A stretch of DNA of 39,721 bases from Spirulina sp. CS-785/01 (lineage in GTDB: Bacteria > Cyanobacteriota > Cyanobacteriia > Cyanobacteriales > Spirulinaceae): NCBI RefSeq assembly GCF_028330525.1, contig NZ_JAQMSD010000311.1, positions 1 to 39,721 of the forward strand, read 5' to 3'. Numbering within the stretch: the stretch's first letter is position 1; every line of letters begins with the position of its first letter. Positions 1 to 39,721 of this stretch are shown here, piece by piece. The notes beneath the pieces are model-generated. The model was not told the DNA's origin, made no database searches, and saw only the letters and a program-made list of their open reading frames with translations. The position numbers and the translations under genes were made by a program.

Positions 1-84
1 ACACAAAACGAGCTACACAAAACGAGCTACACAAAACGAGCTACACAAAACGAGCTACACAAAACGAGCTACACAAAACGAGCG
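1..84. repeat. 14-bp tandem array, six copies, abutting tRNA-Arg
   Basis: Six uninterrupted copies of the unit ACACAAAACGAGCT fill the first 84 bases; the sixth differs only in its last base (G for T). The array begins at the window edge, so its true length is unknown. The last copy overlaps the 3' end of the tRNA-Arg gene: the bases CGAGC at 79-83 are also the discriminator and last acceptor-stem bases. The unit also contains, across the copy junction, the 9-mer GAGCTACAC, which occurs in the same tRNA gene at about 139-147 (D-stem and acceptor). So the array looks built from tRNA-end sequence. It is not a CRISPR array because there are no spacers. Confidence 0.95.
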
Positions 85-151
85 TGGAGGGATTTGAACC
101 CCCGACCCTCAGAACCGGAATCTGATGCTCTATCCACTGAGCTACACGCCC
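79..151 (-). tRNA. tRNA-Arg (anticodon CCG)
   Basis: Read on the minus strand, the 73-nt gene folds as a full cloverleaf. The acceptor stem is GGGCGTG with CACGCTC (one G-U pair) and the discriminator base is G. The D stem is GCTC/GAGC. The anticodon stem is TCAGA/TCTGA around the loop TTCCGGT, giving anticodon CCG, which reads CGG arginine codons. The T arm is GGGGG/CCCTC around TTCAAAT. No CCA is encoded; the sequence after the discriminator is TTTT and then the 14-bp array. Confidence 0.96.
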
Positions 152-390
152 TTACATCTAAACCAGTATAACAGGATGGCCAAAAAATACCAAGGGATGG
201 GTAAACTTTGCGGCTCAATCTCCGAATCGTCCCTTGTCGTGGGTGGAATGATGAGAAGCGGGATTAACCCCATACCCGACGCAAATTCAAGACAAACCCC
301 GGTAATAGCGTTTCCGTGTCGGGTTTTGCGGGGGTTTATACCATTTGGACCTCTAAGAAAAAACCAACAACCAACAACTAACCACCCATC
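152..390. other. Intergenic region between tRNA-Arg and bciB
   Basis: No convincing gene is seen here. Besides the tRNA promoter it holds an interrupted inverted repeat: AACCCC (266-271) and CCCGAC (275-280) face GTCGGG (318-323) and GGGGTT (331-336), which could fold into a long imperfect hairpin. Next to the bciB stop is a heptamer run, AACCAAC twice plus AACTAAC (362-382). The hairpin may serve as a bciB terminator, but there is no clear T-run. Confidence 0.45.
165..193 (-). promoter_or_regulatory. Promoter of tRNA-Arg
   Basis: On the minus strand a -35-like TTGGTA (193-188) is followed after exactly 17 bases by a -10 box TATACT (170-165). The -10 box ends 13 bases before the mature 5' end of the tRNA at 151, which fits a short 5' leader removed by RNase P. 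Strength and start site are inferred. Confidence 0.6.
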
Positions 391-1596
391 CTAATTTTCC
401 GGTAACTCGTACTGCTCCACAATCCGTTTCGCAAACTCCGGCACATGATCCTCTAACTTCTCCGGATAATTGCGTTTGACATATAAATAATTGCGGGTGA
501 AATGGGAATCAATGGAAAAGCGAGCATATTCTAACCCCTTCGGCCCAATGCGTTCAATGACCACCCCCATTAACTGAGCGGCCCACATGGGCAATGTTAC
601 CCCTTTATCATAGGCTGGGATACTTTGTTGCACGGCTTGCTTTCTATCCCCTTTCTCAGATACTCCTTGGGTGTCTAGTTGATCTTGTACCAAGTCCAGC
701 ATCTCTTGGCCTGTATCATTGCGGACGACTATCCATTGCCAGCCAAAGGGCGCACCCATATAGCCTACAACTAAATCCGCCAGTGAGTTGACATAATCAA
801 AACAACTCATACAAGAGGGGGCGAAAACGTCTTTTAATTGATTGGTTTTTAAGCCAAAGAAGGGGACTTTCTCGATTGAGCCATCTTCATGTTTAAAATG
901 AACTCGAAAGTCCTGCATAAACTCGTAATGCACCACGGTATCGGGGGATTTACTGGTGGTTTCGAGGAATTTCTGTAGCCCTGCTCTGGTGACATTATCC
1001 ACGCAGGGAGTCCCTAAAACGTAGAGTTTCTCTAAGCCGAGTTTATCTTGTACGGCGCGTAGGGCTTGGATTTGACAACCTACGCCAATGACTAATAACC
1101 GCTTCATCCCCGACTGTTCAATTTGCTCTAAGACCGATAAATTGGGCGAGAGGGTGGGTTTATTGACTTTTGCGGCTAACACTTCCTCTGGGGTGCGGGC
1201 GATGATGGGCATGGGTTGAAAGCGGTCTTCTGGGGTATTCTGAACACAGACTACGCCTTCGACTTTGCCCGCATTGAGCATTTCACAGGCGATAGTGCTA
1301 ACAATACCTGTCCATTGGGCCCCGTCGATGGGTTGTTTTTTCCGGGCCGCCATCATGTCTTGGTGGACTCCGAAGTAAAGTTCGTTTTCGTTGTCCAGTT
1401 GGCGACTCCGTTGGTGGGCCCGGGCCTCTAAGTCGGCAATTTGTTCGTTGAGGAAGGCACAGGCTTCTTTAACATAGTGAATATAGTAGGTGTCACAGAG
1501 GCCGCATTCACTACAAAGGGCTTTGGCAGGCCGTGGACTCTTGGCTTTTAAGGCTTTGGCTTTTTTGTGGGGTTGGTTAGGAACAACAGAAGTCAT
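391..1596 (-). CDS. bciB: 3,8-divinyl (proto)chlorophyllide reductase, BciB type
   Basis: This 401-residue protein belongs to the coenzyme F420 hydrogenase/dehydrogenase beta-subunit (FrhB) family. Near the N-terminus it has an iron-sulfur binding CSECGLC motif (C28, C31, C34), and a later CMSC (about residue 265) supplies further cysteine ligands. Overall length and motifs fit cyanobacterial Slr1923/BciB, a flavin and Fe-S enzyme that uses reduced ferredoxin to reduce the 8-vinyl group of divinyl chlorophyllide during chlorophyll a synthesis. Plant 7-hydroxymethyl chlorophyll a reductase is a close relative, so exact substrate is from family knowledge. It lies 97 bases downstream of a Rieske oxygenase gene on the same strand and may be cotranscribed. 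The ATG at 1596 precedes a lysine-rich N-terminal extension before the Cys motif. Confidence 0.88.
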   Translation of the reverse strand: MTSVVPNQPHKKAKALKAKSPRPAKALCSECGLCDTYYIHYVKEACAFLNEQIADLEARAHQRSRQLDNENELYFGVHQDMMAARKKQPIDGAQWTGIVSTIACEMLNAGKVEGVVCVQNTPEDRFQPMPIIARTPEEVLAAKVNKPTLSPNLSVLEQIEQSGMKRLLVIGVGCQIQALRAVQDKLGLEKLYVLGTPCVDNVTRAGLQKFLETTSKSPDTVVHYEFMQDFRVHFKHEDGSIEKVPFFGLKTNQLKDVFAPSCMSCFDYVNSLADLVVGYMGAPFGWQWIVVRNDTGQEMLDLVQDQLDTQGVSEKGDRKQAVQQSIPAYDKGVTLPMWAAQLMGVVIERIGPKGLEYARFSIDSHFTRNYLYVKRNYPEKLEDHVPEFAKRIVEQYELPEN

Positions 1597-1693
1597 TATC
1601 GGTGTTTGTTCTCGCAGTTTTGGGTTGTATTGGTTAGGTTAGGGCAGGTTAAGGCGATGTGGTGGAGTTTGTGAAAAATTGTAACAAAGTCGC

Positions 1694-2767
1694 TCAGGGG
1701 CGGGGGTGCTGGGGGTTGGCGGCTTGGGTTTGAATGAGTCGTTGGACACTTGCGATCGCGCGATTTAATTCATAACATTTACGCTCAGGATGGGCTAAAT
1801 AGGCTTCTTGTTCCTGTTCGATCATTTTCACATCCTGTTTCACCAACCCGGCTAAAAACCCATTAGCCGCCCCAAAGAGGCGGTTTTTAATAAACCGACG
1901 GAAGGGAATAGGCAGTTTATGCAGTCGCCAAAAGGCATTTAAGGAGGTGAAATGCAGCAAGTAAGCGCGAGTGTGGGTTTCATCAATCGGACAAAATAGG
2001 CAATACAGTTTAAAATCATCCCCTAATGTAGAGGTCCAATGGGGATAAATATAACGCACCGTTAAAGGATCAGGGTGTAGTTGACGGAGAGAGGGAAAAA
2101 AGAGTTGGGAAATAGACCAAATTTTGTCGATTTTATAATAACTCTGTGCCTCATAATAAGCATCGACACGCTGTTCGCTTTCCTCAATATTAATGAGTTT
2201 AGCAGAAGCCCAGGCTTGATAATCGTCATGGAGGTGGCCGTGGTGCATATCCATGATATTTTCAATTAAAAAAGAGAAATGTCCCCGACAGTCAATGGTC
2301 GCCACACTAGCAATATAATTTAAATGCTCCCATTCGGGAATCCGCATCGGCGGGACAGTATCCGGGTTTTCATCCCCTAAAAATAACCAAATAAACCCAT
2401 CATGTTCTTGCACCGGATAAGACTTAACTTGGCAATGAGGAATTTTTTGCTTATCCTGTAAATAGGGAATCGCAACACAGTTCCCCCGTTCATCAAACCG
2501 CCAGCCATGATAGGCACATTCTAGGGTATTGGCCACCACTTGCCCCTCACTCAGTTTAACCCGTCGGTGAGGACAAGAATCTTCTAACGCCCAAATTTTA
2601 TTGGCATTATCCCGATATAAAACAATCTTTTCTTTCCATAAAGTGACAGAAACTGGCTCATTTTTAACCTCAACACTTTTCGCTACCACATACCAGTGGT
2701 TGGGGTTAATACCACAAGTCCGAATGGGTTGTTTTTTTGTTCTTTGAATAGCTTCAGAAGTGACCAT
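1694..2767 (-). CDS. Rieske [2Fe-2S] aromatic ring-hydroxylating oxygenase-like protein
   Basis: The 357-residue product has an N-terminal Rieske domain with C65-x-H67 (in CPHRR) and C84-x2-H87 (in CAYHGW), the ligands of a [2Fe-2S] cluster. Residues 170-180 carry the mononuclear iron motif: N170, D173, H175/H176 and H180. This is the layout of oxygenase alpha subunits, including the plant and cyanobacterial pheophorbide a oxygenase / chlorophyllide a oxygenase / Tic55 group. No membrane anchor is obvious at the C-terminus, which ends in a polar tail. It sits between the MEKHLA gene (35-bp gap) and bciB (97-bp gap), all on the same strand, which makes a tetrapyrrole or pigment substrate tempting. 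The substrate cannot be read from sequence. Confidence 0.85.
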   Translation of the reverse strand: MVTSEAIQRTKKQPIRTCGINPNHWYVVAKSVEVKNEPVSVTLWKEKIVLYRDNANKIWALEDSCPHRRVKLSEGQVVANTLECAYHGWRFDERGNCVAIPYLQDKQKIPHCQVKSYPVQEHDGFIWLFLGDENPDTVPPMRIPEWEHLNYIASVATIDCRGHFSFLIENIMDMHHGHLHDDYQAWASAKLINIEESEQRVDAYYEAQSYYKIDKIWSISQLFFPSLRQLHPDPLTVRYIYPHWTSTLGDDFKLYCLFCPIDETHTRAYLLHFTSLNAFWRLHKLPIPFRRFIKNRLFGAANGFLAGLVKQDVKMIEQEQEAYLAHPERKCYELNRAIASVQRLIQTQAANPQHPRP

Positions 2768-2802
2768 TATTGTACAAATTTATCTGAAAAATACTTGACT
2801 TT

Positions 2803-3279
2803 TTATAAATATTGGTATCTCGGACAGAGTGCCGCTTGTCCTAAATAGTTTTGCTGATCATCCATAACGTTCCAAATAATCCCATTTTGAATCTGAAACC
2901 GTCGTTTTGTACTCGAAATGCGAATCCCCGTATAATTTTGTACAAAGCCTTTCTCCTGAGTTTCTTTTAACAACAAGGCTCGTTCTTCTTGTTCCATCTC
3001 CTCTGCCGTTTGACGGGAGGGCATTTGCAGGAGTTGATCCCACGTCACCTCCCATAATTCTAGGGCTTTCTGGTTGCCATAGTTAAAAATGGGGTCGGGT
3101 TGGCTATCATGGGAAACAATAACAAAAGGAGCTTCAAATAACAAATGAGCCACTTCTTCTGGTGAACCGGAACGGTCAATTAAAGAATAGCCTAACCAAT
3201 GTTCAAAACTGGCTAATAAATGTTGGCTATGTTGGATGATTTTATCTTGTTGCCAAGGTTGGGGAAGGGAATAAGTCAT
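2803..3279 (-). CDS. MEKHLA domain protein
   Basis: A 158-residue soluble protein that matches the stand-alone MEKHLA domain family, a PAS-like fold also found at the C-terminus of plant HD-ZIP III regulators. Diagnostic stretches are the central FNYGNQKALELWE (about 86-98), which resembles the PAS 'N-x-A-x-x-L-W/F' helix, and the following PSRQTAEE segment. No ligand or partner is known to me for the cyanobacterial versions. It is the first gene of a possible three-gene unit with the Rieske oxygenase and bciB; the ATG at 3279 is the only good start. A sensing role is inference from the PAS-like fold. Confidence 0.75.
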   Translation of the reverse strand: MTYSLPQPWQQDKIIQHSQHLLASFEHWLGYSLIDRSGSPEEVAHLLFEAPFVIVSHDSQPDPIFNYGNQKALELWEVTWDQLLQMPSRQTAEEMEQEERALLLKETQEKGFVQNYTGIRISSTKRRFQIQNGIIWNVMDDQQNYLGQAALCPRYQYL

Positions 3280-3443
3280 AAATTTTGCAAACTAACAATC
3301 GGTCGATTTAAGGGAGAAGTTGGGAAGTTAGGTTTCCCCTAAGTTTCCTTACAAAAGAAATGATGAATGAAAGTGGCCTGCTTGGATAGTAAGGTTTCTT
3401 CGCTATATCCCATCTACTAGACATCACCAGGTAAGCGTTTTAA

Positions 3444-3478
3444 GCTGACGGCTGATGGCTGATAGCTGAATGCTGACA
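3444..3478. repeat. Heptanucleotide tandem repeat (GCTGAYR-like x5)
   Basis: Five 7-bp units in register: GCTGACG, GCTGATG, GCTGATA, GCTGAAT, GCTGACA. This is a short tandemly repeated repetitive sequence (STRR) of the kind common in filamentous cyanobacteria. It lies in the 277-bp intergenic gap before the gene starting at 3557; nothing else is seen in that gap. Confidence 0.85.
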
Positions 3479-3556
3479 AGGGACATTTAGCCCAATCTTC
3501 CTTAAAATAGAAAATTCTCCCATAGTTAATCTGAAATTGTAGCGCAAGATAGACCC

Positions 3557-4012
3557 ATGAATCGACAATGGCAGACTGTATCGGGTATAGTGACGGCAGG
3601 ATATCAGGTAGCATCGGGACAGAGTGAGGAGAGTCCTTATCCCCAAGGTTCAATTCCGCTACAAACGCCCCATTTTCAAGGGAGAGGGTTAGACTTAGGG
3701 GACTATTACCCAGGGACTCTCAATGTGGATATTAGTCCCTATCAGTTTAGTTTAGCCCATCCTGAATGGACGTTTCGCCAAGTCCAGTGGATTGAAGGAG
3801 TCCAAGAAGATTTTTCCTTTTCCCAGTGTTACTTGCAGTTTCAGGGGGTACAATATCCGGCTTTAATCTATTATCCTCACCCAGAGACGAAACCAGCCCA
3901 TATTCAAGACCCCTCGGTGATCGAAATTCTTGCCCCACCGATTCCGAATATTTATTATGGGGATAAGGTGGAGTTAGTGTTGCCGTCTCCTGATGTTCAA
4001 ATATGGCAATAG
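3557..4012 (+). CDS. Conserved protein resembling CTP-dependent riboflavin kinase
   Basis: A 151-residue protein. It starts with a strand containing SGIVTAGYQVASG, then a YYPGTLNVDI segment (residues 50-59), and ends with EILAPPIPNIYYGDKVEL (about 124-141). This order resembles the archaeal CTP-dependent riboflavin kinases (RibK, DUF120 family): a glycine-rich loop near the start, a PGTLN motif and a final 'E-I-I-A-P ... L-x-x-G-D-x-V' strand. Bacteria normally use the unrelated bifunctional RibF, so this may be a fold relative with another role. No neighbour is a flavin gene. Identification is by motif only; a strong N-terminal match is missing. Confidence 0.5.
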   Translation: MNRQWQTVSGIVTAGYQVASGQSEESPYPQGSIPLQTPHFQGRGLDLGDYYPGTLNVDISPYQFSLAHPEWTFRQVQWIEGVQEDFSFSQCYLQFQGVQYPALIYYPHPETKPAHIQDPSVIEILAPPIPNIYYGDKVELVLPSPDVQIWQ

Positions 4013-4014
4013 AA

Positions 4015-4124
4015 CCTTGGGTTAAAACCCAAGGCTAATAGCTGAAACCCGTTGAAAACGGGTTGGGAGACTCATCAGAAAATTTACATTCTAGGGGTTG
4101 GGAAATTAAGCCCTAAAGGGCTTA
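4015..4124. repeat. Cluster of three small perfect palindromes
   Basis: Immediately after the stop of the preceding gene lie three hairpins: CCTTGGGTT-AA-AACCCAAGG (4015-4034), AACCCGTT-GAA-AACGGGTT (4046-4064) and TAAGCCCT-AA-AGGGCTTA (4107-4124). The first two recur in the same order at 8907-8968, so this is a dispersed palindromic element and not a one-off terminator. The first hairpin may still end transcription of the upstream gene. Confidence 0.8.
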
Positions 4125-4245
4125 CTACGAACGGATATCTGAATGCTTACCTTTGTTGTTGGTTTAATCTATCCCCTCTCTGTGTCCTCTGTGTCTCTGT
4201 GGTTTAATAATCAATTATCAATTATCAATGATTAATTATCAATAC
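4125..4245. repeat. AT-rich intergenic repeats near the murD 3' end
   Basis: The segment 4135-4151 (ATATCTGAATGCTTACC) recurs with one mismatch at 32215-32231. At about 4176-4206 is a CTCTGTGTCCTCTGTGTCTC-type run whose reverse complement resembles the CACAAAGACACAAAGAACAC run at about 36790. From about 4208 come AATCAATTATC-type repeats up to the murD stop. No gene is seen. Confidence 0.6.
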
Positions 4246-5607
4246 TCAACTTAAGCGTAAACATAATTCCCGGAAATGTTCGCCTCGGTGTTCAAAACTT
4301 TGATATTGGTCAAAACTGGCACAAGCGGGGGAGAGTAACACCGTGGGAATATTATTCTGTTTGGCGAATTGAAAACTCTGTACTACGGCCCGTTCCATTG
4401 TTCCCACAATCTCATAATGCTTATATCCAGTATCATGGAGACGTTGGGCGAATAATTCTGCCGCTTCACCAATGAGAAAAACCTGCTTGGCCTTGGCCTG
4501 AATCATTTTAACCCAAGCGGTATCATCTCCCTCTTTGGACTCTCCACCTGCAATGAGAATGGTTTCTTGGGGGACAGCTGCTAACCCTACTTCTGCGGCA
4601 TCATAATTGGTGGCTTTGCTGTCGTTGATAAACTGGACTCCTGCATGGGTGCAGATATATTCGAGACGGTGAGGGACTCCGGGGAAGGTGGCAATGGCTT
4701 CGGCAATGGCTTCATTGTCTATTCCGGCGAGTTTGGCGGCGGCTACGGCCAAGAGTAAATTTTGCCGATTATGATCTCCCAACATTTTTAAGGAGGCCAC
4801 GGAGGTGATGGGGTCTCCTAATGCGATGACTTGGTTATTTTCAATATAAATGCCTTTTTCTGGGGGACAAAGTAGGCGGTCTTTGCCTAAGACGCTGGTC
4901 CAGTAGGCATCTCTCCATTGGTCGCGGCCAATGTTGCGTAAATAGGGGTCATCCCCATTAAAGATTTGTTGCTGGGAGCGTCGCAAGAGGTTGGCTTTGA
5001 TGTTGTAATAGTTTTCGAGGGTGTAATGGCGTTTGAGATGATCTGGGGTGAAGGTGGTCCAGATGCCGATTTGGGGGGATAAGTCTTGGGAGGATTCGAT
5101 TTGATAACTACTAATTTCTGCAATAATCCAGTCGTAGGGGTGACGGGTGGCGGGTTCTCCAATGGCTAATTCACAGGCGGCATAACCGATATTGCCACAG
5201 GCGGGGGCATGGAGTCCTGCTGTTTTAAAAATGGCGGCGGTTAAGGCGGTGGTGGTGGTTTTCCCGTTTGTTCCGGTGATGCCGACCCAGGGGGCGGTAT
5301 TGAGGGAACGCCAGGCTAATTCCATTTCTCCGATGGTATCAATGCTTTTGGCTCTGGCTTCTTTTAAAATGGGGATGTCCCAAGGGACTCCTGGACTCAC
5401 GACGATTAAGTCGGGTGAGGTTTGCTCTAAACTGAGCGTATGGTCTAATTGGACGCTAATTTGCTCTTGTTGGAGGTTTTCTTGGCAGGTTTGTAAGGAG
5501 GTTGAGGTATTGCGATCGCTCAATTCAACCGTCCATCCTTGTTGTTTCAGTAAACGTGCTGCTGCGACTCCCGACCGGCCAAGGCCGATAATATGTGCTT
5601 TCGGCAT
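4246..5607 (-). CDS. murD: UDP-N-acetylmuramoylalanine--D-glutamate ligase
   Basis: MurD adds D-glutamate to UDP-MurNAc-L-Ala in the cytoplasm, the second step of building the peptidoglycan stem peptide. The 453-residue length is normal. The N-terminus has the nucleotide-fold motif [16 protein letters not shown], the ATP-binding P-loop GTNGKTTTT is at residues 112-120, and the central domain has HLKRH and NDSKATN motifs typical of Mur ligases; the C-terminal domain carries [11 protein letters not shown]. It stands apart from other cell-wall genes, which is common in cyanobacteria. The ATG at 5607 gives the expected N-terminus ([10 protein letters not shown]). Confidence 0.95.
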
Positions 5608-5655
5608 GAGTTCCTAACTATGACCCCATTGTCTAGATCGATGTTACCAAGGAAC

Positions 5656-5687
5656 GGAGACAAAACTGAAATTTTCCCCTTGTCTCC
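5656..5687 (-). terminator. Possible hairpin terminator after the 439-aa gene
   Basis: GGAGACAA (5656-5663) pairs with TTGTCTCC (5680-5687), an 8-bp stem, 19 bases beyond the stop of the gene ending at 5706 on the minus strand. There is no T-run after it, so intrinsic termination is doubtful. Confidence 0.35.
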
Positions 5688-5705
5688 CGATTTTCGCCCG
5701 ATGCC

Positions 5706-7025
5706 CTATCCAGAAAACTTAAAATCATTCATATTTAAGTTGGCAAACTGGAGTTGGGTTGGGTCTTCTCCACGATGTTGGGAGAAGATTCGATAATTTT
5801 CTAAATAATCATCGGTTAAGTCGTCTTGGTCTGACTGGGAAGATTGCTGGTTTTTGCGTTTTTTCTCAACGCGAATTAAATCGTACTGCACATCATTATC
5901 GGCATAGATGGCAAAGGTAATATTAAAGATTTCAAAGAAGTTAATCACCCACTGACATTCATCTTCAGGGAACTCTCGATAATATTCGATCAGATGTGCA
6001 ATACAAGTTTCTAAGTGAGTTCGCGCATTGGGACAAATCAGAATTAGTTTCAGTAAAACAATCACTAAGGTTAGGGGAGTTCCTTGGGAGAGGAGATAAA
6101 TAAAGGTTTCTGAGGGATTTTCGCCATCTTCTGTGGTTAAGAAGGAAATGACTTGATTACAAGTTCTTAACAGCAGGGATTCATTAATGATTTTATCATT
6201 ATATTTATTGTAAAGCTTTTCTAGTTTACGTTTGAGATGGGTTTTGAGAAGTTCGGTGTTTGTATGCTTTTCAACGGAATAGACTAAATAACTGAGTAGA
6301 GCTTCTTTGAATTTATTATAGGGAACTCCTTCGGTTTGTTTGCAGAAAATATGCGCTAAATTGGTATAACTAAATTTACCCCGTTTAGCGACAATGCGTT
6401 TAATTAAGTTGAGGATTTCTTCGCCGAGTCCGGTGGGGTTTTTGAGTTTATCTTTCGGGACTGATTGGGACTGCGATCGCGCAGTAAACATGGCCAAATC
6501 AAATTTAAATTTCTGTTTCAGTTCAACGGACAAAGTACGTGCTGCTTCCCGTTGTTCCGGAGAATTATTAGTATCCGCATACTGAGGCACTAAAAGATAA
6601 GAGGTATAACGTTCACTCCAATGCTTCTCTTGCTTACTTCGAGTCCCGTGTTTCTCGGTAAAGAGGAGTAATTCCTCATAATCCTTACTCTCAACAAAGG
6701 ATTTTAAATAAGATTTGAGGCGAATTTTATTCCGATTTCTCACACTTTTCGGATCAAAATCAACCTCTTGAAACCCCTTAACAAACTTGCGAATGGCTTC
6801 AGATTGTCTTAAGGTTTCCCAATTATTAATTAAAATATAACAACACCGTTTCAGGGTGTTAATAAATTCTCGTGGGTCTTGGTGCTTGAGAATTTGCTCT
6901 AAATCTTTAAATGCCTCCTCATTTTCAGAGTGACATTCAAACTCAAAAAATAACTTCCTAAATTCCTCAATGGTATCCTCTGGATCATAATAACGAACCA
7001 GATCAAGAAAGTAATTATAAATCAT
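5706..7025 (-). CDS. Conserved hypothetical protein, 439 aa, helical and charged
   Basis: I do not recognise a domain. The protein is strongly helical and rich in Lys, Glu, Phe and Tyr, starting MIYNYFLDLVRYYDPEDT and ending with a Lys/Gln/Ser/Asp-rich tail (around residue 395-415) and NMNDFKFSG. There is no signal peptide or membrane segment. The frame can be extended to a TTG at 7046, but the ATG at 7025 is preceded by GGGGGACGCAGAGA, a usable ribosome site, so I prefer 7025. It is followed by murD on the same strand with a 98-base gap. It could be a regulator or scaffold; no function is proposed. Confidence 0.8.
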   Translation of the reverse strand: MIYNYFLDLVRYYDPEDTIEEFRKLFFEFECHSENEEAFKDLEQILKHQDPREFINTLKRCCYILINNWETLRQSEAIRKFVKGFQEVDFDPKSVRNRNKIRLKSYLKSFVESKDYEELLLFTEKHGTRSKQEKHWSERYTSYLLVPQYADTNNSPEQREAARTLSVELKQKFKFDLAMFTARSQSQSVPKDKLKNPTGLGEEILNLIKRIVAKRGKFSYTNLAHIFCKQTEGVPYNKFKEALLSYLVYSVEKHTNTELLKTHLKRKLEKLYNKYNDKIINESLLLRTCNQVISFLTTEDGENPSETFIYLLSQGTPLTLVIVLLKLILICPNARTHLETCIAHLIEYYREFPEDECQWVINFFEIFNITFAIYADNDVQYDLIRVEKKRKNQQSSQSDQDDLTDDYLENYRIFSQHRGEDPTQLQFANLNMNDFKFSG

Positions 7026-7342
7026 TCTCTGCGTCCCCCTGCTCAATTATGCAAAACCCTACACTCTGACGCAACCCTTTTTCGCTTAGTCTGCTTTTGA
7101 TTTGTGAATACACCAACAGAATGGTTACATCGGTTGGACTCCCTAAAATGCTCATCTTTAAGACTCCCATCTTCAAGACTCCAACCTCCTTTCTCTGTGG
7201 AGTACCGTGATACACCCTAATGAGACACAAGCTCAAGCTGCTCAAGAAGCAATTTTCCGTGTTATAAATATGCTACCAGAGAAAAAAAAGCACCATGATC
7301 CCTATCTTAGGAGAAATTGATCTCTATCACGAGTGAGAAATT
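7026..7342. other. Intergenic region, 317 bp
   Basis: Upstream region of the 439-aa gene and downstream of the M48 gene. It has a tandem duplication of 15 bases, ATCTTTAAGACTCCC (7154-7168) followed by ATCTTCAAGACTCCA (7169-7183), 13 of 15 identical. An open frame on the minus strand crosses this region but has no recognisable protein features and overlaps the next gene's start, so I do not call it. No RNA gene is seen. Confidence 0.5.
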
Positions 7343-8323
7343 TTAAGAATTCCGGTCAGATTGCGATCGCCGTCTCACTCGTTCAATTTCCTCCTGTAAC
7401 GCCTCAATCTGCCGTTTCAGAGCATCCACCTCACTCTCTGTATCGTGGGACTCCACATCCACAGACCCTTCCGTGGTCACATTATGATAATTCCCTTGGC
7501 GAATTTGCTGATATTGTTCCGACTGTTGCCACCCTTGTAGATAGTGGAGACGTTCCACCGGAAACGGATGAGACAAAAACGCCCCTTGTCCCCCATTGTA
7601 AATCAGAAATTTATAAAACTGGTTCAACTCATCCTTATCCAAATCGAGATAGCGATGAGACTGTTGCTGAAACTCCTCCAAACTACATTCATGGGCATAT
7701 TTCTGACTTCCCCCGGCCACCTTCATCATAGTTTGCATCACCAAATCCAAATCTTCCATCACCAACAAGGCCGCCCGATCTGCCGATAATTCTGCCTTGC
7801 GTCGCCACTCATAAAAGGAAAACAGCAACCCACTACTGAGTAAATTCCCCAACCCTAATGTAATATCCCCTAAAAACTGCGTGGCCGTCATTGCCCACAC
7901 TGCCATCTGCATTAACACCGTATGGCCACATTTAACATGGCCTAACTCATGGGCAATCACCGTGCGAATTTCCGCCTCACTCAAATGATCCACTAACCCC
8001 GTATTAATCACAATCGACGGATGATCCGTCCCCAGGGAATAACTATTCACCTGGGCATCCTGACTGATAAACAAAGTCGGTTCACCCGACACACTTAAAT
8101 CCCGCACACATTCTCGAAACATCCCGTAGAGGGTGGAATACTGACGCGGGCCCACTTGGATATAATTCCCCATAAAGTAAACGTAGCGAGGCCGTTCGTG
8201 GAAATACTCCACAAAATTTTTCGCGAGCAGTTCAAACCCCGGAACACTGCGTAGGGTTTGTTCCGCTTGAGAGTCTAGGGGATGACGGAAGGCTTTACTG
8301 GACAGTCCGGGATAGGTGGCCAT
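7343..8323 (-). CDS. M48 family zinc metallopeptidase
   Basis: The 326-residue protein carries the zinc motif HELGH at residues 125-129, followed by a third-ligand region with AELSADRAALL (about 179-189). This is the HtpX/Ste24-like M48 arrangement. Hydrophobic stretches just after the active site (about 136-170) could be membrane-associated, but there is no N-terminal membrane hairpin as in HtpX. The C-terminus (about 295-326) is a charged coiled coil. The family contributes to membrane protein quality control; the substrate is unknown here. It ends next to a HIP1 site at about 7363 and lies 73 bases downstream of the fasciclin gene on the same strand. Confidence 0.9.
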   Translation of the reverse strand: MATYPGLSSKAFRHPLDSQAEQTLRSVPGFELLAKNFVEYFHERPRYVYFMGNYIQVGPRQYSTLYGMFRECVRDLSVSGEPTLFISQDAQVNSYSLGTDHPSIVINTGLVDHLSEAEIRTVIAHELGHVKCGHTVLMQMAVWAMTATQFLGDITLGLGNLLSSGLLFSFYEWRRKAELSADRAALLVMEDLDLVMQTMMKVAGGSQKYAHECSLEEFQQQSHRYLDLDKDELNQFYKFLIYNGGQGAFLSHPFPVERLHYLQGWQQSEQYQQIRQGNYHNVTTEGSVDVESHDTESEVDALKRQIEALQEEIERVRRRSQSDRNS

Positions 8324-8396
8324 GGTGAGGATTCCAACATTAAGGCTTCTTTAGCCCATTTTAATCATTGTCTGACCCTCTCGGACACAATCAGTC

Positions 8397-8801
8397 CTAT
8401 CCCATTAAAATTACACCGTCGATCACATGAATCACCCCATTATCCGCCTCAATATCCGTGGCGATGGCCGTAGAATTTTTCACCTCTAACCCGGCTTGGG
8501 TATGATAGAGAGGGATCGGCGACCCTTCGACGGAAATTAACTCGCTTTTTTGTTCTAAGTCCGCCTTCATCAGCTTTCCAGGGACGACATGATAGGTGAG
8601 AATGCGTCCCAACTGGGGGGGACTTTTCACCAAAGACTCGACGGTCCCCGGAGGCAGTTTCGCAAATGCCTCATCATTGGGGGCAAACACCGTAAACGGC
8701 CCCGGACTTTGCAAGGTTTCCACTAACCCGGCCACCTTCACTGCTGTCACCAAGGTTTCAAAAGACCCTGCACTCACCGCAATTTCAACAATATTGGGCA
8801 T
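8397..8801 (-). CDS. Fasciclin (FAS1) domain protein
   Basis: A single FAS1 domain of 134 residues with both conserved boxes: H1 as [15 protein letters not shown] (about 36-50) and H2 as [13 protein letters not shown] (about 121-133), plus the YHV motif between them. There is no signal peptide or lipobox, so unlike many bacterial FAS1 proteins it appears cytoplasmic unless exported by another route. FAS1 domains mediate adhesion or protein contacts; the role in cyanobacteria is poorly known. It is followed by the M48 protease gene on the same strand, 73 bases away. Confidence 0.92.
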
Positions 8802-8906
8802 GGTTTAACGCTTCGTAACAAAATACACATTTAGTTTACGATGAGCTAGGGGTTGTCACATCTGACTCAGGGGTTATTTGTTTTTTGTTGTGGGTTGTTA
8901 GTGAAC

Positions 8907-8968
8907 AGCTACATATGCCTTGGGTTTTAACCCAAGGCATATGTAGCTCAAACCCGTTAAAACGGGTT
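8907..8968. repeat. Palindromic element, second copy (20-bp stem plus 8-bp stem)
   Basis: A perfect 42-base palindrome runs from 8907 to 8948: a 20-bp stem beginning AGCTACATATGCCTTGGG with a 2-base TT loop. After two bases comes AACCCGTT-AA-AACGGGTT (8951-8968). Both hairpin cores match the pair at 4015-4064, but the first stem is far longer here. It sits in the 222-bp gap between the Hsp70 gene and the fasciclin gene, both minus strand, where it may also stop Hsp70 transcription. Confidence 0.88.
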
Positions 8969-9023
8969 GATAGAGGCAAGCATTCAGCCGAAGCGCGTCG
9001 AGGGTTCAGCTTGACTTTCAAGG

Positions 9024-10601
9024 TTATTTTAATTTGGCGATCGCGCCCTGTTCCACCAATACCCGATTCGTTAATAAATCCGTCACCGTTGCCAGCAAAA
9101 CGCGCTTCTCATCCACCTCAAACTCCACCGAAATGCGATCCATCCCCACCTGGCCACTGGGGTCTAAATGCGCCACACAGACCGCTTTCTGATGACTCTG
9201 GAGGGGACGGTATTGGGATTGACGGTTTAACTTACTACTCGACATCCGGCCCATCTCATCGTAAGTCACCTCCGCTTGATTAAATTCGGCTAACTCGCCA
9301 ATATCTAAGCGAATTTCCCGTTGTCCCTCTTTGGCCACCTGTAAGGTTAACGCTTCCTCTCGTTTACAAGGGTAAGCACTCCCCTTTTCAAACAAGGGAA
9401 AAAAGGAATAACTGCGCGTCACAGGTTCCCACAGTCGAATGGCGTAACTGTGGCGCAAATAGTCGTCCATTTGGGACACTTGAGTCAGGGTGAGGGCCCC
9501 ATGACAAACGGCCTCGAAGGGATTATCCAGTTTAACCCGCGATCGCCCGAAATATAACTTAATCAAATTCTGCACTGCCGGAATTAAACAACTCCCCCCC
9601 ACCAGCAACACCTGTTCAATGTCACTTTTATTAATCCCTTTCCCCAAAGCAGTGGTGATCACCTCATCAATAGCTTCTCGCAGTTGCTCCAAAAACTGAT
9701 TTTCTTCTAAAATTTCCTCTAACTTGTCCCGACTCAGAGATAAGTCATAGGACATAAAGGTTTCTTCATCCAACCAACTTTCCGCCGCTTCTTCTTGGTT
9801 GGACAGTTGCACCTTCAACCGTTCCGCAATTTCCAATAAATTTTGCCAACTGGTGGCCGAGAGGTCTTCCCGTGATGCCCCCATGTTGCGTAAATAATCT
9901 TCTATAATCCAAATATCAATATCTTCACCGCCGATATAAGCATCTGCTTTGGCAATAGTTCGCGCTTTTAAAGTATCTTCTTGGCCACGGACACTTTGAG
10001 TGCGCACTAAACTTAAATCTAATGTTCCCCCTCCAAAGTCAATGACTAAAACCAGTGACTCGGGCCGCTGGATGGAATACCCCAAGGCCGCGGCGGTGGA
10101 CTCATCCACAAAGCGGACTTTTTGTAAGCCAATTTTTTCCACCCAGTCCCGAAACCAATTAATATAGCGTTCAAACGCACCGACGGGGACGGTAAAAATT
10201 AATTCTGTGGGGTTAATTTGTAAGTTTTCTAATTCCTGCCAAATTTGCTGTAAAAATTGTTCGGCCACCCGTTTTGCTTCGTATTCTGTGCCATCAATGA
10301 CACGGGGTGGCATTTGGAAATCTGCCGCCAAATCCCGTTTAAAATTCTTGAATAGCCGTTGCGGTTCTCGAAGTCCGAGACGTTGCGATCGCACGGTTTC
10401 CCCAATCAAAATTTTATCCGTTCCCTGCACAAAAAACAAACTCGGAATCACCGGAACTAAACCCGACTCTCCCCCTGGTACGGTATAGGAAAAAAGACGA
10501 GAAAAGCTAGGAAATCTTAAAGTTTTAGCCGTTTGGGTCTCCGGTTCAAGCAGACTAACAACCGTGTTACTGGTCCCAAAATCAATGGCAACGGTGGTCA
10601 T
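9024..10601 (-). CDS. Hsp70 family protein (non-canonical DnaK-like)
   Basis: The 525-residue protein has the Hsp70 ATPase domain: phosphate-1 motif IDFGTSNT (6-13), TVPVGAF (137-143), DESTAAALGY (166-175), phosphate-2 motif DFGGGTLD (188-195) and the adenosine motif LLVGGSCLIP (about 338-347). It is about 110 residues shorter than DnaK, with a reduced C-terminal part and no EEVD-like tail, so substrate binding is likely different. It follows a gene for a GrpE-like protein (86-base gap) and a DUF2997 gene, all minus strand. The natural reading is a specialised chaperone with its own exchange factor. No J-protein gene is adjacent. The ATG at 10601 gives the expected start MTTVAIDFGT. Confidence 0.93.
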   Translation of the reverse strand: MTTVAIDFGTSNTVVSLLEPETQTAKTLRFPSFSRLFSYTVPGGESGLVPVIPSLFFVQGTDKILIGETVRSQRLGLREPQRLFKNFKRDLAADFQMPPRVIDGTEYEAKRVAEQFLQQIWQELENLQINPTELIFTVPVGAFERYINWFRDWVEKIGLQKVRFVDESTAAALGYSIQRPESLVLVIDFGGGTLDLSLVRTQSVRGQEDTLKARTIAKADAYIGGEDIDIWIIEDYLRNMGASREDLSATSWQNLLEIAERLKVQLSNQEEAAESWLDEETFMSYDLSLSRDKLEEILEENQFLEQLREAIDEVITTALGKGINKSDIEQVLLVGGSCLIPAVQNLIKLYFGRSRVKLDNPFEAVCHGALTLTQVSQMDDYLRHSYAIRLWEPVTRSYSFFPLFEKGSAYPCKREEALTLQVAKEGQREIRLDIGELAEFNQAEVTYDEMGRMSSSKLNRQSQYRPLQSHQKAVCVAHLDPSGQVGMDRISVEFEVDEKRVLLATVTDLLTNRVLVEQGAIAKLK

Positions 10602-10663
10602 TTTGGTTTGTTTTTTGTTGTTTCTTCTTGGTTCTTTGGTGTTTCTTCTTTGTTAAACTATCC

Positions 10664-10684
10664 TATTACCTATTACCTATTACC
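10664..10684. repeat. Heptanucleotide repeat TATTACC x3
   Basis: Three exact TATTACC units in the gap between the GrpE-like and Hsp70 genes, ending just before the stop codon at 10688 (minus strand). Same STRR class as other heptamer runs in the window. Confidence 0.85.
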
Positions 10685-10687
10685 AAA

Positions 10688-11611
10688 TTAAGTATTGGGT
10701 AAATAACGACTTACTTTAGCAGGACAAAGAATTCTATCACCCTCTCGATATCCGACAAAACGAATATAAACAGGTTCACCCGCTTGAATATCGGGACTAT
10801 CGGGTTGATGGAGTTGGGGGTCAAACGAGACCTTTTCCCATGCTGACCCAATAGGTTCATATCCCCAAGACTGGAGTAAATTCTTTAAGGGAGTAAACAA
10901 CGGGATAAAATTTTTCGCAGGTAAAGCGGGTTTACTCTGGGCCATTACCGTGGCCGTGGGATAATTCATTAATAACGTTTGTAACTGCTCAAACGTCGCT
11001 TGCTTGATATCTTGGGGGAGTTGCTGACTTTGTTGCTGGAGTTCATTGCGGAGTCTGCGACATTGTTGTTGGAGTTGCGTTACCTCATTTTGGGCCGTTT
11101 GTAACTCCTCTTGGAGTTGCTGTTGTTTCGTGGCGAAGGTTTCGGCCTGTTGACTGGTCTGTTCTAAATTAACCTGTTTCTGCTCCGCCTGTTGCTCCAA
11201 TTCCTGTTTTTCTTGCAGCAGTTGCCGATATTTCTGGTGCAGTTTGGCAATTTGTTGGAATGCTTCCCCCAAGGACGGGAAAGAGACATCATAATTTTGT
11301 AAAAATTCCTCTAATGTCCAGTTGAGGAGTTGGGCGACTCGTTGCATTTGTTGCCAAGTCAAATTGTCCAACTTTCCCTGACGGAGTTGGAGTAGTTGCC
11401 GGGGGGTGAGGCCGGTTTTCCGTTGGAAGGTTGACCAATAGGTAATTCCTACTGTTGCCAAGCGATCGCGCAACATTGGATCAGCCTCATACTGACAAGT
11501 AATGGCCTCCTCCTGTTGCGTTTTTGACCCAAACAAGCTGAGGGCAAATGCCGTCCCGGCCACCCAAAGGACTAAACCAAACCAGAAGAGATTGGGGTCT
11601 CCTTCTACCAT
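10688..11611 (-). CDS. Membrane-anchored HTH / coiled-coil / GrpE-like protein
   Basis: This 307-residue protein has four parts. Residues 8-28 are hydrophobic (FWFGLVLWVAGTAFALSLFG), a likely N-terminal membrane anchor or uncleaved signal. Residues about 65-107 (GLTPRQLLQLRQGK and on) look like an XRE/HTH-type helical domain. Residues 115-200 are a Gln/Glu-rich coiled coil. Residues about 250-304 resemble the C-terminal beta domain of GrpE: a YEPIG start, FDPQLHQ, and GDRILCPAKV, where canonical GrpE has 'vDP-x-x-H' and 'RvLRPA-x-V'. GrpE releases ADP from Hsp70. The adjoining Hsp70 gene downstream strongly supports this reading. The HTH may be a protein-contact domain and not a DNA binder. 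Confidence 0.75.
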   Translation of the reverse strand: MVEGDPNLFWFGLVLWVAGTAFALSLFGSKTQQEEAITCQYEADPMLRDRLATVGITYWSTFQRKTGLTPRQLLQLRQGKLDNLTWQQMQRVAQLLNWTLEEFLQNYDVSFPSLGEAFQQIAKLHQKYRQLLQEKQELEQQAEQKQVNLEQTSQQAETFATKQQQLQEELQTAQNEVTQLQQQCRRLRNELQQQSQQLPQDIKQATFEQLQTLLMNYPTATVMAQSKPALPAKNFIPLFTPLKNLLQSWGYEPIGSAWEKVSFDPQLHQPDSPDIQAGEPVYIRFVGYREGDRILCPAKVSRYLPNT

Positions 11612-11652
11612 TGCTCTCCCTTAATGTGTTTTCCCTTGCTATTGTCCGTCAT

Positions 11653-11877
11653 TTACTGCTGTTGTTCTAGAGACTGGGTTTGTTCCTCCACTTCCAGCAC
11701 AGCGTCGGGGTTTTCATAATAGGCTGGTAACAGTTCTTGATCTTCGACCGTTCCCAGTGCGGACTCAATATCTTGCGTCATTTCCGTACATTGTTGGCCG
11801 CTGACTCCTTCGAGAACAGTTTCGGTAATTTTGCCGTTTTTGCCGATACGATACTCAATCTTTTGATATTCAGCCAT
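11653..11877 (-). CDS. DUF2997 family small protein
   Basis: A 74-residue acidic protein that fits the DUF2997 family: the N-terminal strand pair EYRIGKNGKITETVLEG (8-24), a conserved Cys (C30 in GQQCTEMT), then an E/Q-rich C-terminus. Family function is unknown; in cyanobacteria it often sits near DUF1257/Ycf35 and chaperone-like genes. Here it leads a unit with the GrpE-like and Hsp70 genes (41-base gap). A GTAGGGAGTT ribosome site lies just before the ATG at 11877. The divergent gene at 12056 leaves a 178-base shared upstream region. Confidence 0.8.
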   Translation of the reverse strand: MAEYQKIEYRIGKNGKITETVLEGVSGQQCTEMTQDIESALGTVEDQELLPAYYENPDAVLEVEEQTQSLEQQQ

Positions 11878-12055
11878 TGGAACTCCCTACAAATCGTTAT
11901 AATCCAGAGCAAGCTAATATAGTGCTTGCTTCTTATCTTACTTTACTCTCAACCTATCATTCCACCTAAGAAACTTTGATTGCATAGCTTTGAGTCTAAA
12001 ATAGGGGAGACTTTGGTAATAATTCCCTGACACTAAACTGGATCAGATAACGACT

Positions 12056-13225
12056 ATGTACGCACTTCGACTATTTGCGATCGCTGTTGCCACTCTCTTA
12101 GTCACACAAGTCGCCCACGCCCGTGACCCTCAGCCTAGCTTACAACGTTCTACACAAGTGGCTCAAAACTCAAGCACCTTATTCCCGGTGTCGGACTTGT
12201 CCTACGAAGAACAACTCCTCCGGGAGATCAACCGGGCCAGAGCAAACCCTAATTCCTATGCGGACTGGCTCGAAGGACAGCGACAATACTATGATGGCCA
12301 AACCCTAGACTTACCAGGAGAACCCCCTATTGAAACCCAAGAAGGGGTAGAAGCGTTAAATGAAGCGGTACGTTTTCTCCGCAATACCCGTCCTTTACTT
12401 CCTTTAGCACTCTCGGAAGGACTCTCCCAAGGAGCATCCCAAAAAGTGACTAATGAAGATGTGGATGCTTCAATTAATGGGGGAGAATTGATCAGAGTGA
12501 TCAGTCGTTATGGGACGGTAAACGGACCGTTAGCGGTTGATATCAAGGACAGTGAGACTACTCCCCAGAGTACCGTGTTGATGATGATTATTGGGGATGG
12601 AGATGCTAGTCGTAGTCACCGCAAGAAAATTTTCAATATTGATTACAAATATTTAGGGGTGGGTTGTGAAGAATTAACCGAACCTAACCCTCTCTGTGTG
12701 TTTGCCTATGCAGGGTCTTATGTAGAGAATTCCGCTAATGAAGGCCCCATTGTTGCTAATCCCGAAACTCCCGAAACTCCCGAAACTCCAGAAACTCCTG
12801 AAACTCCAGAGACTCCAGAAACCCCAGAGACTCCAGAAACCACAGAAACACCGAGTAACACCAGTTCAGAAATTTTACTGGTAAAACAAGGGGTTTTAGC
12901 CGAAGGAGAGTCCTTGGTGTATCCCGATGATAATACCTTATACAACGAGCATATCTTCCGGGGACAAGCGGGCCAAACCGTCACCGTGCGCTTAGAAAGT
13001 TCCGAGTTTGACACCTTTTTAGCCATTTTTGATGAAGCGGGGGAAGTCTTGGGACAAAATGATGATGCCACCGATAACACCAGTAACTCTACTGTCACCT
13101 TAACCCTTCCGGCAGATGGGGTGTATCGGATTTTTGTCAATGGGTATAATCCCAGCGATCGCGGTCGTTATACTGTAGTTATTGAAGAAGGTGATGAGAA
13201 TAACGCCAACTCTAACAATAACTAA
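12056..13225 (+). CDS. Secreted CAP-domain protein with PET linker and PPC domain
   Basis: The 389-residue protein begins with a signal peptide (about 1-22, ending AHA). Residues about 48-225 are a bacterial CAP/SCP-PR1 domain: LLREINRARANPNSYADWL opens it and a SRSH histidine near 185 and LGVGC follow. The first CAP histidine expected after the 'L-x-x-A-A' helix seems missing (GASQKVTNEDVD). Residues about 237-262 are a P-E-T repeat linker. Residues about 278-378 form a PPC-type beta domain with FDTFLAIFD and DNTSNS. Bacterial CAP proteins are extracellular, with lipid-binding or unknown activity. A strong terminator follows. The role is not known. Confidence 0.9.
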   Translation: MYALRLFAIAVATLLVTQVAHARDPQPSLQRSTQVAQNSSTLFPVSDLSYEEQLLREINRARANPNSYADWLEGQRQYYDGQTLDLPGEPPIETQEGVEALNEAVRFLRNTRPLLPLALSEGLSQGASQKVTNEDVDASINGGELIRVISRYGTVNGPLAVDIKDSETTPQSTVLMMIIGDGDASRSHRKKIFNIDYKYLGVGCEELTEPNPLCVFAYAGSYVENSANEGPIVANPETPETPETPETPETPETPETPETPETTETPSNTSSEILLVKQGVLAEGESLVYPDDNTLYNEHIFRGQAGQTVTVRLESSEFDTFLAIFDEAGEVLGQNDDATDNTSNSTVTLTLPADGVYRIFVNGYNPSDRGRYTVVIEEGDENNANSNNN

Positions 13226-13243
13226 AACCATCCTCTATAGTGA

Positions 13244-13277
13244 AAAAGGGGAAATCGCCTTGAGCGTGTCCCCTTTT
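13244..13277 (+). terminator. Intrinsic terminator of the CAP-domain gene
   Basis: AAAAGGGGA (13244-13252) pairs with TCCCCTTTT (13269-13277), a 9-bp stem with a 16-base loop ending in T's, 18 bases after the stop. It separates the CAP gene from the kinase gene that starts at 13392. Confidence 0.75.
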
Positions 13278-13391
13278 GTCTGTGATCTTCGTCACGGATA
13301 GCTAGAACGTGAATGACCGCCATCTAAAATTAAGGGAGTAAGGCTTCCGGCGGGTTAAGCTAAATTAAAGAACACATTTGTGTAGCTATCC

Positions 13392-15449
13392 ATGAGCTAC
13401 TGTATTAATCCTGATTGTCCCCAACCTGAAGACCCTGTAAACCGCGATCGCGCCACTTGTCTCCATTGTGAGTCCTCCTTGTTAATCTGCGATCGCTATC
13501 GAGTCGTGAAATTAATCAACGAAAACAGTGGGTTTGCCAAAATTTACCAAGTCGAGGAATCGGGGATTCAGAAAATCCTCAAAACCCTCAAACGACGGCA
13601 CAACAGCAACCCCAAAGCCGTTGACTTATTTCGTCAAGAAGCCATAGTCCTCAGCCAACTCAACCACCCCGGTATCCCCAAAGTCGAAACCGAGGGATAT
13701 TTTCAATATTATCCCCATAACAGCAGCGACCCCCTCCACTGCTTCATCATGGAGAAAATCGACGGGCCCACCCTACGGGAATGGATGTTCCAACAGGGAA
13801 ACCTGCTGATCAGCGAACAACAAGCCTTAGACTGGCTCAAACAAATTGCCGAAATCCTCCATTTAGTTCACAGTAAGAACTATTTTCACCGGGATATCAA
13901 GTTACAAAATATTATGATGCGGTCCACCGGCCAATTAGTCTTAATTGACTTCGGCACAGCGCGGGAAATGACCTACACCTATTTAGCTCAAGTCGGAAGT
14001 TCCGGCAATATTACCAGAGTCAGTTCCGCCGGATATACCCCCCCAGAACAACAAAAAGGTCACGCCGTCCCCCAATCGGACTTTTACGCCTTAGGCCGCA
14101 CCTTTGTGTACTTATTAACCGGGAAACAACTAGAAGACAGCGAAATTTATGACCCCTACACCGACGAATTTAACTGGCGAAACCACGCACCCGACATTTC
14201 CCCCGAATTAGCCGATTTTATCGACCGTTTAATGGCCCATCGGGCCGCAGACCGACCCAGAGACACCCAAGAAATTTTAGACAGTATTGCTCAAATTCGA
14301 CAAAATATTTACCCCCATCCCTCCATGCGAGGCTTTGAGCGCATCCCCACCACCGAAATTCAATTCTCCCCCGACAGTCCCACCATCCCCGAAGAACACC
14401 TCCCAGAGGAGTCCCTAGAGGAGTCCATAGAGGAGTCCACCTCCCCCAAATGGCTTTTAGGTCTTTTACTCCCGTTTTTACTCCTTATCGGCGGTGCTGG
14501 CGGCTTCTGGGTGTATCAATGGGTGACTCCTCTACTCATGCAGGCCGGACGAGTGGAACAACAGGACCAAGCCATTCAACACCTCGAAGATCACACCAGT
14601 TTTGTTAACGATGTGGTCATTAGTCCCGATGGCAATTGGTTAATTAGTGCCAGTGCCGATAAAACCTTAAAAATTTGGGATATTAACACCGGAGAATTAA
14701 AAAAAACTCTCGACGGCCATACCAGCTTTGTGGATGAAGTGGTTATTAGTCCCGATGGGGGAACATTGGTGAGTATCAGTGCCGATAAAACCGTCCGCAT
14801 ATGGGACTTTCCCGCAGGTACAGCACGCCATGTTTTAGAAGGCCATTCCGGGTTCATTCACTCGGTTGCCATTGCTTCAGATGGTCAAACCTTAGTCACC
14901 GGAAGTGCAGATAAAACTATTCAAGTTTGGAATTTGGATACTGGGGAAAATTTATACACCTTAACGGGACATTCGGGGTTTGTCAATGCGGTTAAAATTA
15001 GTGCAGATAGTCAAATTTTGGCCAGTTGTAGTAATGATAAAACCATTAAAATTTGGAATTTAGCGACGGGGGAAGCATTACGCACCATTGAAGGCCATGA
15101 GGGGTTTGTCAATGATTTAGCCATTAGTTCAGATGGGACTTTGTTGGTGAGTGCTAGTGCAGATCATACGGTGCGTTTGTGGCAGGTAGAAACGGGGAAA
15201 GAGTTATATAAATTAACCGGCCATGAGAATACGGTGGAGAAGGTTAAAATTAATGAAACTGGACAAGTTGTGTTTAGTAGTAGTCAGGATCAAACGATTC
15301 GGTTATGGGATACTAAAACGGGTAAAATGCTGCAAGTTTTAGAGAATTATGAGCATCATATTGATTATTTTGCGGTGAGTCCTGATGGTCATTTTGTCGC
15401 TACGGGAAGTGGTGGGAATATGATTCAACTTTGGCGCATTAAAGTGTGA
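13392..15449 (+). CDS. Serine/threonine protein kinase with C-terminal WD40 propeller
   Basis: The 685-residue protein starts with a small Cys cluster (C4, C9, C23, C26), likely a zinc ribbon. The Hanks-type kinase domain (about 36-305) has a weak glycine loop (ENSGFAKIYQV), a candidate ATP lysine in KILKTLK, catalytic HRDIKLQN (166-173) and DFG (186-188), so it should be active. A single membrane helix (about 354-376) follows an acidic linker. Seven WD40 repeats (about 391-685), each ending in IWD, VWN, LWQ or similar, make one full beta-propeller. The topology puts kinase and propeller on opposite sides of the membrane, so the propeller may sense an external ligand. Such fusions are frequent in cyanobacteria. 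Confidence 0.95.
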   Translation: MSYCINPDCPQPEDPVNRDRATCLHCESSLLICDRYRVVKLINENSGFAKIYQVEESGIQKILKTLKRRHNSNPKAVDLFRQEAIVLSQLNHPGIPKVETEGYFQYYPHNSSDPLHCFIMEKIDGPTLREWMFQQGNLLISEQQALDWLKQIAEILHLVHSKNYFHRDIKLQNIMMRSTGQLVLIDFGTAREMTYTYLAQVGSSGNITRVSSAGYTPPEQQKGHAVPQSDFYALGRTFVYLLTGKQLEDSEIYDPYTDEFNWRNHAPDISPELADFIDRLMAHRAADRPRDTQEILDSIAQIRQNIYPHPSMRGFERIPTTEIQFSPDSPTIPEEHLPEESLEESIEESTSPKWLLGLLLPFLLLIGGAGGFWVYQWVTPLLMQAGRVEQQDQAIQHLEDHTSFVNDVVISPDGNWLISASADKTLKIWDINTGELKKTLDGHTSFVDEVVISPDGGTLVSISADKTVRIWDFPAGTARHVLEGHSGFIHSVAIASDGQTLVTGSADKTIQVWNLDTGENLYTLTGHSGFVNAVKISADSQILASCSNDKTIKIWNLATGEALRTIEGHEGFVNDLAISSDGTLLVSASADHTVRLWQVETGKELYKLTGHENTVEKVKINETGQVVFSSSQDQTIRLWDTKTGKMLQVLENYEHHIDYFAVSPDGHFVATGSGGNMIQLWRIKV

Positions 15450-15477
15450 TTTTTGGGAAGCATTCAATCACCAATTC

Positions 15478-16374
15478 CTAATTACCATTACCCAATACTA
15501 CCCCAACCAAAGACTGTAAATCAAAATCTCGATCGCGGCCACTGAGACAAATTCCCGCACTCATTACCGTTAAATCGGATTTTGCAATGGCCGAAGTATG
15601 CCCTGTGCCGTCGTGGGTGGTCCATTGGACTAACCAAAATTCGCCGCGATCGCGGAATTCCCTTAACTGGCCGCCTCCCTGGTGGAGTGCCTCCCGTAAG
15701 CGGGTTTCCGGGGTTTGCGGTTGCCGCGTTTCCCTGCGTCGGTTGCGTCTTCCCTCCCTGACTTGTTGACGGTGACGGAGTTGCCGTTGGCCCTCCTCCG
15801 TCTGTTGCCATACCAACTCATACACTGTCCGCATTTCCGGAGTTATCCCCGCAAACTGGACATTAGGGGGAAGAGTGTTTGCTGTCAGTGCCTCTCGCAA
15901 AGCGGCCACAAGCTGCACATCGGCCCGTCGGTCCACCGTCTCAAACCAATAGGCCGTCCCATCAAACCGCGCTACAATTGGCTCAAACTGCGCTCCCTCG
16001 CTGACTAAATGCACTGCGACAGGTTGCGCGGTTTGAAACCGTTGCTGCATATCCGACTCATTCACCGGATACGCTAACCAAGTTTGGCCCCGTAAAGCGT
16101 AAGCTAAATGAAGTCGTAACCGGGGAAAAAGGTGTAAATATTCGGCCAGTTGGGGTAAATTCGCTTCATCCACCACTTCCGCACAACTCCTATCACGGGG
16201 AATAAAAATCCCCCACCCTTCAAAATCCGCCGGATAGGGCGTAAAGGTATAAACTAAATTAGCAATCTTAGTCTGAACCTTCCCCCCTCGGACACAGGGA
16301 GCAAGAAATTCCTGTTCCCCCAATTGCGCTTCCTGGGTGGCCAGTTGGTTTAGCAGATCGTCGAGATCGGTCAT
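15478..16374 (-). CDS. Conserved hypothetical protein, 298 aa
   Basis: I do not recognise a named domain. The N-terminal two-thirds is mixed alpha/beta with GWGIFIPRD and WLAYPVNESDMQQRF segments. Residues about 200-235 are a very Arg/Gln-rich helix (QLRHRQQVREGRRNRRRETR), probably nucleic acid or membrane-surface binding. The C-terminal part has FWLVQWTTHDGTGHTSAI. No signal or membrane segment. The frame extends 20 codons upstream to 16434, but that extension runs through the terminator hairpin at 16399-16429, so I take the ATG at 16374 (MTDLDDLLNQL). It follows the response regulator on the same strand. Confidence 0.75.
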   Translation of the reverse strand: MTDLDDLLNQLATQEAQLGEQEFLAPCVRGGKVQTKIANLVYTFTPYPADFEGWGIFIPRDRSCAEVVDEANLPQLAEYLHLFPRLRLHLAYALRGQTWLAYPVNESDMQQRFQTAQPVAVHLVSEGAQFEPIVARFDGTAYWFETVDRRADVQLVAALREALTANTLPPNVQFAGITPEMRTVYELVWQQTEEGQRQLRHRQQVREGRRNRRRETRQPQTPETRLREALHQGGGQLREFRDRGEFWLVQWTTHDGTGHTSAIAKSDLTVMSAGICLSGRDRDFDLQSLVGVVLGNGN

Positions 16375-16398
16375 AATAGCGTTGAAATGAGAAAAGCC

Positions 16399-16429
16399 TC
16401 TAGAGGATGGTCTAACGTCCTCCTCTAGA
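16399..16429 (-). terminator. Terminator after the response regulator gene
   Basis: On the minus strand TCTAGAGGA (16429-16421) pairs with TCCTCTAGA (16407-16399), a 9-bp stem followed by GGCTTTTC. It lies 31-61 bases beyond the stop at 16460 and just ahead of the next gene's start. Confidence 0.6.
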
Positions 16430-16459
16430 CCCATAAGGGGGAACTCAGAGCGTTTTCCC

Positions 16460-17401
16460 CTAAGCCATACAATTCACCACAGCAACCGCTAAAACTGCTT
16501 GTTGTGCAGCGAGGTGCATGAGTTTAATTTCTTCTTCACTGGGTTTTTGGGAACTCATCCACTGGAGAGACAAGGTGGCCAAGGGTGTGCCTCGATAGGC
16601 CAAGGGGAAGATCAGGTGCATTTGTAACCCTGCTCCCTCATAGTCTGTCCCTTCTGGGGGAGGATTTGAGGAAGATTTCACCCAAACTTTCACATTTTCT
16701 TCGGAGATGGAGGTTTGGACTAGGGGATCATTGTCCAGACTGACAGGAGAAATTCCTTCTTTGCCATAACTCCCCTGACTCCCCAGTTGTCCATCTTTAA
16801 CTTGTTGGACGACACAACCATCTGCCGAAAAACTTTCCCCAAATGCAGTTGCTAGGGGGTTGAGACAGTCATCTAGGGTACTGGAATCTTGAGCGACTTG
16901 CGCGATCGCAGCTAATAATTTAGCCTGTTCATTGGCGCGAATTAACTCCTCTGTGCGCTGTTTGAGCAGATCATAGGTTTCTGCCGCATGATCCACCACA
17001 TCCTTTAACTCATTGGGGTCCCAAGGCTTGGTAATGTACTTATAGACCTGTCCAGAGTTAATCGCATCCACCAAATCTTCCACATCGGTGAATCCGGTGA
17101 GAATAATGCGAACCGTATCGGGAAAATTGCTGACGGTTTTACTCAAAAATTCCGTCCCCTTCATTTCTGGCATCCGTTGGTCAGAAATAATTACGGCCAC
17201 TTCTCCTTCTTGAGACAGGACATCTAAAGCACTCATACCGCTATCTGCCTTAAATACCTTGAAGTCTCTGCGAAAGGTACGATACAGGAGATCCAAGTTA
17301 TCGGGTTCATCGTCAACCACTAGCATTTTCGGTTTTTTTCGGCGTTCCATGCTCTTTATTTGGCGTGTTATGTCATTCAGATCGGATACAGAATTATTCA
17401 T
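16460..17401 (-). CDS. Response regulator with REC and GAF-like domains
   Basis: The 313-residue protein has a receiver domain (about 25-140) with acidic pocket D30-D31, phosphoacceptor D74 (in IISDQRMP), T102 and K125, all present. A helical linker (about 140-165) joins it to a GAF-like domain (about 165-310) containing DGCVVQQVKDG and HLIFPLAYRGTPLATLSLQW. There is no DNA-binding or output enzyme domain, so it probably acts through protein contacts. The DQRMPEMKG motif is typical of RpfG/HoxA-like receivers. No partner kinase is adjacent. A second start at M18 is possible. A 182-base gap separates it from the glycosyltransferase upstream. Confidence 0.92.
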   Translation of the reverse strand: MNNSVSDLNDITRQIKSMERRKKPKMLVVDDEPDNLDLLYRTFRRDFKVFKADSGMSALDVLSQEGEVAVIISDQRMPEMKGTEFLSKTVSNFPDTVRIILTGFTDVEDLVDAINSGQVYKYITKPWDPNELKDVVDHAAETYDLLKQRTEELIRANEQAKLLAAIAQVAQDSSTLDDCLNPLATAFGESFSADGCVVQQVKDGQLGSQGSYGKEGISPVSLDNDPLVQTSISEENVKVWVKSSSNPPPEGTDYEGAGLQMHLIFPLAYRGTPLATLSLQWMSSQKPSEEEIKLMHLAAQQAVLAVAVVNCMA

Positions 17402-17583
17402 AGTGATACGTCAACCATCAGTGAAGGTTCAGACAGCAAACCAATTGGCAACTTTAGTCTCCCTGATTATATTAAGCCAAGGAGTATGACTCCCAATTTT
17501 TGATCGTCTTTTTGCCTACCTTAGCAGGGATCAGGATATACTCCGCGCTTTCACTTCTTTATTTTAAACCTAAGTCACACGGC

Positions 17584-19326
17584 TTATTCTTCGATGGTAC
17601 AGCGATATAACTGGTAGGGGAAACCAATTCGATGATGTTCGCTGAGGTCTATGTTACAGGTATTACGGTTTTTTAAGGGGATGGTGGGGGGATAGGATTT
17701 TAGGATATAACCGGGGGCAATAGCCCATAAACTACGCGGGGCAATGTTAAACTGGCTCAGACTATTCCACACATTCTCGTAGCCATCATTGGTTCTCAGT
17801 AGGGTAAACTGGGCGGGTTGTTGTTGAATCTCTGCGAAGGCCAGCGCGTAACTTAACCCCACAGCAATTTCTAGGGTATTTTGATAGGCCATCACCACCA
17901 CGACAGGGGGGGGAGTGGCTTGAAATTGTTGTGCCACTTTGGTGGGATAATAAGGTTTCTGGAATGCCAAGTTAAAGACTACACATAAGCTACTCAATAC
18001 CCCCACTCCATACAACCAGAAGGGAGAGTTGAGGGGGAGTCGCTGTTGCAGAGATTGGACAATTGGCGAGGGTTCAATGCTTCTTTGGTGCTGATGAGAA
18101 TTTAAGGGAACATTAGAGCATTTTTTAGGTGTTAATGGGATACTGAATAAAATCCCTAATAGGGCGCAAATCCCCGGATAATAGATAAAGTGATAGCGCG
18201 GGGCGACGGTAATATCTTTGTTAAGAATATAGACGACGGCTAGAAATTCTAACAGGACTAAGAGGGTAAAATAGAATAGGGTTTTTATGCCTAAATTGTC
18301 TTTTTTTGTTGGCATCTTGAAAAGTTGCTTAAAACTCCTCCGACATCGGCTCACTAACCAGAAAATAAAGCCCAAGGTGAGCAAAATTAATGGTACTTGT
18401 ACCCAGAAAGGTTGGCTTTCGACTGGGGGAGTAATCACCATGGTTGTCCACCCAGCAATGGTCTGGAGAGGGGGGTTAATGAAGCTAGGAGAGGGCAACC
18501 AGTCGGTTTTATTACTGGTGAAATGTGTCCAAAATGAGTTAATCCACGGAATGAATAAAAGGAAGGGGAGAGTAAAGAGAATTAAGCCAAGGATTAAGTT
18601 AACAAGAAATTGCCAGTGAATGAGTTGATTTTTGAGTGTTTTTTGTGTTATAATGACAATGGTTAGGGTTAATACTTGTGCGCTAATTGCCAGTAAGCAA
18701 AAATAGTGAGTATAGAGACTTAAAACACTCAATAGTCCCCAAACTCCCCAAAGCCATAAATTATGAGATAAATTAAGATTATTCCCTCTTAAATTCTGTT
18801 CTATTTTTACCAAGCAACAGAGAGAGAGAGTAATAAGAAGAATGGGGAGGGTGTAATGTCTTGCTTCTTGGGAGAGATACACCGCAAAGGGAGACACGGC
18901 CATGACTGCGGCCCCCAATAACCCTGCTTTACGGGAGTATGCGATACGATTGAGGAGGTATAGTGCTGCGATCGCGCCTACCCCTACCATAGCCGGAAAC
19001 GCCCGCAATTGCCAAGCCAGAGACAGATCAACCCCCTGCAACATCACCAACCACCGATGCAGCAGACAGAAAAACAGAGGAGGATGCGTCGATTGAGTCG
19101 CCAAAAAATGGCTAATTTCCCCACAACTGCTATTCGGGTTAAGGGTAAAAATCTCCGGCACGTCCTGCACAGGGATCACTTGTTCTAATGGAACAGCATC
19201 AAACCCTTGTCCTAAACTAAATAAAGCCGTAATCACTTCATCAATCCAAAGGGGTTTACGTTCCAGTTGCAGGAAACGTAAAATTGTCCCTAAAAATAAA
19301 ATACCACACAGAAGAAAATAATGCAC
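17584..19326 (-). CDS. GT39-type membrane glycosyltransferase (PMT/ArnT-like)
   Basis: A 580-residue polytopic membrane protein with about ten hydrophobic segments. The first periplasmic loop has WIDEV (27-31), with the Asp-Glu pair essential in PMT/ArnT enzymes, and later THPPLFF. The family moves a sugar from a polyprenyl phosphate to protein or lipid on the outer face of the cytoplasmic membrane. Donor and acceptor are unknown. A Cys-rich C-terminal soluble domain (about 460-580) includes TCNIDLSEHH and YRCTIEE. The start is a GTG at 19326 preceded by AAGGA. Neighbours are not clearly related. Confidence 0.88.
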   Translation of the reverse strand: MHYFLLCGILFLGTILRFLQLERKPLWIDEVITALFSLGQGFDAVPLEQVIPVQDVPEIFTLNPNSSCGEISHFLATQSTHPPLFFCLLHRWLVMLQGVDLSLAWQLRAFPAMVGVGAIAALYLLNRIAYSRKAGLLGAAVMAVSPFAVYLSQEARHYTLPILLITLSLCCLVKIEQNLRGNNLNLSHNLWLWGVWGLLSVLSLYTHYFCLLAISAQVLTLTIVIITQKTLKNQLIHWQFLVNLILGLILFTLPFLLFIPWINSFWTHFTSNKTDWLPSPSFINPPLQTIAGWTTMVITPPVESQPFWVQVPLILLTLGFIFWLVSRCRRSFKQLFKMPTKKDNLGIKTLFYFTLLVLLEFLAVVYILNKDITVAPRYHFIYYPGICALLGILFSIPLTPKKCSNVPLNSHQHQRSIEPSPIVQSLQQRLPLNSPFWLYGVGVLSSLCVVFNLAFQKPYYPTKVAQQFQATPPPVVVVMAYQNTLEIAVGLSYALAFAEIQQQPAQFTLLRTNDGYENVWNSLSQFNIAPRSLWAIAPGYILKSYPPTIPLKNRNTCNIDLSEHHRIGFPYQLYRCTIEE

Positions 19327-19425
19327 GAATCCTTACTTAATAAAACTGTCAACTCAAGTTTTTTATCCTCTCTAACCTAATATAAAAGAGAATCCAATTT
19401 TTAGTACACACTCCCTAATTCACCG

Positions 19426-19587
19426 ATGCAAATTACTTTTGATCTACCGGATGAAGTCGTTGCTCAATTACATCCCATTGAAGATAAACTCCCCCAAGTG
19501 TTGGAGTTAGGGTTACGCGATTTAGAATATATTGTCAGAATCGCTAAAACTAGAGCATTAGTAAAGCTGAAGGAAACGAGAAATTAA
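19426..19587 (+). CDS. Short antitoxin-like protein, possibly truncated (53 aa)
   Basis: A 53-residue frame starting MQITFDLPDEVVAQLHP and ending VKLKETRN. The start resembles a family of about 80-90-residue cyanobacterial proteins that often precede PIN-type toxins, so this may be a shortened copy. It is opposite in strand to the PIN gene 20 bases away and convergent with it. The level of function is unknown; it may be a relic. Confidence 0.55.
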   Translation: MQITFDLPDEVVAQLHPIEDKLPQVLELGLRDLEYIVRIAKTRALVKLKETRN

Positions 19588-19607
19588 TTAACTAAAATAT
19601 AAAAAAA

Positions 19608-20057
19608 CTAAATTTCTTGCCATTTTTTTGCATTACATAATTCAGATAAATGTTTAGGATTACTGGTAGCAACTATCACATTATTTTTGATATTCTCCAG
19701 TATAATAGCTTGAGCTGCTAAAATGACATCTCCATCTAACCCTTTATTATCAGCAGTCGGTTTACCTCGCTTTCTAGCTTCTGACCATAATTCTGCGGCT
19801 TTTAGCATTATTTCTGTTGTCAGAGGAAGATAAATAATTGCTGCTTTTAGTTGATCTAATTTTCTCAGTCCATTAATTTTATTAGCACGCAATAATTCTC
19901 GTCTAATTTCATAATCGACAATTTCTGGTAAGATCACATCAAATCCTCTCTGAAATAAGCGATTAAACCATTCTTGGCACTCGACTGCAAGAGGATTAGT
20001 TTTAGGATTAGTAATTAGACCTACAGGAGTAGAATCTAATAAAATTATTTGACTCAT
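19608..20057 (-). CDS. PIN-domain toxin (VapC-like)
   Basis: The 149-residue protein has PIN-domain acid positions: D8 (LLDSTP), E45 (PEIVDYEIRREL), and D108/D110 (GLDGDVILAAQA), with N133 in ATSNPKHL. These acids bind metal in an RNA-cleaving site. It is read 9 bases after the preceding small gene (20067-20366) on the same strand, as in VapBC pairs. AT content is higher than its neighbours, which suits a mobile toxin-antitoxin module. RNA target is unknown. Confidence 0.88.
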   Translation of the reverse strand: MSQIILLDSTPVGLITNPKTNPLAVECQEWFNRLFQRGFDVILPEIVDYEIRRELLRANKINGLRKLDQLKAAIIYLPLTTEIMLKAAELWSEARKRGKPTADNKGLDGDVILAAQAIILENIKNNVIVATSNPKHLSELCNAKKWQEI

Positions 20058-20066
20058 TATAAAAAA

Positions 20067-20366
20067 TTAGATAGACACATCTTCTCTTGTTTCAATAATA
20101 TTTAATGTTTCTTGTTGTTCTTCTGGACTATCCATATCTTGCCATAAACTTAATAATTCCCTGATTTTATTCTGTCTATTCTGTCGTTGTGTAGCACCTG
20201 TATTTTCAAGCTGCTGAATTGCGTCCTCCCAACTTTGTTTTGGACTCTCAACGTTAATTTTTTTATGCTGTTGAAAGCTGCGAATAGTCTGTAACAATTC
20301 TCCCAGATATTCTTCTGGAATTTGCTCAATGGCTGCTAAGACTTTACGACGTTGTTGTGTCGTCAT
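20067..20366 (-). CDS. Probable antitoxin partner of the PIN-domain toxin
   Basis: A 99-residue, mainly helical protein starting MTTQQRRKVLAAIEQIPEEYL, rich in Gln and Glu. It lies 9 bases upstream of the PIN gene in the usual antitoxin-toxin order. The N-terminal helix resembles cyanobacterial antitoxin-like proteins found next to PIN genes. No AbrB, RHH or Phd/YefM fold is evident, so DNA binding is not established. Call based mostly on position. Confidence 0.65.
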   Translation of the reverse strand: MTTQQRRKVLAAIEQIPEEYLGELLQTIRSFQQHKKINVESPKQSWEDAIQQLENTGATQRQNRQNKIRELLSLWQDMDSPEEQQETLNIIETREDVSI

Positions 20367-20421
20367 ATTTTGTCACCCAAAAATAATGTTTTCTAAGACT
20401 ATACTAAACTGTAAAATAACT

Positions 20422-20652
20422 TTATGGATCAATAACTCGTCTAACTTGAGCCAAGGCTTCTTCCCCTAGTATTGGCTGTACAGAACCCTCCCGAACTTCA
20501 TCTCTCCGCTTTTTTGCTTCAGTCACCCAAACCGACTGAATTGCTGAATCAGTATCAAACTCTAGGCTTTCTACCAATTTGTCTGCAAGGAGTGCCCTTG
20601 ATGCACTAGGTAGGGATAAAATTTCCTCTGTCAATTGCTCAATTGATCGCAT
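20422..20652 (-). CDS. Addiction module antitoxin-like protein (TIGR02574 type), orphan
   Basis: A 76-residue protein with the family pattern: EILSLPSASRALLADKLVESL (residues 10-30) and a C-terminal AKKRRDEVREGSVQPILGEE. It matches the putative addiction-module component family that normally precedes a RelE/ParE toxin gene. No RelE-like gene follows on this strand; the next gene is the antitoxin of a different system 55 bases away. It may be an orphan left after toxin loss. Confidence 0.82.
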   Translation of the reverse strand: MRSIEQLTEEILSLPSASRALLADKLVESLEFDTDSAIQSVWVTEAKKRRDEVREGSVQPILGEEALAQVRRVIDP

Positions 20653-20766
20653 AGTTCTTTGCAGAATGAATTAGGCTTATATGACTATAGTTAATTGTAT
20701 CTCATCCTGATTACCTGTTCTTTCCCCATTGGGACTAAAATAAGACAAGCGTACTCAACCAGCGAC

Positions 20767-23088
20767 ATGGTACAAACCCCCCCCACCCAAAGCGAACAGC
20801 AACAAGCAACCCTACAAACCCTCTACAATAGCTTACGCAGGGGACAAAAACCCCTGGCGGACTGGGGGGGTGGAGAATTGGCGGTTTCTGCTGTTCCGGG
20901 GGCCGGGAAGTCCCATAGTATGGCGGTTGCAGCAGCTATTACCATTACCCGTCACCATCTCCACCCCCGCAAACAGTTGGTTGTTGTCACCTTTACTCGG
21001 TCTGCGGCTAATAGTATTAAACAGAAAATTCGGGAGAATTTAAAACAATTACAACTCCCCCAAGGGAGTTTTGTGGTTCATACCTTACATGGGTTAGCGT
21101 TACATATTGCCTCCCGACACCCAGAAGCATCGGGACTGGACTTAGAAACCTCTACGGTGGTGACTCCCAACCAAGGCCATCGGGTGATAAAAGCAGCAGT
21201 GGAACAATGGATAGGGAAGAATTTTCACCGTTATCAAAGACTGTTAGAGGGGAAACAGTTTGATGGGGAAGAAACAGAACGGTTGCGTCGTCAGTCGGTG
21301 TTACGAACGGAAATTTTGCCGGGTTTGGCCAATACTGCGATACATGAAGCGAAAAGTTCCGGGTTTTCTCCCGATGACCTCTGGAGAGTCAGTCAGGAGG
21401 CTAATGATTATTATGATACTTTAGCCATTGCTGCGGGGATTTATGAGGAATATGAACGAATTATGCGATCGCGCAATTTCATCGACTACGATGATATGAT
21501 TCTGGCCGGGTTACGAGTCCTCGACAGTCCCCCCATTCGAGACTTATGGCAAAAGCAAGTCTTTGCCGTCTTTGAAGATGAAGCGCAAGACTCCAGTCCC
21601 CTACAAACCCAACTCTTAGCCATTCTCGCCAATCATAACCTAATTCGCGTCGGCGACCCCAATCAGGCCATTAACTCCACCTTTACCCCAGCAGACCCCC
21701 TCTACTTTAATCATTTTTGCGATCGCTGCGCCCAAAAAAATAATCTGGCCACCATGAACCAGTCGGGCCGCAGCAGTAAAATTATTCTTGATGCGGCTAA
21801 TTTTGTGCTGCATTGGGTGAATGGGACGTGGGAATATAGGGAACAGGGAACAGAGAACAGGGAACAGAAAGAGAATAACATTACCCTCCCCTTTCGTCCG
21901 CAAAATATCCATCCCGTCTCCGCAAAGGACCCCCAACCCGACGCAAACCCCCAACCCACCGGACAAGGACTAGAGATACACACCCCCGAAGACATCTACC
22001 AAACCGTCACCCAAATAAAACAGCGAGTCATCCAACTCCTCACCACAAACCCCCACCATAATGCCGCCATTTTAGTCCGAGAAAACCGTCAAGGACACTT
22101 TATCGCAGAACAACTGCAAGACCTGAAAAAAGAACACGACATCACCCCCTACGAAGTGGGAGAAGTGGAGAGACATTCCCAAATACCCGCAGAAATTCTC
22201 AAAATGCTGCAATTTCTCGACCGGCCCCACTCCCCCGACAACCTCAAAGGGGCCCTCGAAGTCCTCGAAAAGCGTCAACGCATCGCAACCCAAGACTTAA
22301 ACGCATTGGCCACCAACCCCGAACAGTTCCTTTATCCCTCCCCCCTCGACCCCCCACAAAACAAACAAGTCCAAGAAGCAAGACGCTACTGTACCAGTTT
22401 ACTGAAAGCTCGCATCGAGTTACCCTCCTATCAACTCATCTCCTTTCTAGGAATGTCCCTGAAATATACGGGGTCCGAGTTGGCCACCGTCCAGAAACTT
22501 GCAGAACGAGTCATTAAACAAATTTTAGGCAGTAAGTCCCTAAAAGCAATGATAGAGGTCTTACAAGAAATCGTCGTCTCAGAACGCTTTGAGGCAGTCC
22601 AGGAGGAGTCAGACGACCTCTACACCCGTCCCAACCAACTGACCATTATTACCATGCACAAAGCCAAGGGACTAGACTGGGATTATGTCTTTTTACCCTT
22701 TCTCCACCGTGATGTTATTCCGGGGGAACAGTGGATACCTACAGCGAGTCAATTCTTAGGGGATTTTACCTTAAATGAAATTGCTAGGGCGCAAATTCGT
22801 ACAGCAGTCCATAACCAGCATTTAGCAGCATTGGGAGACTATGATCAAATGCAACCTTTTCCGCAACCGACAGACGCATGGAAACAAGCAGGACAGTTGA
22901 AACAAGCGGAGGAATATCGTTTACTATATGTGGCGATGACTCGCGCTAAACGCTTACTTTGGATGTCTGCTGCGGAAAAGGGGCCTTTTCGGTGGAGTGT
23001 GTTTAGTGGTCAGTCTGCCAATAAGTTACAGTATAAACGCCCTTGTCCGGTGATTCCGGTCTTGCAACAACACTTTTCACAGGTTTAG
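20767..23088 (+). CDS. UvrD/Rep-family superfamily 1 helicase
   Basis: A 773-residue helicase with the SF1A motifs in order: motif I AVPGAGKS (about 42-49), motif II FEDEAQDSS (about 268-276), motif V TMHKAKGLDWDYVFLP (about 623-638) and motif VI LLYVAMTRAKR (about 720-730). It should be an ATP-driven 3'-5' DNA translocase or helicase for repair. A heptanucleotide repeat (21838-21872) adds a Glu/Gln/Asn-rich stretch WEYREQGTENREQ near residue 357, with the frame kept. The frame can be opened to a TTG at 20695, but ATG 20767 (MVQTPPTQSEQQ) starts the expected N-terminus. It ends two bases before the start of the nucleotidyltransferase gene. Confidence 0.93.
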   Translation: MVQTPPTQSEQQQATLQTLYNSLRRGQKPLADWGGGELAVSAVPGAGKSHSMAVAAAITITRHHLHPRKQLVVVTFTRSAANSIKQKIRENLKQLQLPQGSFVVHTLHGLALHIASRHPEASGLDLETSTVVTPNQGHRVIKAAVEQWIGKNFHRYQRLLEGKQFDGEETERLRRQSVLRTEILPGLANTAIHEAKSSGFSPDDLWRVSQEANDYYDTLAIAAGIYEEYERIMRSRNFIDYDDMILAGLRVLDSPPIRDLWQKQVFAVFEDEAQDSSPLQTQLLAILANHNLIRVGDPNQAINSTFTPADPLYFNHFCDRCAQKNNLATMNQSGRSSKIILDAANFVLHWVNGTWEYREQGTENREQKENNITLPFRPQNIHPVSAKDPQPDANPQPTGQGLEIHTPEDIYQTVTQIKQRVIQLLTTNPHHNAAILVRENRQGHFIAEQLQDLKKEHDITPYEVGEVERHSQIPAEILKMLQFLDRPHSPDNLKGALEVLEKRQRIATQDLNALATNPEQFLYPSPLDPPQNKQVQEARRYCTSLLKARIELPSYQLISFLGMSLKYTGSELATVQKLAERVIKQILGSKSLKAMIEVLQEIVVSERFEAVQEESDDLYTRPNQLTIITMHKAKGLDWDYVFLPFLHRDVIPGEQWIPTASQFLGDFTLNEIARAQIRTAVHNQHLAALGDYDQMQPFPQPTDAWKQAGQLKQAEEYRLLYVAMTRAKRLLWMSAAEKGPFRWSVFSGQSANKLQYKRPCPVIPVLQQHFSQV
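21838..21872. repeat. Heptanucleotide repeat AGGGAAC inside the helicase gene
   Basis: Five units in register: AGGGAAC, AGGGAAC, AGAGAAC, AGGGAAC, AGAAAGA. The same STRR type appears between genes elsewhere in the window; here it lies inside a coding region and is read as REQGTENREQKE. A 7-bp unit changes the frame unless three units are added together. Confidence 0.9.
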
Positions 23089-23090
23089 GT

Positions 23091-24164
23091 ATGAAAGCAT
23101 TAATTCTCTCTGGGGGAAAAGGAACACGCTTGCGGCCTCTCACTTATACGGGGGCTAAACAACTTGTTCCGGTTGCCAATAAGCCCATTTTATGGTACGG
23201 GATTGAGGCGATCGCTGCAACGGGAATTACTGAAGTTGGGATTATTATTTCCCCAGAGACGGGGGAGGAAGTGAAAGCAAAAACCGGGGATGGGAGTCGG
23301 TTTGGGGTGCAGATTACTTATATTTTACAGGAGACTCCGGCAGGATTAGCCCATGCGGTGAAAATTGCTCAACCCTTTTTAGGGGATGCTCCCTTTATTC
23401 TCTATTTGGGGGATAATCTCATTAAGGATGAGTTGGGGACATTTCTCACGGAGTTTAAGGAGAAGCAACTGGATGCTTTAATTTTACTCCGGTCTGTGAA
23501 AAATCCGTCTTCTTTTGGGGTTGCAGAAGTAGAAGACGGGGGCCGTATTCGTCGTTTGGTGGAGAAACCTAAAGACCCTCCCTCTAATTTAGCATTGGTG
23601 GGGGTGTATTTTTTCTCGGCGGATATTCATCGCGCGATCGCGCAAATACAACCCTCGGCCCGAGGAGAGTTAGAAATTACCGACGCAATACAAACCCTAA
23701 TCGATCTCCAGTACCAAGTAAATGCCCAACAACTAACCGGATGGTGGTTAGATACCGGGAAAAAAGATGATTTATTAGAAGCAAATCGAATTATTCTCGA
23801 TGAATATTTAGAATCTAATATCCAAGGAACATTAGATCATGACTCCCAAGTTATTGGCCGAGTTTCCATCGGCAAAAACACCCAACTGATCAATTGTACC
23901 GTCCGAGGTCCCGCAGCAATTGGCGATAATTGTTATTTAGAAAACTGCTTTATTGGTCCCTATAGCAGCATTGCCAACGACGTTAAATTAATTGACACAG
24001 ATATTGATCACAGTGTCCTTTTATCCGGTGCTAAAGTAATGAACATTCACCAACGTATTGTTGATAGTTTAATCGGACAACGAGTGTCTTTAACCTCTGC
24101 ACCAAGACGGCCAAGAGCCTTACGATTCCTAGTTGGAGATGATTCCATGATTGAAATACATTAA
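23091..24164 (+). CDS. Glucose-1-phosphate thymidylyltransferase, long form
   Basis: A 357-residue sugar nucleotidyltransferase of the long-form RmlA-like type. The N-terminus has the signature GGKGTRLRPLT (8-18) and K25-area PVANKP; EKPKDPPSNLALVGVYFF lies at about 161-178. The C-terminal 110 residues are a left-handed beta-helix of hexapeptide repeats (VIGRVSIGKNTQLINCTV and onward). It makes dTDP-glucose or a similar activated sugar for deoxysugar synthesis. It starts two bases after the helicase stop and is followed 18 bases later by a GT2 glycosyltransferase, which fits a polysaccharide role. The ATG at 23091 is chosen over an upstream GTG in frame because it gives the expected start MKALILSGGKG. 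Confidence 0.93.
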   Translation: MKALILSGGKGTRLRPLTYTGAKQLVPVANKPILWYGIEAIAATGITEVGIIISPETGEEVKAKTGDGSRFGVQITYILQETPAGLAHAVKIAQPFLGDAPFILYLGDNLIKDELGTFLTEFKEKQLDALILLRSVKNPSSFGVAEVEDGGRIRRLVEKPKDPPSNLALVGVYFFSADIHRAIAQIQPSARGELEITDAIQTLIDLQYQVNAQQLTGWWLDTGKKDDLLEANRIILDEYLESNIQGTLDHDSQVIGRVSIGKNTQLINCTVRGPAAIGDNCYLENCFIGPYSSIANDVKLIDTDIDHSVLLSGAKVMNIHQRIVDSLIGQRVSLTSAPRRPRALRFLVGDDSMIEIH

Positions 24165-24182
24165 AACTCAACAAGAATTAAT

Positions 24183-25034
24183 GTGCTTTACCTTTTAACT
24201 GTTAATTATAACTGTGCAGAATTAATTGAGCGTTGTTTAAACTCCTTATCAGTTTATCCCACCCTCAATTATCAAATTATTATTGTTAATAATTCCCCAG
24301 AAGACTCCTTAATTCAACACTTAAAACATCCTAACCTAACAATTCTCAATGCTGAAACCAATCTGGGTTTTGGTCAAGGGTGTAATTTAGGGATAAACTG
24401 GATATATCAACAAGACACTCAGGCCATCATTTGGTTAATTAACCCCGACACCTTTTTTCTCCCCCAAACCCTAGAAAAATTAGACCATCTACTCCCTAAA
24501 CTCTCTCATATTTCTATCCTCGGAACACACATTAAAACCGACACCGATAAAAATTGGTTTGGAGGGGGCCAATTTATCCCCAGTCGGGGAGCAATTGTCG
24601 AGAGAAACTTATGTGAAAATGCTCCTCAACAAGACTATATTCCCTGTGACTGGGTAAGTGGTTGTAGTGTACTCCTTAACTTAGCACAATTCCCCAACTG
24701 TCCTTATTTTGATCCTGCGTACTTTCTCTATTACGAAGACTTTGATTTTTGCTACCGTTACGCAAAACAAGGCCACACCATTGCTATTACTCCCCAAATT
24801 TCCCTCATTCACACCCCTTCCTCCACCACCAACCGCAACCCCACCCAAAAACTCAAACACAGCACCTACAGTTATTTACTCACCCTGCGTCGATATGCAC
24901 CGTTTTGGGTGTTTTTACTGCGTTTTTTACGAGTTTTGGTTTATGGACTCGTGTTATTATGGATTAAACCTAAGATAGGTTTAGGTAAATTACAAGGTAT
25001 TCAATTATATTGGTTTAGTTACAACTCTGTTTAG
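24183..25034 (+). CDS. GT2 family glycosyltransferase
   Basis: A 283-residue GT-A enzyme: LTVNYNCAELIERCLNSL at the start, INPDTFF (about 86-92, the metal-binding DXD-like position), a WVSGCSVLL region and YYEDFDFCYRYAKQG (about 182-196). This is the layout of rhamnosyl- and related transferases of cell-surface polysaccharide synthesis. A hydrophobic C-terminal helix (about 240-262) suggests membrane association. It follows the nucleotidyltransferase gene by 18 bases and uses GTG at 24183; an ATG two bases earlier is out of frame. Confidence 0.9.
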   Translation: MLYLLTVNYNCAELIERCLNSLSVYPTLNYQIIIVNNSPEDSLIQHLKHPNLTILNAETNLGFGQGCNLGINWIYQQDTQAIIWLINPDTFFLPQTLEKLDHLLPKLSHISILGTHIKTDTDKNWFGGGQFIPSRGAIVERNLCENAPQQDYIPCDWVSGCSVLLNLAQFPNCPYFDPAYFLYYEDFDFCYRYAKQGHTIAITPQISLIHTPSSTTNRNPTQKLKHSTYSYLLTLRRYAPFWVFLLRFLRVLVYGLVLLWIKPKIGLGKLQGIQLYWFSYNSV

Positions 25035-25161
25035 TTAAACCTTAAAAAATAGGAGAAACTTTCAATAGTAAAACTCATGTTGCTCGAGCTATTACTTTTT
25101 AATAAAATACAAATCCTAAAACCATTAAATTAAAACATCCATCAATTGAATAAATTTAGTT

Positions 25162-25353
25162 TTGTCTAAAAAGAAGTTTCGTAAATCTGTTGCAAGTATC
25201 AGACGACAAATTCAAATTCATTATCAAAAAATTACTGATGAACAAAATAAGGAAAATCCCGACCAAAATTTGATTAATTATTGGTTACGCGAAATAAAAG
25301 GACTAGAAAAAAGTTGAGCTAGAGCAGAAAAACGTTTAAATCGAGGAAAATGA
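25162..25353 (+). pseudogene. Small coiled-coil gene interrupted by an in-frame TGA
   Basis: From TTG at 25162 the frame reads SKKKFRKSVASIRRQIQIH and on to EIKGLEKS, then TGA at 25315-25317, then ARAEKRLNRGK and a TGA at 25351-25353. The second part reads naturally as the end of the same charged helix, giving a 63-residue product with one stop. The family resembles small cyanobacterial proteins of unknown function. Its end overlaps the ATG of the next gene (ATGA), as in coupled pairs. Either a recent nonsense mutation, a sequencing error or a stop read-through. Confidence 0.55.
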
Positions 25354-25598
25354 TTTATAATTCACAAAAATCTTTAGCCGTTAATTCTACCTTAGCAACC
25401 TTACTAGATGAGTTAGGAGAAGAATGTGAAACTGTCATTTTTCTTTTAACTCAATTAAAACTTGCTAATTTAACTGAAGAACAAAAAGGAGATATCCTTG
25501 CTGAGTTAACAGGTTCTATCACACATTTGCACGTCCATACTGATAAATTACCGGAACTTATTGAAGATGAAATTTTAGCACTCCCTGAACAAGAGTAA
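25350..25598 (+). CDS. Small conserved protein, 82 aa, unknown
   Basis: An acidic helical protein starting MIYNSQKSLAVNSTLATLLDEL, with TVIFLLTQLKLANLTEEQKGDILAELTGSI in two parts about residues 30-59. No known domain is recognised. Its ATG overlaps the TGA ending the preceding interrupted gene, so the two were probably translated together. The two could be a small toxin-antitoxin-like or regulatory pair, but nothing shows this. Confidence 0.65.
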   Translation: MIYNSQKSLAVNSTLATLLDELGEECETVIFLLTQLKLANLTEEQKGDILAELTGSITHLHVHTDKLPELIEDEILALPEQE

Positions 25599-25617
25599 AT
25601 AGTATTTATACACTTTA

Positions 25618-26247
25618 TTAATCAATAACTCGCTGACCTAAATCTTTGAGAATTTGTAACACCAAATATAACTCATTTCCTGGATTGATTAAGGAAAATA
25701 ACCGCGAATTCCCATACTGTGCTGTCGGGTCTCGGACTGTTTTTAAAAATAAAAACTCGCTCCCCGTGGCAATTAACCCAAAGGTGGGGAAATTTCCTTG
25801 GGGATTACTTAACATATAGGCTAATGCTTGGGGGATAGCGCGAATGGCGGAAAAATCACTGCGTTTGGACTCAATAACCAATAACCAAAGACGGTTTCTC
25901 TCGACTAAGACATCAATTCGACCTCGAATGATTTTCCCTGCATCTTCTAGTTCTAACGCGACACTAGGTTCGGTTTTTAACTGGAAGGGTTGACGATAAA
26001 ATCCGGCTAAATCTAACAACGGAGACAAGACCACCATTTTGACTGTATTTTCCAGCATGGGTGGGTCTTCCATCAGTTCAGAATAGTTTTCTTTGACTCG
26101 ATCTAAGGTCTGTTGTTCGGAGTCTGATAAACTGATCTGAACTTCAGACCATTCTGGGAAAAATTGGGGATCATCAACTCGTTGAAGGTCAAACTTTTGC
26201 TTGAGTTGACGAAACTGAACCTCGCTAGCAGGAATTGACTGCACCAT
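25618..26247 (-). CDS. PD-(D/E)XK nuclease-fold protein, type I R subunit N-terminal-like
   Basis: A 209-residue protein with the nuclease core: an acid in PMLENTVKM (E66), D112 in GRIDVLVERN, and the ESK of VIESKRSDFS (E126, S127, K128). This matches the HsdR N-terminal-type nuclease domain that occurs alone in many cyanobacteria. No helicase, methylase or specificity gene is present, so it is not a complete restriction system. Its ATG overlaps the lepA stop by one base (TAATG), suggesting translation coupled to lepA. Confidence 0.82.
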   Translation of the reverse strand: MVQSIPASEVQFRQLKQKFDLQRVDDPQFFPEWSEVQISLSDSEQQTLDRVKENYSELMEDPPMLENTVKMVVLSPLLDLAGFYRQPFQLKTEPSVALELEDAGKIIRGRIDVLVERNRLWLLVIESKRSDFSAIRAIPQALAYMLSNPQGNFPTFGLIATGSEFLFLKTVRDPTAQYGNSRLFSLINPGNELYLVLQILKDLGQRVID

Positions 26248-28058
26248 TAATTATTCTCAATCTGTAACACCGCCATAAACGCCTCTTGGGGAACATCTAC
26301 CGTCCCGATGGCTTTCATGCGCTTTTTCCCTTTGGCTTGCTTTTGCAGGAGTTTCTTCTTGCGGGAGATGTCGCCGCCGTAACATTTGGCTAACACATCT
26401 TTACGCAAGGGGGGAATGTGTTCACTGGCGATAATTTTAGAGCCAATGGCCGCTTGTACGGGAATTTTAAACTGATGACGGGGGATTAATTCTTTTAATT
26501 TCTCCACTAATGCCCGTCCGGTGGGATAGGCTTTATCTCGATGGACAATCATGGCTAGAGAGTCCACGGGTTCGCTATTCACCCGAATATCTAGTTTAAC
26601 GAGATGATCGGCGCGATACCCAATGGGATGATATTCCATGCTGGCATAACCGCGAGACCGAGATTTCAGTTGGTTGAAAAAGTCGGTGACCACTTCCGCG
26701 AGAGGAATTTCATAAACTAACGTGGTGCGCGTGGTGGTGAAGTAGCGCATATCTTTGAAAATGCCCCGTCGTGTCTGACACAACTCCATCAATGTCCCCA
26801 CATACTCCTCTGGGGTAATAATTTCGAGGTGAATGTAGGGTTCTTCGATTTTTTCTCGTTCTTGGGGGGGAGGGAGTAAGCTGGGATTTTCAATTTCTAA
26901 GACTTCCCCTTCTAGGTTCGTCACTCGATAAATTACAGAAGGGGCCGTGGTGATTAAATCTAGGCCGTATTCCCGTTCTAAGCGTTCTTGGACAATCTCC
27001 AAGTGTAATAAGCCTAAGAACCCACACCGGAAGCCAAAGCCCATAGCACTAGAGGTTTCCGGTTCGTAGTTTAAGGCCGAGTCGTTGAGTTTTAGTTTTT
27101 CCAGGGCATCCCGTAAATCGGCATATTCATCGGAGTCGGTGGGGAATAGACCACAAAAGACCATGGGCCGGGCTTCCGTATAACCGGGTAAGGGGTTGGG
27201 GGCTGGGGCGTTGGCCAGGGTGATGGTGTCCCCGACACGGGCATCTTCTACGGCTTTGATGGCGGCGGCGAAATAGCCCACTTCTCCGGCGTGGAGGTCT
27301 TCGACTTGGATTTGGTTGGGGGAGAGAATGCCTAGTTCATCAATATCGTATTCTTTTTTGGAGGCCATGAGACGGACGCGATCGCCTTTTTTCAGTTTCC
27401 CATCCATGACCCGAAAATAGACAATCACGCCCCGATAGGGGTCATAATAACTATCAAAAATCAAAGCCCGTAGGGGTTGATCGACGGTATCTTGGGGTGG
27501 GGGAACCAGATGAACAATGGATTCGAGAATTTCATCCACCCCAATGCCTTGTTTGGCCGAAGCGTGAATGGCCCCAGTACAGTCTAACCCCACCACTTCT
27601 TCAATTTCTTCAATGACGCGATCGGGTTCAGCCCCCGGTAAGTCAATTTTATTCAGAACCGGGATCATCTCTAAATCATGTTCTAAGGCCAAATACACAT
27701 TGGCCAAGGTTTGCGCTTCTACCCCCTGAGAGGCATCCACCACCAATAGGGCCCCCTCACAAGCGGCCAAAGACCGGGACACCTCATAGGAAAAGTCCAC
27801 GTGACCTGGTGTATCAATCAAATTGAGAACATACTCCTTGCCATCGGAGGCCGTGTAATTCATCCTGGCGGCCTGTAGCTTAATAGTGATGCCCCGTTCC
27901 CGTTCCAAGTCCATATTGTCGAGAAACTGGTCTTGCATTTTCCGACTCGCCACCGTGTCGGTCACGGTCAACAGACGGTCGGCCAAGGTGGATTTGCCGT
28001 GGTCGATGTGGGCAATAATGCAAAAATTACGAATTCGAGAAACGGGAGCATTGGTCAT
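26247..28058 (-). CDS. lepA: Elongation factor 4 (LepA)
   Basis: A 603-residue translational GTPase. G1 motif AHIDHGKST (16-24), the DTPGHVDF G3 motif (about 82-89), NKID G4 and the C-terminal lysine-rich tail [18 protein letters not shown] are all present, which separates LepA from EF-G. It acts on the ribosome, promoting back-translocation or rescue under ionic stress. The gene is complete and of normal length. It overlaps the PD-(D/E)XK gene downstream by one base. Confidence 0.97.
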
Positions 28059-28235
28059 AGGGGTAAAACTGGCAACTTGCAGATTTCTGAAACTTCATTT
28101 ATTGTAATATTTATTTTGCCTACTGGTAAATCGGGGGTAAGAGAGGCGGCTTGCTCCAAGAGTTTTGTACAATTGAATTAAACCCATAAACAAACGTTAA
28201 ACATTGAATTGCCATCCGCGCAATCGAAATAGGTT

Positions 28236-28478
28236 ATGAATGATAATGCTAATGCGAATGCTACCCAATCTCAACGTTTAGCTGAGAAGGTTGAGGTATC
28301 GATCCAGTTGGATTCGGATTTACTGGATCAACTCAAGCATCTCAGTGAAGACCCTAGTCGGATTATTGAAACTGCCATTAAGCAGTGGTTGAGGGGGGAA
28401 CGAGAACGAGATGATGATTTAACCCGGACTTTCAGACGGAATCCTCCTGTCCCCCCTCGGGGTGAGTGGAATGACTAA
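28236..28478 (+). CDS. Ribbon-helix-helix-like small protein
   Basis: An 80-residue protein. The core KVEVSIQLDSDLLDQLKHLS (residues 18-37), then EDPSRIIETAIKQWLRGER, has the strand-helix-helix pattern of CopG/MetJ-type DNA-binding proteins. The tail is proline-rich (RRNPPVPPRGEW). It is divergent from lepA, with a 177-base gap. No toxin gene is next to it, so it may be a stand-alone regulator. Family match is by pattern only. Confidence 0.65.
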   Translation: MNDNANANATQSQRLAEKVEVSIQLDSDLLDQLKHLSEDPSRIIETAIKQWLRGERERDDDLTRTFRRNPPVPPRGEWND

Positions 28479-28586
28479 CGAGGTCAATGGGGGGAATAGA
28501 GTGGATGGTCTGTCTGTCTGCTTCCCCCACTCGTCTGTTTGGCAATTTTCTCGGTTCATCTGAGGCGAGGAGGTGGATTGGCCTTG

Positions 28587-28614
28587 TTGTACCTAGGAAA
28601 CAGTAAGCTAGAAT
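28587..28614 (+). promoter_or_regulatory. Candidate promoter of the sensor kinase gene
   Basis: TTGTAC (28587-28592), a 16-base spacer and TAGAAT (28609-28614, five of six to the -10 consensus). It would start transcripts near 28621, about 105 bases before the kinase start codon and upstream of the hairpin at 28657-28687. Confidence 0.4.
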
Positions 28615-28656
28615 ATTGACAGGTCAGTACAGCCATCCGAATTGGTTAATCCGACT

Positions 28657-28694
28657 GGGTTAACACGGGTCTTTCCAGCGTTAACCCCCCTTTT
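28657..28694 (+). terminator. Terminator-like hairpin in the kinase leader
   Basis: GGGTTAAC (28657-28664) pairs with GTTAACCC (28680-28687), followed by CCCTTTT. It is 39 bases before the kinase start. It may end transcription from the RHH-like gene (stop at 28478) or act as an attenuator. A third half-site, GGTTAATCC at 28644-28652, could pair alternatively with GTTAACCC. Confidence 0.5.
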
Positions 28695-28725
28695 GTATAA
28701 CTGTTATGCGAGTAGGTTAAATGTT

Positions 28726-30450
28726 ATGACAGCTTCTCCTGCACAAGAGAATCCAGTCGGCTTGCAGGATTTGGGTGCAGAGTTGATCTACACTCAAGGA
28801 CTATCGGGTGAATATCTGTCATTTTTCTGGAAGTTCGCCCCAGACTATGGTTTGTCCCCGGAACAACTGTTAAAAGAAGGGGGGAATCAGTTATTTTTTC
28901 CCGAAGCATGGGAGGATTATCAAGGGGCCATTCAACGGGTGATGGAACGTCGCTTACCAGAAAGCTATTTTTGCTTATTTCGCTGTGGTGAGGAAACATT
29001 GCCCTTTGAGTTGATGATTAGCCCGATTTTGCGACAAGAAGGGCGAATCACGTCGGTTTTAGTGGTGGGGAGTTTGCTGGATCAAGATGCGATCGCCAAA
29101 GCCCCCCAATCCTCCACCACTCCCACCCCCAATGATAATTATCAAGATTTCATTACTCAAATTGCCCGCAGCATCCGCCGCAACCCCTATCACAATCTTT
29201 TAACACACATTGCTCGTAATATCCGCCGCACCCTTGATTTAGAGACCATCTGGCAACAAACCGTTCATAGTCTAGGGGACGCATTAGGACTATCTCGGTG
29301 TTTAATTATTTCCTACGAGGGCAAAAACCAACGGATGAAAGTGGAGGCCGAATACTGCCAAAAACCCTTTAAGTCCATGTTAGGGGAACATTTAATCTTG
29401 GGCAGTCAGCCCTATTTAGCCCAAGCGTTACATACCGATGAACCCATTGCCCTTGACTATATCGAAGATGCCCAAGATGGGGATCCCCAATCTTTATTGG
29501 TGGTGTCCACTTTTTATCAACATCAACGAAACGCGCTGATTTGTCTGCAACAATGCGATCATTTTCGCCATTGGAGTGAGTCCGAAATTGAGTTAGTGCG
29601 AGAACTATCCACCCATGTGGGAACGGCCATTGCTCACGCTACCCTTTATAATGAACTCGAACAAGCGCGAGTCAAAGCCGAAGACGCATCCCGCATGAAA
29701 AGTGAGTTTCTCGCTAGTACCTCCCACGAATTGCGGACTCCTCTCAATGGGATTATTGGCTTTTTAAAGTTAATTCTCGATGATCTGGCCGATGACTCCG
29801 AAGAAGAACGGGGATTTCTTGAAGAAGCCCATAAATCGGCGTTACATCTTTTGAATTTAATTAATGATATCCTCGACATTGCCAAAATTGAAGCCGGGAA
29901 AATGGAGCTTAATTTTGCGGATGTCTCCCTGGATGACTTGTGCGAAGATGTGGAGAATAAAGCGCGATCGCTGGCCGAACACAAAAACCTCACCTTTGAA
30001 ATTCAACGGCCCCCCACCCGTGAACCCGTTTTACTCTACGGCAACTACCAACGTCTGCTACAAGTGATGCTTAACCTAGTCGGCAATGCCATTAAATTCA
30101 CCCACGAAGGGGGAGTCACCATCAGCGCAGAAATTAAACGAGGTAAAATCACCTTCAACGACAAAGAATTCCCCGGAATCGTGAAAATTCGCGTCGCAGA
30201 CACCGGAATTGGAGTCCCCCTCGATAAACTCGACAAACTCTTTCAAAACTTTAGCCAAGTCGATGGATCACGCACGAAATCCTACGGAGGGACTGGGTTA
30301 GGACTGGCCATTTCCCAAAAACTCATCGAAACCATGGGAGGGGATATTAATTTCTTCAGCATGGGGGAAAGTTTGGGATCAACCGTTACCTTTACCGTTC
30401 CCCTTTTCCAACTCCCCTTAATTAAAGTCGGTCGCAGCGACGGCGATTAG
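28726..30450 (+). CDS. PAS-GAF sensor histidine kinase
   Basis: A 575-residue soluble kinase. A PAS-like domain is at about 15-125, a GAF domain at about 160-310 with DALGLSRCLIISYEGK, then a short coiled coil. The HisKA box has STSHELRTPLNGIIG (H at about 335), with N box NLVGNAIKFT, G1 VADTGIGVP and G2 GGTGLGL in the ATPase domain. It lacks a membrane segment, so it reads internal signals. The upstream frame extends to a TTG at 28642, but that runs through the terminator-like hairpin, so the ATG at 28726 (MTASPAQENP) is chosen. No response regulator gene is adjacent. Confidence 0.94.
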   Translation: MTASPAQENPVGLQDLGAELIYTQGLSGEYLSFFWKFAPDYGLSPEQLLKEGGNQLFFPEAWEDYQGAIQRVMERRLPESYFCLFRCGEETLPFELMISPILRQEGRITSVLVVGSLLDQDAIAKAPQSSTTPTPNDNYQDFITQIARSIRRNPYHNLLTHIARNIRRTLDLETIWQQTVHSLGDALGLSRCLIISYEGKNQRMKVEAEYCQKPFKSMLGEHLILGSQPYLAQALHTDEPIALDYIEDAQDGDPQSLLVVSTFYQHQRNALICLQQCDHFRHWSESEIELVRELSTHVGTAIAHATLYNELEQARVKAEDASRMKSEFLASTSHELRTPLNGIIGFLKLILDDLADDSEEERGFLEEAHKSALHLLNLINDILDIAKIEAGKMELNFADVSLDDLCEDVENKARSLAEHKNLTFEIQRPPTREPVLLYGNYQRLLQVMLNLVGNAIKFTHEGGVTISAEIKRGKITFNDKEFPGIVKIRVADTGIGVPLDKLDKLFQNFSQVDGSRTKSYGGTGLGLAISQKLIETMGGDINFFSMGESLGSTVTFTVPLFQLPLIKVGRSDGD

Positions 30451-30490
30451 TCGTACAATGAATCCGGACGACCCAGAATAAACAAGACTC

Positions 30491-31135
30491 TTGAGTTATT
30501 ATCTGTATCTACACGGTTTTGCCTCCGGCCCCAAATCGGCCAAAGCTCAGTATTTGTGCGATCGCTTTACCGAATGTGACATCCCCCTCTACATCCTTGA
30601 TCTCAACCAAGGAGACTTCTCCCACCTCACCCTCACCCGACAACTCCAACAAGTTAAAACCTTCCTCCCCCCCACCGACATCCCCGTTACCCTCATCGGG
30701 TCCAGTTTCGGCGGACTCACCGCCGCTTTCATAGCACAACTTTGCCCTCAAGTCAAGCAAATTATCGGTTTAGCCCCAGCCTTTGGCTTTCTGCGTCACT
30801 GGTTGCCCAAACTGGGCCCAGACACCCTCCAACAATGGCAAACCTCCGGTTATCACCCCGTCTATCACTACGCCGAACAACGAGAAATCCCCCTCCATTA
30901 CCAATTTATCAGCGATCTGCAACAATACCCCGAAGCCAGCTTAAACCGCGACATCCCCACCCTCATCCTCCACGGCATCCACGATGATGTCATCCCCCTC
31001 CAAGCCTCTCAAACCTATTGCCAAAACCGTCCCTGGACCACTTTAATTGAACTAGACAGTGATCACACCCTCAGCAACGTCATGCCCCAAATTTGGCAAG
31101 AAATTAAACAATTTTTAGAAATTGGTTATGGGTAA
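30491..31135 (+). CDS. YqiA/YcfP-like alpha/beta hydrolase (esterase)
   Basis: A 214-residue alpha/beta hydrolase of the UPF0227 esterase type. It starts YYLYLHGFASGPKSAKA and has the nucleophile elbow GSSFGG (about 75-80). The acid is in LHGIHDDVIP (about 160-169) and the His in DSDHTLSN (about 190), so the catalytic triad is complete. It lies 40 bases downstream of the kinase on the same strand and may be cotranscribed. The start is a TTG at 30491 (leader TTG AGT TAT TAT), with no better ATG at the expected N-terminus. Confidence 0.85.
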   Translation: MSYYLYLHGFASGPKSAKAQYLCDRFTECDIPLYILDLNQGDFSHLTLTRQLQQVKTFLPPTDIPVTLIGSSFGGLTAAFIAQLCPQVKQIIGLAPAFGFLRHWLPKLGPDTLQQWQTSGYHPVYHYAEQREIPLHYQFISDLQQYPEASLNRDIPTLILHGIHDDVIPLQASQTYCQNRPWTTLIELDSDHTLSNVMPQIWQEIKQFLEIGYG

Positions 31136-31157
31136 TGGATAATTGATAATAGGTGCT

Positions 31158-31256
31158 AAGAAACCGGGTTTCTTTATAAACTTGTGAGAAAAGATGATAA
31201 ATTTGGCTAGAAACCCGGTTTCTGTCCTAACCAAGAACCAAGAACCAACAACAAAC
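31158..31256. repeat. Paired AGAAACC-type palindromes and heptamer run
   Basis: AAGAAACC-G-GGTTTCTT (31158-31174) and AGAAACC-C-GGTTTCT (31209-31223) are near-identical palindromes, 34 bases apart, each preceded by a GCTA. A heptamer run follows: AACCAAG, AACCAAG, AACCAAC, AACAAAC (31229-31256). This occupies the 126-base gap before the next gene and ends next to its start codon. Confidence 0.8.
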
Positions 31257-31261
31257 CAAAA

Positions 31262-32137
31262 ATGACACAATACTATACTTGGCAAAAATATAAATGTGCT
31301 TACGAAACCCATAACGCCGATGATCCGGGGACTCCCTTAATTTTAATTCATCCCATTGGGGTGGGATTATCCCGGCAATTTTGGCAGCGATTTATTAAAG
31401 AATGGTATAACCAAGGCAACACAAACCCCATCTATAATCCCGACTTATTAGGATGTGGAGAAAGTGCCATGCCTCGCGTCGCTTACTATCCTGAAGACTG
31501 GGCAGATCAACTCAAATATTTTGCAGAAAATATTGTACAAAAACCCAGTATTCTCATCGCCCAAGGGGCCTTAATGCCTGTAGGGATTTATTGTAGTCAT
31601 AAATTTCCCAACTTAATCAAAGGTTTAGTTGCCTCCGGGCCACCCGCTTGGGAATTAATGAAAACCCCCACCCCAGAAAGTCGCCATATATTCGCTTGGA
31701 ATTTGTTTAATACCCCCTTGGGCAACTTATTTTTTCGCTATGCCCGCCGCCGAAGTTTTCTAGAATCCTTTTCCATTCGCCAATTATTCGAGAAAACCAC
31801 CGATGTTGATGCAGAATGGTTAGAACAACTAAAAATTGGTGCAAATAATGCCGCCAGTCGTCATGCTGTCTTTTCTTTCTTATCAGGATTTTGGCGACAA
31901 AATTACCAAGAAAAAATAGAGACCATTCCCCATCCTACCCTCCTCGTCTTCGGAGAAGCGGCATCAAGTATTAGTAAAGAAGGCAAACAAGAAACCGCCG
32001 AACAACGGTTAAAAGGCTATCTAGACCATTTAAAACAAGGAACAGGCCGCATCATCCCAGGCCGCAACGTTCTCCCCTATGAAGCAACCCATAAATTTGT
32101 TGCCACTGTCTCTGAATTTGTCAAAGAAAATGGATAA
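31262..32137 (+). CDS. Alpha/beta hydrolase-fold protein lacking the nucleophile serine
   Basis: The 291-residue sequence has the alpha/beta hydrolase layout: LILIHPIGVG (oxyanion loop, about 25-34), NPDLLGCGES (about 59-68), and a His near the end in EATHKF (about 275). At the nucleophile elbow the usual G-x-S-x-G is AQGAL (about 101-105), with Gly in the Ser place. The acid site has FGEAAS in place of an Asp. So it may be a non-enzymatic member or use another mechanism. Cyanobacterial and plastid relatives exist. The start at 31262 follows the heptamer run directly. Confidence 0.85.
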   Translation: MTQYYTWQKYKCAYETHNADDPGTPLILIHPIGVGLSRQFWQRFIKEWYNQGNTNPIYNPDLLGCGESAMPRVAYYPEDWADQLKYFAENIVQKPSILIAQGALMPVGIYCSHKFPNLIKGLVASGPPAWELMKTPTPESRHIFAWNLFNTPLGNLFFRYARRRSFLESFSIRQLFEKTTDVDAEWLEQLKIGANNAASRHAVFSFLSGFWRQNYQEKIETIPHPTLLVFGEAASSISKEGKQETAEQRLKGYLDHLKQGTGRIIPGRNVLPYEATHKFVATVSEFVKENG

Positions 32138-32279
32138 TAAATAATGGATAATTGATAATGGATAATTCATAATTGTTAGGGGTGTTGGGTTACGCTACGC
32201 TTCACCCAACCTACATATCTGAATACTTACCAGTTTTTAATGGCTAATTACTTATTGCTAATTGTTTATTGTTTATTGA
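32138..32279. repeat. Convergent intergenic region with GTTGGGT hairpin
   Basis: Two genes converge here. GTTGGGT (32184-32190) pairs with ACCCAAC (32204-32210), a 7-bp stem with a 13-base loop. ATATCTGAATACTTACC (32215-32231) repeats the segment at 4135-4151 with one change. GATAATGGATAATT-like repeats flank it on both sides. No gene is seen. Confidence 0.7.
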
Positions 32280-35246
32280 TCATTGTGTCACCCCTTGAAC
32301 CACGGGACGAACTCCACTTCCTCCAAAGGGTTCACCTGTTCCTAACCAGTTAAAATCACCAATGCGAATTAAAAATGATCCCAGACCAACCACCGGATTA
32401 TATCGTAACTGAACATTGTAGGTGCGGCGACTGTATTCTAGGATATAATTTGTGCTAATTTCTTCATTAGTATCTAAATTAATCGAACTTTGAAACCCAA
32501 ACCGAAACGGCCCATAAATTTGCTGAGTCACCCCAAACGAGAGACGACGACGATCAGCAATCCGGTCAAATAAGAAAGGAGAAAGCTCACCGACAGCAGA
32601 TTGAGAATAACTAATATTAAACCCTGTATAATCCAAAAACGGACGGGAAAAATGGCCAATTTGTCCACTTAACCCAATACTTCCTGTTAAGGCTTCTTGG
32701 GTGTCATTACTACTATAAAGACTTGCTAACCCTGTCACCTTGGTATTGAGTCGTAAATAAGGCACAACAGGCTGATTGGTATAGCGTAACCCTTCCGTCG
32801 GAGTTGGGGGAAGTCCTTCTCCTTCCCAGAGGGTAAAATTACGACTGAGAGAGGCAACCCCTTGATAACGAGTGAGAGTAATGCGGTTGTTTTCTCGTTC
32901 ATCGGCGAGGAGGTCGGAACGGTCTGTATTGGCGGTGACAACCTGAATTCCTCCTTGATATCTTAAGTTAATTCCCGTATCTCCTAAAACAATATTGGGA
33001 GAGGTTAACACTGCCCCAAAACTGGTTTGTACAGTTTGGAATCCTAATGAACCGTTAAACAGGCGATCGCGGAAACTATATTCTGCGGTCAGCGTATGAG
33101 GTCGGTCCAAAGACCCAATAAGATGACGCAACCGGACACTAGACCGGAAATTATCCTCAAAATCCTCTAACCGCATACTGGTCACTTCCGCAGACCCAAT
33201 TAAACGGGTTCGTTCACTAAAAATAACACTGAGTCCCGTCTTCAACCCAAACACACTAGGATCAAAGGCACTTTCATCAAACAAAGCCCGTTGTACATAA
33301 TATTGGGGGGTGACAGTCCAAGCAACATTAGGAGTCTGCAAAATCGTGAACTTCCGTTCAATAAAAAATCCCCCCCGTTCATCATCATCAAAGCCAATAT
33401 TGAATAACCCTGCTTGGTCCGGTCGTCGGTCAATTAAAATCCGATCTTGGAAAATCGGTAAAGATAACCCCTGATCAAAAGTAATCCGAGAATTTGTGGT
33501 GAGAATTTCATCTTGAAACTCATTCAAGCGGTTAAATTCCGCCGTATCGGCCCGTATTTCTAACTCTGGGGGGGAAAAGGGGTCATTGGTGAGGCGGATA
33601 TTTCTGGCCCACCATCCCTCAGAATCGAACTCAATATAATCCGCTTCAAACCGGAATCGTTTGACATCACCACTTGTTCCGGTGGTGGGAACACTGGTCA
33701 ATCCTTCCACCTGGCGAATTGAACCGACGCTAAACTGATACCCTGAGGCCGGACTAATATTTCGGACGGGTTGTTGTTGTAAGAGGCGATCGCTTAACGG
33801 ACGACTCGGGGTAATATCCGTCGCCGCAATTCCCGTCTGAGTAAAATCTAAATCTCGTCCCGTCGTTGGTTGATAAATTTCCCCACTGGCCTGACGCACA
33901 ATCCCTTCATCTTGCACCAATTGATATTCAAACTCCTCCCCCCGTATCGTTTGCTGCCCTCGTCGCAACGCCACATTTCCCACGGCCCACAAAAAACGAT
34001 TGGGTAAATTAATTTGAACGCGATCGGCAGTTAAAACCCCTCTGGCAAACCGCACCACCACATCCCCCTGTGCAGTGACAACCCGTTGTTGTTGATTATA
34101 CTCTTGTCGGTCTGCCTTAATCTCAATAATGCCAGACGGATCAGGAGTAGAAGGAGAAGGAGGTGCAAGGGATTCGGGAATCTCCTCCTCCTCTAAAATA
34201 TCTTCTTCATCCTCTAGACTATCTTCCGCATCCTCTAAAATATCTTCTTCATCCTCTAGACTATCTTCCGCATCCTCTAAAATATCTTCTTCATCCTCTA
34301 GCGTCCCCTCTCTGTTCTCTAGCGCATTGTCCTCTAGACTATCCTCATCATCCTCTAGACTATCTTCTCTATTCTCTAGCGTATTGTCTTCTAGAGCATC
34401 CTCATCCTCTGGCCGTTGTTCTAAATTAAACTCACGACTATCACCATCCCGTTCTTGAGTAATAATACGGTGAATCGGCCCCCCATGAATCGACCACACT
34501 GACTCAGACGACTCATCCTGAAACCAATTCACTTGAACCTTTTCATCAGTAGAAGAAGTCGCCTTTTGGTTAGCTAACGCATCAATAGGGGGATGATCCC
34601 CAAATTCTACTTTAGGGGATGATGGCGTGGGGGGAGCAGACAGAGACCGAGAACTCGAAGACGGAGACACTGAGGAGGGATAACCCACCGACATCGGTTC
34701 ACCCAACGAAGAAGACTCCGCAACAGGTGCATCACTACTTTCAGGGGAAAAATTTTCTGGCGCAGGGGTGACACCCTCCCCAACAAGGTTGGGAGGCATT
34801 TCTGAGACTTCTGCGGGCTGACTGATAGAAAGCGTCGGTTGAGGCGGTGGTGAATGAGGAATATCAGGTGTCACCATAGAGTTGGCAGTGATTTCATTAT
34901 GCGTATCTAAGGGTTCAGGAGTGGTTTCCCAGACGGAATGTTCCCGATTCTCCCCAAGACGTAATCGGTGTTGGGGGTTAGATATAATTACCTGAGTCTC
35001 CTGATTAAACGATTCTAAAGCCATCAGACAGGATGGATTAAACGTTAAACCTTCAGTCGCGCAAGAGGTTGAAGAAAGGGGCAAAGATTGAACCAGACTT
35101 CCGTATGAGTTATTCTTCCCAGGGAGAGTAAGCACCAACTCCTCAAAACTATCGCTGCTAGACCATAAGTTCGTTGACGTGACATCCAAAATAAGCGGTG
35201 CTTGCAGCCACACAGGTTCAAGAGGAGGAAGAACAAATGGAAACAT
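32280..35246 (-). CDS. DUF3769 family, LptD-like outer membrane assembly protein
   Basis: At 988 residues this fits the cyanobacterial DUF3769 family, the presumed LptD equivalent that inserts lipopolysaccharide in the outer membrane. Residues about 1-265 are Ser/Pro-rich and disordered. Residues about 270-352 are a very acidic tract of 7- and 14-residue repeats (LEDEEDILEDAEDS). Residues about 367-445 form an OstA/LptA-like domain (IIEIKADRQEYNQQQRVV, then TAQGDVVVRFARGVLTADRV). The C-terminal half is beta-rich and fits a barrel. I see no clear signal peptide at the N-terminus (MFPFVLPPLEPVWLQAP), which is odd for an exported protein. A terminator of psbI lies upstream. Confidence 0.87.
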   Translation of the reverse strand: MFPFVLPPLEPVWLQAPLILDVTSTNLWSSSDSFEELVLTLPGKNNSYGSLVQSLPLSSTSCATEGLTFNPSCLMALESFNQETQVIISNPQHRLRLGENREHSVWETTPEPLDTHNEITANSMVTPDIPHSPPPQPTLSISQPAEVSEMPPNLVGEGVTPAPENFSPESSDAPVAESSSLGEPMSVGYPSSVSPSSSSRSLSAPPTPSSPKVEFGDHPPIDALANQKATSSTDEKVQVNWFQDESSESVWSIHGGPIHRIITQERDGDSREFNLEQRPEDEDALEDNTLENREDSLEDDEDSLEDNALENREGTLEDEEDILEDAEDSLEDEEDILEDAEDSLEDEEDILEEEEIPESLAPPSPSTPDPSGIIEIKADRQEYNQQQRVVTAQGDVVVRFARGVLTADRVQINLPNRFLWAVGNVALRRGQQTIRGEEFEYQLVQDEGIVRQASGEIYQPTTGRDLDFTQTGIAATDITPSRPLSDRLLQQQPVRNISPASGYQFSVGSIRQVEGLTSVPTTGTSGDVKRFRFEADYIEFDSEGWWARNIRLTNDPFSPPELEIRADTAEFNRLNEFQDEILTTNSRITFDQGLSLPIFQDRILIDRRPDQAGLFNIGFDDDERGGFFIERKFTILQTPNVAWTVTPQYYVQRALFDESAFDPSVFGLKTGLSVIFSERTRLIGSAEVTSMRLEDFEDNFRSSVRLRHLIGSLDRPHTLTAEYSFRDRLFNGSLGFQTVQTSFGAVLTSPNIVLGDTGINLRYQGGIQVVTANTDRSDLLADERENNRITLTRYQGVASLSRNFTLWEGEGLPPTPTEGLRYTNQPVVPYLRLNTKVTGLASLYSSNDTQEALTGSIGLSGQIGHFSRPFLDYTGFNISYSQSAVGELSPFLFDRIADRRRLSFGVTQQIYGPFRFGFQSSINLDTNEEISTNYILEYSRRTYNVQLRYNPVVGLGSFLIRIGDFNWLGTGEPFGGSGVRPVVQGVTQ
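34190..34430 (-). repeat. Acidic 21/42-bp repeat array inside the DUF3769 gene
   Basis: The tract is made of 21-base units, each ending in TCCTCTAGA or TCCTCTAAA on the plus strand, paired into 42-base units (14 residues, LEDEEDILEDAEDS). Three full 42-base units at the distal end are almost identical, which points to recent expansion. The encoded tract is nearly all Glu, Asp and Leu. Confidence 0.9.
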
Positions 35247-35377
35247 TTTGACTCAATTGGGAGGGTTGCTAGTCTATTAGCCTAGCCGATCTTGACTACA
35301 ATATCCTCAAATCGGACTTGAACCCGGAAATGATCGCCCCAACCCCCCGTTAAGGATTGGCCAGAGCGCAGCAAAAA

Positions 35378-35396
35378 GGGGGTTAACACAACCCCC
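35378..35396 (-). terminator. Intrinsic terminator of psbI
   Basis: On the minus strand GGGGGTT-GTGTT-AACCCCC is followed by TTTTT. The hairpin starts 67 bases after the psbI stop. It insulates psbI from the DUF3769 gene on the same strand. Confidence 0.85.
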
Positions 35397-35462
35397 AGCA
35401 TTCGCGTTTGTCGATTATTACCAGTCGGTTATTACCAAACGTTTTGGCTAATCGTTCTAGTA

Positions 35463-35579
35463 TTATTCCAGATCACTACGGCTAGGATTCCGGGCTGGGT
35501 CATTGGATAATAAGCCAAAGACAAACAGACCGACAAAAAAGGCAACCACTAAATAAACAATAATTTTAAGCGTGAGCAT
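35463..35579 (-). CDS. psbI: Photosystem II reaction center protein I
   Basis: A 38-residue single-membrane-helix protein, [20 protein letters not shown] at the start and a hydrophilic [14 protein letters not shown] tail. This is PsbI, the small subunit next to D1 and CP43 in photosystem II, important for assembly and stability of the D1 module. The sequence matches the canonical pattern, with FLSNDP-x-RNP-x-R-x-DLE nearly complete. A CAGGAGTCGGAG ribosome site precedes the ATG. It stands alone between a terminator and unrelated genes. Confidence 0.97.
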
Positions 35580-35984
35580 CTCCGACTCCTGAGTTAAGTG
35601 TTTTATCGTTAATGATCTATTCTACCAAGTCCCGCGTGTCCCACGTGGGATTCCCACTCTCACGGGTGAAATTTTCTGCTTCTACGAGTGCCAACTAGAC
35701 TCGCCTTGAGGCGAATCCCCGTCGCATCCTCTCCCCAGACATTTTCTTGTATGTCCACGATGTGTCCCACCGCAGACAGTTATCGTTCACAGTATATATT
35801 ATTCTTGTCAATCTGTTAACCAAAAGTGTCGCAATTCATCCCGTCGCTGAAAGCGAGGGTCTTCTGGCAATAAAGAAAGAATCCACTTCCTTCTAGGGCG
35901 TGGACTGTCAACAAAACTGAAACTCCGTAAAGGTGAGGATGCTTTTGGTTTAACATCGCTGATAGAGTTTCACCCATTCAACTT
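35580..35984. mobile_element. Intergenic region with possible decayed IS200/IS605 (TnpB) relic
   Basis: A 405-base gap without an intact gene. On the minus strand, a frame at 35694-35617 ends NFTRESGNPTW and then DTRDLVE-stop, and another frame just upstream reads NVWGEDATGI; together they resemble a frameshifted C-terminal tail of a TnpB protein. TCCCACGTGGGA (35639-35650) is a palindrome. At 35833-35859 AATTCATCCC followed by a GTCGC-TGAAA-GCGA hairpin resembles a cyanobacterial IS200/IS605 end. The orientation of the two signals does not agree well, so this is only a candidate relic. Promoters for psbI (minus) and the SIMPL gene (plus) must also lie here. Confidence 0.35.
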
Positions 35985-36722
35985 ATGAGTAATCCCATTA
36001 CAGTTAAACCAAGGCTATTCGCATTAACCTTACTGGTAGTGTTAACCGTTCCGGCCATTGATTGGCTCTTGCCCTCCCCTATCGCTGCCCAAGAGCAACT
36101 ATTACGGACATTAACCGTTACGGGAGAAGGAGAGGAAAAAATCCCCACCACCCTCGCGTCAGTGCGTTTAGGCGTGGAAGTCGAAGGAGACGATGCGCAA
36201 ACGGTACAAGAAGAAGTCGCGCAACGGTCTTCAAATGTGGTGGAATTGCTCAGAAATCGCCAAGTTGAACAACTGCAAACCACAGGCATCCAACTGCGTC
36301 CCAACTACCGTTACAATGACGGAGAACGGCAATTACAGGGCTATATTGGCACAAATACCGTAAGTTGCCGCCTACCGACCGAACAAGCCGGACAAGTCAT
36401 GGATGCCGCCGTAGAAGCCGGAGCAACCCGCATTGATGGCATTTCCTTCACAGCGACTGATGCGGCCATTGCCAACGCCCAAGAAGAAGCCCTCCGAAAC
36501 GCCACCCAAGCGGCCAGAGAACAGGCTAAGGTGGTCTTAGAGAGCTTAAATTTAAGTTCCCAAGAAATTATCACTATCAGCATTAACAACGCCACCGCCC
36601 CCCGTCCTCTCCCACAACGCATGGCTCAACCTGCCCTAGAAAGCCAAGATGCCAGTGAAACTCCCGTTGTTGGAGGGGAACAAACGGTGCGAGCTTCTGT
36701 CACGTTGCAAATTCGCTACTAG
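35985..36722 (+). CDS. SIMPL domain (DUF541) secreted protein
   Basis: A 245-residue exported protein. It has an N-terminal signal peptide (hydrophobic 11-30, ending SPIAAQE). Residues 40 to 245 match SIMPL/DUF541: RTLTVTGEGEEKIPTTLASV, then VEGDDAQTVQEEVAQRSS and a C-terminal ASVTLQIRY. The family is periplasmic; in some bacteria members help envelope integrity or oxidative stress resistance. It is not clearly linked to its neighbours. It ends in a repeat-rich convergent gap (36723-36893). Confidence 0.93.
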   Translation: MSNPITVKPRLFALTLLVVLTVPAIDWLLPSPIAAQEQLLRTLTVTGEGEEKIPTTLASVRLGVEVEGDDAQTVQEEVAQRSSNVVELLRNRQVEQLQTTGIQLRPNYRYNDGERQLQGYIGTNTVSCRLPTEQAGQVMDAAVEAGATRIDGISFTATDAAIANAQEEALRNATQAAREQAKVVLESLNLSSQEIITISINNATAPRPLPQRMAQPALESQDASETPVVGGEQTVRASVTLQIRY

Positions 36723-36746
36723 GCGAGGGAGTGGGGAGATGGAGGA

Positions 36747-36788
36747 GTTGATAGTTGATAGTTGATAGTTGATAGTTGACGGTTGAAC
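36747..36788. repeat. Heptanucleotide repeat GTTGATA x4 plus two variants
   Basis: Four exact GTTGATA units then GTTGACG and GTTGAAC, all in 7-bp register. It is followed by a CACAAAGACACAAAGAACAC run (about 36790-36810), related in reverse complement to the run at about 4176-4206. Confidence 0.92.
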
Positions 36789-36840
36789 CACAAAGACACA
36801 AAGAACACAAAGCAGCAAGTCAGATAGCAACAAAGAACTA

Positions 36841-36903
36841 ATTGTTAATTGTTAATTGTTAATTGTTAATTGTTAATTGTTAATTGTTAATTGTTAATTG
36901 TTA
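36841..36903. repeat. Heptanucleotide repeat ATTGTTA x9, running into a gene
   Basis: Nine exact ATTGTTA units from 36841 to 36903. The last two units supply the stop codon (36894-36896) and last residues (NN) of the lipoprotein gene on the minus strand, so the repeat has reached into coding sequence and sets its 3' end. Confidence 0.95.
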
Positions 36904-37307
36904 ATTGTGATCTCCTCCAGTTCCCCATTGACATCCAGTGTATAAGTCCCACTGGCCAACCCCCCCTCTAAAGCAATCTCCTTCTCAAACTCCGTAATCA
37001 CAGAAGCACAGGCAATATCCTTCGGTAACTCCCGATAAAGCTGAATATTAATGACTTGATTTTCTCGACTTTGTTTCACCTGAATGGGAACATCACACCC
37101 ATCTTGGAACTCCCCCTTTACTTGAATTTGAACAGTTTGAGACTCCCCTTTCTCCACCGTCACCTCTTGTACCACCGCAGGAATTTGCCGCATCTCCGGT
37201 GCTGTCGCAGAAGGACTCGCTGTGGGTTCGGAGTCCCCGTCAGACGCGGTACAACTGACCGTTAACAGAAGGGTGAGGTAAAAACAAAGCAGGGGCAAAA
37301 GTCGCAT
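36894..37307 (-). CDS. Small lipoprotein, unknown function
   Basis: A 137-residue lipoprotein with a signal peptide and a lipobox LTVSC (C19). After a Ser/Pro/Thr-rich spacer it is beta-rich, with two Cys (in DGCDVP and IACASV) that may form a disulfide. A mature-region fold of unknown type resembles protease-inhibitor-like small lipoproteins but no identification is made. The C-terminus (EEITINN) is partly encoded by the heptanucleotide repeat. It is monocistronic. Confidence 0.78.
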   Translation of the reverse strand: MRLLPLLCFYLTLLLTVSCTASDGDSEPTASPSATAPEMRQIPAVVQEVTVEKGESQTVQIQVKGEFQDGCDVPIQVKQSRENQVINIQLYRELPKDIACASVITEFEKEIALEGGLASGTYTLDVNGELEEITINN

Positions 37308-37448
37308 TTGCGTTTAGAGCAGTAATCGGTAATCGGTAATTGATGATCAGATGGTTCAGACAAACTTATGCTTCTAGCAGGCTACTCTATCCGACAATAG
37401 AACCTTTGATCAAGTTCACACTTTCTCAGAGGAGTTTGGGATATAACC

Positions 37449-37904
37449 TTAACTCAACAGTCGATTTCCCACCCAAACAACGCCCCCCAGCGTCAACAAC
37501 AGTAAGATAGTCACTAGGAGGAATAAACCCGCTAATAATAGCCAAACGAAGCCCTGATCTGCTTGGGATTGGCTTTGGGGGGAGGCCAGATGGCTTTCAA
37601 GGAGGATTAAATTGCGCTGGTTGGCTTTCCAAGCAAAATCGAAAATATCCCCCAAAACGGGAATTGTCCCCACTAGGGTATCCGCCACAATATTCAGCAA
37701 CATTCGGACTAGAGTGGCTTTGGGGACTCCCATTTTTGCGGCTTCTAGGAGAATATAGCCCGAAAACCCTGCACTCACATAATCGCCGGCTGCGGGAATA
37801 AATCCCAAGATAGGATCAAGGCCGACTCGGTAAGAGGTCCCTGGGATAGGAATAGCATTATCGAGTAAGTGACTCAGAGACTGGAGACGTTTCAGGTTAG
37901 GCAT
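37449..37904 (-). CDS. DUF4112 family membrane protein
   Basis: A 151-residue protein with the DUF4112 pattern: LDNAIPIPGTSYRVGLDPI, then a short hydrophobic segment with PAAGDYVSAG, and a second motif IPVLGDIFDFAWKANQRNL (about 98-116). A clear C-terminal membrane helix (about 124-150) is present. The function of the family is unknown. The frame extends to a TTG at 37934, but the ATG at 37904 (MPNLKRLQ) is a better start. Confidence 0.88.
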   Translation of the reverse strand: MPNLKRLQSLSHLLDNAIPIPGTSYRVGLDPILGFIPAAGDYVSAGFSGYILLEAAKMGVPKATLVRMLLNIVADTLVGTIPVLGDIFDFAWKANQRNLILLESHLASPQSQSQADQGFVWLLLAGLFLLVTILLLLTLGGVVWVGNRLLS

Positions 37905-37962
37905 GGAAGATAATCTAGTGTCATTTATTTTCAATCACAAAATACAATTAATCTAGTGGCCA

Positions 37963-38012
37963 CTCCATCTCCCCCATCTCCCCTATCTCCCCCATCTCCC
38001 CCATCTCCCATG
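37963..38012. repeat. CTCCCCCAT-type low-complexity tandem run
   Basis: Imperfect 7-9-base units (ATCTCCCCC, ATCTCCCCT) fill the gap downstream of the YihY gene. Its reverse complement resembles the GGGGAGAT run at 39632-39721. Confidence 0.8.
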
Positions 38013-38014
38013 GG

Positions 38015-39061
38015 TCATTTTTCTAGAGGAGAGGGACTATCTTGGGGGGATTGATTGGGGGGAGGTTGCGATCGCTGTTTTCGTCGGATTTTCGCATGAT
38101 GACGCATGGCCTCCCCCACGGTGACATTTAATTGTCCCCCAATGAGCATCACTAAGGCCGTTAAATAAAACCACAACATGAGAACAATTACCGCCCCAAC
38201 TGCCCCATAAACCTTGTTATACGCGCCAAAATTGTCCACATAGCTCCGAAAGAGGGCAGAAATGCCCAACCACGACAAGGCGGCTAAAATTGCCCCAGGT
38301 AAAATGGGATTGCCTTTATGCCAATAACTGGGGGCAAAGCGATAAATTAAAGCAAAGGCGAGAATGACAATGGTAAACGCCAGCGGCCAGTTTAAGGTTT
38401 GCCACAGTTGGAGGAGTAACACGGCCCCCCGTTCTGACTCTTGGAGGGGGATATACTCGATCATCCGACTGACAAACCGCACTAACGAACCGCTAATTAA
38501 CACCAGAAAAGAGGCAACGACTAAGAGGAAAATACTGCCTAGGGTGAGGAGAATGGAGACTAATTTGGCTTTCCAAAACGGACGACGTTTGCGCCGGGGG
38601 AGTTGGTGGATATGATCAAGGGCATTCATAGTGGCCCCTAGGGCAGAGGAGGAGATCCAAATAGCGGCGATAAAACTGAGAGAAAAGAGACTGGTGCTTT
38701 TGACTTGGGTTAACTCCTCAACAAAATTCGTCAGCAGTTGCCAGGCTAAGTCGGGGGCAATAATGCGAAAATTGGTGGCTAAATCCCGGAGTGTGGATTG
38801 GACGGACTCATCTTCGAGAGCTTGTACCCCCATAAACTGAATCAGGAGATTACGCACCAAGTTGGCAAAATTCTCCTCAAACAGGGAAATGGCGGTAATG
38901 AGGGTTAAGAGGGCCGGGAAAAAGGCCAACATGGCATTATAGGCAATTTCTGCCGCCAACCCTGCAAAGCGGTGGCGGAAGATACTGGCAATGGTAGTCC
39001 CAATCGTCTGCCGATTGAGATAAAAGAAGAATAAAATAAATCGCCGTAGCCTAGCTCCCAT
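38015..39061 (-). CDS. YihY/BrkB family inner membrane protein
   Basis: A 348-residue protein of the YihY/virulence factor BrkB family with about six membrane helices. Family marks: GLAAEIAYNAMLAFFPALLTL (about 30-50), IWISSSALGATMNALDHIH and the final SYVDNFGAYNKVYGAVGAVIVLMLWFYLTA part (about 268-296). The charged C-terminus (KIRRKQRSQPPPNQS) faces the cytoplasm. Function is unresolved; it was once miscalled RNase BN. It is divergent from the coiled-coil gene that starts at 39182. The ATG at 39061 is preceded by AGGGGATA. Confidence 0.95.
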   Translation of the reverse strand: MGARLRRFILFFFYLNRQTIGTTIASIFRHRFAGLAAEIAYNAMLAFFPALLTLITAISLFEENFANLVRNLLIQFMGVQALEDESVQSTLRDLATNFRIIAPDLAWQLLTNFVEELTQVKSTSLFSLSFIAAIWISSSALGATMNALDHIHQLPRRKRRPFWKAKLVSILLTLGSIFLLVVASFLVLISGSLVRFVSRMIEYIPLQESERGAVLLLQLWQTLNWPLAFTIVILAFALIYRFAPSYWHKGNPILPGAILAALSWLGISALFRSYVDNFGAYNKVYGAVGAVIVLMLWFYLTALVMLIGGQLNVTVGEAMRHHAKIRRKQRSQPPPNQSPQDSPSPLEK

Positions 39062-39181
39062 TCGTGATTATCCCCTGGCACATTTTCATTGTACTGGCTT
39101 GCTGAATTTCGGAGAAATGAAGGGGGTTGTCGTATAAAGTAGAGGGTGAGGGCGACACCCATGAAGGAGAGACGGGACAAT

Positions 39182-39631
39182 ATGAGCGAGGAATTGATGC
39201 AGTGGTTGGCAGAAATTCGGACATTACGCCAACAACTGGCCCAGGTAGAGCGCGATCGCAATGCTGCACAAGAGAGTGCGACCCATTGGCGTAAACTGTA
39301 TAATATTGAGGCTCGTCAACGCCGCACCGAGGCGCAGTTGGCGGCGGATGATTTACAGCAGGTGACGGAACAGTTACACCAACTCCAAGGTACGCTCACC
39401 CCGGAAAATGTCAATCAAAATGGGATTGAGGCGGCTATTGAGGCGGAGTTAGTCTCGTTACAGACCCAAGAGGATTATAAACGAAAGTTAATTGAAGTGA
39501 TTCAAGAGCGCGATCGCGCCTTAGAAGCCCTCAAACAAGAACAAGAAAACCACATCGAAACCCGTCGCAACCTCACCGCCGTCATTGGAGATACCATCGA
39601 TCAACTCAACCGTCTCCGTCAAGGGAAATAG
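39182..39631 (+). CDS. Coiled-coil protein, unknown function
   Basis: A 149-residue protein that is almost entirely coiled coil, beginning MSEELMQWLAEIRTLRQQL and ending DTIDQLNRLRQGK. No domain or membrane segment is seen. The frame opens at 39146, but the ATG at 39182 follows a GGAGAG ribosome site and gives the natural start. It is divergent from the YihY gene with a 120-base gap. It could be a cell-shape or scaffold factor, but this is not shown. Confidence 0.8.
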   Translation: MSEELMQWLAEIRTLRQQLAQVERDRNAAQESATHWRKLYNIEARQRRTEAQLAADDLQQVTEQLHQLQGTLTPENVNQNGIEAAIEAELVSLQTQEDYKRKLIEVIQERDRALEALKQEQENHIETRRNLTAVIGDTIDQLNRLRQGK

Positions 39632-39721
39632 TTGATAGGGGAGTCGGGAGATAGGGGAGATGGGGAGGATAGGGAAGATGGAGGAGATAGGGAAGATAGG
39701 GGAGATGGGGAGGATAGGGAA
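39632..39721. repeat. GGGGAGAT-type low-complexity tandem run at the window end
   Basis: Irregular 7-9-base units made of GATAGGGGA, GATGGGGA and GGGAAGAT variants fill the last 90 bases. The run begins at the stop of the coiled-coil gene and reaches the end of the window. No gene is seen. Confidence 0.88.

Follow-up and report, generated by a model that had tools for sequence, protein, structure and literature searches.

A conserved three-gene unit of a lidless Hsp70, a GrpE-like protein with a membrane helix and a DUF2997 protein, and its co-occurrence with an LGG-tagged protein family

The gene unit and its surroundings

We examined a stretch of 39,721 nucleotides (the window) from Spirulina sp. 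CS-785/01 (contig NZ_JAQMSD010000311.1), whose genome assembly comprises 5.4 Mb in 351 contigs. The window holds a minus-strand unit of three genes that code, in order of transcription, for a DUF2997 protein of 74 aa, a 307-aa protein and a 525-aa Hsp70, with intergenic gaps of 41 and 86 bases and GGGAG-like ribosome sites upstream of the DUF2997 gene and the 307-aa gene. All three frames of an earlier note on this DNA are confirmed by the list of open reading frames, and the DUF2997 protein scores 61.6 bits against PF11211 (cutoff 24.1). The features are as follows.

11653..11877, minus strand: DUF2997 protein, 74 aa (PF11211, 61.6 bits)
10688..11611, minus strand: 307-aa HTH/GrpE-like protein with predicted membrane anchor (open reading frame, Pfam, orthologue alignment)
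11528..11587, minus strand: N-terminal transmembrane helix, about residues 9-28, predicted N-out/C-in (hydropathy, K/R count; helix 6-28 in the model)
11294..11479, minus strand: XRE/Cro-type HTH, residues 45-106 (PF13443; xre-like folds, Z up to 7.5)
11027..11278, minus strand: long coiled-coil helix, residues 112-195 (predicted model)
10697..11005, minus strand: GrpE-like domain, residues 203-305, with a DP..HQ...GY..GDR beta part (Pfam, profiles, orthologues, Foldseek)
9024..10601, minus strand: Hsp70-like protein, 525 aa, without the C-terminal helical lid (PF00012, 124.4 bits; alignment with DnaK)
9471..10601, minus strand: nucleotide-binding domain, about residues 1-377, with K88, E167 and T193 invariant (alignment with DnaK)
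9438..9467, minus strand: interdomain linker, about residues 379-388, DDYLRHSY-type instead of the VLLLD of DnaK (alignment with DnaK)
9027..9434, minus strand: putative beta-type substrate-binding domain, about residues 390-525 (alignment with DnaK; sequence only)

Downstream of the unit, positions 7343-8801 hold M48 peptidase and fasciclin-domain genes. On its other side lie a PPC-domain protein with a long PET repeat (ETPETPETP) and a weak CAP match (12056-13225), and a Ser/Thr kinase-WD40 repeat fusion with an N-terminal zinc-ribbon-like stretch, which does not carry the LGG tag described below (13392-15449). Genes for the RuBisCO large subunit, ycf46/ycf35 and fed7-type genes were recognised by eye in contigs of the source genome. 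A search of viral_contigs returned no viral relatives, and a search of genome_contigs returned two relatives only.

The lidless Hsp70

Alignment with DnaK shows that the catalytic positions K88, E167 and T193 are invariant, that the linker is degenerate, and that the sequence stops after the beta domain, leaving no helical lid. Against the NCBIfam DnaK equivalog TIGR02350 the protein reaches 113.7 bits, far below the cutoff of 822.55. The single-sequence structure prediction failed (mean pLDDT 33.5), and the domain reading therefore rests on the alignment. In two other genomes, an Hsp70 of the window's type lies inside open frames of ~850 aa (G003:C10:22396-23898 and G027:C117:35586-37112), which suggests a fusion.

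Kinship of the 307-aa protein with GrpE

The homology of the 307-aa protein to GrpE is established at the level of sequence, with its relatives bearing out the weak match of the protein itself. The protein itself scores 22.4 bits against Pfam GrpE (PF01025), under the cutoff of 25.8, while the open frame scanned gives 26.9 bits; 26 of 35 orthologues match PF01025, the best at 3e-9. A soluble HTH-GrpE-like paralogue, which aligns with the window family at a probability of 100 (hhalign), yields a profile that matches E. coli GrpE (1dkg) at 1.9e-4 across the DP..HQ...GY..R region. These matches uphold the GrpE-like C-terminal domain proposed in the earlier note. In the PDB, the window-family profile itself matches coiled coils for the most part, with GrpE (4ani) as a marginal match at E 0.59. 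A predicted model of the 307-aa protein, built from a three-row alignment, is of modest quality (mean pLDDT 68, pTM 0.28); its best eight Foldseek matches are all GrpE, with E of about 0.02 to 0.06, and the top VIA-align rows cover the HTH region only. The model is thus only consistent with a GrpE fold. A GrpE-like domain of the window's type is also contained in a 1124-aa protein at another locus (L083, 3145-6519).

Membrane helix and HTH

Each of the 35 aligned orthologues has a hydrophobic helix near its N-terminus, the set being made up of the window protein, others of its order and two Symploca contigs. By the positive-inside rule, the orientation of such a helix can be read from K/R counts, and over the 35 orthologues we counted 2 K/R in the 15 residues before the helix and 68 after it, which puts the GrpE domain on the cytoplasmic side. 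Canonical GrpE is soluble, a trait from which the 307-aa family departs by its predicted helix, and the suggestion that the exchange factor is anchored in a membrane, with its GrpE domain facing the cytoplasm, is supported by these sequence signals. We found no description of a membrane-anchored GrpE in the open-access literature searched.

The constant part of the orthologues is the membrane helix and not the HTH. In the 307-aa protein, HTH_26 scores 23.2 bits against a cutoff of 22, and the fold matches of this region are xre-like, with Z up to 7.5. Orthologues near 180 aa consist of the helix, a short coil and the GrpE-like domain, having lost the HTH, a domain that only some family members carry, whereas the GrpE-like domain is retained throughout. 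Since many orthologues keep the helix but have no HTH, the latter cannot generally replace a J-protein, and that idea of the earlier note finds no support as a general rule. In three loci of other orders (L121, L127, L128), the protein has HTH and GrpE parts and no helix.

Conservation of the unit

Window-type Hsp70s were defined by at least 50% identity within the order (reaching down to 45% in the class set) and GrpE-like genes by a bit score of at least about 110 within the order and 118 within the class; these cut-offs on identity and bit score, like those on E, were chosen after the lists were seen. Among 147 genomes of the order, the Hsp70 was found in 35 and the GrpE-like gene in 45, with both in 34, the Hsp70 only in 1, the GrpE-like gene only in 11 and neither in 101. 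One genome, G003 (44% identity, 433 bits, an 849-aa frame), is not part of the Hsp70 set; including it gives 34/36. Co-occurrence is strong (P = 1e-22; within-family permutation P = 5e-5), the permutations being the fairer test here and below since the genomes are related and Fisher values overstate their independence. In 30 of the 35 genomes, no more than 2 kb separate the Hsp70 from a GrpE-like gene. The expectation that the genes would be conserved together was thereby borne out, and the three-gene chaperone unit is confirmed as real and widely conserved. A correlation of 0.87 between Hsp70 and GrpE-like distances was set aside as evidence, being expected from co-inheritance.

Across 52 loci, the genes found near the Hsp70 were GrpE-like (42, a count biased upward by loci fetched for their GrpE match, the figure of 30/35 being unbiased), DUF2997 (27), DUF1257/Ycf35 (20), Ycf46-type AAA+ (17) and tagged genes (20). 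The ycf46, ycf35 and LGG-tagged genes of these related loci lie outside the three-gene unit first noted. In L127 and L128, ycf46, DUF1257, DUF2997, GrpE-like and Hsp70 genes form a single same-strand series, with genes touching or overlapping in L127 and two tagged genes inside the series in L128. Ser/Thr-kinase/WD40 neighbours seemed associated at first, a signal to which tagged WD40 proteins contributed in part. A motif scan of 53 loci with a window-type Hsp70 found no J-domain ORF, in agreement with the earlier observation that no J-protein is adjacent.

The LGG...LGG tag and its co-occurrence with the Hsp70

In related loci, neighbouring genes code for proteins that share an N-terminal tag. 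It consists of a proline-rich lead, DAVLGG, some ten residues and AVLGGxxGVKxRL, followed by a short ARM/HEAT-like stretch. The tag is fused to WD40, FGE, LRR, LRV or pentapeptide domains, and receiver and carrier domains are also found in tagged proteins. At E up to 1e-3, a threshold that admits a few weak or HEAT-only matches, Hsp70 and tag occur together in 34 genomes of the order, with the Hsp70 only in 1, the tag only in 15 and neither in 97 (P = 2e-20; within-family permutation P = 5e-5), and the link holds at all genome sizes. In 256 genomes of other orders, the corresponding counts are 69, 1, 8 and 178 (P = 4e-52; within-family permutation P = 2e-4). Joint transfer of a gene island can be a source of such co-occurrence. 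A tagged gene is found no more than 10 kb from the Hsp70 in at least 16 of the 35 genomes (0.57 expected). In one clade (f55/g108), the Hsp70 is accompanied by a single tagged protein and the window-type GrpE-like gene is missing; the anchored factor is thus not needed everywhere, and the pattern suggests that the link between Hsp70 and tag is tighter than that between Hsp70 and GrpE-like gene.

The source genome has two tagged WD40 proteins, both on contigs other than the window, which itself contains no tagged gene; a third match was not counted, as it is confined to the HEAT part of the model (positions 36-70). Elsewhere, a long row of tagged genes lies beside the Hsp70 unit (L100, G115:C68:90000-106000) in a genome with 27 tag matches, and the row includes receiver-tag-carrier-protein and pentapeptide fusions. 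A limited search of the open-access literature returned no description of the unit or the tag.

Proposed mechanism and alternatives

Hsp70s usually accept many clients and rely on J-proteins to direct them. The Hsp70 of this unit has no adjacent J-protein, no lid, an exchange factor that appears to be tied to a membrane, and a genomic distribution that matches that of a tagged family almost perfectly. We propose that 1) the 525-aa Hsp70 would act as an ATP-driven, lidless peptide-binding switch, 2) the 307-aa protein would be its GrpE-family exchange factor, tied by the N-terminal helix to a membrane, at which nucleotide exchange, and hence client release, would take place, 3) Ycf46 (AAA+), Ycf35 and DUF2997 of the fuller loci may belong to the same pathway, and 4) proteins with the N-terminal DAVLGG...AVLGGxxGVK tag would be the preferred clients or partners, the tag being read by the Hsp70 or, alternatively, by Ycf46, Ycf35 or DUF2997. 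That the Hsp70 and the 307-aa protein form a functional Hsp70/exchange-factor unit is probable, and the dedicated pair that the earlier note envisaged is supported to that extent. The whole reading, in which a dedicated, usually membrane-tethered Hsp70 system serves tagged proteins as clients or partners, is evenly balanced in our judgement; counting against it are the window GrpE score under the Pfam cutoff, the absence of the helix in L121, L127 and L128, and the location of the source genome's tagged genes outside the window. Recognition of the tag by the unit's machinery stands, to our minds, about midway between probable and improbable, and this previously unnamed family may be clients of the chaperone. 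More tentatively, and with the balance somewhat against it, DAVLGG...AVLGGxxGVK might be an address tag read by the lidless Hsp70 itself (with Ycf46, Ycf35 and DUF2997).

If the tag is a client signal, the unit would offer a system for testing Hsp70 specificity that is encoded in the client, as well as a possible pathway for the unexplained Ycf46, Ycf35 and DUF2997; if the address-tag reading is true, it would represent a bacterial, sequence-tag-directed and membrane-tethered Hsp70 pathway.

The unit might instead be a general Hsp70/GrpE variant at the membrane surface, serving membrane protein biogenesis, with the tagged proteins merely sharing its genomes or islands. Cyanobacterial DnaK3 does bind thylakoid membranes (PMC7281324), and many tagged genes lie in the same variable islands, but we consider this unlikely, given that tag and Hsp70 match almost perfectly in independent orders, that this match withstands permutation within families and holds whatever the genome size, and that many tagged genes lie far from the unit, both of those in the source genome included. 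By analogy with MoxR-vWA and GTPase-Hsp70 systems, it is also conceivable, if quite improbable, that Hsp70/GrpE and Ycf46 would form an NTP-driven switch over tagged effectors or sensors in a conflict- or defence-type system. The variety of tagged domains (WD40, FGE, LRR, LRV, pentapeptide, receiver, carrier) and the up to 27 matches per genome would fit such a role, as would the chaperone-based systems with varied effectors, hypervariable FGS domains included, that PMC7159879 describes; however, a scan of ten tagged proteins found no toxin or nuclease domain, and many genomes have a single tagged protein. It is highly improbable that the 307-aa protein is a membrane scaffold whose HTH or GrpE-like part docks the actin-fold Hsp70 as RodZ does MreB, since many orthologues dispense with the HTH and always keep the GrpE-like domain, even though the architecture of transmembrane helix plus HTH and a fold match to the RodZ HTH-MreB complex (2wus, Z 6.3, one of many similar) resemble that system.

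Comparison with known systems

Returning to the dedicated Hsp70 system proposed above, the unit shares with canonical GrpE-DnaK-DnaJ the Hsp70 ATPase residues, a GrpE-family domain with DP..HQ and GY...R, and adjacent genes, but differs in an exchange factor that carries an HTH and a predicted membrane anchor, in having no adjacent J-protein, and in an Hsp70 without lid and VLLLD linker. DUF2997 has been recorded beside ycf35 and fed7 (PMC4284462), and red algal plastids have retained ycf46 and ycf35 (PMC5940233). The fuller units contain paralogues of DUF2997, DUF1257 and Ycf46, whereas the DUF2997-ycf35-fed7 cluster and the ycf46-ycf35 pair of the source genome have no Hsp70 or GrpE-like gene. 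In conflict-type neighbourhoods with other cores, Hsp70 and GrpE genes also neighbour further components; these GAP1-N2-type NTP-dependent systems, as far as the consulted part of their description goes, differ from the unit in their core and in having GTPase partners as well as DnaJ fusions, with no mention of Ycf46 (PMC7159879). The likeness to RodZ-MreB, in which an HTH protein tied to the membrane partners an actin-fold ATPase, would be one of analogy only, as RodZ has no GrpE domain.

In Nostoc punctiforme, 5 DnaK homologues, 14 DnaJ and a single GrpE were counted (PMC9239167), so that this GrpE count seems to leave out the GrpE-like kinds described here. Besides the window Hsp70, the source genome encodes three long DnaKs, a 738-aa Hsp70 and a 536-aa paralogue. 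The 536-aa type is roughly 37-44% identical to the window Hsp70 (38% for the source genome's own copy, similar in length) and occurs, like the soluble HTH-GrpE-like protein, in most genomes searched. The latter protein shares HTH and GrpE-like domain with the 307-aa protein; unlike the window pair, these two paralogues have no helix, are near universal in the order rather than patchy, and lie on separate contigs of the source genome (C75 and C4), the soluble protein at L046 4183-4803 and the 536-aa Hsp70 at L047 4041-5651. The 738-aa Hsp70 belongs to a second Hsp70 cluster (L045, C31:24000-40000), in which, with gene names assigned by eye, it is accompanied by a zinc-ribbon/TM protein, a 907-aa protein, a J-like protein of 229 aa and a GrpE-like protein of 163 aa, followed by radical-SAM and MotA/MotB-like genes.
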